64,000 bases of DNA from Muribaculaceae bacterium (lineage in GTDB: Bacteria; Bacteroidota; Bacteroidia; Bacteroidales; Muribaculaceae): positions 1-64,000 of the forward strand of contig JAFYYG010000066.1 in NCBI GenBank assembly GCA_017557625.1, in the 5' to 3' direction. Below are positions 1 to 64,000 of this stretch, piece by piece. How positions within the stretch are numbered: the stretch's first letter is position 1; every line of letters starts with the position of its first letter. A program made the position numbers and the translations under genes. Under the pieces are notes generated by a model, which was not told where the DNA came from, searched no databases, and saw only the letters and a program-made list of their open reading frames with translations.

Positions 1-125
1 CCGCGCTGACGGCGGATGATGTTACCGGCCTTTGCGAATTGCCCACCAAAAAGTTTCACTCCGAGTCGCTTGCTGTGCGACTCACGTCCGTTCTTCGAAC
101 TACCTACACCTTTTTTATGTGCCAT
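1..125 (-). CDS. rpmA: 50S ribosomal protein L27 (3' part outside window)
   Basis: The reverse strand from the ATG at 125 reads [16 protein letters not shown], then [13 protein letters not shown], the invariant start of bacterial L27. L27 is a large-subunit protein whose N-terminal tail reaches the peptidyl-transferase centre. Only about 41 codons are in the window, because the gene runs off the left edge. It follows rplU by about 20 bases on the same strand, the usual rplU-rpmA order, so the two are almost certainly cotranscribed. There is no sign of the N-terminal extension that is cleaved in Firmicutes. Confidence 0.96.
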
Positions 126-145
126 AATGAAATAGTTTTTAGGGG

Positions 146-466
146 TTAAGCAATTACATCTTTAATCACGAGCTCGGTGAAGTACTGACGGTGACCGTTC
201 AAGCGGCGATAGCCTTTGCGGCGTTTCTTCTTGAAGACAATCACGTGCTCTCCCTTAACGAGAGGCTGCTTAACTTCACACACTACTTTTGCGCCTTCAA
301 CGGTAGGCGCGCCAACTGTGATGGCACCGTCGGCATCCACGAGGAGGACCTTGCTGAATTCTACTGCATCGCCCTCGTTCTTCTCGTCGCCGAGATAGTG
401 AACAAACAATTTCTTGCCGGCCTCGGCTTTGAACTGCTGTCCCTGAATTTCTACAATTGCGTACAT
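146..466 (-). CDS. rplU: 50S ribosomal protein L21
   Basis: This 106-residue protein is the usual length for L21, which binds 23S rRNA in the large subunit. It starts [20 protein letters not shown], matching the family's opening beta strands. The C-terminal lysine/arginine-rich stretch ([17 protein letters not shown], about residues 78-94) is the conserved RNA-binding signature. It is the first gene of the rplU-rpmA pair and has a good Bacteroidetes-type promoter about 100 bases upstream. The ORFs on the opposite strand here are shadows. Confidence 0.97.
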
Positions 467-563
467 TTAATAAATTGTATTATAAGGGTTTCCCCTTAGT
501 TAACCCGTACGGCGGCTCCAGTGTTTCGTGGAGCGCTTAGCTGAGCCTTTCGGAAAATCGGTG

Positions 564-595
564 CAAAGGTACTACAAAGTTTTGGAACCACCAAA
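564..595 (-). promoter_or_regulatory. Bacteroidetes-type promoter for rplU-rpmA
   Basis: Read on the minus strand, TTTG (592-595) is followed after 20 bases by TACCTTTG (564-571). This matches the -33/-7 consensus of the Bacteroidetes primary sigma factor. It predicts a transcript start near 557 and a leader of about 90 bases before rplU. Confidence 0.6.
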
Positions 596-606
596 GGTAA
601 TTTGCG

Positions 607-641
607 AAAAAAAGTGCATTTTTCAAAAAAACGCACTTTTT
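607..641 (-). terminator. Rho-independent terminator after the first PorU-like gene
   Basis: On the minus strand AAAAAGTGC and GCACTTTTT form a stem around an A/T-rich loop, and the 3' arm runs into a T tract. It lies about 30 bases beyond the stop of the gene ending at 672 and separates it from rplU. Confidence 0.6.
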
Positions 642-671
642 GCATGAATGTATAATGTGTTATGCTTGTGT

Positions 672-3600
672 TTATTGTATTTTCTGCTCTTCGGCGATGA
701 TTAAGGTCCCTATTGGTGTGCTTCCGTAGATGGTGCCGTTGTTGAACTTGCCGTAGAAAGTGTAAACACCCGCTGGCAGTCGTCCGCTCCATGAGTTGAG
801 ATTCCACTCGAACGGGAAAGCCTTCACATTTCCGCGCCACTTCATAACGCCCTGGCTGTCAAATAATTTAATGTCAACCGTTGGGGTGAAGTTGAGGTCG
901 GACGAGAAGTTGAACGTTGCCACATCTACTGCTGGCTCTTGTTCCACGGTGAGTTGAGCCTGCTGTGTGCTGCTCACGCCAAAGTTGAGAGAGCGTGTGG
1001 TCATGTTTCCAGCAATGTCATAGACGGTGTATTGTAGTGTGTGGTCGCCAGGCTCAAGCTCCAAGGGCATTTCTACAGTTAGCGTCTTTCCCTCGTTGCT
1101 CATTGATGAGTAAGCTTTCACGTTTGTGATGCTGGTCTTGCCACCGTCGAGCTTTAGGGTCATACTGTTGCCTATCGCTGCGTTCTGGTTGTTGAAGGCG
1201 TAGTCATCACTTGCAGTGATATAGAGTGTTGAAATCGGTCCCACAGTGTTGCATATCTCAAAGTCTTGCTCATTGTTGAAGTAGATGGCGTCAATGGTTG
1301 GTGGTGTGCTGTCGTGCACGGTAAGCGCATTGGTTTCAGAGTAGCTGTTGAGAATGATTTTTTCGAAGGTGCCGTTAACCATATCGTTGCTGTTGTCGCG
1401 GTGTGCATATACCGACATCAGTCCCATTGCTCCGGGATTGAGGGTGTAACGAGGGATATAGGCTCTTCCAATAAAGATGCCATTTTCCACTCTTCCGCTC
1501 ACCTCAGTAAGCAATCTTCGCGGGAAGAAGATGTCTCGGTTGTTGTAGGTGGTCTCTTTCTTCTTGTAGTCGTAGATTGAGAGTGTTGCGTCGCCATTGA
1601 ATGTCTCGTCCACAGCCGATCCATCGGGGGTCATTACTTGAGCCTCAACGGTGACTTGCTGCAGTGCGCCAGAGGAGATATTGCTGCTGCCAACTGCCTT
1701 GCCGTTGATTTTGGTGATTTTGAATAATGGTTTGGGATAATAAACATTCATTGCTGGGTCGCCCAAAAGTGAGAACATCATCTTGTTGTAGGCCGTTGCA
1801 GTGCCGAACGACTGCTTGCACAGCATGTAGGCTTCTCCCAGAGTGGTCATGCGGCCTTTGTTGTTGTAGCAGAAAAGGTTGGTCACGAATGCTTTGTTGA
1901 GAGCGTCGTTGCCGGTGGCGTAGGCCGAACGTGTTGCTGCAAGCATTGCAATGGCTCCTCCAGTGGGATGGTGGAACATTATTTCCATGAGTCCTCGCTG
2001 GTTGCCGTCATATCGTGCCACATCGCAGCATGCGGTGGTGATGATTGGCAGGTGTGGGTAAGATGCGTTTTTGGCCTCGTTGGTGGTCCACAGGTTCACT
2101 TCTTTGGTGAGAGAAGTGGGATTGGCATGCCCCACGTAGGTCATAAAGAATTGTCCGTCCTCGAGCAGCGAGTTCATGCTCTTGCGACCTTCAAGGAGGA
2201 ATCCTGATGAGGGGTCTTTAGAAAATTGATTGACATAAACCTTGTTGCTGATAAACCCTGTATTTAGGTCATTGCTGATGAGGTTTACAATTCCTTCGGC
2301 TTGGCTCTCGTGCATGAATGTTTCGGTTGATGGGTCTTCGGGGGGGCCATAAACATAGTCGGCGACAAAGAGCGCGTTGTTTCGCCAGGACCCAAAGTCG
2401 GGGTAGTTGACGTAGTTAAGAAGTTTGTTGACATCGGTCTCCGCTTCTTCTACCGAGGCGCTTGGTATGCGTCCCACTCCCAGTCGCAGCAGGTCGCTTG
2501 CGGTATTAGCACCTGAGTTGTCGTCAAGAAATCCAAAGAAGTCGTCGCTCACAAAGCTGTTGTTCTCATCGTTGCTTACAATCGACTCGTAGGTTATGAT
2601 ATTGCATGGGTTCTTGGCTAGCAGCTGGCGGTTGTCGTATGAGCCCGAACCAAACATGAGCAGATATTTAAACTTGCCATCGGTGTCGCGGTCGTAGAAC
2701 ATCTTGTTCATCAGTCTGATAGCCATGGGGTCGGGGGTGCCGCTTGAGAACTCGTTGAAGATGTTCTGCTGGTCGAGCACGTGCACCAACAAGTTGTCGT
2801 TGTCGCGGTGCATCTGCGCCACGATCTCGGCTTGTGGCAGTAGTTTCTCGCAGGTGACGATTACCATGTCGGGGACTGCCATTCCGTGGATATTTTGATT
2901 ATCGATATGCTCAAATCCCGCGATTTTCTTCAGTTTTTTGCTGGGGTTAAAGGCGATGAATTGTGTGTAGTCTGTGGCGTGTGGTGGCGTGAAGCCTTTA
3001 ATCCCGTCTTTTAGGTTTATGGTGTAGTTCTTGGGCTCTTTAGGGTTGTCGATGTTCCATAACTGTACGTTGGTGATGGCTCCATCGATGGCTATGATGT
3101 CTTTTGTCGACACATTGTTGAAGCCCATTCGCAGCTGATTGTCGGGGGCGTAACTTAGCGAGTTGTTGTGGTAGTATGTAATAAGGCAGTAGTCAAGTCT
3201 TGCCCAGCTGTAAGCGATTGCGGCAGTGATGCCCACTGTTATGTTGCCTGTTGCTGGCATGCTGGCTCCGTTCTGGCCTCTGACGGTAACCACTGGACTG
3301 ACGGTATTGTAGAATACATATTCCGACGAGGAGCTGTAAATCTTCGACTCTTGGTTGGTTAGACTTATATTGTTGTCATTGACGTTTAGAGTGAGATATG
3401 AGACGTTTTTGCTTTTGACAGCGGCGCGTGGGTTGACGATTATTGCCGAGTCGCCACAGAGCTTTGTCAGCGAGTAGGGTATTGTGATGGTGCCGTTGTT
3501 TATTTTCTCGCCAAGGAATTCCTTGCCCGACTGTGAGGCCGATGTCAATTCCTGCTCATGGTGGAAATAGTCGAGACTCGAATTTCTTATGTAAGAGCCT

Positions 3601-4076
3601 GTGATGCTATAATTTAGTGTGAGAGGTTGGCGTGGTGAGTTCTCACTCTCGGTAAGGAAATAATAGCCTGCTGTTGAGCAGCTGTTCATGTCGCGTGTGA
3701 AATGTGGGTTGGTGGTAGGTGTCTCTATAGTATATTCCACTGGTCCGCAGGCATAGAAGCACAGTTTTTCATTAGTCAAAATGCATGGCACTTCCTGTAA
3801 ATCGTCAACAGCTTTTCCGTCAAGCACCTCATTTATGGGGTGTCCGCCAGTGCCGTATATATTCACTTTTTGCGGGTTGGTGAACCCCATCTGCTTAAGC
3901 TCGCTGAAGGTGATTTCGTATATTCCATCTTCGGGGATGGCGATTTTCACCCATTTGCCCCTGTTGAGTTTCGATGTTGTGGCATAGTTCTTAGAGGGAA
4001 ATGCCTTAGCGCTGCCAATGCCCGCAACAAAAAGGGCAATGACACACAAAACGTTGAATAAAAGTCGTTTATTCAT
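672..4076 (-). CDS. PorU-like C25 (gingipain-family) cysteine peptidase, paralogue 1
   Basis: About 1,134 residues. I start at the ATG giving MNKRLLFNVLCVIALFVAG, a clean signal peptide; an ATG four codons upstream is less likely. The N-terminal region (GKWVKIAIPEDGIYEI, then the conserved IYGTGG and DDLQEVP stretches) matches PorU, the T9SS sortase that cleaves C-terminal sorting domains and attaches cargo to anionic LPS. The C25 domain lies at about residues 400-760. The catalytic His is about residue 650 (TYVGHAN) and the catalytic Cys about 684 (TTACCDVARYD). Ig-like and C-terminal beta regions follow, ending in a PAGVYTFYGKF-type strand. It is closely similar to the gene at 11056-14481 and more distant from the canonical PorU at 15820-19275. 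Its role could be a sortase with different cargo or a secreted peptidase. Family assignment is firm; sortase function is inferred. Confidence 0.85.
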   Translation of the reverse strand: MNKRLLFNVLCVIALFVAGIGSAKAFPSKNYATTSKLNRGKWVKIAIPEDGIYEITFSELKQMGFTNPQKVNIYGTGGHPINEVLDGKAVDDLQEVPCILTNEKLCFYACGPVEYTIETPTTNPHFTRDMNSCSTAGYYFLTESENSPRQPLTLNYSITGSYIRNSSLDYFHHEQELTSASQSGKEFLGEKINNGTITIPYSLTKLCGDSAIIVNPRAAVKSKNVSYLTLNVNDNNISLTNQESKIYSSSSEYVFYNTVSPVVTVRGQNGASMPATGNITVGITAAIAYSWARLDYCLITYYHNNSLSYAPDNQLRMGFNNVSTKDIIAIDGAITNVQLWNIDNPKEPKNYTINLKDGIKGFTPPHATDYTQFIAFNPSKKLKKIAGFEHIDNQNIHGMAVPDMVIVTCEKLLPQAEIVAQMHRDNDNLLVHVLDQQNIFNEFSSGTPDPMAIRLMNKMFYDRDTDGKFKYLLMFGSGSYDNRQLLAKNPCNIITYESIVSNDENNSFVSDDFFGFLDDNSGANTASDLLRLGVGRIPSASVEEAETDVNKLLNYVNYPDFGSWRNNALFVADYVYGPPEDPSTETFMHESQAEGIVNLISNDLNTGFISNKVYVNQFSKDPSSGFLLEGRKSMNSLLEDGQFFMTYVGHANPTSLTKEVNLWTTNEAKNASYPHLPIITTACCDVARYDGNQRGLMEIMFHHPTGGAIAMLAATRSAYATGNDALNKAFVTNLFCYNNKGRMTTLGEAYMLCKQSFGTATAYNKMMFSLLGDPAMNVYYPKPLFKITKINGKAVGSSNISSGALQQVTVEAQVMTPDGSAVDETFNGDATLSIYDYKKKETTYNNRDIFFPRRLLTEVSGRVENGIFIGRAYIPRYTLNPGAMGLMSVYAHRDNSNDMVNGTFEKIILNSYSETNALTVHDSTPPTIDAIYFNNEQDFEICNTVGPISTLYITASDDYAFNNQNAAIGNSMTLKLDGGKTSITNVKAYSSMSNEGKTLTVEMPLELEPGDHTLQYTVYDIAGNMTTRSLNFGVSSTQQAQLTVEQEPAVDVATFNFSSDLNFTPTVDIKLFDSQGVMKWRGNVKAFPFEWNLNSWSGRLPAGVYTFYGKFNNGTIYGSTPIGTLIIAEEQKIQ

Positions 4077-4185
4077 GATGATATGCAATATGTGTGTTTG
4101 TGTGTTTTTAAATACATTATATATAATAACGCAAAAAATGGCTGTTTATTGTCATTGATGAATTTCTCTCAAGCACATAAAGTGC

Positions 4186-4218
4186 AAAAAAGTCAGACGC
4201 CTCATAAAGAAGCGTCTG
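4186..4218 (-). terminator. Rho-independent terminator after the M6 protease / small lipoprotein genes
   Basis: On the minus strand CAGACGC pairs with GCGTCTG around an 11-base loop and is followed by ACTTTTTT. It sits just beyond the stop at 4273, so the small ORF and the protease upstream of it probably end here as one transcript. Confidence 0.65.
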
Positions 4219-4272
4219 CAAGAGATTGCGGAGAAGATGTTTATGAATATGAGCGCAGCAAAACAGTTGACA

Positions 4273-4461
4273 CTAATGATTTGCGTTGGCGGGTACTGCC
4301 GCGTCGCGATAATCATCGCCACCGTCACTGGTACTCACCGCCTCGTCACTGAACGACTCCGATTTTGATTCAGGAATGGAAGAATCTGGTCCATACACAG
4401 CAGGAAATACGCATGCTGTCATTCCAAATAAGGCACCTGCTGCGACAAACGTCCGCACCAT
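4273..4461 (-). CDS. Small putative lipoprotein
   Basis: This 62-residue ORF starts 26 bases after the stop of the M6 protease and ends just before a terminator, so it is probably the last gene of that transcript. The N-terminus is hydrophobic with a lipobox-like end (ALFGMTAC, Cys at residue 17), followed by VFPAVYGP and a Ser/Asp/Glu-rich tail. Bacteroidales genomes carry many tiny lipoproteins with a Cys near a YGP motif, and their function is unknown to me. The start is uncertain: the frame stays open upstream with a lysine pair (YKKW), but I see no ATG there. No domain is recognised. Confidence 0.5.
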   Translation of the reverse strand: MVRTFVAAGALFGMTACVFPAVYGPDSSIPESKSESFSDEAVSTSDGGDDYRDAAVPANANH

Positions 4462-4487
4462 CCATTTCTTGTAATGATAATTTGTGA

Positions 4488-7400
4488 TTAATTGTCTCCT
4501 AAGAGATAGTTGTAGAGTTGAGTCACATCGGCTGCGGTGACTGAGCCGTCGCCGTTGAGGTCGCTGGTGTTGAGATAGGTCTCGTCGCCATTGAGCAGGT
4601 AGTTGTAGAGAGCGGTGATGTCGGCAGCGGTGACCTGTCCATCGCAGTTCACGTCAAGAGGTGAAGAATGTGCCAAGCTAACAGAAGCGACATTGCTCCA
4701 GGGGCTTACGTTGCCGTCGCCATAGACAGCCCTCACTTGGCACAAATAGTCTGCGCTCTCCACGAGGTCGGTCACTGGGTATGACAGACCTTCTATTCCC
4801 GATATTATCATGCTTGTGGCGTCTCCATCGATGTTAGCCGCCTTTGCCCCAGAGCTAATAAGAGCCCGTGCATCTCCCGAATATATCTCAATGCCGGTGA
4901 TGATAGGACGCTTGGCTTTGGCAAAAGTGGCGAATTTCACCTTCTGGTCGGCGGTTTTTGCGGCATCAAACAGAATGACGTATTCTCCCACGGTGTCGTT
5001 AGGAAGGACTATCTTCTGGCTGCTCTCGCCGCAGCTGATCACCATGTACACGTCTTGGTCGCCAGGGTAGGGCATTGCAGTGAAGTGGACGGTGAGGAGT
5101 CCTGTCTTGTCGGTCAGGTCAAGAGCGGGAGATGTGATGTTGCCATTATAATTTGCTGTACCAAGCCTCAGTCCGCCAGTATATTGATAGACATATTTTC
5201 CTGTCCAGCCAGCGTTGTTCATGTAGTTGTTGAGCTTGCTGGCGATATTGGTGGTGCTGGTGGTGGTGCATTTCGACATATCTTCCTCAATGAGCAGTTG
5301 CGGAGTGGCTTTCTCTTTAAGGTCAACCTTTAGCGTGTAGCTCGATGCAGGCTCTTTTAGAAGCGTATCGCTCCAGTGAGCTACAAACGAGGTGGCGGTC
5401 ACGTCGGTGGCGGCAAGCATCACTGGCATCTCGTCGGTGGTAGCGAGCAGCTGCACCTCGGTGGCGTTGCTCCACTCGCTCTCAATCTTAGTGTCGTAGA
5501 TTGCCTTCACCTGATATTCATAATCTCTCATGGGGTACAGGTCGGTGACAAGATAGGTGGTGTCGGTAATGCCGGTGATAGTGCGGGCGAAGGCGTCGCC
5601 ACTTTCCGATACAGCCCTCAATGAGTTGCCGTTTAGGATGCCGCGTGCGTCACCAGTGTAGATGTCGATGCTGTTGACAATCACCGGAGCGCCTTTTGCG
5701 GTGGCGAATTTCACCTTTTGGGCTGTGGCGGCATTAGCGTCAAGCAGCATGAAAAATTCCTGCTGGTCGACAGTCATAACATTGACCTTTTGGGTTGAGA
5801 CAGAGCCACAACTCACAGTGAGCAGAGCCGACTCGGTAGCGTCGGCAGGCAAGCTGGCGGTGAAGCGCACGGTGAGCAAGGGGTCATGCTCTTTCAGGTT
5901 AATGCCTGGTGAAGTGAGATAGCCAGCATTGGCAACCTTTCCGATTCTGATGCCACCCACCGACTCATAGACATAGCTTCCCGTCCAGCCGGTGGTGTCC
6001 ATGTAGTTGTTCAGTGATTTGGAGATGCTCGAGGTGCCCTCTTGGGTACACTTGCTCATCGTCTCATGGATGATATGATCGCAAGTGGTGCGGGGCTTCT
6101 CTATCACCTTGAGGGTGTAGGTGGCGGTGGTGCCCTCAATGCCGGGGTCGCTCCAATGGGCGCGGAACGAGCGCATGTCGATCTGCGACGGGGCAACAGT
6201 GGTGGGAGCGGCAACAGTTGGGCTATTGATATAGCTAAACGACACCGTTCCGTCACTGTTCTTGGTGATATTGGCAATCTGGCGGTTAATAAAGCCTCCT
6301 TGATAAACCATGGCAGCCGGTGATGACACGTCATTTAAAGTTGTGTTGCTGTTATAAGGCCACAGGTCGCCAGCATTATTGTCTTTCTTGCCATCACAAG
6401 GGATAATAGTCATGCGCTCATGGTCGTTGCCATCTAAGAAAGTATTAACAATGTTTTCAGCCCAATAACGGTCATTAATATCGATATAAGTAATCATCAG
6501 CCCAGCAGCAGGAAGGTATTCATCCCAACCAGTCTTTTGTCGATTCTCGACAATATAATACTCCCTCTTGTTGGGTTGGTGAGGATTAAGGATTTTTACA
6601 GCTTCTCCCCAATTTGAGTTGGAGTCAAGGATATATTTTTTTGTGGATGATGCTATAGTAGTCGATTTCCACCCCATAAACTCTTTCTCGTAGGCTGTAT
6701 AATTGCAAGGGGTTTTTGAACTATTAAGATAGCTACCACTATGCATAATGTCCCATTGACCCATACCATAATTGCCCGTATATGCCACATCATAAAAGTC
6801 AGGCAAACCTAAAGCGTGACCAAACTCGTGGCACATTGTACCTATGCCGTCATGATATTCAACAAGATTACTATTAAATTTTATTGCGGCTCGCTCACAA
6901 GTAGTCACATATTTATCGATTTTAATACCATCTAATGTCAATACATTAGCATAGTCGGTTTCTGACAGATAGTATTGATGAGGCCATATTGTGTTTTCAC
7001 TACCGCCATTAGCTTGTCCAAGACCAGCATAAATAATAGCAATAGCATCACAATATCCATCTCCATTGTAATCGTATTGCGTGAAGTCTATTTCGCTGTC
7101 AAGCGCAGTACAGGCCTCGACAATCATCTCACCTATAGCCTTAGAATTCTCAACTGGAGCATCTGAATCATCTCCTCCGTAATAGGCAACATTATTAATA
7201 GTTGTATATGGTCCAAACACATCAAATTGTGGTGTGAAATCACCATTCGATTGGTCTGCAAAATATTGTGCCACACTCTTGTCCATTGTGCAAAAATGGC
7301 TCTCATACTGTGTTTTTGGGTTCTTGTTAGTAAACTTTTTGTTAGTGAACTGCACTAATATCACTGGCACTCTTGGAGACCCGTGAACAGGGAAGTCGGG

Positions 7401-7787
7401 ACTTGTTCCAACCTTGAACGTCTCTCCTCTTTTACTCTGTAATTTCCTGACAAGAAAGACTTTAGTCTCTCCGCTGTTCCAAGACAGCCTGCTCTTTGTC
7501 GCTGAGATAAAAGCAAGTTCCCTCTCGGTGCGGCTGCCTACGTTGTGAGCCACCACATTGGTCATACCGTCAATGGAACGGTAGCAGTAAGCTCCGCTCT
7601 TCGATTTCTCAACCATAAGGCTGTCGGTGGTCAAGTAGGCATTTAAATGCTCATCTCCAACGATAAGCAATGTCAACTGCGACCCATCAGGCTGAGTCAC
7701 AGTGTATGTTGCGCCAGGCATCGCTGGCACCGCGTGCAGCACAAATGGCAATGTCGCAAGCATGCATAGTAGAAGTTTTTTAATCAT
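4488..7787 (-). CDS. Secreted M6-family metalloprotease with two jelly-roll modules and dockerin-like tail
   Basis: 1,099 residues. The signal peptide is MIKKLLLCMLATLPFVLHAV. The peptidase domain (about 25-520) holds the zinc motif HEFGHALGLPD, with His320, Glu321 and His324 as catalytic and metal residues and Asp330 as the likely third ligand, as in the immune-inhibitor-A (M6) family. Two repeated modules follow (about 570-730 and 815-960), each with an MSKCT...LNNYM...GWTG pattern and a TSPxxxL core. They resemble the cleaved-adhesin / choice-of-anchor J fold. Each is accompanied by a fibronectin-like region. The C-terminus carries two calcium-loop repeats (DVNCDGQVTAADITALYNYL and DLNGDGSVTAADVTQLYNYL), typical of dockerin type I repeats. 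It is probably an exported protease acting on host or dietary protein. No cohesin was seen in the window. Confidence 0.88.
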   Translation of the reverse strand: MIKKLLLCMLATLPFVLHAVPAMPGATYTVTQPDGSQLTLLIVGDEHLNAYLTTDSLMVEKSKSGAYCYRSIDGMTNVVAHNVGSRTERELAFISATKSRLSWNSGETKVFLVRKLQSKRGETFKVGTSPDFPVHGSPRVPVILVQFTNKKFTNKNPKTQYESHFCTMDKSVAQYFADQSNGDFTPQFDVFGPYTTINNVAYYGGDDSDAPVENSKAIGEMIVEACTALDSEIDFTQYDYNGDGYCDAIAIIYAGLGQANGGSENTIWPHQYYLSETDYANVLTLDGIKIDKYVTTCERAAIKFNSNLVEYHDGIGTMCHEFGHALGLPDFYDVAYTGNYGMGQWDIMHSGSYLNSSKTPCNYTAYEKEFMGWKSTTIASSTKKYILDSNSNWGEAVKILNPHQPNKREYYIVENRQKTGWDEYLPAAGLMITYIDINDRYWAENIVNTFLDGNDHERMTIIPCDGKKDNNAGDLWPYNSNTTLNDVSSPAAMVYQGGFINRQIANITKNSDGTVSFSYINSPTVAAPTTVAPSQIDMRSFRAHWSDPGIEGTTATYTLKVIEKPRTTCDHIIHETMSKCTQEGTSSISKSLNNYMDTTGWTGSYVYESVGGIRIGKVANAGYLTSPGINLKEHDPLLTVRFTASLPADATESALLTVSCGSVSTQKVNVMTVDQQEFFMLLDANAATAQKVKFATAKGAPVIVNSIDIYTGDARGILNGNSLRAVSESGDAFARTITGITDTTYLVTDLYPMRDYEYQVKAIYDTKIESEWSNATEVQLLATTDEMPVMLAATDVTATSFVAHWSDTLLKEPASSYTLKVDLKEKATPQLLIEEDMSKCTTTSTTNIASKLNNYMNNAGWTGKYVYQYTGGLRLGTANYNGNITSPALDLTDKTGLLTVHFTAMPYPGDQDVYMVISCGESSQKIVLPNDTVGEYVILFDAAKTADQKVKFATFAKAKRPIITGIEIYSGDARALISSGAKAANIDGDATSMIISGIEGLSYPVTDLVESADYLCQVRAVYGDGNVSPWSNVASVSLAHSSPLDVNCDGQVTAADITALYNYLLNGDETYLNTSDLNGDGSVTAADVTQLYNYLLGDN

Positions 7788-7839
7788 AATGTTTTTTTTG
7801 TTTATAAAAAGAACTTGAAATCATTTATGTTTACTTTCA

Positions 7840-8252
7840 TCATATAAATGTCTTATCCCTTCTTTTTACTATCCTTCTCACAATGATTATGCTTACCTCG
7901 TAGAGGCCGTACATGGGCAGTGACACGAGACAGAGAGTGAAAAGGTCAGGAGGGGTGATGATTGCCGCCACGAGGGCTATTACGATTATGGCATGACGGC
8001 GATAGTGCGCCATCGTGTCACTGGTGAGGACACCCATTTTGGCAAGGAAGAAGGAGATGACAGGGATCTGGAACACCAGTCCCAGCATAAAGGTCAGAGA
8101 AGTGAAGGTGGAGATATAGGATGATATGTTGATTTGGTTCACCACACTGGCATCCACCTGGTAGGTGCCGCGGCAATGATGCGAAAGAGCATCTTGCGAA
8201 ACACCTCAAGATGCCCTCCGAAGGTCATCATGCCTCCGTTGTCGCTGCTCAT
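7840..8252 (-). pseudogene. tatC: tatC pseudogene with large internal deletion
   Basis: From the ATG at 8252 the reverse strand encodes an N-terminus typical of TatC (MTFGGHLEVFRKMLFRIIAA), the Sec-independent translocase membrane subunit. After about 25 codons it switches, out of frame, to the C-terminal part. That part begins GTYQVDASVVNQINISSYI near 8169 and continues through YRRHAIIVIALVAAIITPP to the stop at 7840. Intact TatC of this group has about 250-280 residues, so well over 100 residues in the middle, including several membrane helices, are missing. The two halves are offset by two bases (8252 to 8157 is 95 bases), so no full protein can be made. The open frame from the GTG at 8157 is a remnant only. 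No tatA/tatB is visible nearby. Confidence 0.85.
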
Positions 8253-8640
8253 TGCTCCTGTGCGCTCTCCTGATGTCGCACTCTGGACATCTCACTTTTT
8301 TTGTCTTCGATGCAGATGGCTGGTTGTAAATACTGTCATTGTTTTCTGCGATTATTTCTTCTGTTGGAGTTTGAATACTTGTCTGTTCTTCAATTGTACT
8401 TGTATCTTGTTTTGGGGAATCGACAGAAGTCTGCTCTGGTATCGCAGTAATGGATGGGTTTCTTGTTTCTTGCTCATTAGTCACAGTGACCTTATTGTTT
8501 GTGGCTGTTTTATGGCTTTTTTGAGAAACCTTGTTGCGTGACTTGCGTTTTTTTTGCATTGCCATCATTTGATTCCCAGCGTCAACTGCTCCTGTGAGAA
8601 TCATTATAGCAAGCAGAAGAATAGAAAATAATCGTTTCAT
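8206..8640 (-). CDS. Hypothetical secreted Thr/Ser-rich protein, tail overlapping tatC relic
   Basis: 144 residues. A signal peptide (MKRLFSILLLAIMILTGAVDA) is followed by a basic stretch (about residues 28-45) and a low-complexity Thr/Glu/Ser/Gln region. The end of the protein, about 25 residues (RRAHRSNEQRQRRHDD), is encoded across the upstream flank and the start of the tatC relic in another frame. It may therefore be an accidental extension, with the original C-terminus lost. It starts 23 bases after the stop of the gene ending at 8664 and could be cotranscribed with it. No domain is recognised. It may be a decaying gene. Confidence 0.5.
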   Translation of the reverse strand: MKRLFSILLLAIMILTGAVDAGNQMMAMQKKRKSRNKVSQKSHKTATNNKVTVTNEQETRNPSITAIPEQTSVDSPKQDTSTIEEQTSIQTPTEEIIAENNDSIYNQPSASKTKKVRCPECDIRRAHRSNEQRQRRHDDLRRAS

Positions 8641-8663
8641 GAGCCGATGATGTTGATAAAAAG

Positions 8664-9476
8664 TTAAAAGTTGCCTCCACTTTTAATATACAATTTATAT
8701 GAGTTGGATAAGTCGTCTAATTGCTTAGAACTTAGCGGGATGACGTGATTAAACGTCTCGCCAAGCAATCTTACTTCAGCATAATTGCAATGCGTGATGG
8801 CATAAATGAAGTCTCTGTCGGAATAAGATAAGGACTCATCAAAAATTTCTGATACAAATTTTCCCTTAACTTTCGATCTTTTTACGTTTGAAGAATTAAT
8901 GCGATATTTATTGTCATTGATGGTGAACTCTACGGCTTTGAATTTGACGTACATGTCGGCATATAACTGAATTCTAAGTCTCAATTTTCCGACAGAACCA
9001 TTTTGTGGCTTGACAAAATAAAAAAACACTTCATTGCTGTTGTTGCCAAACCTCACATTTTTAGGTATATATCGTATTCCCTCTCCAGTTTCTTCTGTTT
9101 TAAAATCTTTTTTTAGCGACTCTGTGCTTTCGGGGATGTAATCATTGTCCCAATTTCTAGGTGGGTTGTAATATCCTGAGTTGTTTGATGTGCCCTTGTG
9201 TCCTGGATTGCTTTTTGGGTAGCTGCTTTGTCCACTTGCACCGTTGCACTTGGGGCACAGTCCAGTGCTGTTGCATTTGTCGCATGCAACGTATTGTGTG
9301 CCACTGTTTGTGATAAGTGCCATCTTTCGAGTTCCGTTGCAAGTGGGACACTTGCCAGGATTGAAGATGCACGCTTCACAATCATCAGCATTAGCTTGAA
9401 CATGGCAAATGTTGCTTAAAAATACAAATAAGAAAAGTGCCCTAAAATTAAAGGTGTTTAAAAGCCTAAGAACCAT
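8664..9476 (-). CDS. Secreted protein with DnaJ-like CxxCxG zinc motifs, function unknown
   Basis: I start at the ATG at 9476 (MVLRLLNTFNFRALFLFVFL, a signal peptide ending near HVQA). The upstream GTG at 9503 lies inside a hairpin and is less likely. The mature N-terminus holds cysteine pairs in the pattern CEAC, CPTCNG, CDKC and CPKCNG, about residues 34-80 from this start. These resemble the zinc-binding CxxCxGxG repeats of DnaJ. A Gly/Ser/Asn/Pro linker follows, then a folded-looking C-terminal domain of about 160 residues that I cannot assign. A DnaJ-type zinc module on an exported protein is unusual. It sits between a beta-propeller lipoprotein gene and a second small secreted protein, all on the minus strand. 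Confidence 0.7.
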   Translation of the reverse strand: MVLRLLNTFNFRALFLFVFLSNICHVQANADDCEACIFNPGKCPTCNGTRKMALITNSGTQYVACDKCNSTGLCPKCNGASGQSSYPKSNPGHKGTSNNSGYYNPPRNWDNDYIPESTESLKKDFKTEETGEGIRYIPKNVRFGNNSNEVFFYFVKPQNGSVGKLRLRIQLYADMYVKFKAVEFTINDNKYRINSSNVKRSKVKGKFVSEIFDESLSYSDRDFIYAITHCNYAEVRLLGETFNHVIPLSSKQLDDLSNSYKLYIKSGGNF

Positions 9477-9496
9477 AAGAGAATAGAATGTTTTTG

Positions 9497-9526
9497 CGCG
9501 CACTGATTTGTGTTAATCAGTGCGCG
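9497..9526. repeat. Perfect 12-bp inverted repeat
   Basis: CGCGCACTGATT (9497-9508) and AATCAGTGCGCG (9515-9526) form a perfect stem with a 6-base loop between two minus-strand genes. Neither strand has a T tract directly after the stem, so it is not a textbook terminator. It could be a processing signal, an operator or a weak terminator. Confidence 0.6.
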
Positions 9527-9543
9527 ACAAAAAATAGGAAAAA

Positions 9544-10572
9544 TTAGAATGTTGTAAAATTCATTCTCCAGATGTTCCAAAGATCATCTTTATTAGTTCG
9601 TGTGGAGATGAAGTAAACATAATTCCCATCCTTGGAGAATACAGGACAGCAGTCATGTGCCGGATGGTGTGTAAGCTGAATTAATCCGCTGCCGTCGATG
9701 CGTACAGCGAATATGTCAAGATTCTTGCGTTTTTTTATGCTGGAAGTGGTATTGCCTTGACATACGATCCACTCTCCGTCTGGAGACACATCAGGATTGG
9801 TGAAACTATGTTCTTTATCAGACAATATTAAAGTTTCTTGCCCTAAAGTATAATTAATGAGCCATAATTCGCTGTAACCGGCAGTATTGTTTCTCACACA
9901 CACAAACATGTCATGTCCATCACCCACAGGGCAGGGGTTAAATCCTGCAGCACAAACTGTCAATGCACTAGTCTTTAAATCATAAGACCAGATACTTGGC
10001 CCGGATTTATCCAATCGCTCAAAAAACAGCATTCTTCCATCATTGCTCAGGATTGGATCATGGTCATTGTTGTTAGATGTCAATTGTCGAACGAGATTTC
10101 CCACATGGCTGTCTACTGAAACAAGTTGAAAATACTTGCCATCAGAAAAGTCACTTGAATAGAGTCTGCCATCATTTCCCCATGACAAACTTCTGATGTT
10201 TCTGAAAGTTCGTTGAGTAGGAGCTCCTTTAGAAGAATTGCGGATCATTATATTGAATATTGTATTATCGTCAATGTTCTTGCCCTCATAGGTAAGATAT
10301 GCTAGTTCTGCTCCATCTGGTGAGACAGCTAGTCTTCTATAAGGATCCCATTGTATTTTAGAGCTTTTATTGACGCCCATGCTTGAAAGCGCAGGTTTTC
10401 CAACTTTCAAACCGCCAATATTTATACCAACGGTTTTGCTGTTTTCATCAGTAATCTTCATCACATTAAGAGTGCGTTCTTCGGGCATGTAAGCTTCTGT
10501 CATGTTTAGTTTTTTGCTACAAGAAGCTGTCATTAGCAATAATCCACACGAGAGTAAGATAATTTTTTTCAT
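9544..10572 (-). CDS. TolB-like beta-propeller lipoprotein
   Basis: About 342 residues from the preferred start MKKIILLSCGLLLMTASC, whose lipobox ends at Cys18; an ATG five codons upstream is less likely. The rest consists of beta-propeller blades of the TolB/PD40 type. Repeated motifs are AVSPDGAELAYLTYEG, the short DPILSNDGRMLFF, NPDVSPDGEWIVCQG and CPVFSKDGNYVYFIS. Such proteins are surface or periplasmic binding scaffolds; no enzymatic site is visible. It lies upstream of the zinc-motif secreted protein, with a hairpin between them. On its 5' side is the structured RNA at 10627-10918. Confidence 0.8.
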   Translation of the reverse strand: MKKIILLSCGLLLMTASCSKKLNMTEAYMPEERTLNVMKITDENSKTVGINIGGLKVGKPALSSMGVNKSSKIQWDPYRRLAVSPDGAELAYLTYEGKNIDDNTIFNIMIRNSSKGAPTQRTFRNIRSLSWGNDGRLYSSDFSDGKYFQLVSVDSHVGNLVRQLTSNNNDHDPILSNDGRMLFFERLDKSGPSIWSYDLKTSALTVCAAGFNPCPVGDGHDMFVCVRNNTAGYSELWLINYTLGQETLILSDKEHSFTNPDVSPDGEWIVCQGNTTSSIKKRKNLDIFAVRIDGSGLIQLTHHPAHDCCPVFSKDGNYVYFISTRTNKDDLWNIWRMNFTTF

Positions 10573-10626
10573 AAAACAAGTCTTCATTGCCTTTTTAGAG
10601 TCCCCTGATTTTAGGCGTTTATAAAT

Positions 10627-10918
10627 AAAAAAGACGTGGGAATCTGTACTTCTTGCTTATCCCACGTACAGGCTCTCGCATTGCCTTCGCCAAGGATAAG
10701 CAACGCAGTTAGCCCACGTCAGTGTTGAATATATGCTTCATCACACCAACTAAAGATGGTGTGTGGGCATAAAATTCACCCAACGTGGACGCCTACTTTG
10801 TTGCCGTATCTTCTTGGCTATAACAAATTTGCGAGATTTGTACATGGAAGATAACGCCGTTAGTAAACGTCCTTTGCCAAAATGTTGTGACCCGCCGCCC
10901 TCTCTTGGCTAACTGATC
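10627..10918 (-). ncRNA. Structured non-coding RNA, family not identified
   Basis: The 470-base gap between two protein genes holds a minus-strand transcript unit: a promoter just upstream, no ORF, and a terminator at the end (GACGTGGG 10713-10720 pairing with CCCACGTC 10633-10640, then TTTTTT). Inside are several helices. GGACGTTTACT pairs with the far AGTAGGCGTCC as a long imperfect hairpin capped by ACAAAT/ATTTGT. CACACCA/TGGTGTG forms a hairpin. CTGTAC/GTACAG forms another whose loop segment GGATAAGCAA complements TTGCTTATCC upstream, giving a likely pseudoknot. I see no tmRNA, RNase P or SRP hallmarks. A 6S-like RNA or one of the described Bacteroidales RNA motifs are possible identities. 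Confidence 0.65.
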
Positions 10919-10923
10919 GGTTG

Positions 10924-10954
10924 CAAAGTTAAATACATTTTATTATATTCACAA
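10924..10954 (-). promoter_or_regulatory. Promoter for the structured RNA
   Basis: On the minus strand TAACTTTG (10924-10931) matches the -7 box, and TTGTG near 10950-10954 stands at the -33 position about 19 bases upstream. It would start transcription a few bases inside the RNA unit. Confidence 0.55.
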
Positions 10955-10986
10955 GAATTTGCGTGAAAATTTTAGTGGTGCAGCAC

Positions 10987-11036
10987 AAAAAAAAAGCATT
11001 TCACGCTTTTGATAATGGTGCGTGAAATGCTTTTTT
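10987..11036 (-). terminator. Rho-independent terminator after PorU-like paralogue 2
   Basis: On the minus strand AAAAAAGCATTTCACG pairs with CGTGAAATGCTTTTTTTTT around a short loop. It begins about 20 bases after the stop at 11056. The symmetric A and T tracts would let it work in both directions. Confidence 0.75.
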
Positions 11037-11055
11037 GATGGGGGTGAGACTTGAA

Positions 11056-14000
11056 TTAGTCGTCGTTGTTGCTACGGTATGGGTCAATGACGATTATTTG
11101 TCCTATCTCGGTGCCGCCGTAGATGTCGCTGCCTTTGTAGGTGCCGTAGAACTTATACACACCTGCAGGCACACGGTTGCCGCTGTTGTCGGTGAGGTTC
11201 CAGGTGTATGGGAAGTTGGTGGTGGTAGTGCTCCACACGAGGTTGCCCACGCTGTCGAGGACCTTGATGTTGACGTTAGGGGTTGTGGAGAACGTGCCAT
11301 CGAGAATGAATGTCGCCTCGGTCATTGCTGGCTCCTCGCCTATGGTGAGGTTTAGCTTCGAGTCGTTGCCCACAAGGAAGGAGATTGTCTCGGTGGCTTT
11401 GTTGCCAGCGGCGTCATAGACGGTGTATTGCAGGGTGTGGCGTCCTTCCTGAAGATCCATGGGGAACTCTACGGCTAGTGCCTTGCCCTCGTCTTCGAGA
11501 GTGGCGAAGCTCTTCACGTAAGGATAGGTGGTCTTGCCGCCGTCGAGCGTCAGGTTCATGGTGTTGCCCACAGCCATCTGCTGGTTGTTGAACGAATAGT
11601 CGTCGCTGGCTCTGATGTAGAGCGTGCTGCCCGAGGGTATCAAGGCTCCGTTGCTGAAGCTCTGTTCATCGTTGAAGTAGATAGCGTCAATTACTGGTGG
11701 CGTATCATCGTGCACGGTGAGTGGGTTGTTTTCGCTGTAGGAGTTGAGCTTGAGCTGGTCGAAGCTGCCGTTTACCATCTCTTCGCTGTCATCCTGGTGT
11801 GCATAGACTTTTACTGAACCGATGTTTCCCGTCGAGAGGATGTAGCGTGGAATAACCGCCTTGGCGGTAAACTCGCCGTTCACGACTCGTCCGTTGATGC
11901 GAGTGAGCAGTTTTTGCGGGTAGAATATTTCACGGGTGACATCGATGCGGTTTATGCGCTGGGTGTTGTCTCGCTCTTTTTTCTTGTAGTCGTAGATAGA
12001 GAGTGTGGCATCGCCGTTGAAGTTGGTGTTTACAGTGGTGCCATCGGGATTATACACTTTTGCCTCTACGGTAATCTCTTGCATGGCTCCCGAGGAAATT
12101 ACTGATGTGCCCACATTGGTGCCGTTGATTTTGGTGATTTTGAAGAACGGTTTTGGATAGTTGACTTTTATGGCAGGGTCTCCCAAGAGGTAGAACGACA
12201 TCTTGTTGTTGTTGGTTTTATTGCCAAAAGACTGTTTGCAGAGCTTGTAGGCCTCACCCACGGTGGGCATATAGCCTTTAGTGTTGTAGCAGAACAATGC
12301 TTTGACGAAAGCTTGGTTGAGGGCATCGTTGTCGGTGGCGTAAACCTTGCGCGCCGAAGTCACGACTGCGATGGCTCCACCGTCACGCTTGTGGAACATG
12401 ATTTCTATGAGTCCTCGCTGATTGCAGTCAAAGCGTGCCACGTCGCAGCATGCTGTGGTGAGTATGGGCAGGTGTGGATAATCCACATTGTTTGACTGGT
12501 CGGCTCCCCAAAGTTGAACTTCTTTAGTGAGAAAGTTTGGGTCGCCATGTCCCACATAGGTCATGAAGTATTGTCCATCCTTAAGTTTGGATGTGAGTTC
12601 CTTGCGAGCCTCGTAGGCGAATCCTGTTTCATCGTTGGGGAACTGGTGAATATACACCTTGTTGTTCATCAGTCCTGTTGCAAGTTCATCTACAATGATA
12701 TTGTTTATTCCTTCGGTTTGGAAGTCATGAAGTCCGTTGTCATAGTCGTCGGCAACGAGAATAAAATCGTTGCGCCATGGACCATAGTCGGGGGAGTTAG
12801 TATATTCAATGAGTTTGTCCACATCACTCTCGGCTTCTTGAATGGAGGCGCTTGGGATGCGTCCCACGCCAAGCCTGAGGTAGTCCTTGGCGAGCTCTAT
12901 TCCTGAGTTGTCGTCGAGTATGCCAAAGAAGTCGTCGCTCACATAGCTGTACTCCTCGTCGTTGCTGATGGTGGCCTCATAGGTGAGGATGGTGCACTCG
13001 CGCTTGGCTTGCAGCTGTCGGTTGTCGTAGTTGCCGGCTCCAAACATGAGCAGGTGCTTGTATTTGTTGCTGTTGCGGTCATAGAACATCTTGCTCATCA
13101 GTCTTATGCCCATTGCATCGGGTGTGCCGCTTGAGAACTCGTTGAAGATTTTCTGTTGGTCAAGGACGTGCACCACCATGTTGTCGTTGTCGCGGTGCAT
13201 CTGTGCCACTCGTTCGGCTTGTGGCATCAGTTCCTCGCAGGTGACAATTATCATGTCGGGATCGGCCAAGCCGTGGATGTTCTGATTGGCGATTTCGGTG
13301 AAATTGCTAATCGATTTAAGTTCTTTGCTAGGGTTGAATGCTATGTATTGGCCCATATTGGTGTTGACGTTTGGCGCGAATCCCAAGACTCCGTTATCGT
13401 CGGTGTTCATGATGCAGTTGGTCGGGTTGTAGGGATCGTTGATGTTCCACAACTGAATGGTTGAGTCATTATTTTCAAGGGTGATGCGGTCTGATTTCGT
13501 CATTTTCCTGAATCCCATGCGCAGCTGGTTGCCTTCGCTACTAACGATGGTGTTGCTGTGTAAGAAGGTGATTGTGATATAGTTGAGCCAAGCGCTGCTC
13601 ACTGATGCACTTTCAACGCTGGGAATTATACTCACATTAATGTTGCCATCGGTGGGTACTGGATGCCCCGGTGTGGGGTAGTGAGCCACGTAGGGTGAGG
13701 CATAGTTGTAGTACACGAAGCTGTTGGCTGGAGCATAGATTTTGGCGGCGATATTCTGGAAATTGAGGGTGTCGGTGTTGAGTACTCCATAGATGTAGGA
13801 CGCGTACACAACTTTGGCTCCAGCATTGATATTCACCACCACCATAGAGTCGGTGCATAATGTTGGGATAGAATATGGGACGTTAATTACGCCACCTATC
13901 ATGTCTTCTCCCATCATCTCTTTACCCGACTCACCAGGCGAAACGAGATCCAGTTCGTGGTGCCAGTAGTCAAGGCTATGAGTCCTTGCTACGGGGTTGG

Positions 14001-14481
14001 CAACGTCGGCTGAATTGACAGTGGCCGGCTCTAAGAGGGCTTCATTCTCGTCTTCGGTGACAAAGTAGTAACCTTTGGTGGAGTAGCTGTTAACCTCCCT
14101 GGTGTAGTGTGGTGTGCCAGTGGGGGTGTCGAGTGTGAAATGCACTGTTCCGCATCCGTAGAAGCAGATTTTGTTGTCATACATTTTTATGGGGACCTGC
14201 TGCAGGTCGTCGATTTGTGAGCCGTCGAGCACTTCACTGATGGGATAGCCTCCTAATCCGTAAATTCTTACATTCTCGGGATTGCTGAACCCCATCCTCT
14301 CTAATTCATCGAATGTGAGCTGATAGATGCCGCTCTCTGTAATCTCAATTTTCACCCATCTGCCGCTTGCCAGTTTTGAGGTCCTGGTGTAGATGGCCGA
14401 TGAGAAGGCCTGTGCGCTTATCGTTGTGGCCGCAACGATAGCCATCAGGCTCATAATCTTGAATAAAAACTTCTTATGCAT
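11056..14481 (-). CDS. PorU-like C25 (gingipain-family) cysteine peptidase, paralogue 2
   Basis: 1,141 residues with signal peptide MHKKFLFKIMSLMAIVAATT. It has the same architecture as the protein at 672-4076 and is highly similar to it along the whole length (shared DMIIVTCEELMPQAERVAQM-type and VGRIPSAS stretches). The PorU-type N-terminal domain (GRWVKIEITESGIYQLTF) is followed by the C25 domain, with the catalytic His at 645 (TYVGHGD) and Cys at 679 (TTACCDVARFD), then Ig-like domains and a C-terminal PAGVYKFYGTYKG strand region. The T9SS sortase PorU processes cargo at the outer membrane, and this protein may do so for a subset of cargo or act as a secreted peptidase. It lies downstream of rex and the FAH-like gene on the same strand, with its own terminator. 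Confidence 0.85.
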   Translation of the reverse strand: MHKKFLFKIMSLMAIVAATTISAQAFSSAIYTRTSKLASGRWVKIEITESGIYQLTFDELERMGFSNPENVRIYGLGGYPISEVLDGSQIDDLQQVPIKMYDNKICFYGCGTVHFTLDTPTGTPHYTREVNSYSTKGYYFVTEDENEALLEPATVNSADVANPVARTHSLDYWHHELDLVSPGESGKEMMGEDMIGGVINVPYSIPTLCTDSMVVVNINAGAKVVYASYIYGVLNTDTLNFQNIAAKIYAPANSFVYYNYASPYVAHYPTPGHPVPTDGNINVSIIPSVESASVSSAWLNYITITFLHSNTIVSSEGNQLRMGFRKMTKSDRITLENNDSTIQLWNINDPYNPTNCIMNTDDNGVLGFAPNVNTNMGQYIAFNPSKELKSISNFTEIANQNIHGLADPDMIIVTCEELMPQAERVAQMHRDNDNMVVHVLDQQKIFNEFSSGTPDAMGIRLMSKMFYDRNSNKYKHLLMFGAGNYDNRQLQAKRECTILTYEATISNDEEYSYVSDDFFGILDDNSGIELAKDYLRLGVGRIPSASIQEAESDVDKLIEYTNSPDYGPWRNDFILVADDYDNGLHDFQTEGINNIIVDELATGLMNNKVYIHQFPNDETGFAYEARKELTSKLKDGQYFMTYVGHGDPNFLTKEVQLWGADQSNNVDYPHLPILTTACCDVARFDCNQRGLIEIMFHKRDGGAIAVVTSARKVYATDNDALNQAFVKALFCYNTKGYMPTVGEAYKLCKQSFGNKTNNNKMSFYLLGDPAIKVNYPKPFFKITKINGTNVGTSVISSGAMQEITVEAKVYNPDGTTVNTNFNGDATLSIYDYKKKERDNTQRINRIDVTREIFYPQKLLTRINGRVVNGEFTAKAVIPRYILSTGNIGSVKVYAHQDDSEEMVNGSFDQLKLNSYSENNPLTVHDDTPPVIDAIYFNDEQSFSNGALIPSGSTLYIRASDDYSFNNQQMAVGNTMNLTLDGGKTTYPYVKSFATLEDEGKALAVEFPMDLQEGRHTLQYTVYDAAGNKATETISFLVGNDSKLNLTIGEEPAMTEATFILDGTFSTTPNVNIKVLDSVGNLVWSTTTTNFPYTWNLTDNSGNRVPAGVYKFYGTYKGSDIYGGTEIGQIIVIDPYRSNNDD

Positions 14482-14526
14482 AGTAGTCTAAAATTTGATT
14501 TCGTGCTATATATATTGTTTTTGAAA

Positions 14527-15096
14527 TTATTTCACTCTAATAGTGAGTTTCTGGCAGCCATTGATGGCGGCGTGCAGCGTGTCGCCCATTTTCAGCTCTA
14601 TGTCGCTGTGGCCAAGCTCCACGACTATCATGTCGCCCATTTTCAGCGTGAAATAGACGCTCAATTGCGCTATCAGTTGTCTGAAGTCGAGACCCATAGC
14701 GTTGAGGTTGCCTTGCGCTGCTCGCTCGCCATTGCGCTCTATTGTCACCTCGCTGCTGTTTATGCTTTCGGGGATGTCAATAGTTGTGAAATCGCCCAAT
14801 AGCAGTGCTCCGTCAAAGCTGAGCGACAGTGCCGAAGTCGCCTCCATAGGTTGTTCCATCGCCAGTTCGCGTGCCGTTACCTTAATGGCAGGAGCCAATG
14901 CAAGGCAGTAGCGGTGTGCAAACCGTGGCGCGATGTGCTTCCCTAGTCGGTCGATATGCAGCACAATGGCTGGTGTACCAGTAAAACTCTGTGCAAAGTG
15001 AGGCACAAAAAACGGTTTGTTGGTCTTGATAATTGCCGAGTCGGCCATCAAGTAAACCTGTTCAGGCAGCTCCCTGCCGATGCCTATTATCTTCAC
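14527..15096 (-). CDS. Fumarylacetoacetate hydrolase-like protein, probably degenerate
   Basis: 189 residues. The opening MKIIGIGRELPEQVYLMADS and the KTNKPFFVPHF stretch follow the pattern of the FAH fold (MKIIxVGxN..., then a KP motif), and the C-terminus (MKMGDMIVVELGH-like, read LKMGDMIVVELGH) also fits. The usual acidic metal ligands and the conserved glutamate region of active FAH hydrolases are not evident, so activity is doubtful. Its start overlaps the last bases of rex (ATGA-type overlap), so the two are translationally coupled. Family assignment is tentative. Confidence 0.55.
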   Translation of the reverse strand: MKIIGIGRELPEQVYLMADSAIIKTNKPFFVPHFAQSFTGTPAIVLHIDRLGKHIAPRFAHRYCLALAPAIKVTARELAMEQPMEATSALSLSFDGALLLGDFTTIDIPESINSSEVTIERNGERAAQGNLNAMGLDFRQLIAQLSVYFTLKMGDMIVVELGHSDIELKMGDTLHAAINGCQKLTIRVK

Positions 15097-15764
15097 TTTG
15101 TGTTATTTTTGTTGTTGACGTTCGCTTCCATGCTGTTATACATCAGAGCGAGGTCTGAATAAATCGATGTGTTTTGCAGAACCACATTACGTGGTACCTT
15201 AATGCGGAACGGAGTGAAGTTCCATATTGCCTTAATGTTGCTGTCAACGAGTGTGTCGGCAACCTCTTGGGCACTCTCAAATGGCACTGCCACGATAGCT
15301 ATCGCCACTCCACTGCTGCGTTGGCGTGATGGGAACTCAGCAAGGTCGTAGATGGGTATGTTGCCCACGGCCGAACCAATTATTTCGGGATTGATGTCAA
15401 AGGCTGCCACGATGTTAAGGCCAAATTGCATCAGTCCCAAGTCGCGCATCAGGGCGCTGCCCAGCGAGCCAGCACCAATCAGATAGGCGTTGTGTCGGTG
15501 CTTAAAGCCCAGGAATTCGGTCAATGCCTTAGTTAGTGGGTGTACCTCATATCCAATGCGCGTTTTACCCTTTATGTTGAGGAACGACAGGTCTTTAGCT
15601 ATTTGCGATGCGTCAACATTGAGCCGCTTGGCAATCTGCGTTGAGGAAACATACTCCTCATGCTTGCTGTCGAGCATCTTCAAGTACGCCAAATACCATG
15701 GCAGCCTCCTGAGAGTAGGCTCTGGAAGCATGGCTCGGTTGATATGTCGCTCGCTGTCGCTCAT
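15093..15764 (-). CDS. rex: Redox-sensing transcriptional repressor Rex
   Basis: 223 residues, the usual Rex length. The N-terminal winged helix (about residues 12-80) includes LPEPTLRRLPWYLAYL and VDASQIAKDLSFL. The Rossmann domain has the NAD(H)-binding GAGSLG at 97-102 and AFDINPEIIG after it. Rex binds operators when NADH/NAD is low and controls fermentation and respiratory genes. An internal ATG (MLPEP) is an alternative start. Downstream it overlaps the FAH-like gene by four bases. I found no clear TTGTGAAnnnnTTCACAA-type Rex operator beside it. Confidence 0.95.
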   Translation of the reverse strand: MSDSERHINRAMLPEPTLRRLPWYLAYLKMLDSKHEEYVSSTQIAKRLNVDASQIAKDLSFLNIKGKTRIGYEVHPLTKALTEFLGFKHRHNAYLIGAGSLGSALMRDLGLMQFGLNIVAAFDINPEIIGSAVGNIPIYDLAEFPSRQRSSGVAIAIVAVPFESAQEVADTLVDSNIKAIWNFTPFRIKVPRNVVLQNTSIYSDLALMYNSMEANVNNKNNTK

Positions 15765-15819
15765 TTATAGTTCACAGTTTATAGTTTGCACCTTCAAATT
15801 TTGTCTTACTACTTACAAC

Positions 15820-18800
15820 TTAATTTGTTATTGCGAGTTTCTTGGTCTTGGTGCTCTCTTGGTGGCCATTGTTGCTGATGGTGGCCTTGTATAAGTAGAT
15901 GCCGCGGGCGAGGCGACTGCCGTTGTAGTCGCATAAGTCCCAAGTGATGGGGAAGGAGGCAAACATCGAGCTTCGTCCACTCTGTGTAGTGCTCCACATG
16001 CGTTGACCCATAAGGTTGAACACCTCGATAGTGATGGTCACTGTTGCTTCAGGACGGTTGTGTGTCACGAGGAAGGTAGTGGAGGTGGATGCAGGGTTGG
16101 GAAAGGCCTTGATTTCGTCGATTTCGGGTTTTATGCCACTCATCACATTGAAGGTGATGGTTTTCTCGCTCGAGTTGTTAAACACGTCCCAAACTTTAAG
16201 TTTGAGAGTGTGGTGTCCGTTGCTCAGTTCCGAGAGAGCGTAGTTTATTGTTCCTGCCGACCCTGTCTCGGCCTCCAAAGCGGTGTAGTAGCTGCTCACA
16301 TCGCTGAAGGTGGTGTTGCCGTCAAGTGTTAGAGTCATAGTGTGCCCAATTCCAGCACTTGAGAAGTTGATGCCGCTGTCGTCGCTCACACTGGCGATAA
16401 ACAGTGGCGACTCGTTCACGTTGTCGCCGTCGTTAAAGTTGGTGCTGTTTAGCCCCATATAATTGATGTTGGGGCCAATGGTGTCGGCCACCACAGTCTC
16501 GTCGTAGCCGTAGATGTAGAAGTCATCGCACGATCCAGCCGCCTCAGTCTTGTGCTCGCTGTCGTAGGCATATAGGCTCACCAGCGATGGGCGATAGTTG
16601 TCATAATTCACCGTCACCTCACTAGGGATGATGATGTTGAATGAGAACTCTCCGTTGTTCACGCGGTTAACGTTGAGTGCGAGTTTGTTTTGACGCTCAT
16701 CGTAGGTGTGCACTTTGTCATTTTCGTCAATGAACGACACTGATTTCTCGCAGTCATATAATGTACTCTCGATGAGTCCGTTGAAGTCGGTCTGCTTCAC
16801 GCCGGCAATGTTCTCGATGTGACCAGTGATGGCCATCGTTTGGCGGGCCTCAAAAACGGGCATATTCTCTGGGTCAACATCTTTGTCGTTAATTTTGTCG
16901 ATGACAGCTTTGAGCTGTGGCGTGGCAGGGCGCATAGCAGGGTCACCATAGAGGTGGTAGCGCAGCGAGTTGTCACGGCCAGTGCTGGTGTGGTTCTTTG
17001 CATAGGTGAGAATGTCGCCAAGTCGCATTACCTGGCCGTTGCTGTCTCGATTATACATCTTGGTGGCAGCAGTGATATTGAGGTAGCGGTTGTTGTCCAT
17101 AAACACCAGTCGGGGTGGGCAAATCATCGCCACACAGCCGCCATTGGGGTTGAAGAACATATTCTCGCCGCCCGATGGGTTGGTGCCGTCGTGGCGAGAG
17201 AATTCGCATGTGGCGGCAAAGAGGATGGGTTGGTGGCTGTAGAATAGGTTGTTCTCCACATCGCTGGTCACCAGCAGGCCGTCGCCTGTCCATCCCGAGG
17301 GACCTCCGTGCCCTGAGTAGTTCCACCATAAAGTGCCCTCGGTGAGTGTTTTATACATCTTTTTGCGGGCATCGGGGAATTTGGATCCCGAGCCGTCGCT
17401 TTTCTCCTCAAAGTTGTCAAGGAATACTCGGGTGAAGTTGACATACTCACCGCCGTTGGCCATCACTGTTTGCACCACGTCCTCGCCGTGCTGCCAGTGC
17501 TGGCTGTTATCTTCGTTGTCGGCAACGTTGAGCATGGTGTTCTTCCAATTGCCATAGTCGGCCTCGGTAAGATATTTCACTATCTTGTTAACAGCAACGC
17601 TGGCATCGGTAGTGCTGCGGGCAGGGATGCGGCCTACGGCAATCGACATGGCTCCAGTGGGGCTGCCAAGGTAAGAATAATCTTTCAGAGAACCAAAATA
17701 GTCATCGCTAGTGTAAGATTTTATCTCGTTGCAGCTGTAGAAGTTTGTTTGCTCATCGTTGTCTTCACTTTCCCACACAAGAAGCATGGGGTAGTTAAGT
17801 GTCTTGGCAGCGTTACTGATGCGGCGGTTGTCGCAATAGCCGTTGCCCAGCAGCAGCAGGTAGCCCAGTTTGTGGCCATCTTGGTCGGTGCCGCGGTCAT
17901 AGAAATACTTGCACATCAGTCGATAGGCTGCCGCGTCGGGCGTTCCGCTAGAGAACTCGTTAAACACCTTGTTGTGTTCAATTACCATCACGCGCATACT
18001 GTCCATGTCCTCATGTATATTGGCAAGTTGCTGTGCCTGGGGCATAAATTCACTCGGAGTAAGGATTATCATGTCGGGGATGGGGCTGCCGTGGATGCTT
18101 TGGTTGTCTACTTTTCCCACGAGAGATGGTGACGGGAAGGTTCCGTTTTCGTTGAACGCTATAAGGTCGCGACGTGCATTGTTGTTGAGGCTGAATCGGC
18201 CCTTAGAGCCGTCAACAACAAGATTCATCTCTACTGGAGATTCTTTTTTCGAGAGGTCCCAAACATGAGTGTAATTGCTCACGCCACTGATTTCATACTG
18301 AGATGGTTTGCTGCTTTGCAGTCCAAATAGCAGGCTGCTCTTGCCGTTCATGTCAAGAACGCGCTCGTAGTTGACGGTGATGAAGTCAAGACGAGCCAAG
18401 TTTACAATTCCTCCAGGGGTATAGTTGATTGTATAGGTTAACTCCTTGGTGCCGCTGAGTTCAAACGTGTTCCTCATTGTCAGCGCATTATAGTGATAAT
18501 GGCTGGGATCACTTTGGTCCACAGCTTTAATGGCATGTGTCCCCGCAAGGTTGGTGCCATTACATTTGAACGACACGATGCTGTTAGCGTTGATAGTCTT
18601 GGCGGCAAAACGTGTGATTGCTTGCACTGTTGAGCCATCGACAAGTCCATCGAGGGTGAACTTGAAGGATTGTGAGTTGTTGTTTGTGAAGTCTTCTCCG
18701 AGCAGCACTCTTCCTGTCTCGCCAGGATTTATAAGCTCTTGCTCATGACAAGTGCGTTCAAGGAATGTCTTTACTATGTTGCCATCGGGGGGAGTGTTGT

Positions 18801-19275
18801 CTTGGGTGGGCATCAGATCATCATATCTGCTGTCATCGGTGATGAAGTAATAGCCTTGGGTGGCGTAGGGGTGCTGGCGCTGAAGATAAACTGAATAAGT
18901 GCTTGACCAGTACCATGATAGTGGACCTTGAGCGTAGAATAATATTTTGTCGCCGCTGCGGAGCACCGGCACTTGGGGCAAGTCATCGATGAAACTGGCA
19001 ATATGAAGTGTATCGTTCAGCTGCTCTCCACCATATCCGAACACTTTCACTTTACTTATGTCGCTGAAGCCCCATTTGCTGGCATCGCTCGCAGTGATTT
19101 GGTGGATTCCGCTCTCGCTCACAGCCACTTTCACCCATTTGCCAGTAGCCAGTCGAGATGTGTCGGCATAGTGCGACAGGTCAAAGCCATAGGCACTTGA
19201 CCATGCCATCATCAGCAGTAACACCGCCACTGCGTGTGAGCATGAATTCAGAAATTTATGATAGTATTTTGTCAT
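15820..19275 (-). CDS. porU: T9SS sortase PorU
   Basis: 1,151 residues from the ATG at 19275, which gives MTKYYHKF and then a hydrophobic signal segment (AVAVLLLMMAWSSAYG). The frame is open further upstream, but that region is A/T-rich non-coding DNA. The PorU domain (GKWVKVAVSESGIHQI, DDLPQVP, ILFYAQGPLSW) is followed by the C25 domain, with His656 (NYSGHGGP) and Cys690 (FAATCEFSRHD), the canonical PorU active-site context. The C-terminus has a short linker (AFPNPAS) and a FNLMGQRMW...ARGIYLYKA region resembling a T9SS sorting domain. PorU cleaves C-terminal signals of T9SS cargo at the outer membrane. The usual neighbour porV is not in the window. This is the most PorU-like of the three paralogues. 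Confidence 0.9.
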   Translation of the reverse strand: MTKYYHKFLNSCSHAVAVLLLMMAWSSAYGFDLSHYADTSRLATGKWVKVAVSESGIHQITASDASKWGFSDISKVKVFGYGGEQLNDTLHIASFIDDLPQVPVLRSGDKILFYAQGPLSWYWSSTYSVYLQRQHPYATQGYYFITDDSRYDDLMPTQDNTPPDGNIVKTFLERTCHEQELINPGETGRVLLGEDFTNNNSQSFKFTLDGLVDGSTVQAITRFAAKTINANSIVSFKCNGTNLAGTHAIKAVDQSDPSHYHYNALTMRNTFELSGTKELTYTINYTPGGIVNLARLDFITVNYERVLDMNGKSSLLFGLQSSKPSQYEISGVSNYTHVWDLSKKESPVEMNLVVDGSKGRFSLNNNARRDLIAFNENGTFPSPSLVGKVDNQSIHGSPIPDMIILTPSEFMPQAQQLANIHEDMDSMRVMVIEHNKVFNEFSSGTPDAAAYRLMCKYFYDRGTDQDGHKLGYLLLLGNGYCDNRRISNAAKTLNYPMLLVWESEDNDEQTNFYSCNEIKSYTSDDYFGSLKDYSYLGSPTGAMSIAVGRIPARSTTDASVAVNKIVKYLTEADYGNWKNTMLNVADNEDNSQHWQHGEDVVQTVMANGGEYVNFTRVFLDNFEEKSDGSGSKFPDARKKMYKTLTEGTLWWNYSGHGGPSGWTGDGLLVTSDVENNLFYSHQPILFAATCEFSRHDGTNPSGGENMFFNPNGGCVAMICPPRLVFMDNNRYLNITAATKMYNRDSNGQVMRLGDILTYAKNHTSTGRDNSLRYHLYGDPAMRPATPQLKAVIDKINDKDVDPENMPVFEARQTMAITGHIENIAGVKQTDFNGLIESTLYDCEKSVSFIDENDKVHTYDERQNKLALNVNRVNNGEFSFNIIIPSEVTVNYDNYRPSLVSLYAYDSEHKTEAAGSCDDFYIYGYDETVVADTIGPNINYMGLNSTNFNDGDNVNESPLFIASVSDDSGINFSSAGIGHTMTLTLDGNTTFSDVSSYYTALEAETGSAGTINYALSELSNGHHTLKLKVWDVFNNSSEKTITFNVMSGIKPEIDEIKAFPNPASTSTTFLVTHNRPEATVTITIEVFNLMGQRMWSTTQSGRSSMFASFPITWDLCDYNGSRLARGIYLYKATISNNGHQESTKTKKLAITN

Positions 19276-19468
19276 CTTGACTGTAGTGTTTTTTCGTTCA
19301 CATAAGGGCATAATATCCCCCTTATTAGAAAATAACGTATCTGGCACAAGATTATTGCATTCACAATACACCTTAAAATTATGCAACCCCGAAAAGAGAA
19401 GAAAAAAGGACGATAATTTTCCATTCGTTAGATTTTTAATTTTCACACATATTTTTGCAAAATTTTCA

Positions 19469-19595
19469 GCAAAAAGGGTCGGTTCTTTTTTGCCGATTCT
19501 CTGAAATTTTGACCAATAAATGAGATTTTTTGTTCTGTTTTGACTAATTTGATAATCAAAAAGCGGCAAAAAGGGTCGGTTCTCTTTTGCTGATT
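19469..19595. repeat. Pair of 30-bp direct repeats in a divergent intergenic region
   Basis: GCAAAAAGGGTCGGTTCT followed by TTTTTGCCGATT (19469-19498) recurs at 19566-19595 with two changes. The copies are 97 bases apart, in the 460-base gap between porU (minus) and the phage-like gene (plus). They could be regulator-binding sites. The rest of the gap is A/T-rich and holds the promoter at 19656-19688. Confidence 0.7.
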
Positions 19596-19655
19596 TTAGT
19601 TAAAAAATATAAAAATATTGGATGGGGAGTTCTCTTTTTTCTTTGTTTTTTTGAT

Positions 19656-19688
19656 GTTGCTCTGGGTGGGGGTTGGGGAATAATTTTG
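19656..19688 (+). promoter_or_regulatory. Promoter for the phage-like gene
   Basis: TAATTTTG (19681-19688) matches the -7 box, and GTTG around 19656-19659 stands about 21 bases upstream as a -33 box. It lies about 50 bases before the ATG at 19738. Confidence 0.5.
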
Positions 19689-19737
19689 CGCAAAAAAGAT
19701 AACAGTACAATGACATTAAAACACACTATGAAAGACT

Positions 19738-22152
19738 ATGAAAAACACATCTAAGAAACTGCGAATCGTGCCTCGTGGAGTTGTTCAGTTGCACAATGGC
19801 GAGAGTGCTGCAGCTGGCGAGGCTGCCATATTGGTGAATATGCGTGAGCGTGAGGAGTCATTGGAGGTGGTGGGCGACCCGCAAGTCCTATCACAATTGA
19901 TGCCGGGCGACAAGGTGCTGCTGGTTGACGATGACCGCACTCTTGTACTGCGTGGCAACAGCGTGATATGGGGCGACGTGGTGGTTTTGGAACCTTCGGG
20001 ACAAGTGGTTGCCGCCCACAAGATTGGCGCATTGCTCGTTGTGGTTACAAGTGATGGTAATATCGTGCTGCGGCGCACCGTCAATGGCTATGATGCCCTT
20101 TACCTGTCAACTGCCATCCCCCAGATGCACATCACAGTGGCAGAGCAATCTACGATGACCTCTGCAATCCCCGACTACGAGTTCAACACCCCTTATTCCA
20201 CCTGGCAAGCCCCATTGAGTAGTGCCGATGTTGACTCACTCACCAAACTCATGCGCAACGCTGTGACCACTCTGCAACGCCAGGCCATGTCGCAAGGGCG
20301 ATACACGGGAGTGCTTCTGGCGCGTTATGCCGTGCGGCTTTGGGATGATAGTTATCTGTGGATGAGCCAGCCTGTTATGGTAGGTCATGGCCTTGTCAGC
20401 AACTCTTATCGCACAACAGCGACAGTAACAACAAGTGGCAATGCGTTCACAGGAATTGAATCCTGCAACATAAGCATGATTAGCTACCGATTGGGAATAA
20501 CGATGGCGAGTGGAATCGCCAGCGAGTGGCGGCACTTAATTAAAGCGATTGACGTGCTTGTAACGCCGGTTTCGAGCTTGATAGACCTTAATGCAGGGTT
20601 GGACTACCGTTGCGTGATTACCACCTCAAGCGGTACGCGGCGCTATCTGCTTGAGATGGGACCAAAGCCACGTCCTTCAAGTGCGATGCTGCAAACGCTA
20701 CTCAACGGTGACTGGCATGTGGCGGCATCGACAACAATGCTTGACGGCAGCGGTTTTGTGGCAGTCAATACCGCGGTGGCATCGCAGCAGGTGATTCCTG
20801 GGTTAAGGTGCGACGTGGTGACCTCGCAGCTGCTTGCGCCTCATAAGGTGGATCGTGAGGAATGTGCCAGAATTATGGAGAATTGCTCTCAAAATGCTGT
20901 TTCGCAGGTGTCGATGGAGCATAATGGTAGGCTTTTTCAGGCTCCTACAGCATTCTCTGTCTTGAACCCATGGCGAGTGCTGCCCTGGCTTGATGGCTCG
21001 CCCACGTCCTCTTCGGCTACTGCCACGGTGCAGGTTACTTTGAGTACCAATGAGGGTGATGTTGTGCTTACTAAAACAGGCGTTTGTCCTTGTAGTGCCA
21101 CAAGTCTGAATCCCATGATTTCGTTCCCCGACGTGCGCGCCACGCACATCGCTATGGCTGTGGGTAATAGAGTGTGGGAGAGTGACTTGGCTCCGATGGA
21201 AGGCACAGGTATGGCGGCATATATTAATCCTGCTTTATATAGCAATGCTATGACTACTGGCTCCATTTCCAGTCAAGGCAGCTCATCAATCACGATTCCC
21301 AGTGAAGGCACTGTGCTGGTGAGTGCTGTGGGCAATCCATTGGTTACACAGTGGCGGTCAGAGGTGAGCGGGCGCCGCATTCTGGCGCTTGGTGCCGCTT
21401 GCCGACCAATCTACTCTGGAGGATTTGGGCGTTATCCTATCTATATTTTCACGACTCAAGGTATTATGGCATTGCCGCAGAGCACTAATGGCACATGGGG
21501 CGAGCCACGTCTTATTACTGAAGTTGTGCTAGGCGATGGCGCAAAACCCGTGGCTGGTGGCGACGCGTTGTGGTTTGTGTCACAACACGGCATCCTGTGT
21601 CAGCTATCTGGAAGCACTTTAAAACGCATGCTCCACGAGGTGGCAACCGAAACACAACTGGCATGGAATGACCATGAGCGCGAACTCTGGGTGGCATCAA
21701 GCGATGGGGGAGTAGTGGTGGTTATGCTGTCAGGGCGCACCTTCGGCCGTGATATAGCAATAGGGAATCTCTACAGCGACCCTTCCCATGCGCTGGCGGT
21801 GACTGCTGATGGCACTCTCCTTGACCTTTCTCATGAACTGCCAGCCGTAAAAAATGTTTCGTTTTTGTCCCATCCCTTTGTAATCGACGCCACTAAACGT
21901 CCGTCAAGAATCACTTGGAACCTTTTCACCACTATGACGACACCGAGCACTGCCAACGTGACACTTACGCTTCGTGGCGAGCGTGGAGGCAGCTGTCACG
22001 GCTACATCATTAACCAAGTACGAGCCTCAGGAGTTGTGGCAGCCCCGCTATCAAGACCAATCATTGCACCACCAACAAGAACTCTTAGACTTCAGGTGGA
22101 AGCGGCAATTCGCACAGGAACCATTTTGCTGCCGACCATTATAACCAACTAA
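19738..22152 (+). CDS. Large protein resembling Bacteroidetes-phage structural (tail/stabilisation-type) proteins
   Basis: 804 residues with no signal peptide and no membrane segment. The N-terminus (GEAAILVNMREREESLEVVG, then VVTSDGNIVLRR) and the phrase LLARYAVRLWDDSYLWMSQPVM resemble structural proteins of Bacteroides prophages. Those proteins list residues of the form VNxRxxDGxLxPVG and YxxRLYDGSYxxxSxP. I recognise the pattern, not a named family, so the call is tentative. The rest is beta-rich and could be a propeller (IYIFTTQGIMALP, LWFVSQHGILCQL, ELWVASSDGGVVVV). The ORF is intact and has its own promoter and terminator. No other virion gene adjoins it, but an orphan terminase lies about 12 kb away. 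Confidence 0.5.
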   Translation: MKNTSKKLRIVPRGVVQLHNGESAAAGEAAILVNMREREESLEVVGDPQVLSQLMPGDKVLLVDDDRTLVLRGNSVIWGDVVVLEPSGQVVAAHKIGALLVVVTSDGNIVLRRTVNGYDALYLSTAIPQMHITVAEQSTMTSAIPDYEFNTPYSTWQAPLSSADVDSLTKLMRNAVTTLQRQAMSQGRYTGVLLARYAVRLWDDSYLWMSQPVMVGHGLVSNSYRTTATVTTSGNAFTGIESCNISMISYRLGITMASGIASEWRHLIKAIDVLVTPVSSLIDLNAGLDYRCVITTSSGTRRYLLEMGPKPRPSSAMLQTLLNGDWHVAASTTMLDGSGFVAVNTAVASQQVIPGLRCDVVTSQLLAPHKVDREECARIMENCSQNAVSQVSMEHNGRLFQAPTAFSVLNPWRVLPWLDGSPTSSSATATVQVTLSTNEGDVVLTKTGVCPCSATSLNPMISFPDVRATHIAMAVGNRVWESDLAPMEGTGMAAYINPALYSNAMTTGSISSQGSSSITIPSEGTVLVSAVGNPLVTQWRSEVSGRRILALGAACRPIYSGGFGRYPIYIFTTQGIMALPQSTNGTWGEPRLITEVVLGDGAKPVAGGDALWFVSQHGILCQLSGSTLKRMLHEVATETQLAWNDHERELWVASSDGGVVVVMLSGRTFGRDIAIGNLYSDPSHALAVTADGTLLDLSHELPAVKNVSFLSHPFVIDATKRPSRITWNLFTTMTTPSTANVTLTLRGERGGSCHGYIINQVRASGVVAAPLSRPIIAPPTRTLRLQVEAAIRTGTILLPTIITN

Positions 22153-22189
22153 AAAAGACTGGCCCGATACACTGTTGGGCCAGTCTTTT
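22151..22189. terminator. Bidirectional terminator between convergent genes
   Basis: AAAAAAGACTGGCCC and GGGCCAGTCTTTT form a strong stem with an 11-base loop. It begins at the stop of the phage-like gene and serves the minus-strand gene ending at 22212 as well. Confidence 0.85.
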
Positions 22190-22211
22190 CTTAAGTATTT
22201 AGTTTTAGATT

Positions 22212-23777
22212 TTAGTCGTGTTTGGTGTGCGAGAAGTAAATGCCGCCACAGAGCTCAATAGTGGAAACACCTGTGTTTTTGTCTACATAAGTGTATTTGT
22301 AACCTATCATAGTAAGTTCATCTTCCAGTTCAATATTTGCGGTGGCAAGCCAACCCTTGCGGTTATCGCCAACGGCGCCCCAACCTGGATAGCAACCATA
22401 TACATATACATTGCCTGTGGCATCGTTCATGTAGAGATTGCCGTATGTCGAGTTTTTAATGTCATTAATTTGACCCTTGACGCGGTAATAAACACTGGGA
22501 TGATCATGGTCAGGATCATCGGGCTTGGCGAGGAACTCGGCAATTGTGACATCAGTTACCGAGAAGTGACTCTCATACTGGGCGCCCTTCATCTGAGGAC
22601 TGCCGTTGTGTGAACTGCGCTTGCCAACCAAAGTGACGATATCACCCTCTTTAAGTCCTAGATTTTGGAAGTCGCCCTTGGCACCGATGCCATAGACATA
22701 AACCAGCTTGTTGGTCCAGTCACGCAGATAGACATTGCCGTAGGCGGGGTTGTCAACCTTCTGGATTACAGCGGTGATGCGATACTGAGTTTCGCCCTCT
22801 GGAGCCTCGAGGAACTCGGTGCAGTTAACATCTACGATAGAGCCGATCTGGTAGATAGTGGCAGTGATTACCGACTCCTGAGAGCCGTTGCTGGTCTTGA
22901 AGGTCACTTCAGCTGAGCGGGCGCCGCCTGTGTTGGCGTTGGCGTGGAAGGTGACCGTTGGTTTGCTGCCACCAGTGATGCTAGTGATTGAGAGCCAGCT
23001 CTTAGCATCTTCGGGAATCTCAACGGTCACGCCGTTGCCCTTGCAAGAGAGGTTAAGGGTAACGTTGCCACCCTCTTTAGGAATAGTGGCATCCTCTGGG
23101 TCGTAGCTATCAATCTTGAGCAGTGATTTAACCACCTTGATGACAGTTACGTCAACTAGCTCGACAGTTCCATTATAGACATCCCTTGGACCTTCAACAG
23201 TGATAATGTCGCCAATTTCAATGCCCCAACTCTTGATTGGGTTATTGGCAAGCTTGCCGCTCTTGTCGGCCATGCCATAGATATAGATACTTCCAGTTTC
23301 ATCGGCAATATACGTGTTGCCATAAGTTTCCCATTTGTTGCCGAAACCAGTAACAGTTCCAGTCACACGATATTTCTTACCTAAGATGCCTTCATTTACT
23401 TCTTTACAAGTTGCCTCTTGAACAGTTGCCAAACCTTGGATAACCTTGATGTGCTGCTGGCGTCCAGCGCAATCAATAACTATGTCGGCATTGCGTCCGT
23501 CGAGTGTTGCAGGAGCCGAGAAGGTGATTTTGCCTTCTCCGGCACCGCCGTTCATAGGAGTGATAGTGAGCCAATCAGGTATTGTGCTCTGGTCGATACT
23601 CCAGCTGTCTGTAGTAGTGATGTCGATAGAAGCCTCACCACCATCAAGGTTGATGGGCACGTAAGAGCGAGATACTTGAATCTCGTTGAGCAAGGTCATC
23701 GTGTCTTCATCGGAGCAGCTGACCAACACAGCACCTATCAGTGCGATAAAAGCGGGAATAAAATATTTTAGTTTCAT
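22212..23777 (-). CDS. BACON-domain lipoprotein with OB-fold-like repeats
   Basis: 521 residues. The lipoprotein signal ends at VLVSC (Cys21). A first BACON-like domain lies at about 30-115 (SWSIDQSTIPDWLTITPMNG) and a second at about 225-315 (AKSWLSITSITGG). They alternate with three repeats of a YRVTGTV...YGNTYIADETGSIYIYG kind (about 135-215, 330-410 and 430-515), which look like OB-fold binding modules. BACON domains are common in Bacteroidetes surface proteins that bind glycans or mucin. The gene follows the Oar-like receptor by 23 bases and is surely cotranscribed, suggesting it is the receptor's surface partner in place of a SusD protein. Confidence 0.85.
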   Translation of the reverse strand: MKLKYFIPAFIALIGAVLVSCSDEDTMTLLNEIQVSRSYVPINLDGGEASIDITTTDSWSIDQSTIPDWLTITPMNGGAGEGKITFSAPATLDGRNADIVIDCAGRQQHIKVIQGLATVQEATCKEVNEGILGKKYRVTGTVTGFGNKWETYGNTYIADETGSIYIYGMADKSGKLANNPIKSWGIEIGDIITVEGPRDVYNGTVELVDVTVIKVVKSLLKIDSYDPEDATIPKEGGNVTLNLSCKGNGVTVEIPEDAKSWLSITSITGGSKPTVTFHANANTGGARSAEVTFKTSNGSQESVITATIYQIGSIVDVNCTEFLEAPEGETQYRITAVIQKVDNPAYGNVYLRDWTNKLVYVYGIGAKGDFQNLGLKEGDIVTLVGKRSSHNGSPQMKGAQYESHFSVTDVTIAEFLAKPDDPDHDHPSVYYRVKGQINDIKNSTYGNLYMNDATGNVYVYGCYPGWGAVGDNRKGWLATANIELEDELTMIGYKYTYVDKNTGVSTIELCGGIYFSHTKHD

Positions 23778-23800
23778 AGTCGTAAATCTGCTTTAATGAA

Positions 23801-26800
23801 TTAGTTGAAAATATACTTAATACCGATTGCAACGTTCCAGCACTGACCAATGTTGTGGTTAGGTGTCCAAGTCTTGGTGTTGCCGTCGATAGCTTTAATG
23901 GTAGAGAATGTGGCATATCCGTCAGCATCCACGCCCTTATATTCAAGGATGCGTGCGTCAGAGCCAATCGCAGGATTCAAAATCTTGCTCACGCCCCAGC
24001 TAGAGTTGAAGAAATTGAGAACGTTCTTCATGTCGAAGCTCAGTTGGATAGTGTGCTTGGTGGAACCGGCACGGAAGTTGAAGTCGTGCTTGTAACCGAG
24101 GTCGATGCGGTGTACCCAGGGGCTGTAAACGCTGTAGCCTTCGGCATACTCGCCCTGATGCTTCTTTAGGTAGCTGTCTTTGTGAACATAGTCCATAAAG
24201 CGGTCGCGGTCGTTATCGCTCACGAAGCGGAACTCGCGATTAGCAACTTGCTCGTCGGTTGGGATATAGAGTGCGTCATATTTGTAGCCGTCACCATTCA
24301 TGTCATCAACTAACATATAAGAGTAGTTGTAGCCGCCTTGCCAAGCCTCATAAATGAGATTGTAGTGGTTGCCGCTGCGGTCGTGCAGAGTGGCACTGGC
24401 GATGAAGCGGTTAGGAGTAACATACTGCGAGTTGTGCAGGCGGATGTAGTTAGGACCCTCCCAAGTGGGCACGTAGGTGAAAGCGCTCTCGGCTGCCGAG
24501 CCAGGCATACCAGTAACTTCCTTAGAAACAGTGTGAGTGAAAGAAGCCATAAGGCTAATCCAGTCGGCAGGCTTGGCTGTTGCCATCAGGTTTGCGCTCC
24601 AGCCATAGCCCTTGCTGGTGTTCTCAAGAACGAACGCCTTGGGGCCATTGTGGTAACCATCAGGATAGATAGGACGGTTGTCGGCGCCATTGAAGCGTGC
24701 AAAACCACCCACATTGGGAACTGACCAGTCGCTGATAGCTACAGCGTTGACAGTCTTGTTAAAGATAAACTCACCAGTAAGCTCAAATGGGAACGATACT
24801 GGCAGAGCATAGTCGATAGCAATCGACGACTTCCACACCTGTGGCATTTTGAATTTAGGATCAACTCCGTTAACAGCCGATGGAACAGTTCCGTCCTCGG
24901 GAGTTACTGTGCTTGGATAGCCCATTTCGAAGAGCTTCTGCTGCAGGGCTGCAATAGTGGCTTTGCCATTGGCATCGGTAACTAATCCGCCAGTAAATGT
25001 ACCTAGGATTTCTTCTATGCTACCATATTTCTCTTTAACAGTAGCTGGTAGATTCTTATAATTAACACTAGGACCAATTTGTGCTTGGTATTGAACCATA
25101 CCGCCGTTAGTTGGCATGTTGGTGAAGAATACCAGTGGCAGACGACCTGAGAACAGGCCTGTTCCACCGCGCACCTTAAGGCTCTTGTTTCCGAGAACGT
25201 CCCAGATGAAGCCTACGCGTGGCGAGAAGGTGATAGAGTTCTTGGGCCACTTGCCGGTGTCGATGTTGCGAACGTTGCCGTCGTTGTCATAGTAGTTTAG
25301 AGCCAAGATGGCGTTGTTGGTCATCAGGTCGCCGTTGTTGAAGAACAATCCGTCGATGCGCAAGCCGTAGGTGAGTTTGAATTTCGGTGTCATGTTCCAC
25401 TCGTCCTGGGCATAGATGCCGGCTTTGTTGAACTGCACGCGTGCGGCAGGTTTGGTCTCACCATCGTAACCGTAGGTCAAGCACACAACTTCGGGGGCTG
25501 CGCCGTTGATGAAGTCGTCAACGCTTTTATAGCGATAGTAACCGGTACCGTTGCGCATGTACTGGTTGTCGGCCATCTGGTGCTCGAAGTTGATGCCGGT
25601 GGTGAGCTTGTGGTTGCCGCGATAGTAAGTGATGTCATCCTTGATATTCCAGATAGTGTTGTGGACGGCGTTGTTCCAGGTGAAGAGTTCATAGCCGAGG
25701 GCCATGTAGTTGCCTGTGCTGCCTGTGCCATCGAGGATGTCGATGAATGGGAACTCGCTAGAGTTGGTGCCACGCACGTCATCAAGCTTTGAATAAGTGG
25801 CGAGGAACTGGTTTGACAGGTTGTCGGTAAGACGGCTATTCAAGTCAAACGAGAACGAGTGCACAATGTTCTGCATTGAGTACATTGCGTTAGAGAAAAT
25901 CATCGAGTATTGCGAAGCGCGACTGTAGGCCGAGCGTGTGCCACCGTCCATTGAAGAAGCATTAGTGGGGTTCCACACGTTGTTCTTAGTATAGTTGTAA
26001 CGCAAAGCCAAGTGGTGGTCGCTATTGATGTTCCAGTCGATGCGGGCAAGAAGCTTATAGTTGCTCTCGTCGGCAGGGAAATCGGTAAACGAACCTGTGT
26101 CATAGCCATATTTGTCCATCACGTGACGTTGCACTCTTGCCAAGTCGGCAACAGTGGTGCGCGATAGATAGTTGTCGGGATCGGCAACGCCATTCTCTGA
26201 GGCGCGCCAGCGGTTGGCAACGGTAGGAATTTTCGCCATCTCACCGTTGACGAAGAAGAATAGCTTGTTCTTGATGATGGGACCACCTAGGGTGAAGCCG
26301 TAGATGGTGTTGCGGTCCTTCTCGCGGGCACCGGCAAGCTGCTGGCCATCAACTGCGTCACCGCGCATGTGCTCGTTGCGGTGATAGATGTAGGCACTGC
26401 CCTTGAAGGTGTTGTTACCACTCTTGGTGATGGCGTTCACACCACCGCCAATAAAGTTGGTTTGGCGCACGTCAAAAGGCGAAATCACCACCTGCATCTC
26501 CTCGATAGCGTCGAGCGAGATGGGATTACCGCCACCAGGAAGTTTATCGCTCAAACCGAAGTTGTTGTTGAAATTGGCACCGTCAACGGTGAAGTTGGCG
26601 GTACGGCCGTCAACGCCGGCAAAGCTCATGCCGTTGCCTCCATAAGGCGAGAGGCGGGTCACGTCGGTGATGCTTCGGGTGACTGTTGGCAGATTCGTAA
26701 TCTGCACATTGGTGATGTTGGTGGAAGCTCCAGTCTTGTCGATAGGGAATTTTGAACCAGTAGCTGTTACCACCACTTCCTCGAGCTGGTTGGCGTCGGC

Positions 26801-27133
26801 ACTCATCTGGATTTCCTGGAGATTGTAGTTCTCACCAAGTTCGAGAATAATACCAGTAACAACCATGTTCTGATAACCTACGTATGACACGGTTGCTGTG
26901 TAAGGCCCACCGGTGCGCATACCTTGAAGGTAGAAGCGTCCGTCAAGGTTGCTCACTGTGTTGTACTCTGTTCCCGAGGGACCATGTACAAGCTTTACTA
27001 CTGCGCCAATGAGAGGCTCATTGGTTTCATCAACGATTACACCCGAGATTGACGAGGTTGTAATCTGCGCGTTCAGTGATATTGCTCCTGCGAGCAACAT
27101 CATTAACGCTGAGAAGTAAAATCTTTTAAGCAT
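23801..27133 (-). CDS. Oar-like TonB-dependent outer-membrane receptor
   Basis: 1,110 residues from the ATG at 27133 (MLKRFYFSALMMLLAGAISL, a signal peptide); the open frame upstream is the untranslated leader. A carboxypeptidase-regulatory-like domain (about 22-105, ISGVIVDETNEPLIGAVV) is followed by the plug (about 115-230, LEEVVVTATGSKF, VDGANFNNNFGLSD) and a long beta barrel ending in the outer-membrane C-terminal motif (IGIKYIFN). The motifs RTANFTVDGANFNN and GGGVNAITKSGTN-like (read GGGVNAITKSGNN) mark the Oar-type subgroup rather than SusC. It imports an unknown substrate with energy from TonB. No susD lies nearby; the partner is the BACON lipoprotein. Expression may be controlled by the leader at 27172-27353. 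Confidence 0.9.
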   Translation of the reverse strand: MLKRFYFSALMMLLAGAISLNAQITTSSISGVIVDETNEPLIGAVVKLVHGPSGTEYNTVSNLDGRFYLQGMRTGGPYTATVSYVGYQNMVVTGIILELGENYNLQEIQMSADANQLEEVVVTATGSKFPIDKTGASTNITNVQITNLPTVTRSITDVTRLSPYGGNGMSFAGVDGRTANFTVDGANFNNNFGLSDKLPGGGNPISLDAIEEMQVVISPFDVRQTNFIGGGVNAITKSGNNTFKGSAYIYHRNEHMRGDAVDGQQLAGAREKDRNTIYGFTLGGPIIKNKLFFFVNGEMAKIPTVANRWRASENGVADPDNYLSRTTVADLARVQRHVMDKYGYDTGSFTDFPADESNYKLLARIDWNINSDHHLALRYNYTKNNVWNPTNASSMDGGTRSAYSRASQYSMIFSNAMYSMQNIVHSFSFDLNSRLTDNLSNQFLATYSKLDDVRGTNSSEFPFIDILDGTGSTGNYMALGYELFTWNNAVHNTIWNIKDDITYYRGNHKLTTGINFEHQMADNQYMRNGTGYYRYKSVDDFINGAAPEVVCLTYGYDGETKPAARVQFNKAGIYAQDEWNMTPKFKLTYGLRIDGLFFNNGDLMTNNAILALNYYDNDGNVRNIDTGKWPKNSITFSPRVGFIWDVLGNKSLKVRGGTGLFSGRLPLVFFTNMPTNGGMVQYQAQIGPSVNYKNLPATVKEKYGSIEEILGTFTGGLVTDANGKATIAALQQKLFEMGYPSTVTPEDGTVPSAVNGVDPKFKMPQVWKSSIAIDYALPVSFPFELTGEFIFNKTVNAVAISDWSVPNVGGFARFNGADNRPIYPDGYHNGPKAFVLENTSKGYGWSANLMATAKPADWISLMASFTHTVSKEVTGMPGSAAESAFTYVPTWEGPNYIRLHNSQYVTPNRFIASATLHDRSGNHYNLIYEAWQGGYNYSYMLVDDMNGDGYKYDALYIPTDEQVANREFRFVSDNDRDRFMDYVHKDSYLKKHQGEYAEGYSVYSPWVHRIDLGYKHDFNFRAGSTKHTIQLSFDMKNVLNFFNSSWGVSKILNPAIGSDARILEYKGVDADGYATFSTIKAIDGNTKTWTPNHNIGQCWNVAIGIKYIFN

Positions 27134-27171
27134 AGAATTTTGATTAATAAAAAATATTATAATTAAGGTGT

Positions 27172-27353
27172 CAAAAAAAAGTCGCACACCGCTATTAGTC
27201 GATATGCTAATAGCGGTGTGAAGGTACATTTGTTGTGCATTTAGTGGCTGAAATCTTATCCTTAACAGCAACTATATGACTGCCAGGATGATGCGCCTCA
27301 AGTATAAGAAAATCCAATAACTTCATTTCTCTTGTTATGCACAAATTTCGCTG
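27172..27353 (-). promoter_or_regulatory. Attenuator-like leader of the Oar-like receptor operon
   Basis: Between the promoter at 27354-27383 and the receptor ATG lies a 215-base leader with no plausible gene. Near its end CACACCGCTATTAG (27185-27198) and CTAATAGCGGTGTG (27207-27220) form a perfect 14-bp stem followed on the minus strand by CGACTTTTTTTT, an intrinsic terminator placed before the gene. Upstream, TTGTGCAT (minus strand, 27337-27344) is complementary to ATGCACAA (27233-27240) and could close a domain of about 100 bases. The layout fits a riboswitch or attenuator. I recognise no known ligand class. Confidence 0.6.
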
Positions 27354-27383
27354 CAAAGGTAATGCATTTTTTTAGAATACAAA
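27354..27383 (-). promoter_or_regulatory. Promoter of the Oar-like receptor operon
   Basis: On the minus strand TACCTTTG (27354-27361) is the -7 box and TTTG (27380-27383) lies 18 bases upstream. It transcribes the leader described above. Confidence 0.55.
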
Positions 27384-27395
27384 AAAATATTTGAC

Positions 27396-27426
27396 TTGCT
27401 TTTTTAAAAAAAATGTCCTAATTTTG
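27396..27426 (+). promoter_or_regulatory. Promoter of the small outer-membrane barrel gene
   Basis: TTG (27396-27398) and TAATTTTG (27419-27426) are 20 bases apart on the plus strand, about 40 bases before the ATG at 27468. It is divergent from the receptor promoter. Confidence 0.55.
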
Positions 27427-27467
27427 CCGATTAGAATTTATTACTCACTTAAACAATATTTTAGGTT

Positions 27468-28157
27468 ATGAAGAAATTATTTACATTAGCAATGATTACC
27501 CTCATGGCGGCACTGCCCATGATGGCACAGCGTCACAATTACAATTCCACACCCAGCAACCGTTATGACTATGAGCGTAGTCACAGCCGCTGGATTCGCA
27601 ACTATTATGGCAAGGATATGTATTTTGGTCTGCGCATCGGTCCCGCCTTCTCGCATGTGGGCGGCGACGCTATTAATTATGCCGGCAGTACCAAGACTGG
27701 CTTGCACCTGGGAGGTGTTGTGGGATTTGAGATCACCAACCGCGCTCCTGTGTTCTTTGAGACTGGCTTGAGCTACGTGAACAAGGGCGGCAAGAGTAAT
27801 AATTGGACTACAAGTCTGAGCTACATTGAGTTGCCTCTGGTGTTCAAGTACATCCATTACACCGATATGGGCCTCTCGATTCACCCACTTTTTGGCGGAT
27901 ATATGGCTGTGGGTGTTGATGGAAATGTTAAAGACTACATCACTAAAACTAAGGCTGGTGCGTTTACCAAAGAGACTAAGCTTGGCGTGCCTGGTTTCAA
28001 GCGCTTTGACGGTGGCCTTCGCATTGGCTGCGGAGCCGGTTTCAGCATGTTCTATCTCGACTTGACCTATGACATCGGTCTTGCCAATATCAGTCACAGC
28101 GACTACGACTCAAGCAGCAACGGCACATTCTATCTCAACTTTGGTGTGAACTTCTAA
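27468..28157 (+). CDS. Outer-membrane beta-barrel protein (PorT/OmpW-like fold)
   Basis: 229 residues. The signal peptide is MKKLFTLAMITLMAALPMMA. A His/Tyr/Arg-rich segment is followed by a beta-barrel pattern: YFGLRIGPAFSHVGGDAI, GLHLGGVVGFEITN, PVFFETGLSYVNKGG, LPLVFKYI, and the closing strand GTFYLNFGVNF with a terminal Phe. This matches the eight-stranded outer-membrane barrel family common in Bacteroidetes (PF13568-like). Its role is unknown. It is transcribed away from the receptor operon and has its own promoter. Confidence 0.85.
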   Translation: MKKLFTLAMITLMAALPMMAQRHNYNSTPSNRYDYERSHSRWIRNYYGKDMYFGLRIGPAFSHVGGDAINYAGSTKTGLHLGGVVGFEITNRAPVFFETGLSYVNKGGKSNNWTTSLSYIELPLVFKYIHYTDMGLSIHPLFGGYMAVGVDGNVKDYITKTKAGAFTKETKLGVPGFKRFDGGLRIGCGAGFSMFYLDLTYDIGLANISHSDYDSSSNGTFYLNFGVNF

Positions 28158-28162
28158 TGTAA

Positions 28163-28250
28163 TTCAACTTTGAAGTGCTCAGACACTTCATAAGTTGAAG
28201 TTTAGAGTATAGAGTACAGAGTATAGAGAAGGGGACTCAGTCTCTTTCTC
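28163..28250. terminator. Two hairpins between convergent genes
   Basis: TTCAACTTTGAAGTG (28163-28177) pairs imperfectly with CACTTCATAAGTTGAA (28184-28198). A second stem joins TATAGAGAAGGGGACT to AGTCTCTTTCTCTATA and is followed by TTTATAAT. Together they probably end both the barrel gene and the minus-strand M50 gene. A short run of TAGAGTATAGAGTACAGAG-like repeats lies between them. Confidence 0.45.
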
Positions 28251-28267
28251 TATATTTATAATCTTGG

Positions 28268-29140
28268 TTATTGCCCCATTATCAGTGAGATTAGCTTATT
28301 GAGGAAGGTTGGGTTTATCCAGAAGAGATAGATGAAAAGCGCTACTCCCACTATTTTGAATATTGTCATGAATAGCTTGGGGGGTTGGTGGCCTGTGAAT
28401 ATCTCATAGATGGATGTGACGGCTGCGGCCCCGTCGAGAGGGTAAAATGGCAGCAGGTTAAGGATAGATAGTGTGAGCGACATGCTCATCATGACATTGA
28501 GCCAGGGATTACCTAAGACCACAATCGAGAAGTCGTTAATAGCATAGCACACCAGGAAGGTTGCTAGGTTGACGAGGATGCCGGCAGTGTTGATGATGAG
28601 GCGTTGCCATGCTGGCTTGTGGTTGATAAAGGGGCTTCGCCGTGGGTCGGCAGGAGGTGGTGTTTTGGCACTTTCAAAGGTGGTATATCCTCCAAATGGT
28701 ATCACTCCCAGAGTCCATACGGTGTCGCGCCAGGAGTGTGTGTCGGGATCGTAGGAACTGGTGGCGTTTTGCTTGAAGGAGATTGCCGGAACGAAGAACA
28801 CCGCCACCTTTCTCACCACGCATCTGAACGCTCTGCCGGCGGCATAGTGACCGCATTCATGCAGCAGCACATTGATAGCGAGGCAGATGATAAAGAGAAC
28901 ATAATTGGGCTCTTGCCAAAGCATAACGATTGCCGCAGCCAGCAAGATGAGGCCTATTGCGTTTAACTCTATGCCATCGTTGTCCTTATATCTCATATTT
29001 AGCCACCATTCAGTGTCGTTTCTTGTTGGTTGGCTTTGTTCATGAGGATTATCCTGCACAGTAATGTTGCCGATTTTCAGACCTTGATTAATTGAATCTT
29101 CAGGCTCGTCGCCAGGCCAATTCATGATGTCGTCGTTCAT
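28268..29140 (-). CDS. M50 (site-2-protease-like) membrane zinc metalloprotease
   Basis: 290 residues. The zinc-binding motif HECGH (His94, Glu95, His98) lies inside a membrane helix, and the third ligand is Asp236 in the LNLLPFYPLDG motif. These two motifs define intramembrane M50 proteases. A soluble N-terminus of about 50 residues precedes two helices, and further helices lie at about 185-260. The fold resembles the compact FtsH-independent S2P type without a PDZ domain. Such proteases cleave membrane-anchored regulators or signal peptides. Its substrate is unknown and no anti-sigma factor adjoins it. Confidence 0.82.
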   Translation of the reverse strand: MNDDIMNWPGDEPEDSINQGLKIGNITVQDNPHEQSQPTRNDTEWWLNMRYKDNDGIELNAIGLILLAAAIVMLWQEPNYVLFIICLAINVLLHECGHYAAGRAFRCVVRKVAVFFVPAISFKQNATSSYDPDTHSWRDTVWTLGVIPFGGYTTFESAKTPPPADPRRSPFINHKPAWQRLIINTAGILVNLATFLVCYAINDFSIVVLGNPWLNVMMSMSLTLSILNLLPFYPLDGAAAVTSIYEIFTGHQPPKLFMTIFKIVGVALFIYLFWINPTFLNKLISLIMGQ

Positions 29141-29177
29141 ATCTTTGTTAAGAGGTTATTATTTGTAGTGGAGAATC

Positions 29178-29224
29178 TATGGGCGAACGCCGTGCTTACG
29201 GCGCAATACATCAACAACGCCCAT
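29178..29224. repeat. Compound palindrome, REP-like
   Basis: ATGGGCG (from 29179) and CGCCCAT (to about 29224) enclose an inner hairpin CGCCGTGCTTACGGCG. It lies in the 170-base gap between the M50 and phosphodiesterase genes. The rest of the gap is a purine-rich GGGTGGAGAGTAGAGAGTGG stretch. The structure looks like a repetitive extragenic palindrome, but I see no second copy in the window. Confidence 0.5.
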
Positions 29225-29308
29225 GCTTCTTTGGGTGGAGAGTAGAGAGTGGAGGGGGGAGAGGGAATTGTTCCCGATTCTCGACCCCCGATCTTCAATC
29301 CACGATAC

Positions 29309-30523
29309 TCAAAATTGTGGCGGTGCGATTTTCAGCATGTCGCTCACTTCTTTGAGGTCGCCGTCGCAGGGGGCGGGGGTGATGCCAAGCAGGTGGGCGA
29401 GCAGGGGGTAGATGCACACGTTGCGGAAAAAACCGGGGCGAACGTAGCCCACCTTGAAGTCAGGGCCTATTGCACGGAATCCCACGAGCATGTCACTATA
29501 GGTGGGGTCCCAGCCGTGAGTGCCTCCGTTCACCTTGGTATTGTTGCGGAACACCCATCCCAAGTCGGGCACTACCACCACATCGCCCATGTTCTTGTTT
29601 GTGCCGTAGTGCAGATACTCAGGCAGTTCGCCCTTTTTCCATGCTCTGATGTGGTCCACGCCTTGCAGCGCGTTGATGATGGAATCGGCATACTCTGGCT
29701 TGTTGACATAGATTAGCGCTGGACTGTCGCCGTCGAAATGCTTGACCCACTCTTTCTTCACATAGTTGTCGCTGCGCACCACCCGCAATTCGCTAAGCCA
29801 TGCCATGCCGTGGTCGCCAGTGATGATGAGGTTGATTTTGTCGCCAATCTCGGGAATCGCTTTAAGTCGCGCCCAGAGTTTCCACAGCAGCTCATCGAGG
29901 TTCTCGATGGATTTGCGCGTCTTTTTGCTGTTGGGGCCGTAGCTGTGACCTGAGTGGTCTGGTTCCTCAAAGTAGCACATCACCAGATGCGGCCGCTTCT
30001 CCTCGGGAAGGTTTAACAGTTCGATAACCTTATCTACTCGTTCCTCGGGCTTGAGCAGCGGTTTCTTGCGGTAGTCCTGCCAGTAGTCGGGATATTCGCC
30101 GTTGATTTTCACGTCGCTGCCCACCCAATATACTGTGGCGGTCTTCACACCCTGATGCTTGGCTGTGATCCAGATGGGTTCGCCGCCGTAGTTCTTGCCT
30201 TTTGCTGCCTCATCGCTGCCGATGCTGTATTTGTTGTCGGTGCCTTCGAGTCGGAATGTATTGGCGATAATGCCGTGATGGTCGGGATATAGTCCTGTGG
30301 CGAGGGTGTAGTGGTTGGGGAATGTCTTGGTGGGGAACGAGGGCTCCATCACCGCCTTCACGCCCTCCTTGGCGAGTCGGTCGAAGAACGGCATGTCGTA
30401 GCACTCGGCATAGTCCCACCGAAGTCCGTCGCACGAGACAATCACCGTATAAGTGTCATTACCAGCTGCCCAAGCAGCGCAAGCCAGCATGCAAGCCAGC
30501 ATCAGGTTGAGAAGTCGTTTCAT
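29309..30523 (-). CDS. Nucleotide pyrophosphatase/phosphodiesterase (NPP) family, exported
   Basis: 404 residues. The signal peptide is MKRLLNLMLACMLACAAWAA. The alkaline-phosphatase-superfamily catalytic core has metal-binding Asp32 (VIVSCDGLRWDY) and the nucleophile Thr67 in PSFPTKTFPNHYTLATG. Later metal ligands sit in DHSGH (about 210) and ITGDHGMAWL. These match the NPP/ENPP family, which hydrolyses nucleotide diesters and pyrophosphates in the periplasm and yields phosphate or nucleosides. A -7-like TACCTTTG lies at 30545-30552 just upstream. The gene may supply phosphate together with the locus at 54-62 kb, but this is only inference. Confidence 0.9.
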   Translation of the reverse strand: MKRLLNLMLACMLACAAWAAGNDTYTVIVSCDGLRWDYAECYDMPFFDRLAKEGVKAVMEPSFPTKTFPNHYTLATGLYPDHHGIIANTFRLEGTDNKYSIGSDEAAKGKNYGGEPIWITAKHQGVKTATVYWVGSDVKINGEYPDYWQDYRKKPLLKPEERVDKVIELLNLPEEKRPHLVMCYFEEPDHSGHSYGPNSKKTRKSIENLDELLWKLWARLKAIPEIGDKINLIITGDHGMAWLSELRVVRSDNYVKKEWVKHFDGDSPALIYVNKPEYADSIINALQGVDHIRAWKKGELPEYLHYGTNKNMGDVVVVPDLGWVFRNNTKVNGGTHGWDPTYSDMLVGFRAIGPDFKVGYVRPGFFRNVCIYPLLAHLLGITPAPCDGDLKEVSDMLKIAPPQF

Positions 30524-30662
30524 AGTTTTATTGTTTATTCACTGCAAAGGTACGAAATAGTTTTCAGTTATCGGTTTTTAGTTGTCAGTTTTTTTCGCAA
30601 CAGTGTTGCGACCTACAGTCCGATTGTGTTCCATTTTTCAAATTATTTGCTGATATAGGCAC

Positions 30663-30770
30663 AAAAAAATTATGCAGATGTTTCTCAACAGCCGCATAAA
30701 GTAAACCTTAAAAATCTAATCCTATGAAAAAACTTGATGCAAAGGTATTGAGTTGACAAATATTTTGCAA
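30663..30770 (-). other. Promoter-hairpin-T-tract unit with relic gene start, no gene
   Basis: This lies in the 390-base gap before ribonuclease Z. On the minus strand a -7 box TACCTTTG (30740-30747), with TTG about 20 bases upstream, precedes TTATGC/GCATAA (30694-30699 and 30670-30675). These enclose TGTT-GAGA-AACA and are followed by TTTTTTT (30663-30669). That would give an RNA of about 70 bases. On the plus strand the same stretch reads AATCTAATCCTATGAAAAAA, the look of a Bacteroidales gene start, but the frame stops after ten codons. It could be a small RNA or a deleted gene. Confidence 0.4.
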
Positions 30771-30858
30771 GCATTGTTAATAACTTGTGTGGTGATTTTA
30801 ACTTTTTTAAAGGCATAATCCCAAAAATGCTACCATTTTGGGTGATTTCAAGGTTGTT

Positions 30859-30890
30859 TTTGCTCATTTCGCGATTTTTTACTACTTTTG
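30859..30890 (+). promoter_or_regulatory. Promoter of rnz
   Basis: TTTG (30859-30862), 20 bases of spacer and TACTTTTG (30883-30890), a full match to the Bacteroidetes consensus. The ATG follows 24 bases later, so the leader is very short. Confidence 0.7.
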
Positions 30891-30914
30891 AGAGCCGAAT
30901 GAAAAACTGTTGTT

Positions 30915-31838
30915 ATGGATATATTAGAGTTAAATATTTTGGGGTGTGGCTCGGCGAAATCGACGTTGCAGCATCTCCCTTCGTGTCAGGTGCTGAATGT
31001 GCGTGGGCATTTGTTTATGATAGATTGCGGCGAGGGCGCTCAACTTGAGATGCACCGCCATCACCTGAAATTTTCAAGACTTAAAAATATCTTCATCAGT
31101 CACTTGCATGGTGACCACTGCTTTGGGTTGCTTGGTTTGCTTTCTACGATGGCGCTTCACAACATAGGCGGCACTATCACGGTTCACATCTTCAAGGAGG
31201 GTGCGGACTTGTTTGGGCGGATGCTCGACTTCTTTTGTCGCGACCGCTCTTTTGACTTGAAGTTCAACATCATCGACACCCATAAGGCGGTAATATATGA
31301 GGACAACGCCATCACAGTGACTACGTTTCCAGTGACTCACCGCGTGCCTTGCGTGGGGTTCCTATTCCGTGAGAAGCCGAAGCTGCGCCATATCAACTCG
31401 TGGGCGTGCCAGCAGCACGAGGTACCTCCGCATGCCATGAACAGCCTGCGCCAGGGCATGGATTTTGTGACTCCTAATGGCGTGGTGATCCCCAACTCCG
31501 AACTTACCACCGATGCCTATCCTTCTATTTCCTACGCCTATTGCAGCGACACGAAATATTCCAAGCGCGTGATAAACGCTGTTAAGGGCGTGGATTGGAT
31601 TTATCATGAGGCGACTTATGGAGACGAGAACATGAAAAACGCCAAGAACCGTTACCACAGCACAGCACGCCAGGCTGGCATGGTGGCGCGCGAGGCGGGA
31701 GCCAAGAAACTAATCCTGGGCCACTACAGCAGCCGTTACGAGGACTTGACCCTGCTACAGAAGGAGGCTCAAACCGAGTTCCCAAACACCATCGCCGCCA
31801 ACGAGGGGATGAAGATAATCCTCAGCAAGCTGAGGTAG
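30915..31838 (+). CDS. rnz: Ribonuclease Z (tRNA 3'-processing endonuclease)
   Basis: 307 residues, the usual length of the short form. The metallo-beta-lactamase signature HLHGDHCFG places zinc ligands at His63, His65, Asp67 and His68. A further His lies in TFPVTHRVPCVGF, the Asp in YCSDTKYS and the His in LGHYSSRY. The protein cleaves the 3' trailer of tRNA precursors that lack an encoded CCA. That is relevant here, because the tRNA-Ser gene in this window has no CCA. It is monocistronic with its own promoter. Confidence 0.95.
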   Translation: MDILELNILGCGSAKSTLQHLPSCQVLNVRGHLFMIDCGEGAQLEMHRHHLKFSRLKNIFISHLHGDHCFGLLGLLSTMALHNIGGTITVHIFKEGADLFGRMLDFFCRDRSFDLKFNIIDTHKAVIYEDNAITVTTFPVTHRVPCVGFLFREKPKLRHINSWACQQHEVPPHAMNSLRQGMDFVTPNGVVIPNSELTTDAYPSISYAYCSDTKYSKRVINAVKGVDWIYHEATYGDENMKNAKNRYHSTARQAGMVAREAGAKKLILGHYSSRYEDLTLLQKEAQTEFPNTIAANEGMKIILSKLR

Positions 31839-31980
31839 TGGAAGGTGGAAAGTGGAAAGAGGAAAGTGGAAAGAGGAAGGTGGAAAGTGGAAAGTGGGAA
31901 GTAGGAAGTAGAAGGGGACTTATTCGTTCCTCGTTCCCCGTTCCTCGTTCCCTGTTCCCCGTTCCTCGTTCCCCGTTCCA
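31838..31980. repeat. Degenerate purine then pyrimidine repeat arrays after rnz
   Basis: Directly after the stop, about 75 bases are built from GGAAAGTGGAAAGAGGAAAG-like units (6-10 bases each). They are followed by about 60 bases of CGTTCCTCGTTCCCCGTTCC-like units. There is no ORF and no CRISPR-type spacing. Similar but unrelated arrays follow several other genes in this window. Confidence 0.75.
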
Positions 31981-31985
31981 CCATG

Positions 31986-32014
31986 AAAAAAGGAGCCCCA
32001 GCTCGTGAGGCTCC
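31986..32014 (-). terminator. Rho-independent terminator of the repeat-rich secreted protein gene
   Basis: On the minus strand GGAGCC pairs with GGCTCC around an 11-base loop and is followed by TTTTTTC. It lies about 45 bases after the stop at 32061. Confidence 0.7.
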
Positions 32015-32060
32015 TTTGATTGATAAAAGTGATGTTATTGATAGTCGTAGCTTGCTGGCT

Positions 32061-33338
32061 TTATACGCCGAAGGCAAGTACGGTGTAGCTGTAGTCGTAA
32101 GTACGCTCGAAGCCGAGGTTTACGTATCCAATTCCGTCGCCGCCATACCATGAGTACATATTGTTGGTGAAGCTCACGGGGCTGCCATAGATGCTGCACA
32201 GCTCGTTGTAGAGGCTGAAGAATCGGCTGGTGTCATAGTCATCGCTGGTGTAAACAAACTCCACATAGTCGAGGTTGTTGTTGCCATCAAACTGCATCAT
32301 CACGTCACCCCATCCATAGTCGAGCAGTTCCACGTCGGTCAGATATACGATGTTGTCCATGTATCCGTCGATGTAGTAGCCGTTGTAGTAGAGGTAGTTC
32401 AAAGCGTTGCCGAATGAAGTTCCCCATCCCAGTCCGAGCACTCCACCGATGGTGGGATAGCGGGAGTAGTTGATGTTCACAGTAACGATAGGACGATATA
32501 CCCACATTGTGGTTGGACGCCAGGGGCGAACCGAGGGACGAATGGGGTTGCTCCAACTCCAGCTGTTGTAACGGAAACTGTTGAAGAAGCGGTCGCCATC
32601 GTAGCGAGGTTTCCAGTTGCTGTTGTAGCGGTAGGTCGAGTAGTCGATCTTGGGACCGCCGCCAGTAACTACGTGGCCCTTAACCTTTGGACGGTTGTCG
32701 GGACGGCTGCTGGGAACTGCGCTGTGTCCTGAGTTGGGGCGATTGCTGCTGCCAGTGCTTGGACGGGTAGTAGTGTTGTTGCCTCCGGTGTTAGGACGAA
32801 CATTGCTGTTGCCGTGGCCTTTGTTCTTGTCGCCGGTGTTAGGACGAACGTTGCCGTTGTCATTCTTCTTGTTGTCACCAGTGGTGGGACGAACCGAAGA
32901 GCCAGTGCCAGTTGCCGAGCGGTTGCCGGTGTTGGCGTTGATCACTGTGCCACCAGTGCCGTGGTTGCCGCTAGTGGTTGGGCGAACGGTGGTGCTGGTT
33001 GAGCCACTTGTGCTGCGTGAGCTGCTGCCGCTGTTTCCGGTAGAAGGACGTACGGTAGTCGAGCTGCTGCCACTTGTCGAGCGAGTGCCGGTAGTCGTGG
33101 TGGTCCTATTAACTTGTGGAGTCACGCTGGTTGCCGACGAACGGCCCGACGAAGTATTGTTGTTAGTCACTGTCGCGGCATTATTCTTAGGTGCAGAGGC
33201 AACACTGCGGTTGCCTGTTGCTGCCGCGTTGTTAGTTGATGCTGGACGACGGCCTTGTGCCATTGCTCCAGTCGAAGTGATGGCGAGCCCGCAAACGAGC
33301 ATCAAGCCAATCATTGTGTTGTAAACTGTCCTTTTCAT
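32061..33338 (-). CDS. Secreted protein with Thr/Ser/Asn-rich RPxTG-type repeats and conserved C-terminal domain
   Basis: About 425 residues from MKRTVYNTMIGLMLVCGLAI, a signal peptide ending near AMAQG. Residues about 25-205 are low complexity with repeated VRPSTG, VRPTTG and VRPNTG units spaced by Ser/Thr/Asn/Gly runs. The C-terminal half (about 215-425) is Tyr/Trp/Asn-rich and folded-looking (YRYNSNWKPRYDG, PTIGGVLGLGWGTSFGNALN, YVEFVYTSDDYD), but I cannot name it. The repeats resemble a stalk or an O-glycosylation region: Bacteroidetes glycosylate D-S/T-A/I/L/V/M/T motifs, but this tract is not rich in them. RPxTG resembles a sortase motif only by chance, because it recurs internally. The long plus-strand ORF opposite is a shadow. 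Confidence 0.75.
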   Translation of the reverse strand: MKRTVYNTMIGLMLVCGLAITSTGAMAQGRRPASTNNAAATGNRSVASAPKNNAATVTNNNTSSGRSSATSVTPQVNRTTTTTGTRSTSGSSSTTVRPSTGNSGSSSRSTSGSTSTTVRPTTSGNHGTGGTVINANTGNRSATGTGSSVRPTTGDNKKNDNGNVRPNTGDKNKGHGNSNVRPNTGGNNTTTRPSTGSSNRPNSGHSAVPSSRPDNRPKVKGHVVTGGGPKIDYSTYRYNSNWKPRYDGDRFFNSFRYNSWSWSNPIRPSVRPWRPTTMWVYRPIVTVNINYSRYPTIGGVLGLGWGTSFGNALNYLYYNGYYIDGYMDNIVYLTDVELLDYGWGDVMMQFDGNNNLDYVEFVYTSDDYDTSRFFSLYNELCSIYGSPVSFTNNMYSWYGGDGIGYVNLGFERTYDYSYTVLAFGV

Positions 33339-33511
33339 AATGCTCAAATTTTAGAAAGTGAATAAATCTTGTTTCTTTGTCTCTTTGACATCTTGCCTAT
33401 AGGTTGGTTTAACTGCCATAGTCGCGGTGGTGGGGCATTTGCCGCAGTATAGTTGGAATTTATAGATAAACGCCCCTTAAAAATCTACCAAAAATGGTGC
33501 AGAAATGGCAC

Positions 33512-33618
33512 AAAAAAAGGGATAGTCTCCCGACTGTCCCGTTCCTTAAATACACAATTATCTATAAAACAACTATTTTTTTGAGAATGTAGAGGGATCA
33601 CCCCTCGATTAGATTTCA
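33512..33618 (-). ncRNA. Candidate small RNA (promoter to terminator, about 105 bases)
   Basis: A perfect promoter (33624-33655) is followed by a GAGGG/CCCTC hairpin, an A/T-rich stretch and a terminator (GGGACAGTC 33532-33540 pairing with GACTATCCC 33519-33527, then TTTTTTT). No convincing ORF fits; an ATG at 33619 opens about 43 codons but overlaps the expected start point. The gap lies between the terminase gene and the repeat-rich secreted protein. Read-through would give the latter a leader of about 280 bases, so a regulated leader is the alternative. Confidence 0.5.
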
Positions 33619-33623
33619 TGGTG

Positions 33624-33655
33624 CAAAGATATAACACATTTTTTTAAAATCCAAA
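33624..33655 (-). promoter_or_regulatory. Promoter of the candidate small RNA
   Basis: On the minus strand TTTG (33652-33655), a 20-base spacer and TATCTTTG (33624-33631), a full consensus match. Confidence 0.7.
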
Positions 33656-33731
33656 TTTTTTATTGAAAAATATTGCATTTTTATCAAAATAAATGAGAAA
33701 TCAATGAGTTTTCAGGATAATGGATTGCATT

Positions 33732-35714
33732 TTATAAGTGAAGTCGCTTCGCCGTCGGCCGATTTTGATTGATGAATTCATTGGCATTTCCGGCTTTTGA
33801 ACCTGCGCCATGGAGTTTGTTCTGCTCTATGACTTGCAGGCCGATGGCCCGTGTCATGAGTATGTCGTCGTGGCAACCTTTGCGGGCACCATAGCTTCGA
33901 CCGTTGGACATAATCTCGTAGTCAATCATTTCGTTAACAGCCTGGTTGTCGCGTTCAATGTAGGCCTTGTCGCGTATGTAGGCGGTGAGGTTGCTGATGG
34001 CTTCGTTCTTACTCTTGAAATTGGTGTGGAAGCCTGGTTTTGATTTGTCGTTGTCACGATAGTAGAGGTGCGGATATCGCATGCCTATGGCATTCAGGAG
34101 TGTGTCTCCCACCAGGCGGTCACTCTCGATTGAGTTGCTCTCAAACACCAGCAGGGCATTGTTGTAGAAGCGCGCAATCTGTGCCGCTTTCCATGCCATC
34201 AGGTCCTTGTCGATGTGTCCCCGCCTTTGCGCCACAATCTCGGGACGGCTGTCCTGTCCTTTGCCGGCATCGTTGTGGGTGTCGAAGACGGCGATTACCG
34301 ACCAGTCGGCATCGGCTCGGCTGCCTCCCACGTCAACGGCTACGAGATATCGGTATCGGCGGATGGTGGGTTCAGGCATTTTCCACACTTGCATGGCATT
34401 GCTGCCAAAGCCCTTAACAAACTTTGCTGCCGCAACGGTCTTGGTGCCATTTGCCACTATGTCGCCACGCTCGCAAGGGTGGGTGCAAGTGTCGCGCAGC
34501 GACTCGAGCAGCAATGGGTCAAACACGTTGCGGCTGGTGGTGAGGAACGCCTCCACATCGGTGCTGGGAAACTCCGCCTGCATAAGCACGTGGCTGGAAT
34601 ACTCCTTGCGCTTGTAGTGATACCAGTTGATTTGCTCAAGGGTGCAGCCGTCGTCCCACAATACCTTTTCGTAGTCGTCGAGTCCTTCGAGTAGTTTCTC
34701 GGGGTCGCTCACGTCAAGCTTGTAGATTTCAATCTCGTGCCAGGGAACAAAAACCGGTGCTTTGTCGCTGTGGCCGCTCTTGGCTCGTTGCCACTCGGTA
34801 TGGAAGAAGTTGCCCACGCCGTTGGCGGTCGATTCAAGCACTATCATGGTTAGCGGTTCAAGAGGCACGGTGCCACCGATGGAGCGTATCAGGTCGTCGG
34901 GCGAGTGGAGGGTGGTATCGGGCCAGAACGCCACCTCGCTCAGGTGGGCCATCTTCACGTCATAGCCGCGGACGGCATCCTCGCTCTGCGCCGAGGCGGT
35001 GATGATTAGCGACTCGCTGCTGCTGAGCTGCTTCACGTTGCGGCTGCCCTCAAAGGTGACGAATTTGGGTTGCTCACCGTTAGGGGAAAAATCCTTGGGG
35101 TAACGCCGCAGCACTCGGCCATACATGCTCTTGATTGCTGCCGCCGTCTGCTGCAAATGTCCGCAGATTAGGCTGTTCCAGTTGTTCTTGAGCACCAGTT
35201 GAATCCATATCATGTAAATCTGCACCAGTGTGGAGCCACCCCATTGCCGAGCCTTGAGCATGATAAGACGCAACGGCTGGCCAGCCAAGCGTTGCGATTC
35301 GAGAATTTGCAGGACGCGCCGTTGCGGGCGGTTGAGAACAAAATTGATGAACTTCCCCGACATCTTGTCGAGAATCGTAACGCACATCGCGCACCAGTAC
35401 TCGAAATCGTGCCTGAATCGCAGTAGTTGCCACTCATGTGGCGATAGGGGAGATGCCGAGGCTAGTTCATCGCACATTGTTGAGGGTATATAGTGTGTTT
35501 GGGTGTTACCTTCATCGTCCTGAAAAGGGTAGGGTACACGCTCGTTGCAGCATCCCACACCTGCAATGGGGTCGTAGTCGCTCTTGAGGGCTGCCTTGCG
35601 GCACTCGTTCTCGGCAATCAGCTCTTCACGGCTCAAGGCGTCGATTTCATGCTCTACCTTATTATTATTGTTGTTGACCTCAGGAGGCGATATTTTTTGT
35701 TCAGTGTTTTCCAT
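33732..35714 (-). CDS. Phage-type terminase large subunit, orphan
   Basis: About 660 residues from the ATG at 35714 (MENTEQKISPPE); an ATG nine codons upstream is less likely. The ATPase domain has a Walker A variant (LKARQWGGST, about 153-162), a Walker B-like strand ending in Glu (KMAHLSEVAFW, about 254-264) and a coupling motif (LESTANG, about 293-299). The nuclease domain has the first acidic residue in YLVAVDVGGSRADADW and the last acidic pair in GCHDDILM. This is the ATP-driven DNA-packaging motor and headful nuclease of tailed phages, and all core motifs are intact. The neighbours are ordinary chromosomal genes; no portal, capsid, small terminase or integrase is nearby. A structural-like phage gene lies at 19738-22152. 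Confidence 0.85.
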   Translation of the reverse strand: MENTEQKISPPEVNNNNNKVEHEIDALSREELIAENECRKAALKSDYDPIAGVGCCNERVPYPFQDDEGNTQTHYIPSTMCDELASASPLSPHEWQLLRFRHDFEYWCAMCVTILDKMSGKFINFVLNRPQRRVLQILESQRLAGQPLRLIMLKARQWGGSTLVQIYMIWIQLVLKNNWNSLICGHLQQTAAAIKSMYGRVLRRYPKDFSPNGEQPKFVTFEGSRNVKQLSSSESLIITASAQSEDAVRGYDVKMAHLSEVAFWPDTTLHSPDDLIRSIGGTVPLEPLTMIVLESTANGVGNFFHTEWQRAKSGHSDKAPVFVPWHEIEIYKLDVSDPEKLLEGLDDYEKVLWDDGCTLEQINWYHYKRKEYSSHVLMQAEFPSTDVEAFLTTSRNVFDPLLLESLRDTCTHPCERGDIVANGTKTVAAAKFVKGFGSNAMQVWKMPEPTIRRYRYLVAVDVGGSRADADWSVIAVFDTHNDAGKGQDSRPEIVAQRRGHIDKDLMAWKAAQIARFYNNALLVFESNSIESDRLVGDTLLNAIGMRYPHLYYRDNDKSKPGFHTNFKSKNEAISNLTAYIRDKAYIERDNQAVNEMIDYEIMSNGRSYGARKGCHDDILMTRAIGLQVIEQNKLHGAGSKAGNANEFINQNRPTAKRLHL

Positions 35715-35859
35715 GCCCGCAAAAATAACAGCGACTGTCATGGAGAAACAATATTAAATAATGGAAATTGTTTGATGGGTTTAAGTGTTGAAAAATAGAG
35801 TGTTGTGGGTCGGAAACGTGTGTTTGGGAGATAATGCGGAAAATATTTTTTTAAAAAAA

Positions 35860-35891
35860 TTTGGCAGATAACAAAAAAAGCACTAATTTTG
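35860..35891 (+). promoter_or_regulatory. Promoter of tRNA-Ser
   Basis: TTTG (35860-35863), a 20-base spacer and TAATTTTG (35884-35891), a full consensus match, with the tRNA beginning about 36 bases later. Upstream (35715-35859) I see only A/T-rich sequence. Confidence 0.7.
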
Positions 35892-35927
35892 CAGTCGCTT
35901 AGTGAAAAAATCAGCACTAATGGCCCT

Positions 35928-36014
35928 GGAGAGGTGGGTGAGTGGCTGAAACCAGCAGTTTGCTAAACTGCCGTAGGGGTAACTCTACCGCAAGTTCGAA
36001 TCTTGTCCTCTCCG
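35928..36014 (+). tRNA. tRNA-Ser (anticodon GCU)
   Basis: 87 bases. The acceptor stem is GGAGAGG/CCTCTCC with discriminator G. The anticodon stem-loop is GCAGT-TTGCTAA-ACTGC, giving anticodon GCU for AGC/AGU codons. A long variable arm (CGTAGGGGTAACTCTACCG) is typical of class II serine tRNAs, and the T arm contains GTTCGAATC. No CCA is encoded, so ribonuclease Z and CCA addition are needed. Confidence 0.95.
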
Positions 36015-36017
36015 CAT

Positions 36018-36053
36018 AAAAAAGGTTGTGACCATTGGTCGCAACCTTTTTTT
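36018..36053 (+). terminator. Terminator of tRNA-Ser
   Basis: GGTTGTGACC (36024-36033) pairs with GGTCGCAACC (36037-36046) around a 3-base loop, with A and T tracts on the two sides. It directly follows the tRNA. Confidence 0.9.
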
Positions 36054-36057
36054 CGTT

Positions 36058-36256
36058 GATGCCCATGTGCAAGACAAGTCGAAGACTTGATCATGCGCGA
36101 AAAATGCGATTAAGCGAGTCAAAGTTGAGCTTGCTCAATGGGCATCTTGTTTCCAATGTCGTTTTGCCATAGCCCGCTATGCCTGCAACGACATTGTTAC
36201 AATCTGCTCAACAAAAATTCTGTTCTGACATAAATCCTAATGACCGATTCGGGCTT
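36058..36256. repeat. Dispersed palindromic element, copy A
   Basis: The right end reads TAATGACCGATTCGGGCTT (to 36256), the same end sequence as copies at 48264-48364 and 51496-51680. On the reverse strand it continues through GGATTTATG, CAGAACAGAATTT and a large hairpin. That hairpin has CAATGTCGTT and AACGACATTG as outer arms and GCATAGC/GCTATG inside, followed by GGAAACAAGATG. The left part is a different hairpin bounded by GATGCCCAT (36058-36066) and ATGGGCATC (36138-36146). No ORF is present. The remaining gap to 36526 is A/T-rich, and I see nothing definite in it. Confidence 0.65.
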
Positions 36257-36526
36257 AATTGACAGCCTTCACGCCTCAGTATGTCTGTTAAAACTATTTT
36301 TTTCAAAAAAACAGAGGAATTGCTTGTGATATGGGCATTTATTTATTATAATTGCAACGTGGAATAAAAAAAATCTCATGGATGTTTGACCTCAATTGGT
36401 TGAGCAACTATCCTTAAATTCAGAGAGTAATCTTTACAAATCATTATGATTATACGAAATAACAAGGAGTATGCCGAAAATCCTGCAACAGAGTAGGCAT
36501 TATTTATTAAAAATAGACATATTAAT

Positions 36527-37051
36527 ATGGAATCACAAAAATTTGGTAATGTGCAGAAATGTCCAAATTGCGGAGCTGTTGTAGAGGCTGGAACTGCGAA
36601 GTGTAACTATTGTGGGTATGTTTTTCGCAACATCGAGGCAAATTCATCAACTATACGACTCGCTGAAAAGATAGACGCTATTGAAGCCAAACACTGTAGT
36701 AAGAAGAGCATCATTAGTGATATGAATCCTAATACTGAGTTAAGGCGACAAAAAGAAGTGGCAAGTGCAATTAAGAATTTTCCTATGCCTTCCTCTAAGG
36801 ATGATTTACTTGAGTTTGCTATTTCAATGCAAGCAAAATGGACAAACACTGATAGATATGAATCGTTAATTAAAAAGGCATATAAGGCGAAATACGATGA
36901 GGCAATCAATAAGGCAAAAGTGCTATTTCCTAATGACCCTCAATTCAGTGGATTATTCGAGCAAGCAAAAAAAAGCAAAAAAGGTTGCTTTGGTAGTATT
37001 TTTCTTGTATTGTTGCCTTTTTTGTCATTTGTTATAGTCTTGTGTATGTGA
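36527..37051 (+). CDS. Zinc-ribbon protein with C-terminal membrane anchor
   Basis: 174 residues. The N-terminal zinc ribbon has CPNCG (about residues 12-16) and CNYCG (about 26-30), a 14-residue spacing typical of the short double-CxxC ribbon. The middle is charged and helical. A single hydrophobic segment at the end (GSIFLVLLPFLSFVIVLCM) makes it a tail-anchored protein with the ribbon in the cytoplasm. Its base composition is more A/T-rich than neighbouring genes, which may indicate transfer. It lies alone, followed by a terminator. Function unknown. Confidence 0.75.
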   Translation: MESQKFGNVQKCPNCGAVVEAGTAKCNYCGYVFRNIEANSSTIRLAEKIDAIEAKHCSKKSIISDMNPNTELRRQKEVASAIKNFPMPSSKDDLLEFAISMQAKWTNTDRYESLIKKAYKAKYDEAINKAKVLFPNDPQFSGLFEQAKKSKKGCFGSIFLVLLPFLSFVIVLCM

Positions 37052-37090
37052 TAAGCATATAGGATATTATCAAACATATTTTTTTATTTG

Positions 37091-37126
37091 ATCGGCAGGG
37101 GCACACATGGCGACCTTGCCGATTTT
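37091..37126 (+). terminator. Terminator after the zinc-ribbon gene
   Basis: ATCGGCAGG (37091-37099) pairs, with a one-base bulge, with CCTTGCCGAT (37113-37122), followed by TTTT. Confidence 0.6.
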
Positions 37127-37210
37127 CAATATGACAATATGGGAGTACTAAGTGTTCTAGTTCAAAGCGAGCGCAGAGCTTGCAGTTTTTGGCCTTTTTT
37201 TGAGTTTTTT

Positions 37211-37241
37211 TTTGTTTAGCCGAAAAATATGACTATCTTTG
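37211..37241 (+). promoter_or_regulatory. Promoter of gldE
   Basis: TTTG (37211-37214), a 19-base spacer and TATCTTTG (37234-37241). The coding start follows about 105 bases later. Confidence 0.65.
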
Positions 37242-37345
37242 CAATAGAATAACGCCAGTGAGGCGAATGTGTGCTTGAAAGCGCAGATAATAATGCTGAT
37301 TTTTAGATTGTTGCGCCTTTAAAGCAGATTGTTTAACTAAAACTA

Positions 37346-38686
37346 TTGATTTTGGATCCCGACCCTTTATCTTGTATATTGAATTTCTCTGCATTGTTAT
37401 TGCAGTCTTTAATAACATTTCATCCCCCAACGCTTGATGTTTGGGTGGCAATATTAACAGCATTACTAGGTCTCGTGTTCTCGGCGTTCAATTCGGGCTC
37501 CGAGATAGCCTATTTCTCGCTGTCGAAGAAAGATATAGAAAGCATTGAGGATGACACCAAGCGCGGCCGTGTAGAACGCCTTTTGGAGCAGCCCGAGAAG
37601 TTGCTTGCCACTATCTTGATAGGCAACAACTTGGTTAATATCATGATTGTGATAGTGCTTAACTTCGCTATGAACAAGATGTTTGAGTTCCATAATGGCA
37701 TCACTAACTTTCTGGTTCAGACGGTGATATTGACATTCTTGATTCTGCTCTTTGGCGAAGTGATACCCAAACTTTATGCCACAAACAACAATGTCAAGTT
37801 TGCCTCCTTTGTATCAGCGCCCCTCCAAGTGCTATCGGTGCTTTTCAGTCCCCTTTCCCGTTTGATGGTCAAGAGCATGGGGTTCGTGCGCAAGGCTGTG
37901 GGCAAGCGTGCCGATGAGATTTCTACCGAGGACCTGACGAATGCTCTTCAGATGAGCGACGTGAAGAGTGAGGACGAGAAAGATTGGCTCGAGGGCATCC
38001 TCAAATTTGGCGACAAGACGGTGAGCGAGATTATGACTCCTCGCATCGACATCGTGGACCTTGACATCGAGGATAGCTTTGACGAGGTGATCAAGTGCAT
38101 TGTGGAGAATGGCTACTCTCGAATGCCAGTCTATGAGGATAATCCTGACAATATCAAAGGCGTGCTTTATGCTAAGGATATCCTGCCTTATATCAATAAA
38201 CAGGGTAGTGACTTCAAGTGGCAGAAACTGTTGCGGCAAGTGTATTTCGTTCCTGAGTCGCGCATGATTGACGACTTGCTCGAGGACTTTCGCAAGAAGA
38301 AGATACACCTGGCGGTGGTGGTCGATGAGTTTGGCTGCACCCAAGGACTCGCCACTATGGAAGATGTGCTAGAGGAGATTGTTGGCGACATCGACGACGA
38401 GTACGACACCGAGGAGAAGTTCTACACCAAAGAAAATGAAGACACATTCATCTTCGATGCCAAAACCTCGATTGCCGATTTTCTTGATGTGACTGAGGTT
38501 GACGAGCGGCATTTCGCGAAATATACCGACGAGGCCGAAAGTATAGCCGGCCTGCTGCTTAACATCAAGGGCGACTTCCTCCAAGAGAAAGAGAAGATAA
38601 CCTGCGGTCCCTGCGACTTCACCGTGCTCAAAGTTAAGAAATACCGTATTGCAAAAGTTAAAGTACACATAAATGATAAGTCATAA
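37346..38686 (+). CDS. gldE: GldE-like CNNM/CBS-domain membrane protein
   Basis: 446 residues. The N-terminal CNNM-type membrane domain (about 30-190; SGSEIAYFSLSKKDIESIE, GEVIPKLYATNN) is followed by two CBS domains (about 215-335; EIMTPRIDIVDLDIEDSF, VLYAKDILPY, VVVDEFGCTQGLATMEDVLEE) and a CorC/HlyC-type C-terminal domain (about 350-440). This is the layout of GldE, a gliding/T9SS-associated family related to magnesium-efflux proteins. No ATG is available; the reported start is TTG. A second TTG two codons later would give MDPDP and is an equally good start. A T9SS role fits the PorU genes in this window. Confidence 0.88.
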   Translation: MILDPDPLSCILNFSALLLQSLITFHPPTLDVWVAILTALLGLVFSAFNSGSEIAYFSLSKKDIESIEDDTKRGRVERLLEQPEKLLATILIGNNLVNIMIVIVLNFAMNKMFEFHNGITNFLVQTVILTFLILLFGEVIPKLYATNNNVKFASFVSAPLQVLSVLFSPLSRLMVKSMGFVRKAVGKRADEISTEDLTNALQMSDVKSEDEKDWLEGILKFGDKTVSEIMTPRIDIVDLDIEDSFDEVIKCIVENGYSRMPVYEDNPDNIKGVLYAKDILPYINKQGSDFKWQKLLRQVYFVPESRMIDDLLEDFRKKKIHLAVVVDEFGCTQGLATMEDVLEEIVGDIDDEYDTEEKFYTKENEDTFIFDAKTSIADFLDVTEVDERHFAKYTDEAESIAGLLLNIKGDFLQEKEKITCGPCDFTVLKVKKYRIAKVKVHINDKS

Positions 38687-38772
38687 GTGATAAGCAGCAG
38701 GTCTGCTTGACAATCTATAATTTCTAGCTCTCTAGAGATACTGACAACTCAAAACTATAAAACAAATAAATC

Positions 38773-40455
38773 ATGAAACATCTTTTTTCTAACTCCCGTG
38801 CCGTGGGGCTGATGGCTGTTGTGGCACTGATGATGGCGTGGAGCGCGCAGTCGCACGCCTGTACCAACCTTATCGCCGGCAAGAAGGCTACTGTCGATGG
38901 TTCGACATTGATTACCTACGCCGCCGACTCTCACACCTTGTTTGGATTCCTTGAGTATATTCCTGCCGCTGACCATAAGGCTGGCGAGATGCGCAAGATT
39001 ACCGACTGGGACACAGGAAAATACTTGGGAGAGATTCCCGAAGTGGCTCACACCTATAAAGTGGTGGGCAATATCAACGAGCATCAGGTGACAGTAGCCG
39101 AATCGACATGGGGCGGACGCCATGAGTGCGAAGATACCACAGGACGGTCAATTGTTGACTACGGAAGCCTCATCTACATCGCCCTGCAACGCGCCAAGAC
39201 CGCCCGCGAAGCCATCACAGTGATGACCGACCTGGTGGAGAAATACGGCTACGCCAGCGAGGGCGAGTCGTTCTCGATTGGTGACCCCAACGAGGTTTGG
39301 GTGCTTGAGATGATTGGCAAGGGCAGCAGCGAAAAGGGTGCCGTATGGGTAGCCATCCGCATCCCCGACGACTGCATCTCGGGCCACGCCAACCAGGCAC
39401 GAATCCACAAAATTCCGTTCAAAGATAAAGCCAACTGCCTCTACAGCAAAGACGTGGTATCGTTCGCCCGCAAGATGGGTTGGTACAACGGCAAGGACGA
39501 AGATTTCGATTTCTCGGTGACCTACTGCCCCCCCGACTATGGCACTCTGCGTGGCTGTGACGCCCGTGCATGGTCGTTCTTCAACAGGTTCGCTGCCGGC
39601 ATGGACCGTTACCTGCCTTATCTCGAGGGGAAAAAGGGTGCCGAGATTATGCCTCTATATGTAAAGCCCGACAAACTGGTAAGCGTGCGCGACATGCAGA
39701 ACATGATGCGAGACCACTTTGAGGGCACTCCTTATGATATGACTCAAGACCCGGGCGCAAAGAACTACTTTGGCGTGCCTTACCGCTACCGTCCTATGGA
39801 ATTCGAGGTTGAAGGCGCTACCTATTGTCACGAGCGCGCCATTGCTACCCAGCAGACAGGTTTCGTGTTCTGCACACAGATGCGGTCCTGGTTGCCCGAC
39901 CCAGTGGGCGGCATCATCTGGTTTGGCGTTGACGATGCCAATACCGCCGTCTTCGTGCCAATGTACTGCTGTATCAACGAGGTTCCCGACTGCTTCCGTG
40001 AGGGTAAGGGCGATCTTTATACTTTCGACTTTGACGCGGCATTTTGGGTTAACAACCTCATCGCCAACCAGTGCTACCACCGCTATTCTCAGATGATTCC
40101 CGATGTGCGACGTGTGCAGCAAGGGCTAGAGGATGCATTCGCTGCCCAACAGCCTCAGGTTGAGGCAAAGGCTGCCGCCATCTATAAGAACAATCCAGTC
40201 GAAGCAGTGGAGTTCCTCACCAACTACAGCGCAAACAGCTCTCAGGATTATCTGCACAAATATCAAAACCTTGCCAAGTATCTCTTTGTGAAGTTCCTCG
40301 ATGGTAACATCAAGAAGGAGAAAGACGGTGAGTTTGAGCGTAACCCCTACGGCAACCCTGTGCAACCCAAATTCGGCGGTTACACCCAAGACTACTTCGA
40401 GACCATCGTGAAAGGCAGCGGAGACTACCTGCGCGTTAAAGAGGTAGAAAAGTAA
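38773..40455 (+). CDS. Secreted C69-family dipeptidase
   Basis: 560 residues. After a signal peptide (AVGLMAVVALMMAWSAQSHA) the mature protein begins at Cys30 (ACTNLIAGKKATVDGSTLI). This is the N-terminal nucleophile of the Ntn-hydrolase family C69 (PepD-like dipeptidases). Further family marks are GNINEHQVTVAESTWGGR and YGYASEGESFSIGDPNEVWV. It probably hydrolyses dipeptides in the periplasm or outside the cell. The gene follows gldE after 86 bases that contain short TAAGTGATAAGC-like repeats and no clear terminator. Confidence 0.92.
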   Translation: MKHLFSNSRAVGLMAVVALMMAWSAQSHACTNLIAGKKATVDGSTLITYAADSHTLFGFLEYIPAADHKAGEMRKITDWDTGKYLGEIPEVAHTYKVVGNINEHQVTVAESTWGGRHECEDTTGRSIVDYGSLIYIALQRAKTAREAITVMTDLVEKYGYASEGESFSIGDPNEVWVLEMIGKGSSEKGAVWVAIRIPDDCISGHANQARIHKIPFKDKANCLYSKDVVSFARKMGWYNGKDEDFDFSVTYCPPDYGTLRGCDARAWSFFNRFAAGMDRYLPYLEGKKGAEIMPLYVKPDKLVSVRDMQNMMRDHFEGTPYDMTQDPGAKNYFGVPYRYRPMEFEVEGATYCHERAIATQQTGFVFCTQMRSWLPDPVGGIIWFGVDDANTAVFVPMYCCINEVPDCFREGKGDLYTFDFDAAFWVNNLIANQCYHRYSQMIPDVRRVQQGLEDAFAAQQPQVEAKAAAIYKNNPVEAVEFLTNYSANSSQDYLHKYQNLAKYLFVKFLDGNIKKEKDGEFERNPYGNPVQPKFGGYTQDYFETIVKGSGDYLRVKEVEK

Positions 40456-40463
40456 GTTTGTTG

Positions 40464-40580
40464 TTTTGACGCTCGCAGGCTCGCTGGTTTTGACGCTGCG
40501 CTGGTTTTGACGTGACGCTCGCAGGCTCGCTGGTTTTGTCGCTGCGCTGGTTTTGACGCTGCGCTGGTTTTGACGCATGC
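40464..40580. repeat. Short direct repeats after the dipeptidase gene
   Basis: Units of about 17 bases (GCTGCGCTGGTTTTGAC) and a longer variant (GCTCGCAGGCTCGCTGGTTTTGAC) recur several times with small changes. There is no ORF on the forward strand. The array ends just before the broken four-helix-bundle gene. Confidence 0.75.
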
Positions 40581-40607
40581 TAAAAAAATACCTATAAAAA
40601 ATAAAAA

Positions 40608-40851
40608 ATGAATAATTTTAAGAACATTGAGGCTTGGAAGTATAGTTATGACTTGTCTTTACAGATATACGAATGTTCAAAATCATTTCGAGAGATATGG
40701 ACTGACATCACAACTTCGTAGAGCAGTTTTATCTATTCCTATCAATATTGCTGAAGGAGCAGGTCGATCGTCGAATAAAGATTTTGCACACTTCATTCAA
40801 ATAGCCATTGGGTCAGCCAATGAGGTGGAATGCGAGTTAATGCTCGCATAG
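40608..40851 (+). pseudogene. Four-helix-bundle (S23/IVS-type) protein gene, frameshifted and truncated
   Basis: The ATG at 40608 opens [20 protein letters not shown], the typical start of the small four-helix-bundle family first seen as 23S rRNA intervening-sequence ORFs. After about 30 codons the frame is lost. The family continues in another frame with [30 protein letters not shown] (split here as [12 protein letters not shown] and [18 protein letters not shown]) and stops early at ELMLA, near 40851. Intact members have about 115-125 residues, so there is one frameshift near 40690 and a lost C-terminus. It is probably a relic. Confidence 0.8.
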
Positions 40852-40867
40852 CGAGCGACACAACCAT

Positions 40868-41911
40868 ATGAAACATTATAAAGACTATAAGTCCCGTTTT
40901 GAAAACTGGCAGCTTGACCCCATAAAATATGAGTATCCTGGGGAGAAGCATCGCTGTGACTGCTGTGGTGAGATGCATGAAGGCAACTTCTGCCCGCTAT
41001 GCGGACAGAAGGCCACTCATGGTCCCATCACATGGAAGAGTGTGTGGGCAGGAGTGATGGAGATTTGGGGATTGCACTCTCGCTCTCTGCCCTATACCGC
41101 CTGGCAGCTTCTCACCCGTCCCGGCCACCTGATGCGCGACTATGTCACCGGCAAGCGACAAGTGAGCTTCCCACCAGTGAAGATGCTTGTTATTCTTGGG
41201 GTTATTGTCTTTCTGATAGGTCACTGGTTGAATCCTAAAGATTACTCTCATGAGATTAAAACAGTAACAAGCACTGGCGCATTATATTATGTGGAATATG
41301 CCTTTAGGTGGCTCACCGCACATAGCGAATGGTTCTTGTTAGTGGTGTTCTCCATGTTCATTTTGCCCACATGGTGGGTATTCCGTCATGCTCCTCTTCT
41401 CAAGCGCCACACTCTGCCGCAAGGTTTTTTCATCCAAGTGTTTTTGGTAAACCAAAATTTGGTGATTGAGTTGCTGCTGTTTTTACTCTTATTATTCTTT
41501 CCAAGCACCACGATAATTGAATTTGTACTACTCTTTTCATTTTGGCTTATTGACTATAAGCAACTTTTCGGTTACAACTGGTGGGGGACAATATGGCGAT
41601 GGATTATGATGTTTGTTCTGATAATGGCATTTATTTTAGCTCTCGATGCTGTGACGAATTTGGCGCAAACAATAATCAACCCAAGCTCAAGTCCCAATGC
41701 AGAGAAATATGGCATAATGTTCTATTTCGGCCTCTTGGCGTCTTGTGTGGCATTCTTATGCTTGTTATATGCTTTATTATATTCTATAAATACTATCAAT
41801 CGCAAATCATGGCTTGAGCGGGGCAAGTGGAATGCTTGGAAAATTCCCGTTAAACTCCTAATTGTTGTTGTGGTGGCGTTGGTTGTACTTGCAGCGTTGT
41901 CGTCATTCTAA
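40868..41911 (+). CDS. DUF3667-type membrane protein with zinc ribbon
   Basis: 347 residues. The N-terminal zinc ribbon is CDCCGEMHEGNFCPLCGQ (about residues 30-47), followed by the motif SLPYTAWQLLTRPGHLMRDY and GKRQVSFPPVKML, which marks the DUF3667-like family of Bacteroidetes. Five or six membrane helices follow (about 112-345). Function unknown. The ribbon is on the cytoplasmic side if the first helix enters after it. It stands alone, 16 bases after the four-helix-bundle relic and with its own terminator. Confidence 0.8.
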   Translation: MKHYKDYKSRFENWQLDPIKYEYPGEKHRCDCCGEMHEGNFCPLCGQKATHGPITWKSVWAGVMEIWGLHSRSLPYTAWQLLTRPGHLMRDYVTGKRQVSFPPVKMLVILGVIVFLIGHWLNPKDYSHEIKTVTSTGALYYVEYAFRWLTAHSEWFLLVVFSMFILPTWWVFRHAPLLKRHTLPQGFFIQVFLVNQNLVIELLLFLLLLFFPSTTIIEFVLLFSFWLIDYKQLFGYNWWGTIWRWIMMFVLIMAFILALDAVTNLAQTIINPSSSPNAEKYGIMFYFGLLASCVAFLCLLYALLYSINTINRKSWLERGKWNAWKIPVKLLIVVVVALVVLAALSSF

Positions 41912-41937
41912 AGATAATAGGATGTTAATATCAATAA

Positions 41938-41977
41938 CAAGGGTGGGTCAGAACAATCTTGACCCACTCTTGTTTTT
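41938..41977 (+). terminator. Terminator after the DUF3667-type gene
   Basis: CAAGGGTGGGTCA (41938-41950) pairs with TGACCCACTCTTG (41960-41972) and is followed by TTTTTT. Confidence 0.85.
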
Positions 41978-42033
41978 TGCTTGTATAAGTTTTCTGCTAT
42001 TCAGGCAGTTTCATAAAGCAGCGAAGCGGCAGA

Positions 42034-42780
42034 CTACTTAGCATAGTAGCATTTTATCTCTCCTATAGGGAGTTTGCCCACGACCATAAGTGGAATGCGC
42101 TGTGCTGTGGTTGAGATGTAGGCATCGATGTCATCGCTCGACTTCTTGCCGTTGTCTTGGGTAAACTTGAGCTTGATGTGAAAAGCCTGATGCCTCGATT
42201 TATCTCTAAGCTGCAACTGCTCAATGCCCACATATTTAATGGTAAGTATCTCCTTTTGCTTACCCGAGAAAATCCAGCTACTGTAGACGTTGTGGGTTTT
42301 CATTTTGTCGAAGTCGATATTCCGCAGCATGAAGAACACACTGAGCATGTCGTAGGCTATACCGTTGGCCGATAGATTCAGGTTGACCGTCGGTTTATTC
42401 TTGCGATAGCGAGTGCATTGAGCCGTAGTGCTGGCGGCATAGTTTGTGAAATCAACTATGTCATGGGCAAAGTAACTGTTTTCGTGAGTTATTTTTTCAT
42501 ACTTTATGGGTCTGAAACTGTTGTTCATCGTGCATTTCAAAGTGTCGCGTACTGTATATACTTTGTCGGCCCAAGAGCGAGTCTTGCCAGTAAGGCGAGA
42601 ACTGTAACCATTAGCAGACTTAGTGGTATGGAGAGTTGCATCTGCCGCATGTTTCCACACTACACCCCAGTGATACACAACTTGATAATTCAGTGTCTCG
42701 TTGGTAATCGTCAAGGCATTGACAGCGGGACTTAGCAAAAGCCCCACCATAGTAATCATAGAAAAAACAAACTTTCTCAT
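42034..42780 (-). CDS. DUF3108-type exported protein
   Basis: 248 residues. The signal peptide is MRKFVFSMITMVGLLLSPAV. The mature part (LNYQVVYHWGVVWKHAADATLH, read in two parts, then TRSWADKVYTVRDTLKC and SFRPIKYEKITHE) fits the DUF3108 family. These are beta-rich periplasmic proteins thought to bind lipophilic ligands, structurally near the lipoprotein-carrier fold. No enzymatic motif is seen. It lies alone between the DUF3667-type gene and the large leucine-rich protein; no operon partner is evident. Confidence 0.75.
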   Translation of the reverse strand: MRKFVFSMITMVGLLLSPAVNALTITNETLNYQVVYHWGVVWKHAADATLHTTKSANGYSSRLTGKTRSWADKVYTVRDTLKCTMNNSFRPIKYEKITHENSYFAHDIVDFTNYAASTTAQCTRYRKNKPTVNLNLSANGIAYDMLSVFFMLRNIDFDKMKTHNVYSSWIFSGKQKEILTIKYVGIEQLQLRDKSRHQAFHIKLKFTQDNGKKSSDDIDAYISTTAQRIPLMVVGKLPIGEIKCYYAK

Positions 42781-42920
42781 ACATTATTAAGATAAAAGCT
42801 GACAAGGCAATAGCGATATGTTTGTCAACACATAATTAATATTTTTCAATAGATAAGACTTGCACAGACTTTAAAGGTTTAATGCTCGCAAAAAAGCAAT
42901 ATCTATAATGTTTCTAAAAT

Positions 42921-43016
42921 GAACGAGGAACGTTGGTGATTTTTCCACGTTCCTCGTTCAATGCGATGACTGATTGCAGAAGGGAACTTTTCACGTTCCT
43001 CGTTCCACGTTTTACC
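42921..43016. repeat. Perfect 13-bp inverted repeat plus repeated half site
   Basis: GAACGAGGAACGT (42921-42933) and ACGTTCCTCGTTC (42947-42959) form a perfect stem. A further CACGTTCCTCGTTCCACG follows near 42992-43009. The core GTTCCTCGTTCC is the same unit seen in the array at 31924-31978. It may end the minus-strand gene that stops at 43029, though there is no T tract. The rest of the gap up to 42780 is A/T-rich with nothing recognised. Confidence 0.6.
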
Positions 43017-43028
43017 CGCCGATAGGCG

Positions 43029-46000
43029 TTACTTCACAAGCACCTTGTTGCCGTTGACGATGTAGATGCCTGGTGAGAGACCGTCGATGGTGAGTTTGCC
43101 ACCGCTGATGGTCTCGCTGGCAATTTGGCGGCCATTGGTGTCGTAAACGCCCACCACAGTGCCATCCTTGCCGGCAACAACAATGCCGCCGTAAGTACCA
43201 GCCAGGTCGAAGCCATTGTCGCCAATCACGCTGTTGATTCCTGTTATAGCGCCATCACTCGACCAGTTGAGGTAGAACGTACTGCCATCGCCATTACCAG
43301 TATTATAGGTGTATGTGGCTTGGCCATCGGCACCGTTATCAGTTTCATTAGTTGCCTCAAGCACTACGATAGTTCCTGGCACATCGTCTGGATTGAGATA
43401 TTGCGCCATGTTGTTTGGATCGAGGGTGACATTTTTACCACCGGCATTGGCAGTGAGCACGGCTGAATTGCCTTGATTCCAGTTGATGTTGTCAAGAACT
43501 AGACCATCGGTACCCAGAACACGAGTAGCGCCCTTACTATCCTCGCTGGTCTTCATAGTGAGTTGTGTGCCATTACCCTGCACATTCTCAAGCTGGAAGA
43601 AGTAAACAGTCACCACGTTACCAAAGTCACCATGAGGCGTGAATTTAGCGCAGTCGGCAACTATGTCACGGCCGTTGTCCTCGCTGTTGACGGTAGCACC
43701 GCTTGGCAGGGAAATGCCGTTGATATGGTTGTGAGCAAACTCGATGTTGGTCAAGTTTGCGAAGCTGCCGTTTGTGCCTGGCTTAATGCAGTGCAAATCG
43801 TTATTGTTGGCGCGCACATCGGCGATAGCCGTGCCGTAGATCACAAGGTCACTCAGACTGTTGTTGCCCACCTTGTTGTCAACAGTCACTGGCTTCACAT
43901 TGTCGGCATCGCCGCCATTGTGGTTGTTGGCGGCAAGCGACTGGTCATTAAGAGTCTCTTCGCTGTTTGAGCAGTTGAGGTACTGAAGTGCTGTGTTGGC
44001 ACTCAAGTCTATGTCTTCAATGCTGTTTCGGGCGAAGTCGAGCCATGTGAGAGCAGGGTTGCTTGCCACGCTGAGAGAGGTGAGCGAATTGTCATAAATA
44101 CGCAGTTTCTCAAGAGCAGTGTTGTGGCTCACGTCAATAGCTTCTGCATTAATGTTCGATACCCACAGGTTCTTTAAGGCAGTATTGTTAGTAACATCGA
44201 TGCCGCCAAATTGAGTGTTATTATAAGCAAACATCGTCTCAAGACCAGTGAGAGTGCTGAGACCTACAAAATTGTCTTTCAGCACTGGGTCGTTCTGGAT
44301 GTAGAGAGCCTTGAGCTTAGGATCATTGCTCAGGTACAGCGTGTCGAGAACAGGACGATTATGAGCACGAACAATAGGCAGGTCAGAGCAGTTTTCAGCC
44401 TTTACAGTCCTGATGTTCGGGCAATAGGTTACATCAAGAGAGTTCCAGTTAGATGTAGTAGCATAATTCGCATGAGATGCATGGTTAGTGAAGTTGAGCG
44501 GGTTGCCACTCACGTCAAGATATTCGAGATATGGCAAGTCGGGTGCGCTACCTGGATAAAGACGAACTTCATTATATCCACTATAACTTAAATCCCAATA
44601 TCTAAGTTTGTTGGGAAAGACATCGGTGGATGCTGTCGTGCCATTGGGACCAACAAGTACAATTGTTGGGTAACCGTCACTGTCAAGATTGTCCCAATCT
44701 ACGCTTTGGAATTTCTTAATTGAGGTCTGTGTTCCTGTATTACCCATTCCATAACGGAGGTCACCAGAGCCATTGAAATCTCGCATAATCTCGCTGTCTC
44801 CATACATATAGCTACAAGTCAGCGTGTCAAGCTCTGGGAAGTATCTCACACCAAGCGAACGCATATTGTTGTGGTCGGCATGAATAACCTGGAGTTTTGT
44901 GCAAGGGATGAAATACACAAAGGTGTGCCAACTTACATAAGCACGATGGGTTGTAGTGTTTGAAGATGGTTTACCTGCAAAAGTACCCATATCTGTCACC
45001 CAGTCGGTGTCCATCCATCCGGGATTCATGTGTGTGGGACCTGCAGAGGTGTTATGAATATTTGTATAACTGAAGTCAAGCCATTCCAGATTCACATTCT
45101 TTCCTAAGTCAAGGTGATATAGACCTGTGGTGTCGTTAAGGTCCTCTATACGCAGGTCAAACGGGCGTTCACGGAGTGCCTGAAGATTAGTGTAACCAGC
45201 AGTCCATTCAGCAGCCGAAGGGTTCCAGCCTGGCATTGGTTTGGCATTGGGAGTATTGGGATCTTTACCATATACTCTACCGTATTTCATATAGTTGTAT
45301 CCCTTCTTAACCCTCATTGCTTCTAAAGCAGCGGCATCATTAATATCAATGGTGCCATCATAAACACCATGAATCTCGTTGTTGTGGCTCACATCAAGAT
45401 GTTTGAGGTTTACGTTCCTATAGAGGTGAACACTGTCTTGCAAGTTGTTGTAGGCAAGGTCGAGATATTCAAGATTTACGAGATACTCAAGACTCGACTC
45501 GTTGGGATCGGCAACACGGTAGTTTGCATGTCCCGCTACGTCAAGATTATAAACACCATTAGTGAATGTAGTGAACTCGTTGTGGCGGGCTTGGAGTTTT
45601 GTCAAGCCTGTAACACCTTGAAGTGAGTTCTGCTGACCGAGTTTGTTGAACGAGCTGTTCTCAATGTTCAAGGTCTGCAAGCTGCTGAGACCTTTGATAT
45701 AAAGACCATTGTCGCTCTCGATAACGCCATCAGGACTTGTCTGAGTCAAAGCGGTGTTTCCGTGCAACTCAATCTCGGTAAGACCAGTGTTGCCAGCCAG
45801 TGCCAACGACTTGAGAGAAGTGTTGTTTTCAGCTTTAAACTTTGTGAAGCCGTTATTGCCCAAGTCAAGACCAACAAGTGAGGTCTGAGGCAAAGTGTAA
45901 TCGCCTGCCTGGAAGTTGTTGTTCTGAGCGTAGAGATAATTCACGCTGCAGCCATCAGGAATATTGATGTCGGTAAGCTGGTTGTCGTTAAGTTTAAGGA

Positions 46001-48095
46001 CATTGATTTGGTTTGCCTGAATATTGGGAACAGCAGTGAAGTTGTTATTACTGAAGTCTAAAATAACATTGCTAGCTTGAGCATCTACAGTCACTACTGG
46101 ATAACTGCTGTTGCTGAAACTATTGTTGGTGAGAGTCACTGTCTGCATATTGGCATTGCCATTAAGGTTTACAGTGGTCAATGCAGGGCAATTGATAGCA
46201 GTAAATGAATGCAAATTGTTATTGTTGCCAGTCATGTAATTGTTGTCGAAATCAACAGTCTGCAAGGCAGTGAAACCGTCAAGAGCATAATTGGTTGACA
46301 TGGCATCGTTCGACAAATCAAGTGTCACCAAAGTGCTCTTGTTAGTAGCGTCAAAAGCATTTAATTGCTTGTTGAAATAGATGTCAGCACCATTGATAGT
46401 GATGTCGGTAAGAGCTGGGCAATTATGGGCCGTTACAAACTGCAATTTCGAAGCATTGTGCTCAGCAAGAACCCTTGTCATTGTGCTACAGTCGTTGGCA
46501 GTTACTGTGAGCAATGTATTTGGAGTTTGAGGTATATTAAGCACAGTGAAGGGGTTGTTAGAAACATCCAAAGTTGCAAGATGTGCCAAAGTTGACAATG
46601 TGGTTGCCTCAGGGAAGTTAAGAGAGGTGATACCACAGTTGTTGATGGTAAGACCAGTCATCTTAACATTGCCACTCACATCAATATAAGTCAAGGCAGG
46701 GCAGTTGTTAATGGATAAAGCATTAGTCCAAGTGGCTTGTGTATTGAACTTGAAAGTCTTTAAAGCAGTAAATCCATCAAGAGCGGGATCGGCACCAGTG
46801 GTGGTCATATGTTGGTTGCTGATGTCGAGATATTCGAGAGTTGGCTTCATGTTGGCCAGATCTGCGATAATAGTAACAGGTGTTCCATCGCAACCGCTTA
46901 CATCAATATACTTAAGCTTGGTTAAGGTTGTGACGGATGGTACAGAATTAAACGCAAACTTAGCTACATCACTTGTGTAGTAAACATCGCGAGCTATAAA
47001 GGTCTCAAGTGTTCCTGCAACTTTCTCGGCAAATGCTGCGGCAGTATAATTTCTTAGTCTCGTTTTAGACATATCTATATATTGTAAGCATCCCGATGGG
47101 AGACGAACAATATGATTAGATGTTCCTGGGTTGCCAACACCAAAACCTAAAAGATTCTCGTTCTGGTGCAGGTCAAGGATGCGGAGATTTGTAGCATTCT
47201 GCAAGTCAACGAATGTTATATCGTTATTGTTAGCATAGAGTTCCTCAAGTTCAGTTAAATAGGCAATACCTGTTGTATTGGTAATACCATGGTTGCTGAT
47301 ATCAAGCACTTTAATATTGTTGATTGTAATAGCCTCACCTTCTTGAATACCTGTGCTAGCGGTGATAGCAGCACGCAAGTTTGCATCAGGGAAATTAGTG
47401 CTGTTAAGAATTACTCCCGAAATAGTCAATCTGGAGTCATTGCCATAGTTTGACCAATAAGCACCGTTTGCCCATGTCAAGTCCGAAGTTTGCGAACCAC
47501 TATTATTATTAAAAATCACATTGGCTGGGGCAGTTTGCGAGTCGCTTACCCACTCATAAACATCATTGCCGTTTCCATTAGTGCCAACTTTTGTCATTTT
47601 TTTACCTGGCCAAGTTGAGGCATTACCACTATAACCGTTGCCCCAAGCATAAGCATAAAGTTCGCCACTCCAATTACTTGCATTTACAACGTATGTAAAA
47701 GGATTGGAATGATAGCTAACTCCGTTTGGAGTGTCATAGTAGTCAGTAACATTATTGGCATTGTTATTGGCAAACTCGAAATAGCGAGTGCCAGTTATGT
47801 TAGTGATATCTCCCGTCTTGGTATCATCAGTGCCGAAGCTAAGGATGAGATTGACATTTGTTGCGTCAATGTCGATGTAGTACCAAGTTTGGCCACCAAC
47901 GCTCTTCGTGTTGGTGAGTTTCGTGCCAGGATAAGCGTCAAGCAAGGGGTTTTGTGCATTGTCCCAAGCATAGACATACGGTTCTTGGCTGGCTTTCACA
48001 TTGATAGTGAGAGCCCAAGCATTGCTGCTCCAGGCGGTAGAAAAGACTGCCAGGAGCATCATAACGCAAATTTTTGTTAGAAAAAATTTTCTCAT
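43029..48095 (-). CDS. Giant leucine-rich-repeat surface protein with CBM26-like modules and T9SS sorting domain
   Basis: About 1,688 residues from MRKFFLTKICVMMLLAVFST, a signal peptide; two codons upstream is another ATG. Two tandem starch-binding CBM26-like modules (about 30-115, VYAWDNAQNPLLDAYPGTKL; about 130-220, LYAYAWGNGYSGNASTWPGK) are followed by about 1,250 residues of leucine-rich repeats of the LxxLDVSxNxxLTxLxLxxN kind. Next comes a beta region, and the C-terminal 70 residues have the pattern of a T9SS type A sorting domain (VVGVYDTNGRQIASE, LSPGIYIVNGNKVLVK). It is therefore predicted to be exported through T9SS and anchored at the surface. The neighbouring amylase has the same carbohydrate modules, so alpha-glucan binding is the likely theme. 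Confidence 0.88.
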   Translation of the reverse strand: MRKFFLTKICVMMLLAVFSTAWSSNAWALTINVKASQEPYVYAWDNAQNPLLDAYPGTKLTNTKSVGGQTWYYIDIDATNVNLILSFGTDDTKTGDITNITGTRYFEFANNNANNVTDYYDTPNGVSYHSNPFTYVVNASNWSGELYAYAWGNGYSGNASTWPGKKMTKVGTNGNGNDVYEWVSDSQTAPANVIFNNNSGSQTSDLTWANGAYWSNYGNDSRLTISGVILNSTNFPDANLRAAITASTGIQEGEAITINNIKVLDISNHGITNTTGIAYLTELEELYANNNDITFVDLQNATNLRILDLHQNENLLGFGVGNPGTSNHIVRLPSGCLQYIDMSKTRLRNYTAAAFAEKVAGTLETFIARDVYYTSDVAKFAFNSVPSVTTLTKLKYIDVSGCDGTPVTIIADLANMKPTLEYLDISNQHMTTTGADPALDGFTALKTFKFNTQATWTNALSINNCPALTYIDVSGNVKMTGLTINNCGITSLNFPEATTLSTLAHLATLDVSNNPFTVLNIPQTPNTLLTVTANDCSTMTRVLAEHNASKLQFVTAHNCPALTDITINGADIYFNKQLNAFDATNKSTLVTLDLSNDAMSTNYALDGFTALQTVDFDNNYMTGNNNNLHSFTAINCPALTTVNLNGNANMQTVTLTNNSFSNSSYPVVTVDAQASNVILDFSNNNFTAVPNIQANQINVLKLNDNQLTDINIPDGCSVNYLYAQNNNFQAGDYTLPQTSLVGLDLGNNGFTKFKAENNTSLKSLALAGNTGLTEIELHGNTALTQTSPDGVIESDNGLYIKGLSSLQTLNIENSSFNKLGQQNSLQGVTGLTKLQARHNEFTTFTNGVYNLDVAGHANYRVADPNESSLEYLVNLEYLDLAYNNLQDSVHLYRNVNLKHLDVSHNNEIHGVYDGTIDINDAAALEAMRVKKGYNYMKYGRVYGKDPNTPNAKPMPGWNPSAAEWTAGYTNLQALRERPFDLRIEDLNDTTGLYHLDLGKNVNLEWLDFSYTNIHNTSAGPTHMNPGWMDTDWVTDMGTFAGKPSSNTTTHRAYVSWHTFVYFIPCTKLQVIHADHNNMRSLGVRYFPELDTLTCSYMYGDSEIMRDFNGSGDLRYGMGNTGTQTSIKKFQSVDWDNLDSDGYPTIVLVGPNGTTASTDVFPNKLRYWDLSYSGYNEVRLYPGSAPDLPYLEYLDVSGNPLNFTNHASHANYATTSNWNSLDVTYCPNIRTVKAENCSDLPIVRAHNRPVLDTLYLSNDPKLKALYIQNDPVLKDNFVGLSTLTGLETMFAYNNTQFGGIDVTNNTALKNLWVSNINAEAIDVSHNTALEKLRIYDNSLTSLSVASNPALTWLDFARNSIEDIDLSANTALQYLNCSNSEETLNDQSLAANNHNGGDADNVKPVTVDNKVGNNSLSDLVIYGTAIADVRANNNDLHCIKPGTNGSFANLTNIEFAHNHINGISLPSGATVNSEDNGRDIVADCAKFTPHGDFGNVVTVYFFQLENVQGNGTQLTMKTSEDSKGATRVLGTDGLVLDNINWNQGNSAVLTANAGGKNVTLDPNNMAQYLNPDDVPGTIVVLEATNETDNGADGQATYTYNTGNGDGSTFYLNWSSDGAITGINSVIGDNGFDLAGTYGGIVVAGKDGTVVGVYDTNGRQIASETISGGKLTIDGLSPGIYIVNGNKVLVK

Positions 48096-48235
48096 AATCA
48101 TTTATGTTTAATGTTATTTGTATCAGTCATTAGTGATAAGATGCTATTACGGAAATATCCTGCAAAATTATTAATAAAAGTTGTAAAGACAAAGAAATTG
48201 AGGCAAAAAAAATATTTATTTCCAGTAATAAAATT

Positions 48236-48364
48236 AACCCGAATCGGTAGGAGATTCGGGTTAAACCCAAATCGGTCATTAGACCGCTAAGGGTAATTTT
48301 ATTAAGGCTTTTTATGCCATAACAGATTTTTGTTCTGACATAAATTCTAATGACCGACTCGGGT
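48236..48364. repeat. Dispersed palindromic element, copy B, with extra hairpin
   Basis: AACCCAAATCGGTCATTAG (48264-48282) and CTAATGACCGACTCGGGT (48347-48364) are inverted ends enclosing TTTATGCCATAACAG and TTCTGACATAAA, which pair imperfectly. This short copy lacks the central hairpin of copies A and C. Beside it AACCCGAATC (48236-48245) and GATTCGGGTT (48253-48262) form a separate perfect 10-bp stem. It occupies most of the 300-base gap between the leucine-rich protein and the amylase. Confidence 0.7.
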
Positions 48365-48400
48365 CAAAAAGGTGGGTAAAATATCTTTTGTGCAATTAGA

Positions 48401-50653
48401 CTATTTCTTCACAAACACCCGGTAGCCTTTAGCGTCGAGCGCGAAAGTGCTGGAGGAGGTGAGGGTCACATCGCTCTGGGTGGTGCCAGTGGCAATGGTG
48501 CTGCTGTCGAGCCACTGGGTATAGTCGCCGGCGGCTATGCCGCTGATTGTCGCGGTGGCATCGATATTGCCTAAGTTCATCAGCACGAGAACTGTGTTGT
48601 TGCCGCTGGTCTTGGTGTAGGCCATAACGTTGCCGTTACTGCTGGCAAGAAAGCTTGTAGCGGTGCCGTTAGCAAGTGCGGGTTGTGTGTGCCTTAGAGC
48701 CATGAGTGTGGCGATTGTATTCTGCATCTTGGCATCGGTGGAGTTCCAGTTTATTTTAGTGTCATGGAAGTAGTCAAGAATCTGGTCGTTGCCCACTTCC
48801 TGACCGTTATAGAGCAGCGGCATGCCATAGATGGTGAAATAGAGCGTGGTGAAGGCATATTTGTTGGCGCCATACATCTTTTGTAGCGTCTTGCCACCAT
48901 CGTTGTAATTCTGGTCGTGATTGGTGAGATAGGTCATACGGTCGAAGCTTTTCCCCTGGCTCTCACTAATAAACGACTGGCAATAACCTTGCAAAGTAGA
49001 GGCGCTGGTGCCGTTGGGACCGAAACGCTCCAACTTGCCGCTCTGGAAGTTCCAGGCGTAGTCGTAGTCGAAGCCCACGTTCAGCAGCTTGTTGGCATCG
49101 TGCACGATGTCGGCCTCGGCAACCATAGTGATGGTTTTGCCGCCAGCATAGTTGCGAAGCATGGGGATGGTGCTTGCCCAGTAGCTGCCGGGGATTGCTG
49201 GACTCGAAACGTAATCGCAGCGGTAACCATCGACGTCAGCCTGGTCAATCCAGAATCGCAGACAGTCGTTCATCGCCTCACACAGGTCGGGATTGTTGTA
49301 GTTGAGCTGATACACATCGCTATAATTGTTGGGATGCACCATCTCGCCGTTTTGCGTGGTATAATACTCTGGATGCTCGGTCACCCACACGGCATTAGTG
49401 GCGGTGTGGTTAGGCACCCAGTCGAGGATGACCTCCATTCCAAGCTCATGGGCATGGTCAACGAAACTCTTGAGCTGAGCGATAGTGCCATAGCTGGGAT
49501 TGGTAGCCTTGAAATTGGTGGCGGCATACGGGCTGTTGATACCTCCGCCACGGGGATAGATGGGCATGAGCCACACTATGTCGATGCCGAGGCTTCGCAG
49601 GTCGTCAAGTTTGGCTTGTGCTGCGGCAAAGGTGCCTGCACTGGTAAAACTGCCCACGTTCATCTCGTAGATGACGCGATTTTTGTTTGTCAAGGCAGTG
49701 GTGTTGCTCACATCGAAGTCATGGACGTTGCTTGGTGTCACCACATCGCCACCGCCGGAGCCACTACCGCTGGTGCTCGACACGGTGTAGGCGCCATCGG
49801 CTGCCACACGAACATAAATATCTTGACTATAACTGAAGTCCTGCATCAGGTCATATTGCTTGCCGTTGTTGTTATTGTTCAGAATCCAGTTTGTGCCGCT
49901 TGTGGTATAATAAATCTTGGGCATTTCAAAGACGTACCACAGTTCACCATCAATGGTCTTGGTAGATGTGTAGTGTTCGCCAGGCCATGACGCACTAACC
50001 GGAGCAGCGTTTTTCCACACATAGAGGCAGTAGTCGTTCCAGTCCAGCTCGCTGTGCAGATACACCACAGGTGGTGGCGTTCCGTCATCGTCAACGACAT
50101 AGCTGTAGTTCCCCGCCGAGCCGCTGATGGTGAGGTAGATATCGTTCTCGCCCATGGTGTGGTCACTCATCAGGTCAAGTTGGTGGCTTGTGCCACCATT
50201 CACTGCGGCATAATTGTTGGCGATATAGTTGAGGGCACGGCCATAGTACCCATCGGTCAGGTCAAACTTATAGTAGCTCTTGCCGTCGTGGGTCACAGTG
50301 CCGCTATGGTGGATGCCGGGCCAACCGTTGAGACCCTGTTCAGGCCACGCATAGAGTGCCATGTCGCCCCAATTGGCATTGTCGCAGATATAAATCTTGC
50401 CACGTTTAGGCTCAGGCGCGACATTGCCCAACAACACGTCATAAACAGCAGTGACATCGGTAGCTGTCACAGAATGGTCTCCATTGACATCGGCGGTGGC
50501 TTCATAGGTGGTGGAAACTCCAAGAAGCACATCGTAGATTGCTGTCACATCGGCGGCAGTCACCGCTCCGTCGCAGTTCACGTCTCCATATACTGCTGCT
50601 TTTGCCATTCCAAATGAGAGGAAAAAAGCCAATAAGAGGAAAATCTTTTTCAT
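48401..50653 (-). CDS. Exported GH13 alpha-amylase with dockerin-like and CBM26-like modules
   Basis: 750 residues. The signal peptide is MKKIFLLLAFFLSFGMAKAA. Two dockerin-like calcium-loop repeats (about 23-75; DVNCDGAVTAADVTAIYDVL, DVNGDHSVTATDVTAVYDVL) precede two CBM26-like modules (about 85-190 and 196-295, each with a WPG motif). The GH13 barrel (about 325-680) has nucleophile Asp480 (DGYRCDYV), acid/base Glu513 (VAEADIV) and transition-state Asp580 (TNHDQN), plus DWVPNHTA as conserved region I. A C-terminal beta domain follows. It hydrolyses alpha-1,4-glucans outside the cell or at the surface. The dockerin-like repeats are at the N-terminus, opposite to the M6 protease. It is transcribed in the same direction as the leucine-rich protein downstream. 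Confidence 0.93.
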   Translation of the reverse strand: MKKIFLLLAFFLSFGMAKAAVYGDVNCDGAVTAADVTAIYDVLLGVSTTYEATADVNGDHSVTATDVTAVYDVLLGNVAPEPKRGKIYICDNANWGDMALYAWPEQGLNGWPGIHHSGTVTHDGKSYYKFDLTDGYYGRALNYIANNYAAVNGGTSHQLDLMSDHTMGENDIYLTISGSAGNYSYVVDDDGTPPPVVYLHSELDWNDYCLYVWKNAAPVSASWPGEHYTSTKTIDGELWYVFEMPKIYYTTSGTNWILNNNNNGKQYDLMQDFSYSQDIYVRVAADGAYTVSSTSGSGSGGGDVVTPSNVHDFDVSNTTALTNKNRVIYEMNVGSFTSAGTFAAAQAKLDDLRSLGIDIVWLMPIYPRGGGINSPYAATNFKATNPSYGTIAQLKSFVDHAHELGMEVILDWVPNHTATNAVWVTEHPEYYTTQNGEMVHPNNYSDVYQLNYNNPDLCEAMNDCLRFWIDQADVDGYRCDYVSSPAIPGSYWASTIPMLRNYAGGKTITMVAEADIVHDANKLLNVGFDYDYAWNFQSGKLERFGPNGTSASTLQGYCQSFISESQGKSFDRMTYLTNHDQNYNDGGKTLQKMYGANKYAFTTLYFTIYGMPLLYNGQEVGNDQILDYFHDTKINWNSTDAKMQNTIATLMALRHTQPALANGTATSFLASSNGNVMAYTKTSGNNTVLVLMNLGNIDATATISGIAAGDYTQWLDSSTIATGTTQSDVTLTSSSTFALDAKGYRVFVKK

Positions 50654-50760
50654 GTTGTATAGAATTTGGTGTGTTTTATTTGGTCAAAGTCATCAAAAAG
50701 TGCGTAAAATTAAAAAAAATATTTATTCCCTGCAAAAATGTTAAATTTCTCAACCGCTTT

Positions 50761-50791
50761 TTTGTTTTTAAATTATTTATATTTATCTTTG
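50761..50791 (+). promoter_or_regulatory. Promoter of the cysteine/lysine repeat protein
   Basis: TTTG (50761-50764), a 19-base spacer and TATCTTTG (50784-50791). The leader to the ATG at 50893 is about 95 bases. Confidence 0.65.
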
Positions 50792-50892
50792 CGAGGTTGA
50801 TTGATAATCAACGATTTATTTTTTTAGAAATTTTGATTTTTTGTTTAACAGCATCTTCTCGCTAGAGAGGTGCGTAATAACCATTAAAAAAC

Positions 50893-51402
50893 ATGAAAAA
50901 ATTAATTGCATTAATGTGCGTGGGAGCTATCGCTCTCGCAGGTATCAATGGTTTTGATGCCCAAGCAAAAAAGAAAAGAACCAATAAAAAAGTTGCCAAA
51001 ACTGAGCAAGTAGCTCCAGCCACCAGCACTGAGCAAGCTCAACCAGAGTGCCAGGCTCCTCAAGGCTGCGAGAAGAGCGGCGAAACAAAGCAGCTCAAGA
51101 AAGTTCAAGCCAAAGGCCTCAAGATGACTGAGGGTAGAGAACTCAAGAAAGGCGACTGCAAAGAATTAATGAAAGGCGAGTGCGACAAGAAGGCTGGCGA
51201 GTGCGACAAGAAAGCCGGCGAGTGCGGTAAAAAAGCTGGCGATTGCAAAGAAATGAAAGGCGAATGCAAAGGCGGCGAATGCAAAGGCGGCGAGCATAAA
51301 TGTGCACACCAGTCACCTTGCTGCAAAGAAGGCCCCTGCAAACAGGATGGCAGCTGCGGCAAGCCCAAATGCAAAGAGGACAAAGAGAACTGCTGCAAAT
51401 AA
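50893..51402 (+). CDS. Exported cysteine/lysine-rich repeat protein
   Basis: 169 residues. A signal peptide (KLIALMCVGAIALAGINGF) ends near DAQA. The first half is Lys/Gln/Thr-rich. The second half (about 90-169) has tandem 7-residue units (GECDKKA, GECDKKA, GECGKKA, GDCKEMK), then GECKG, GECKG, and a tail with HKCAHQSPCCKEGPC and CGKPKCKED, ending NCCK. About 18 cysteines occur in about 110 residues, mostly spaced CxxxxxxC or CxxxxC. The composition suggests metal binding in the envelope, metallothionein-like, or redox cross-linking. I know no named family. It stands alone with a good promoter and a strong terminator. Confidence 0.8.
   Translation: MKKLIALMCVGAIALAGINGFDAQAKKKRTNKKVAKTEQVAPATSTEQAQPECQAPQGCEKSGETKQLKKVQAKGLKMTEGRELKKGDCKELMKGECDKKAGECDKKAGECGKKAGDCKEMKGECKGGECKGGEHKCAHQSPCCKEGPCKQDGSCGKPKCKEDKENCCK
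51178..51299 (+). repeat. In-frame 21-bp tandem repeats
   Basis: GGCGAGTGCGACAAGAAGGCT and near copies follow one another three to four times, then GGCGAATGCAAA and GGCGGCGAATGCAAA units. All are multiples of three within the cysteine/lysine repeat gene, so copy number could change without breaking the frame. Confidence 0.8.
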
Positions 51403-51419
51403 CCAACAGAAGATATGCT

Positions 51420-51458
51420 AAAAAATGGATGCCATACGATATGGCATCCATTTTTTTT
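51420..51458. terminator. Strong bidirectional terminator
   Basis: AAAAATGGATGCCATA and TATGGCATCCATTTTT form a perfect stem with a CGA loop, followed by further T residues. It ends the cysteine/lysine repeat gene. Confidence 0.9.
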
Positions 51459-51495
51459 GAAGACCGTATAAACAGTCTCAGTTAGTCTTTCTTTG

Positions 51496-51680
51496 AACCC
51501 GAATCGGTCATTAGGATTTATGCTAGAACAGAATTTATTTTTAGCAGGTTGTGAAGAGATTGTCGAAGACATAACGGGCTATGACGAGACAATATCTGAA
51601 ACAAGATGCAAAAATAAAACTGTTATGGCATAAATAGACCCCAAAAACATCCTATCGTCGCCTAATGACCGATTTGGGTT
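51496..51680. repeat. Dispersed palindromic element, copy C (complete, 185 bp)
   Basis: AACCCGAATCGGTCATTAGG (51496-51515) and its near-perfect inverse CCTAATGACCGATTTGGGTT (51661-51680) are the ends. Next inside are GATTTATG and CAGAACA on one side and TGTTATGGCATAAAT on the other. The core hairpin has GATTGTC/GACAAT arms and CATA-ACGGGC-TATG, then GAAACAAGATGC. It lies between the repeat protein and the FKBP gene, and no transposase is present. Confidence 0.75.
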
Positions 51681-51684
51681 GAAT

Positions 51685-52227
51685 TCACAACTCGTATTTT
51701 GGAATTCCCACGAGTTTGATGTCGAACTGCAAAGTCGAGAAGGGTTTGATCTCATCGCTGCTTGTAGTGCCATAGCCCTGAAGATAAGGAATGATAACAC
51801 GGCAGCTGTCGCCAATGTGCATCTTGGGAACGGCAATCGCCCAACCCTCAATTACGCCGCTGTTTAGACGGCAACGGAACAGGCTGTCGGCAGGTGAAGT
51901 GCTCAGGTAAGACGAGTCGATAGCAGTGCCGTCATAGAGACGCAGATAATACTTCACATCCACCATCGACGAGAACTTAGGCTTGAGATTGTTCATGGTC
52001 TTGGTGGTGTCGTTGAACCAGTGGATAAGTACCTTAGCGTTAGGGTCCCAAGGGGCAGTCACAGTGGTATATTCAGATGATGCCGCCTTACTATTGAACC
52101 AAGCGGTATTGGCTTCTCGCCACTCGGCATAGTCATCGGCAATTTTCTCTTCCTCGGTTTTTAAGCACGATGTGAACACGCTGCCAAGCACCGATACCAT
52201 TATTAATATAAAAGGAAATTTCTTCAT
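51685..52227 (-). CDS. FKBP-type peptidyl-prolyl isomerase lipoprotein
   Basis: 180 residues from MKKFPFILIMVSVLGSVFTSC, a lipoprotein signal with Cys at residue 20 or 21; an ATG four codons upstream is less likely. The C-terminal FKBP domain (about 85-178) has VIEGWAIAVPKMHIGDSCRV, then IIPYLQGYG and STLQFDIKLV, the usual order of FKBP core motifs. Such enzymes speed folding of proteins in the periplasm. The gene ends five bases from the repeat element copy C and has no obvious terminator of its own apart from it. Confidence 0.9.
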   Translation of the reverse strand: MKKFPFILIMVSVLGSVFTSCLKTEEEKIADDYAEWREANTAWFNSKAASSEYTTVTAPWDPNAKVLIHWFNDTTKTMNNLKPKFSSMVDVKYYLRLYDGTAIDSSYLSTSPADSLFRCRLNSGVIEGWAIAVPKMHIGDSCRVIIPYLQGYGTTSSDEIKPFSTLQFDIKLVGIPKYEL

Positions 52228-52299
52228 TTTAGTAAACAAGAGAGTTGTTTATAAATATGTTTGTGGACTGACGAGACAGGTCTCGTCCCTATTTAACAC

Positions 52300-53853
52300 T
52301 TAATCATTTTTGTGCATTGACTTCAGCAGGTTGTTGAGGCTGCACTGCTCGCCAATAATGGCGGTTAGGTCATCGATGGCCACACGCTGCTGCTCCATAG
52401 TGTCGCGGTCGCGCAGGGTGACGGTGTTGTCCTCAACGGTCTGACCGTCGATGGTGATGCAGTAAGGAGTGCCAATGGCATCCATGCGGCGGTAGCGCTT
52501 GCCCACGCTGTCTTTCTCATCGTAGCGGCAGGCGAAGTCAAACTTGAGCATATCCATTATCTCGCGCGCCTTTTCGGGCATGCCGTCTTTGCGAACGAGC
52601 GGCAGGATGGCGCACTTGACTGGAGCCAAGGCTTTGGGCAGGTGAAGCACCACGCGGGTGTCGCCGCCATCAAGCTTCTGCTCCTCGTAGCTTGAGCACA
52701 TCACTGAGAGGAACATACGGTCCACGCCAATAGAGGTCTCAATTACGTAAGGAGTATAGCTCTCGTTCAATTCGGGATCGAAATACTGAATCTTCTTGCC
52801 ACTGTATTTCTCGTGCTGAGACAGGTCGAAGTTGGTGCGGCTGTGGATGCCCTCCACCTCCTTGAAACCGAACGGCATCTGGAACTCGATGTCGGTGGCG
52901 GCGTTGGCATAGTGGGCCAGTTTCTCGTGGTCGTGGAAACGGTATTTCTCATCGCCCAGCCCTAATGCCTTGTGCCAGCGCAGACGGTTCTGTTTCCAGG
53001 TCTCGAACCACTTGAGCTCCTCACCGGGACGTACAAAGAACTGCATCTCCATCTGCTCGAACTCACGCATACGGAACACAAACTGGCGCGCTACTATCTC
53101 GTTGCGGAACGCCTTTCCAATTTGTGCGATACCAAATGGCAAACGCATACGACCTGTCTTCTGAACATTCAAGAAATTCACAAAGATGCCCTGAGCGGTC
53201 TCGGGACGCAGATACACATCCATAGTGTTGTCGCTGCTGCTTCCCATCTGTGTCTTGAACATTAGGTTGAACTGGCGCACGTCGGTCCAGTTGCGAGTGC
53301 CGCTGATAGGGTCAACTATCTCGTAGTCAAGAATTATCTGTTTGAGTTCATCAAGGTCGTTGTCGTTCATCGCCTTCTCATAGCGGGCGTGCAACTCGTC
53401 CCATTTGCGCTGGTTCTCAAGCACACGGGGATTAGTCTGGCGGAACATTGCCTCGTCGAAGCTGTCGCCAAAGCGCTTGGCGGCTTTTGTCACCTCTTTG
53501 TTCATCTTCTCCTCAAACTTAGCGAGTTGTTCCTCGATAAGCACATCGGCACGGTAGCGCTTCTTGCTGTCGCGGTTGTCGATGAGGGGGTCGTTGAACG
53601 CATCCACATGGCCACTGGCCTTCCAGATTGTGGGGTGCATAAACACCGCACTGTCGATACCTACTATATTCTCGTGCAGCAGCGTCATGGCCTCCCACCA
53701 GTAGCGCTTGATGTTGTTCTTCAACTCCACACCGTTCTGGCCGTAGTCATATACCGCGCCTAGACCGTCATAAATCTCACTTGACGGGAAAACAAACCCA
53801 TACTCTTTACAATGTGATACAATCTTCTTGAAAACGTCTTCGTTCTGTGCCAT
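52300..53853 (-). CDS. glyS: Glycine--tRNA ligase (single-chain, alpha2 type)
   Basis: 517 residues. Class II synthetase motifs are visible: motif 2 at GKAFRNEIVARQFVFRMREF (about 234-253) and motif 3 at SIGVDRMFLSVM. The C-terminal anticodon-binding domain contains LAPVKCAILPLVRKDGMPEK. It is the eukaryote-like one-gene enzyme (often named glyQS), not the alpha/beta GlyQ+GlyS pair, and is essential for translation. It precedes the FKBP gene on the same strand with a 72-base gap. Upstream, TAATTTTG at 53880-53887 looks like a -7 box, but a -33 box is not clear. Confidence 0.96.
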   Translation of the reverse strand: MAQNEDVFKKIVSHCKEYGFVFPSSEIYDGLGAVYDYGQNGVELKNNIKRYWWEAMTLLHENIVGIDSAVFMHPTIWKASGHVDAFNDPLIDNRDSKKRYRADVLIEEQLAKFEEKMNKEVTKAAKRFGDSFDEAMFRQTNPRVLENQRKWDELHARYEKAMNDNDLDELKQIILDYEIVDPISGTRNWTDVRQFNLMFKTQMGSSSDNTMDVYLRPETAQGIFVNFLNVQKTGRMRLPFGIAQIGKAFRNEIVARQFVFRMREFEQMEMQFFVRPGEELKWFETWKQNRLRWHKALGLGDEKYRFHDHEKLAHYANAATDIEFQMPFGFKEVEGIHSRTNFDLSQHEKYSGKKIQYFDPELNESYTPYVIETSIGVDRMFLSVMCSSYEEQKLDGGDTRVVLHLPKALAPVKCAILPLVRKDGMPEKAREIMDMLKFDFACRYDEKDSVGKRYRRMDAIGTPYCITIDGQTVEDNTVTLRDRDTMEQQRVAIDDLTAIIGEQCSLNNLLKSMHKND

Positions 53854-54157
53854 TATTTCGTATTTTTTAAATCAAGGTGCAAAATTACTGCTTTTTTTGG
53901 AATTATAATTAAGGAGATGGCATTTTTTAAGTTTTAAGTTATAGATGATAAGTTTTAAAAGCCTAGAATGCCCCCTGGTTTCTATTTCTGATTACGGGTT
54001 TTTTACTACAAAACAGTTATTTAAACACTACATCAAAATTTTGCAATATTTATTCTGTCACTACATAGGTGGTCATAATAGATTATATATCAGTTATATG
54101 AAATCAAGCATAACACAGCAGAGATTTTCATAGCCTGAACATTAAACACACAATATG

Positions 54158-54189
54158 TTTGCATATTTTATTTTTATGTTGTATTTTTG
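54158..54189 (+). promoter_or_regulatory. Promoter of the DUF47 / PiT-HTH locus
   Basis: TTTG (54158-54161), a 20-base spacer and TATTTTTG (54182-54189), a full consensus match, 27 bases before the ATG at 54217. The rest of the 360-base gap back to glyS is A/T-rich, and I see nothing else in it. Confidence 0.7.
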
Positions 54190-54216
54190 CATTTGCTAAC
54201 ATAAGCAAGTTGAAAT

Positions 54217-54864
54217 ATGTTTGGACAGAAGAAAACAAATAAGACAATAAGTGACCTTGATAGCTTTCTCGACTATCTGGATGAGTGTGTGCTCACCTAC
54301 AAAAGCGGCATCAAGAACTACCTTGAGGGCAATAAAAAGGAGTTTGACGACAACCTCGAGAACATCACACGGCTGCGTGACACCACCACCGAGCTTCGCC
54401 GCACCATAGAGAACGAACTATACAGCTACTCTCTTGTCACCGACCAGCGTGTGGAGATTATGCAGCTGCTAGAGCGTCTTGACATGATTATCAATCTGTT
54501 GCACAAGAACTTGTGGCAGTATGAGATAGAAATCCCCTTTTTCCCGTCGGAGCTCAATATCGACTTCCTAAAACTCGTGGAGGTCACTGGTCTTGCGGTA
54601 GAGGGTACTATTCAGGCGTCGCGCGACTATTTCAAGGCACCACGGTTTGTTGGCGAGAAGACTCATCGCATCTATTTCTTTGAAAAAGAGGTGAGCAAGA
54701 TTGCCCAATCTATCAAACGCAAAGTGTTCCACGAGATGGACAACTTCAAGCTGAGCCAGAAGTTCCACCTGCGCTATTTCACCCTCCACGTCGAGGAACT
54801 TGCCGAGGAGGCCGTGCGAGTTGCCGACCACCTCTCAATAATGGTCATAAAGCTGAACAACTAA
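54217..54864 (+). CDS. DUF47 (PhoU-like) regulator of phosphate transport
   Basis: 215 residues, all helical with charged heptads, as in the DUF47/PhoU-like family (start MFGQKKTNKTISDLDSFLDY; end EELAEEAVRVADHLSIMVIK). DUF47 proteins are normally encoded next to PiT-type low-affinity phosphate transporters and control them. Here the next gene, 25 bases downstream, is a PiT-like membrane protein fused to a DNA-binding domain, so the usual pair is kept in altered form. It probably binds metal/phosphate clusters at the membrane and modulates its partner. It is the first gene after the promoter at 54158-54189. Confidence 0.85.
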   Translation: MFGQKKTNKTISDLDSFLDYLDECVLTYKSGIKNYLEGNKKEFDDNLENITRLRDTTTELRRTIENELYSYSLVTDQRVEIMQLLERLDMIINLLHKNLWQYEIEIPFFPSELNIDFLKLVEVTGLAVEGTIQASRDYFKAPRFVGEKTHRIYFFEKEVSKIAQSIKRKVFHEMDNFKLSQKFHLRYFTLHVEELAEEAVRVADHLSIMVIKLNN

Positions 54865-54889
54865 TCTTTTTATTCATAAATCTAATCCT

Positions 54890-56473
54890 ATGGAATTAAC
54901 AGTGTCGATATTGACACTCCTCATGGTGGGAGCGTGGCTGGGATACCGGGAAATTGGAGTTAGTTTCCTGGGTATCCACATCCGCGACATGATATCGACA
55001 CGCTTGTTCGGCTCAATGCAGTTTCTGGTAGTGGCAGCATTTATTCTCGGAGCCTATGTGATAAATGTCAATTTCCATACTGTACCAGAAGGGTCCACAT
55101 TAACTATTATAGAGGCATCGGAGATTTTGTGTGCTATGGTTATTACAATCGCCATAGTGCGTGCCGCAAATCAATACACCTCGGCAATCACTGCTTTTTG
55201 GGGAGCCTTGATAGCATTTGGGATAGAATGCAACTGGTTCAACAACATCTCTTTAGTGGTTGCCTTGCTGATTTCGCTGATAGCTGCGCCCGTAGTTGGC
55301 ACACTGCTGTTCTATATTTACCGTAGAATTTTCAACCACATTATATTTAAAAGCGACCATCACCTGCTCATCAAGAACCTTTACATGAAGCGCCTGGCAC
55401 TCGTGGGCATCATCCTCGGCGGCGTGCTCCTTGCAGTAAATTATGCCTTACTCATTGCCCCGATGCTAAAAAGTGTGGCAACCGAGATGAAATCAATCTC
55501 ACTAATTTCAATAGCCATTGTCGCCATTGTGATGAGTGCGGTGATGATAATTCCCGCTGCCACCGTACTGCGTAATGAGAATTATGGTGCTAAGCTAATG
55601 CGGTGGGCATTGCCGTCGCTTTATGCACTAATCACAGTACTGTTGGCAGGCAATGTGGCGGGAACCCTATTGCTGGGATTGGTGCCAGTGATAGTGTCGC
55701 CGAGCCAAATCAGGGAATGCTGCAAGATTTCAACGAGCTACCGCCACCGTAGCCTAATAAACCTTGCAAGCATCACTATTGCAACCCCAGTCATTGCATT
55801 CTTGATAGCCTATATAATGCTGACAGTCGTGAAGAATTCACTTATAATGCTGATTGTAACATTCTTTGCACTCATCACTTGTTTGCTTTTAATACAGAAT
55901 TCCCGACAGAGACGCAAGCGCACTCAAACCGAGAAAGCCCTCAACGACGAGCTCACCCACAGCAGCGAGACTGGCGACGAGCGCAACCGCCTTGATGTCG
56001 CCGCCGTCACGTCACAGTTTAATGTGATGACCAGCGAAATCGACATTAAGCATAAAGAGTTAGTAAACCTTTCATTATATATCAAGCAGCAACGTCAGTA
56101 CCTCGAAGACCTGAGTAAGAATCTTAACGATTTGTCGGAAGAGGATGACGTGGAATTTCTGCGCCAGCAACTGCGCGAGACAGCGCAAAAACTCAACGAT
56201 AACATGCGGCTCACCGATGAGATGGACCAATTCTACAATCAGGTGGAGGACCTCCACAAGAACTTCGTGAGCCGCCTGATTATGCGTTGTGGCACCTTGT
56301 CGGAGAAGGAGAAGCGTCTGGCGATAATGCTGCGCCTGGGCTTCTCCAGCAAAGACATCGCGGGCATGATGAACGTAGAGCCCAAGAGCGTGGAAGTGAG
56401 CCGCTACCGCTTCCGCCGAAAGCTAAAGCTTGACCGCAGCGTCAATATCGTGGAATATCTGCAAATGATATGA
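54890..56473 (+). CDS. Degenerate PiT-like membrane domain fused to coiled coil and LuxR-type HTH
   Basis: 527 residues. About 345 N-terminal residues form 9-10 membrane helices. Their order and spacing (FLVVAAFILGAYVINVNF, IEASEILCAMVITIAIVRAA, APVVGTLLFYIYRRIF) follow PiT phosphate transporters, but the GxxND-type and PxSxT/S-type substrate motifs are absent. A basic linker and coiled coil (about 380-465) follow. The C-terminal 60 residues are a LuxR-type HTH (LSEKEKRLAIMLRLGFSSKD, then MNVEPKSVEVSRYRFRRKL) of the Bacteroidetes kind. It appears to be a membrane-tethered transcription factor whose sensor is derived from a transporter. It follows DUF47 and precedes an OprP-type porin, supporting phosphate sensing. 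PiT origin is inferred by pattern; the HTH is clear. Confidence 0.75.
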   Translation: MELTVSILTLLMVGAWLGYREIGVSFLGIHIRDMISTRLFGSMQFLVVAAFILGAYVINVNFHTVPEGSTLTIIEASEILCAMVITIAIVRAANQYTSAITAFWGALIAFGIECNWFNNISLVVALLISLIAAPVVGTLLFYIYRRIFNHIIFKSDHHLLIKNLYMKRLALVGIILGGVLLAVNYALLIAPMLKSVATEMKSISLISIAIVAIVMSAVMIIPAATVLRNENYGAKLMRWALPSLYALITVLLAGNVAGTLLLGLVPVIVSPSQIRECCKISTSYRHRSLINLASITIATPVIAFLIAYIMLTVVKNSLIMLIVTFFALITCLLLIQNSRQRRKRTQTEKALNDELTHSSETGDERNRLDVAAVTSQFNVMTSEIDIKHKELVNLSLYIKQQRQYLEDLSKNLNDLSEEDDVEFLRQQLRETAQKLNDNMRLTDEMDQFYNQVEDLHKNFVSRLIMRCGTLSEKEKRLAIMLRLGFSSKDIAGMMNVEPKSVEVSRYRFRRKLKLDRSVNIVEYLQMI

Positions 56474-56477
56474 GGCA

Positions 56478-56577
56478 GTTCATGGTTCACAGTTCACAGT
56501 TCATAGTTCATAGTTCTCAGTTTTCAGTTCATAGTTCTCAGTTCTCAGTTCATAGTTCTCAGTTCTCAGTTTTAAAA
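56478..56577. repeat. Short direct repeats after the PiT-HTH gene
   Basis: About 100 bases of AGTTCATAGTTCTCAGTTCTC-like units of 7-10 bases with small changes start a few bases after the stop codon. They separate the regulator gene from the porin gene, and no terminator stem is evident. Confidence 0.8.
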
Positions 56578-56645
56578 CTCTATCCATAAATACAAATGAT
56601 ATAATACAGTAAACATCTAATTTATTAACTTAAATGTTTTGTACA

Positions 56646-58010
56646 ATGAAAAAATTATTAACCCTATCCTTTGTGCTGGCACTATCCGCTTGGGGCAGTG
56701 TGTGGGCACAAGAAGAAGACGGGAACGCCACCTACAACCAGTATGGCGTGAAAGTCGACCGTGAAGAGCTGATCTCGGAGCAGCGCAACAACATCCTCAC
56801 GTTTGAATCTAAGAACAAGGAGTATCGCCTGTGGTTTGACAACCGCGTTCAAGTTGACGGCGCCATGTTCTTTGGAAACAACGAAGACTACAACCCCATT
56901 GGCAACAATGTCTCCATCCGCCGTGCACGCTTTGCCGTTAAGGCTCGCTTGCCTCACAACTGGTATGGCGAGGTTGACGTGGACTTTGCTGACGGCAAGT
57001 TTGAACTCAAGGACGCAATCGTGCAGTTCGACGGCATCCCCAACGTGTCAATCAAGGCCGGTAACTTCAAGGAAGACTTCTCGATGGAGCAGACCACCTC
57101 GTCGCGCTACCTGACCTTCATGGAGCGCCCAATGGTATGTAAAGCTCTCGTGCCTTCGCGCCACCTTGGTCTCCAGATTGCTTACCTGCGTGACCATTTC
57201 CGCGCAACTGGTGGTGTGTTCTTCCAGACTATAGCTGGCGAGGAGGAACTTACCAACGTCCAGGACAACAACAAGGACTATGGCCGCAATCAAGGTTACT
57301 CGTTCACCGGTAAAATCGGTTGGATGCCCTATGCAAACGACCGCAGCTGGGGTCTGTACTTAGGAGGTAAGGCTTCTTACCGCACCCCAAAGACTGAGGA
57401 TGCTCCAGCCGAATGGGGCGGAATGCGTTTCAGCACCCGTAACGCAACCAGCATCAACCGCAAGAAATATCTTGACACCGACGTAATCAAAGACGTTGAC
57501 CACAACGTGCTCTATGGTCTTGAGGGAGCTGCATATTATGGTCCCGCTCGCATCCAGAGTGAGTGGATTCAAACCAATGTAGATGCTGCCGCGAACAACT
57601 ACAAATTCAATGGCTGGTATGTTCATGCATCCTGCCTCCTCTTTGGTGGTAAGCAGCGCTTCAACACCGCCGAGGGCGAGTTCACTCAGCCTTCCCGCGG
57701 TCGCAAGTGGGGTGACATCGAGCTCGCAGTTCGCTACGACTATCTGAACCTCAACAACAAGGACGTGTATGGTGGTTCTGGCGAGAACTTCACCGTAGGT
57801 CTTAACTACTGGATTAACAACAGCGTTAAGATTGTTCTCAACTATCAGTACTCTAACAACGACCGTTACGCCAACGGCAAGGGCAAACTACTTGTTGGTC
57901 ACGATGTCAACGGCAAGCCTACTGCCGACTACACCAAAGTCACTGAGGCTAAGGGCAAAGGTGGTGTGAACTACAGCATGTTGGGTCTTCGCTTAGAGGT
58001 TAACTTCTAA
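56646..58010 (+). CDS. OprO/OprP-type (phosphate-selective) porin
   Basis: 454 residues from MKKLLTLSFVLALSAWGSVWA, a signal peptide; an ATG four codons earlier is less likely. The beta-barrel pattern of the porin O/P family is clear: YRLWFDNRVQVDGAMFF, NVSIRRARFAVKARLPHNWY, DVDFADGKFELKDA, SIKAGNFKEDFSMEQTTSSR, and the final strand MLGLRLEVNF with terminal Phe. Members admit phosphate or polyphosphate across the outer membrane. It follows the DUF47/PiT-HTH pair, which may control it. Specificity cannot be read from sequence alone. Confidence 0.9.
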   Translation: MKKLLTLSFVLALSAWGSVWAQEEDGNATYNQYGVKVDREELISEQRNNILTFESKNKEYRLWFDNRVQVDGAMFFGNNEDYNPIGNNVSIRRARFAVKARLPHNWYGEVDVDFADGKFELKDAIVQFDGIPNVSIKAGNFKEDFSMEQTTSSRYLTFMERPMVCKALVPSRHLGLQIAYLRDHFRATGGVFFQTIAGEEELTNVQDNNKDYGRNQGYSFTGKIGWMPYANDRSWGLYLGGKASYRTPKTEDAPAEWGGMRFSTRNATSINRKKYLDTDVIKDVDHNVLYGLEGAAYYGPARIQSEWIQTNVDAAANNYKFNGWYVHASCLLFGGKQRFNTAEGEFTQPSRGRKWGDIELAVRYDYLNLNNKDVYGGSGENFTVGLNYWINNSVKIVLNYQYSNNDRYANGKGKLLVGHDVNGKPTADYTKVTEAKGKGGVNYSMLGLRLEVNF

Positions 58011-58043
58011 TCTATTGTTTAACTCTTTAAATGATATATAGCA

Positions 58044-58898
58044 ATGAAAACTATAAAGTTATTATTCGTGGCACTTCTCGCAGTGGCGATGACAGCCTGC
58101 GTTGAGGATAAAGTATATGAGGGTCCTAACACTATTGAAGCTGTGTCGATTAATCCCGATGCTCCAACTTCGTTTGACGACGTGGTTGTAACAGCAAAGG
58201 TGTCGGGCTTATTAGATGTTACTAAAGCCGTTCTGCGTTATTCTGTAAATGATGATTTCGTTGAGGAACTAGATATGGATGGCAATGGCACCACTTACAC
58301 CGCTACCATTCCTGCTCAAGAAGATGGCACTAAAGTTAACTATGTTGTAATCATCACCAACGAGGCTGGCTACACCACCACTGCTGAACGTGAATACACT
58401 GTAGGCGACAAACCAAGTGATTATACTAAACTTGTAATCAACGAGTTGTATGGAGCAGGTGAGGATGGCGAGAAATATATCGAGCTATACAATATAGGTG
58501 ATGACCCCATCAAACTTGATGGCGTAACAATCAAAAAAGACGAAGCTTTGACTTGGACCGGCGAGAAAAACGAAGTCATCATGGGTCATAGCTACTTCTT
58601 GATTGTTGGTGCCAGCAATGTGGCTGGTGAGGGAGGTAGTGGACCAAATCCACGTCCTATGATTAAGGGTTTGTCGGCCAAAAAGACAGTACTTATTGAG
58701 CTCTTCAATCCTCAAGGCGAGGTCATCAACAAGTTCCAACGTGGCGAGAAGGGCGACGGCTGGGGAGCTACCATAAGCAAAAATGACAAGACTTGGAGCC
58801 GCTGTCCTAATGGCACTGGCAAGTTCATGATCGCCGACAAGACATTTGGAACCAAGAACCCCGACACCGGTACCGAAGACGCAACTGTAGTACAGTAA
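58044..58898 (+). CDS. Lipoprotein with Ig-like and lamin-tail domains
   Basis: 284 residues. The lipoprotein signal ends at VAMTAC (Cys19). An Ig-like domain (about 30-125) is followed by a lamin-tail domain (about 130-275; LVINELYGAGEDGEKYIELY, IGDDPIKLDGVTI). In bacteria lamin-tail domains occur on secreted nucleases, phosphatases and surface proteins. It starts 33 bases after the porin and ends at a terminator, so the two form one transcript, and it may be the porin's surface partner. Confidence 0.85.
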   Translation: MKTIKLLFVALLAVAMTACVEDKVYEGPNTIEAVSINPDAPTSFDDVVVTAKVSGLLDVTKAVLRYSVNDDFVEELDMDGNGTTYTATIPAQEDGTKVNYVVIITNEAGYTTTAEREYTVGDKPSDYTKLVINELYGAGEDGEKYIELYNIGDDPIKLDGVTIKKDEALTWTGEKNEVIMGHSYFLIVGASNVAGEGGSGPNPRPMIKGLSAKKTVLIELFNPQGEVINKFQRGEKGDGWGATISKNDKTWSRCPNGTGKFMIADKTFGTKNPDTGTEDATVVQ

Positions 58899-58920
58899 AC
58901 ACAATCTATAAAACTTCTTA

Positions 58921-58960
58921 AGACTTGGCAGGCGATAAGCCTTGCCTGCCAGGTCTTTTT
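58921..58960 (+). terminator. Terminator of the porin-lipoprotein transcript
   Basis: AGACTTGGCAGGC (58921-58933) pairs with GCCTGCCAGGTCT (58944-58956), with one G-T pair, and is followed by TTTTT. Confidence 0.85.
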
Positions 58961-59008
58961 GAAAAAACAAGCAAAAAGTAATCCAAAATCTAAAAATCCT
59001 ATAATAAA

Positions 59009-59653
59009 ATGGCAAAAGAAGAATTAAAGATTGGTGAAATTTCTAAACCACGTTTTGAGTTCCGCAGCTTCGGTCGCTGCTTCTGTGAGGCCGGCAAGCG
59101 CATGGCACGACTGAGCGTTCCTGTTCCCGAGAAAGTGTGGGAGCGCCACAGCACCGAGACCTACATCGTTAGCCGCACCAACGACGTGAACAACACCAAG
59201 ATACGCAACGGCAAGATGGATATCAAGACCTTTGTGCAAGCCGTTGACGGCCTTGAGCAGTGGAATCCACTGATGAAGGGCGAGTTCCCCATCAGCGCGC
59301 AAGTGTTGAAAGAGGAAGTGTTCCCAGCTTTCAAAGTTGAGGGCATGCCCGAGCTCACAAAGGACGAATATACCCTCGAGGAGTTCCTTCAGATGATTGA
59401 CGAGCATCCCGACTTGCAGGCTGTGACCGTTGAGAAGGCCCGCTATGGCTACATGGTAAACGACACCATCTGCGAGACTGGCGAGGTTTACATCAACGGC
59501 GCTATGGTTCGCACCATCAACAGCGAGAGCACCGAGATTGAGGATATCAAGAAGACCATCGCCGATTGTGGTCTCGAGGGCGTTGAGAACATCAACTACC
59601 TGCAAGCCATCAAACGTGTAATTGGTATGATTAACAAACCTCTGGCGAATTAA
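59009..59653 (+). CDS. Conserved protein of unknown function, possible CYTH/VTC-like fold
   Basis: 214 residues, with no signal peptide and no membrane segment. The central stretch ETYIVSRTNDVNNTKIRNGK followed by MDIKTFVQAVDGLEQWNP has the alternating charged strand pattern and KIR...K residues seen in triphosphate-tunnel (CYTH/VTC) proteins. The C-terminus (TEIEDIKKTIADCGLEGVEN) is helical. The assignment is only a pattern match, helped by a true CYTH gene next door. It begins 49 bases after the porin-operon terminator. Its function is unknown. If it is VTC-like, the substrate would be polyphosphate or a triphosphate. Confidence 0.6.
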   Translation: MAKEELKIGEISKPRFEFRSFGRCFCEAGKRMARLSVPVPEKVWERHSTETYIVSRTNDVNNTKIRNGKMDIKTFVQAVDGLEQWNPLMKGEFPISAQVLKEEVFPAFKVEGMPELTKDEYTLEEFLQMIDEHPDLQAVTVEKARYGYMVNDTICETGEVYINGAMVRTINSESTEIEDIKKTIADCGLEGVENINYLQAIKRVIGMINKPLAN

Positions 59654-59655
59654 TT

Positions 59656-59757
59656 AGAAATCAAAGACAAAAGACAAGTAGATTATTACTCAAATCAAGT
59701 GACAATTACTACTATTGCCTTGTTAGCTTGTTTACTTGTCAGCTTGTTTACTAAAAA
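59656..59757. repeat. Short degenerate repeats between two genes
   Basis: Units such as AAAGACAAAAGACAAG and TTGTTAGCTTGTTTACTTGTCAGCTTGTTTACT lie between the unknown protein and the CYTH gene. The arms AAGACAAGTAG and CTTGTC are partly complementary. No ORF is present. Confidence 0.55.
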
Positions 59758-59766
59758 ACTACTATT

Positions 59767-60237
59767 ATGGCACAAGAAATAGAAAGAAAATTCCTTGTAA
59801 AAGGCGATTTTAAGGATGAGGCTTTCAAGGCCACACGCATCATTCAGGGCTATTTGAGTTCAGTTCCCGAGCGCACTGTACGCGTGCGTGTTAAAGGCGA
59901 GAAAGGCTTCATTACAGTCAAGGGCATAGGCAACGAGAGTGGTGCCAGCCGCTTTGAATGGGAGAAAGAGATTCCCGCCGACGAGGTTATGGAGCTGCTT
60001 AAGATTTGCGAGCCTGGCGTTATCGACAAGACCCGCTATCTGGTGAAAGCCGGCGAGCGCACTTTCGAGGTTGACGAGTTCTACGGCGACAACGACGGAC
60101 TAACAGTTGCCGAAGTGGAGTTGCCCAGCGAAGATGCCGAGTTTGACCGCCCTGCCTGGCTTGGCGAGGAGGTTACCGGTGACGTGAAGTACTACAACTC
60201 TATGCTCATGAAGAACCCCTATAAGAACTGGAAATAA
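59767..60237 (+). CDS. CYTH-domain triphosphate tunnel metalloenzyme
   Basis: 156 residues. The signature ExExK is present as Glu4-Ile-Glu6-Arg-Lys8 (MAQEIERKFLV). It is followed by RTVRVRVKGEKGFITVKG, SRFEWEKEIP, KTRYLV and FEVDEFYGDNDGLTVAEVEL, which supply the lysine, arginine and acidic residues that line the tunnel. Small bacterial CYTH enzymes usually hydrolyse inorganic tripolyphosphate, or sometimes make cAMP or act on thiamine triphosphate. It sits among phosphate-related genes, which favours tripolyphosphatase activity. Confidence 0.92.
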   Translation: MAQEIERKFLVKGDFKDEAFKATRIIQGYLSSVPERTVRVRVKGEKGFITVKGIGNESGASRFEWEKEIPADEVMELLKICEPGVIDKTRYLVKAGERTFEVDEFYGDNDGLTVAEVELPSEDAEFDRPAWLGEEVTGDVKYYNSMLMKNPYKNWK

Positions 60238-60261
60238 TCTATTATCATCGACTTGCAACTG

Positions 60262-60407
60262 GGGGTGTGTCAAAAATAAAAAACAACTGATATTTCTGAA
60301 AAATCTGAAATTATGAAAATCAGAATATTATGATTGTCAATTAAAAAAATCAGAATATTCAGATGTTTCAGTTGTTTAAATTTTGAGTTAGAGCTTTGAT
60401 ACACCCC
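60262..60407. mobile_element. MITE-like element with 13-14-bp inverted ends
   Basis: GGGGTGTGTCAAA (60262-60274) and TTTGATACACCCC (60395-60407) are near-perfect inverted ends enclosing further inverted arms, AACAACTGA (60282-60290) and TCAGTTGTT (60368-60376). Two direct AATCAGAATATT copies lie inside. There is no ORF. The end sequence resembles IS-type termini that read GGGGTGTGTCAAA in Bacteroidetes. It lies between the CYTH and DASS genes, and the final CCCCTTTTT could also end transcription. Confidence 0.55.
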
Positions 60408-60428
60408 TTTTTCTAAAACCTTAAAGAT

Positions 60429-62150
60429 ATGGCGGAAGAGACAATCAAGCAAGAGGAGCATTTCGATCCTCTTGACATGAATAACTACAAGCTCGAGAAA
60501 CTGCCCAAGATGCAGAAATCGGGCTTCGAGAAGATATTACAACGCATAGGCGGGCCTCTGGCGATTCTCGTCTTTGTGGTCATCTATTTCTTTGCCGATA
60601 TTCCTTTCATAAACAATATCGATACCAACAAGGAGACCACACAACTTGCCGAGGGTGCCGTGAAACGCTATGACGAGATGTATAAGAAGGCCGAAAAGAA
60701 AATCGCGGTAGAAGTTGACAAAAGCGGCAAGGAGACCAAACGAGAACTCACCGATGCCGAGAAGCAACAACTCACCGCCGACACCCACGACAACTTCTTA
60801 CACATCAACTATGCGATGCTAGCAATATTTGCCGCCGCCATTATCCTGTGGATTACTGAAGCCATCCCCAACTACCTCACGTCGCTAATCGTCATAATGT
60901 CGATAGTGCTGACCGGGGTGACGAGCGACAAGGAGGCCTATGCCCAGCTGGGACACCCGGTGATGTGGCTCAACATCCTGTCGTTCATCTTGGCGAGTAT
61001 GCTTGTCAAGACGCAAGTGGCAAAGCGATTCGCGCTATGGTTTGTGATTAAATTCGGCAAGAGCACGAACGGCATAATCTTGAGCTTTATTGTCATCAAC
61101 ATCGTGCTCTCGGCATTTATCTCGGCAACTACCGCCAAGGCTGCCATATTGTTGCCCATCTTCATGGTAGTGGCTGCCATCTATGGCGCCAGCAAGGGTA
61201 ATCGCAACAACTTTGGCCGAAACTTGGTGCTCCAGAACCTGTTCCAGATTAACTTAGGAGCCAACTCCTTCCTCACCGGTTCGGGCGCCACACTGCTTGC
61301 AGGAGCACTTATCGGTGGCGCGCTGGGCATCGGCTCCATCAGCTACCAAAACTGGTTCATGGCTGCATTCCCCATGAACATCATCCTCATCTTCATCGGT
61401 TGGTTCGTAGGTTCCAAAATTTTCTTCCCTCTCAAAAAGGAAGAGCGTGTGCCTCAGATTGAAGGCGGCATGGACCGACTACGCGACGAGCTGCACAAAC
61501 TTGGCAAAATGAGTGGAGAGGAATACAGGGCAGTAGCGATTTTCGTGACAGTGCTACTTTTGTGGGCTACCGGAGATTATCATGGTATTGGTCAGACGGC
61601 AGTCGCCTTTATGGGTGCTGTGGTGGCTTTGCTGCCAAAGATTGGCATCGTGAAGTGGAACGACGTGGATATTCCCTGGCACTTGCTTCTCTTCTCGGCT
61701 GGTGCATATACCCTCGGAGCTGGACTTGAGGCAACTGGTCTGCCTGGCACAATGATAAACGCCTTGTTTGGTGCTCTTGGCATTGGCGAGGGCACTCCAT
61801 TCTGGGTAATATATCTCATCCTCACAGGAAGCATTCTGTTGTTCTCGCTCATCTTTGAGTCGAAGACAATGCTCACGCTCATCTTCGTGCCCATTGCCAT
61901 TGGTGTGGCGCAGAGCAACGGTTACCCCATCATGAGCCTCGCGTTCCCGGTTGCGCTGCTTGTGGGCCATGTTTATGTGCTGCCTTTCAACAGCAAGCCC
62001 GCCGCTCTTCTCTACACCACCAACCAGTACAGCATCAGCGACACCTTCAAGTTTGGTATCACCATGATGTTCATCAGCTGGCTGATGATAATCGTGTGGG
62101 GCGATACCGTGCTGAGGTGGTTCGGTTATACCGATGGAGTGTTCTTTTAA
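60429..62150 (+). CDS. DASS/SLC13-family anion:sodium symporter
   Basis: 573 residues. A charged cytoplasmic N-terminus (about 1-35) and one helix are followed by a lysine/glutamate-rich loop (about 75-120). The two-repeat transporter core has 11 or so helices and the motifs ITEAIPNYLTSLIVIM, FISATTAKAAILLPI and NSKPAALLYTTNQYS. The family moves dicarboxylates, sulfate or, in fungi, phosphate (PHO87/90/91 type) with sodium. The setting beside a porin O/P, DUF47 and CYTH genes suggests phosphate or a related anion, but dicarboxylate remains possible. The gene follows the CYTH gene after the MITE-like element. Confidence 0.88.
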   Translation: MAEETIKQEEHFDPLDMNNYKLEKLPKMQKSGFEKILQRIGGPLAILVFVVIYFFADIPFINNIDTNKETTQLAEGAVKRYDEMYKKAEKKIAVEVDKSGKETKRELTDAEKQQLTADTHDNFLHINYAMLAIFAAAIILWITEAIPNYLTSLIVIMSIVLTGVTSDKEAYAQLGHPVMWLNILSFILASMLVKTQVAKRFALWFVIKFGKSTNGIILSFIVINIVLSAFISATTAKAAILLPIFMVVAAIYGASKGNRNNFGRNLVLQNLFQINLGANSFLTGSGATLLAGALIGGALGIGSISYQNWFMAAFPMNIILIFIGWFVGSKIFFPLKKEERVPQIEGGMDRLRDELHKLGKMSGEEYRAVAIFVTVLLLWATGDYHGIGQTAVAFMGAVVALLPKIGIVKWNDVDIPWHLLLFSAGAYTLGAGLEATGLPGTMINALFGALGIGEGTPFWVIYLILTGSILLFSLIFESKTMLTLIFVPIAIGVAQSNGYPIMSLAFPVALLVGHVYVLPFNSKPAALLYTTNQYSISDTFKFGITMMFISWLMIIVWGDTVLRWFGYTDGVFF

Positions 62151-62337
62151 ATGCATAATGCACAATTAACAATAAATAGCGTTTCCTATCAACGACAGCA
62201 ACCATTATCAAACAAAAACAACAAGAAAAATAATTAATAAAACACTATTTTGTTGTATTTGTTCTTCTTTGTTGAATTTGTTTGATGATAATGTGGAAAA
62301 AACAAGATCACTGAATAGTTACAAACAATAAACTCAA

Positions 62338-63783
62338 ATGATTGACATCAAGCCAAAGATTCATGACAGCAACACGCTGGAGTTCAAAGTGGGTTTCCTG
62401 CCTAACGACGGGAGGACTCACGATGACTTCTACATGAACACATGGATTTTCATCCCCGAGCGGCTTGATGTGAACAAGCACACCTATAGCAAAGACACGT
62501 TTTACTGCGACACGCTGTCATATCTGCGACTTATTACTCCACGCTATGAGCTGCGCGAACTTACCGATGTTCATTCGCTGCCATTCTCGCGCATGAAGCA
62601 GGCGTGCGAGAAGCCGGTGAACGACAACAAGGAGTTTGAGAACGAGGTAAAGATGTATGCCTCTATCGTAAAGAGCAGCGTGCGCGACGCATATATCAAA
62701 ATCACCCGTCAGACCAACGGAGAGGCGCAACGCAGCCTCGCCTGCGACCTCGTGGAGCAAGCCAAGGTGGTGGCGGAAATGTACCGCTCCCTGCGCCCAA
62801 CACTGCTTGAGAGCGAAGAAGGGAAACAAGTGGTGGTCTTTTATGACTTTGGCGATGAGTTCATCTCCAACATAATTGAGCAGCACTTAGGACGAATTGT
62901 CAAACTCTTGAACCCTCGTGAGAGAAGCGGTAGACCACTGCTGTCGATGCTCACCCAAATGCTCGACAGTGAACACAAATACCGCAAGAGCCGCAAATAT
63001 CTTGACGTAGAGGCCGATAGTCCCGACAGCAACCGCCAGTTTGTGTATCACGCAAGCCAACTCAAGAAATATATCGAGAGCAACCTCTACCTGCCCACCC
63101 ACAAGCGCCGCAACACCGCATTCCTCGAACAGGTGGCGTTCAGCGTGGCGGCAGGAATCTCGATGGTGTTTGCCACAGTGGTGTCGTTTGCCTTCCAGCA
63201 GACTTATGGCAACTTCACGCTGCCGTTCTTCATCGCTCTGGTGATAAGCTATATGTTCAAGGATCGTATCAAAGACTTGATACGCAACTACTTTGCTCAT
63301 GGTTTGGGCAGCCGATTCTACGACTACCTCATTAAAATCCGCGTCGGTCTTCGAAATATTGGCAAGGTTAAGGAAGGCTTCGACTTCGTGTCGCCGCAAG
63401 ATGTGTCGCGGCACGTCAACGAGAAACGCGCCCGCAAGAATCCGCTCGTCGTGAATCGCGGAGTGGATGAGCAGGTGATTCAGTACCGCAAGTACGTTCA
63501 CCTAAAGCGCAAAGCTGTGGACCAGCTCTCGGCATATCCTATCAACGGCATCAACAACATCGTGCGCTTCAACCTCGCAGGTTTCATGCGCAAGATGGAC
63601 AACCCCACCGTGCCGCTTTATGTCAATAATGGTGACGCCGCAAACCATTACACCGATGGCGACAAGGCCTACTACCTGAATTTTATCATACAATGTAAAT
63701 ATGAGGACAAGAGCGAGTACAAGCGCTACCGTGTGTGCTTGCGTCGCGACGGCATTCAAAGCATAGAGGAGAAACAGCAATAA
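62338..63783 (+). CDS. Conserved membrane protein of unknown function
   Basis: 481 residues. The N-terminal soluble part (about 1-270) is charged and includes a long helical section. Two membrane helices at about 272-312 (FSVAAGISMVFATVVSFAFQ and LPFFIALVISYMF) are followed by a basic soluble C-terminal domain (about 315-481), probably cytoplasmic. I recognise no catalytic motif. The 187 bases before it are A/T-rich and hold no other gene. It is followed by a TTTAGAGGTTAGAGTTTAGG repeat and a lipoprotein gene. Confidence 0.7.
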   Translation: MIDIKPKIHDSNTLEFKVGFLPNDGRTHDDFYMNTWIFIPERLDVNKHTYSKDTFYCDTLSYLRLITPRYELRELTDVHSLPFSRMKQACEKPVNDNKEFENEVKMYASIVKSSVRDAYIKITRQTNGEAQRSLACDLVEQAKVVAEMYRSLRPTLLESEEGKQVVVFYDFGDEFISNIIEQHLGRIVKLLNPRERSGRPLLSMLTQMLDSEHKYRKSRKYLDVEADSPDSNRQFVYHASQLKKYIESNLYLPTHKRRNTAFLEQVAFSVAAGISMVFATVVSFAFQQTYGNFTLPFFIALVISYMFKDRIKDLIRNYFAHGLGSRFYDYLIKIRVGLRNIGKVKEGFDFVSPQDVSRHVNEKRARKNPLVVNRGVDEQVIQYRKYVHLKRKAVDQLSAYPINGINNIVRFNLAGFMRKMDNPTVPLYVNNGDAANHYTDGDKAYYLNFIIQCKYEDKSEYKRYRVCLRRDGIQSIEEKQQ

Positions 63784-63833
63784 ATCATAAGTTTAGAGGT
63801 TAGAGTTTAGGGTTAGATAAAAACTTTAAGTCA

Positions 63834-64000
63834 ATGAAAAAAATACTGACCATAATCGCCTTAGCGCTTGTTTGCATGGCCTGTGAAAACAAAAGCACCG
63901 TAAATATCTTAATCGCCAACGAGCACGACCGTGACACCACCAATGTGGTGGTGCATATAGCAGTTAATGAGATTATGCAGCACGTTGACGCTAAGTCGGT
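63834..64000 (+). CDS. Lipoprotein, 5' end only
   Basis: The ATG at 63834 opens MKKILTIIALALVCMACENK, a lipoprotein signal with Cys17. The sequence continues STVNILIANEHDRDTTNVVV up to the window edge after about 55 codons. The start (beta strands, then a DRDTTNVVVHIAVNEI-like segment) resembles DUF4861 proteins, but too little is visible to be sure. Confidence 0.7.
   Translation, partial: MKKILTIIALALVCMACENKSTVNILIANEHDRDTTNVVVHIAVNEIMQHVDAKS

Follow-up and report, generated by a model that had tools for sequence, protein, structure and literature searches.

A PiT-derived membrane domain fused to a LuxR-type DNA-binding domain in Muribaculaceae: a probable DUF47-coupled regulator of its own operon

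In the current analysis we have identified a protein of 527 residues in which a membrane domain descended from the PiT family of transporters is followed by a predicted coiled coil and a C-terminal LuxR-type helix-turn-helix (HTH). It is encoded on the forward strand at 54890-56473 of the window, the stretch of 64,000 nucleotides of Muribaculaceae DNA considered here, and the open frame is real. This protein is, on balance, best viewed as a membrane-bound one-component regulator of its own operon, derived from PiT and coupled to a DUF47 protein, a reading to which we give somewhat better than even confidence on the basis of sequence comparisons. In this rumen-type bacterium a descendant of the PiT transporters thus carries a DNA-binding domain at its C-terminus, and the protein probably responds to an ion at the membrane by direct switching of its own transport operon. 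The state of a nutrient transporter often reaches the genes by way of a kinase; in the present case a domain of transporter origin is joined in a single chain to a DNA-binding domain, and the neighbouring gene encodes DUF47, the known accessory protein of such transporters. No report of a PiT-LuxR fusion came up in searches of the open-licence PMC literature.

Simple hydropathy places the hydrophobic stretches of the fusion within residues 1-339, at approximately 1-19, 34-65, 69-94, 114-145, 163-198, 195-229, 236-274 and 287-339, the last being long enough for two helices. They are followed by a basic stretch and then by a long, strongly conserved linker. The coiled coil has been judged from the sequence and from weak matches to coiled-coil families rather than with a coiled-coil program. 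The C-terminal region passes the cut-off of the GerE profile (Table 1), which makes the LuxR-type HTH recognised in an earlier sequence-only reading of this DNA a firm assignment. LuxR-type membrane regulators of Bacteroidota with TPR or other long sensors have the same kind of C-terminal coiled coil and HTH; in those looked at, the remaining parts are TPR-like or short with one or a few transmembrane stretches, whereas in the window protein this part is PiT-derived. A stand-alone protein of 206 residues with the order transmembrane segment, coiled coil and LuxR HTH is encoded at 1363-1983 of locus L030 (genome G046) and represents an output module devoid of a sensor domain.

Table 1. Features of the fusion gene, its upstream region and the neighbouring genes in the window
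Feature	Coordinates	Strand	Basis
Candidate operator, three ACTACA direct repeats at 54005, 54027 and 54060	54005..54065	+	Middle repeat fits ACNCTACA; conserved in otherwise diverged DNA
Promoter-like TTTG-N20-TAnnTTTG upstream of DUF47	54158..54189	+	Same pattern in 28/29 upstream regions, not in L070
DUF47 / PhoU_div protein, 215 aa (PitR type)	54217..54864	+	PF01865 43.6 bits, cut-off 24.4; 28/28 loci
Degenerate PiT-like membrane domain and last transmembrane segment, residues 1-339	54890..55906	+	hhalign, profile searches, joint alignment
Linker and predicted coiled coil, residues 340-467	55907..56290	+	Sequence; conserved in 28 aligned proteins
LuxR/GerE-type HTH, residues 469-522	56294..56455	+	PF00196 28.5 bits, cut-off 23.5
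Porin O/P-family outer membrane protein	56634..58010	+	PF07396 152.1 bits, cut-off 20.9; 27/28 loci
LTD (lamin tail domain) protein, lipoprotein-like start	58044..58898	+	PF00932 43.1 bits; 25/28 loci
c5, 214 aa, no family assigned	59009..59653	+	No Pfam or PHROGs match; 24/28 loci
CYTH-domain protein	59767..60237	+	PF01928 53.8 bits, cut-off 23.2; 23/28 loci
DASS/SLC13-type anion symporter	60429..62150	+	PF00939 196.4 bits; TIGR00785 215.9 bits, cut-off 198.6; 23/28 loci

The ancestry of the membrane part was followed with a profile made from the membrane parts of 28 proteins of the window type (A4). Searched against 393 genomes of the order, A4 matches the window protein and three PiT proteins only (E-values of 9.6e-7, 8.7e-5 and 6.9e-4, per genome). 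All three PiT proteins are encoded directly after a DUF47 gene and carry a C-terminal extension with a further transmembrane segment and a coiled coil. In profile-profile comparison by hhalign, A4 is colinear with eight such PiT domains (columns 71-311 to 78-342, score 52.9, P 1.7e-6), and it aligns with nine PiT proteins of the order over 103 columns in the second half of PiT (score 46.3, P 1.8e-5). The reversed PiT profiles score 10.8 and 16.4, and 60 block-permuted versions of each score at most 18.7. The hhalign comparison covers residues from about 77 onwards, and the register of the N-terminal part is uncertain. The relationship to PiT that had been proposed from the sequence alone is upheld, and no placement of the membrane part in an unrelated family was found. 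Five window-type proteins were scanned with PHO4 (PF01384): the ortholog L094 matches at E 3.4e-7 with 30.0 bits, below the cut-off of 33.7, and the window protein, L005, L089 and L007 show no match. A search of the membrane profile against PDB sequences with hmmsearch returned weak matches to Pannexin-1 (E-value 0.31 and worse) and not the PiT structure 6L85. The membrane part is firmly assigned, by these comparisons, as a degenerate PiT-derived domain. Since the fusion falls short of the PiT profile cut-off and of the PiT signatures, it is not classed among the PiT transporters in spite of its descent from them.

Residues of the transport motifs were counted in a joint alignment of the 28 window-type rows with 15 PiT rows. 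The Asp of the first GAND signature is replaced by Phe or Tyr in all 28 proteins. The D/N position of the second signature, which is Asn in 11 and Asp in 4 of the PiT rows, is likewise occupied by Tyr, Phe or Ser in all 28, and neither of the two GANDVANA-type signatures is intact in window-type proteins. The serine of the first STSQ/STTH motif (S98) is kept in 28/28, that of the second motif (S270) in 25/28 and the Asn of the second signature (N184) in 27/28; the two serines may be the counterparts of S113 and S593 of human PiT2. Positions S98, G105, A133-P134 and H158-L160 are invariant in 28/28. An alternative N-terminal register would put E21 at the place of the first signature Asp. For human PiT2, the aspartates D28 and D506 of the signatures and the serines S113 and S593 are described as critical for transport (extract of PMC3126765). 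The earlier view of PiT-like helices devoid of substrate motifs is therefore correct as to the PiT homology and the lost signatures, but not as to the two serines and the Asn, most of which are kept. With the signature Asp and D/N residues lost and the serines and Asn retained, the window protein has probably lost transport and probably retains a part of the anion site.

Of the 101 genomes examined from the window's genus, 20 contain the whole fusion, always as an open frame without stops. Scanning of named genomes with a DUF47 alignment, which retrieves near DUF47 relatives only, gave 28 loci. They come mostly from rumen MAGs labelled Muribaculaceae, Prevotellaceae, Porphyromonadaceae or Bacteroidales and also include Prevotella, e.g. 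oral taxon 376 and P. aff. ruminicola Tc2-24. DUF47 lies directly before the fusion in all 28 loci, the contig of L093 stopping within the fusion, and the porin follows in the other 27. The order DUF47-fusion-porin noted for the window by the sequence-only reading thus recurs in these loci. An assembly error as the source of the fusion is ruled out by the 20 genus genomes and by the 28 loci from separate records, and homologues that encode the membrane and HTH parts as separate genes, the other outcome that would have spoken against the earlier reading, were not encountered. The complete seven-gene order is intact in 23/28 loci, the other five (L070, L079, L087, L093 and L095) ending early. 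The c5 protein shows 85-98% identity over 24 loci and its gene is among the best conserved of the module; the c5 copy of L187 has no match in Pfam or NCBIfam.

A survey of 61 genomes, 37 of them from the window's genus, revealed the fusion in 7 of the 37, and the same 7 carry the adjoining stand-alone DUF47 gene. A PF01384 match is found in 0/7 fusion genomes as against 4/30 other genus genomes. Six genus genomes, including the fusion genome G003, have a further DUF47 match that covers part of the model and lies inside frames of about 600 residues. The module was also compared over 16 loci (12 distant and 4 of the window type), all of which have DUF47 with PiT or the fusion. The porin is found in 12 of these loci, DASS, CYTH and c5 in 11 each and LTD in 10, and the gene order varies. 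The DNA taken for L185 and L186 contains no other module genes and that for L183 only CYTH.

In more distant relatives, too, a single chain unites a transporter domain with a signalling output, PHO4 and GerE both being over the cut-off in L142 and L139. L142, a protein of 613 residues, comes from a different family within the same taxonomic class. It scores 191.6 bits with PHO4, its four motifs are all intact, and it has an added transmembrane segment at about 400-426 and GerE at 29.8 bits; its gene is preceded by DUF47 and followed by a porin gene. In L139 (PHO4 137.5 bits, GerE 34.3 bits) the first signature is changed. L140 scores 213.8 bits with PHO4, and its contig ends before the HTH. 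L141 (genome G593) retains intact PiT motifs (PHO4 185.2 bits) and matches the transporter TmPiT (6L85) at E 2.9e-26; its LuxR HTH is eroded and gives no GerE match. L141 is a mirror image of the window protein, and no ACNCTACA repeat, described below, lies upstream of it. The survey of PiT-LuxR proteins scored at most three candidates per genome and may miss some, and for this reason the PiT part alone was used as the query in a later search. PiT relatives adjacent to DUF47 and without HTH were found in 6/198 genomes of the phylum at E-values of 1e-100 or better, to which L041 and L143 are added. All eight match PHO4 and none matches GerE; three of them (L114, L115 and L116) have a C-terminal extension of about 150 residues without a Pfam match. 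As LuxR modules are also attached to PiT domains with intact motifs, it is probable that the transport residues were lost only after the fusion had arisen. The intact (L142), eroded-PiT (L139 and the window protein) and eroded-HTH (L141) relatives would form a natural series.

In a tree of LuxR modules (51 hand-chosen rows; 36 of 38 general LuxR loci passed the length filter), 12 window-type rows form one clade with L139 and L141 (97/97). L142 is left outside this clade of 14 rows, and a grouping of all 15 is not rejected (AU p 0.302). A DUF47 tree of 29 hand-chosen rows shows the window type as one clade (100/100), next to L181 (91/89) and L183 (89/84), and sets this type of DUF47 apart from six DUF47 of ordinary PiT (100/100). 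Fused and unfused rows are intermingled in this tree, the support being weak. Because of the position of L142 and of this mixing, one origin for all PiT-LuxR fusions is not claimed.

Four of the eight loci without HTH (L187, L188, L189 and L191) have three divergent genes beside the module. In L187 these encode, by Pfam, a PhnD-like binding protein, a histidine kinase with sCache domain and a sigma-54 response regulator; in the other three loci the trio has been assigned by clustering. The trio is found in none of the eight fused loci of the 16-locus comparison. It may be a rival way to control the same module genes, and its distribution suggests that the fused HTH may have taken the place of a two-component system encoded apart from it. 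In the DNA that separates the divergent kinase operon from the module in the four loci, a simple pattern search gave no -24/-12 sigma-54 site.

The earlier reading pointed to the DNA upstream of the porin gene as a place to test binding of the HTH. The conserved repeats and the promoter lie upstream of DUF47 instead and the gap between fusion and porin is short (about 30-40 bases in 12 of 15 aligned genus loci), and the porin promoter is rejected as the likely operator. The upstream alignment, made from 15 of the 29 window-type loci, shows direct repeats of (A)ACACTACA followed by the TTTG...TAnnTTTG promoter. This pattern is one that we liken to the -33/-7 consensus of Bacteroidetes.

The ACNCTACA motif was derived from this genus alignment, so that only the other loci test it, and was scanned in the 350 bases upstream in 41 regions (window, L070-L097 and L180-L191). 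A forward site is present in 29/29 window-type loci (one site in 7, two in 13 and three in 9), and one window-type locus has a reverse-strand site. All three distant fusions not known to lack the HTH have the motif (two sites in L180, three in L181 and one in L182). None was found within 350 bases upstream in L183, a fusion with eroded HTH, or in the eight PiT loci without HTH. Shuffled regions have on average at most 0.12 sites. The observed number is reached in 0/200 shuffles for L180 and L181, in 16/200 for L182 and in 0 to 11 of 200 for the seven single-site window-type loci (5-11 for five of them). The repeat spacings of 32-33, 42-45, 54-56 and 87-89 bases are close to multiples of 11, many being inherited within the genus. 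These observations lead to the strong prediction that the fused HTH binds the ACNCTACA repeats.

The paired pattern CACTACA-N13-43-CACTACA matches the DUF47 promoter in 16 of the 20 genomes with the fusion; in genome G000 it has no other match. Over the 101 genus genomes its reversed control is often as frequent (in G000 one match against six for the control), and most of the other matches look, by eye, GC-rich and coding. Single AACACTACA sites are not enriched in G000 (32 against 49 for the reversed-pattern control), and of the 32 matches the 30 whose loci were retrieved, the window promoter included, all lack a second strict site within 130 bases. Owing to the lack of a genome-wide excess or of second sites, no wider regulon is claimed.

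In the mechanism that we infer, as regards ligand, DUF47 contact, topology, DNA binding and sign of regulation, the sensor would be the PiT-family domain with key signature residues lost and part of the anion-site motifs kept. The output would be the coiled coil with the LuxR-type HTH, which the added last transmembrane segment would place in the cytoplasm; PiT proteins have their termini outside the cytoplasm. The DUF47 protein, being of PitR type, may engage the PiT-like domain from its cytoplasmic side, much as PitR cooperates with PitA. When the site is occupied, the protein would be altered in such a way that the HTH binds or leaves the ACNCTACA direct repeats upstream of DUF47. The operon so controlled would comprise DUF47, regulator, porin and LTD and possibly extend to the DASS transporter. 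The context of DUF47 and PiT makes phosphate the first choice as ligand and another oxyanion the second.

In Staphylococcus aureus the DUF47 member of the pit operon is phoU2/pitR (extract of PMC7326077), and PitR with its cognate transporter controls a phosphate two-component system (extract of PMC13170248). The PitR-PitA pair resembles the window in having a DUF47-type accessory gene beside a PiT-family gene; in S. aureus a separate two-component system carries the signal, whereas in the window the HTH is on the PiT-like chain itself. The histidine kinases CbrA and CrbS, of SLC5-STAC type, combine a transporter domain and an output in one chain and are called transceptors in extracts of PMC13022988 and PMC9100948. 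They are described there with an SLC5 domain and a kinase output that acts via a response regulator, unlike the PiT domain and direct DNA-binding domain of the window protein. In its mode of action the window fusion would be comparable to CbrA and other regulators of the transceptor type, except that the HTH would be its direct output. With TmPiT, a phosphate transporter of the PiT/SLC20 family (PDB 6L85), the window protein shares the ancestry of the membrane domain by way of L139-L142; compared with it, the window type has lost signature residues and gained the C-terminal transmembrane segment, coiled coil and HTH.

PstB over the cut-off is found in 0/20 fusion genomes, many of them incomplete assemblies, as against 13/14 control genomes, so that the usual Pst-based read-out of phosphate may be missing. 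The Na/Pi cotransporter PF02690 is present in all 20 fusion genomes, the set in which it was sought and in which many assemblies are incomplete. We put forward tentatively, at slightly less than even confidence, that these proteins form a new class of regulators arising from PiT, in which the L142 type would be transporters with their own transcription-factor C-terminus, so that the state of transport is read directly onto DNA. In the window lineage, which lacks Pst, this arrangement would have become purely a sensor of ions coupled to DUF47. If the model is true, it offers a compact and testable system for how DUF47/PitR proteins read PiT transporters and for how Bacteroidota without Pst sense phosphate.

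There is an appreciable possibility, though a minority one, that the same architecture serves an ion other than phosphate, such as sulfate, a phosphonate- or phosphite-like oxyanion or a substrate shared with DASS. The DASS symporter is part of the module in 23/28 loci, a PhnD-like binding protein gene is divergent from four PiT loci without HTH, and the NCBIfam sulfate permease model matches the PiT part of L142 at 87.6 bits, far below its cut-off of 400; CysP is a sulfate permease of the PiT family. The DUF47 and PiT context favours phosphate, however, as do the PHO4 score of L142 (191.6 bits) and the match of L141 to TmPiT 6L85 (2.9e-26). The fusion could also be still a transporter, with the HTH in a side role such as autoregulation by sequestration, which would agree with the retention of most S98, N184 and S270 residues and with the intact PiT motifs of L142 and L141. 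This is improbable, as the first-signature Asp and the second-signature D/N are lost in 28/28 and D28 and D506 are critical in human PiT2 (extract of PMC3126765).

A PiT-like part that is a mere membrane anchor and dimeriser, the signal coming from DUF47 or elsewhere, would explain why the membrane part diverges faster (mean column identity of 56% in A4 as against 63% for the whole protein). We consider it quite unlikely, because S98, G105, A133-P134 and H158-L160 are invariant in 28/28, which is more than an anchor needs. It is unlikely, too, that the ACNCTACA repeats belong to another regulator and that the fused HTH has its target at some other place or has none. The independent lineages are few, and the single site of L182 is reached in 16/200 shuffles; yet the repeats track the HTH across families, in 3/3 distant fusions against 0/9 loci without HTH (one-sided Fisher 1/220, relatedness ignored), and the paired pattern lies at the DUF47 promoter in 16/20 fusion genomes and is the only match in G000. 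The reading as a PiT-derived, DUF47-coupled regulator of its own operon is the one preferred here.

The window also encodes, at 50893-51402, a protein of 169 residues that has no Pfam match and is rich in Cys and Lys, with repeats of KKAGEC and CKGGEC units. The region between fusion and porin at 56474-56633 contains a tandem repeat of CAGTTCATAGTTCT type, which is absent from 13 other aligned genus loci and shared with L070.
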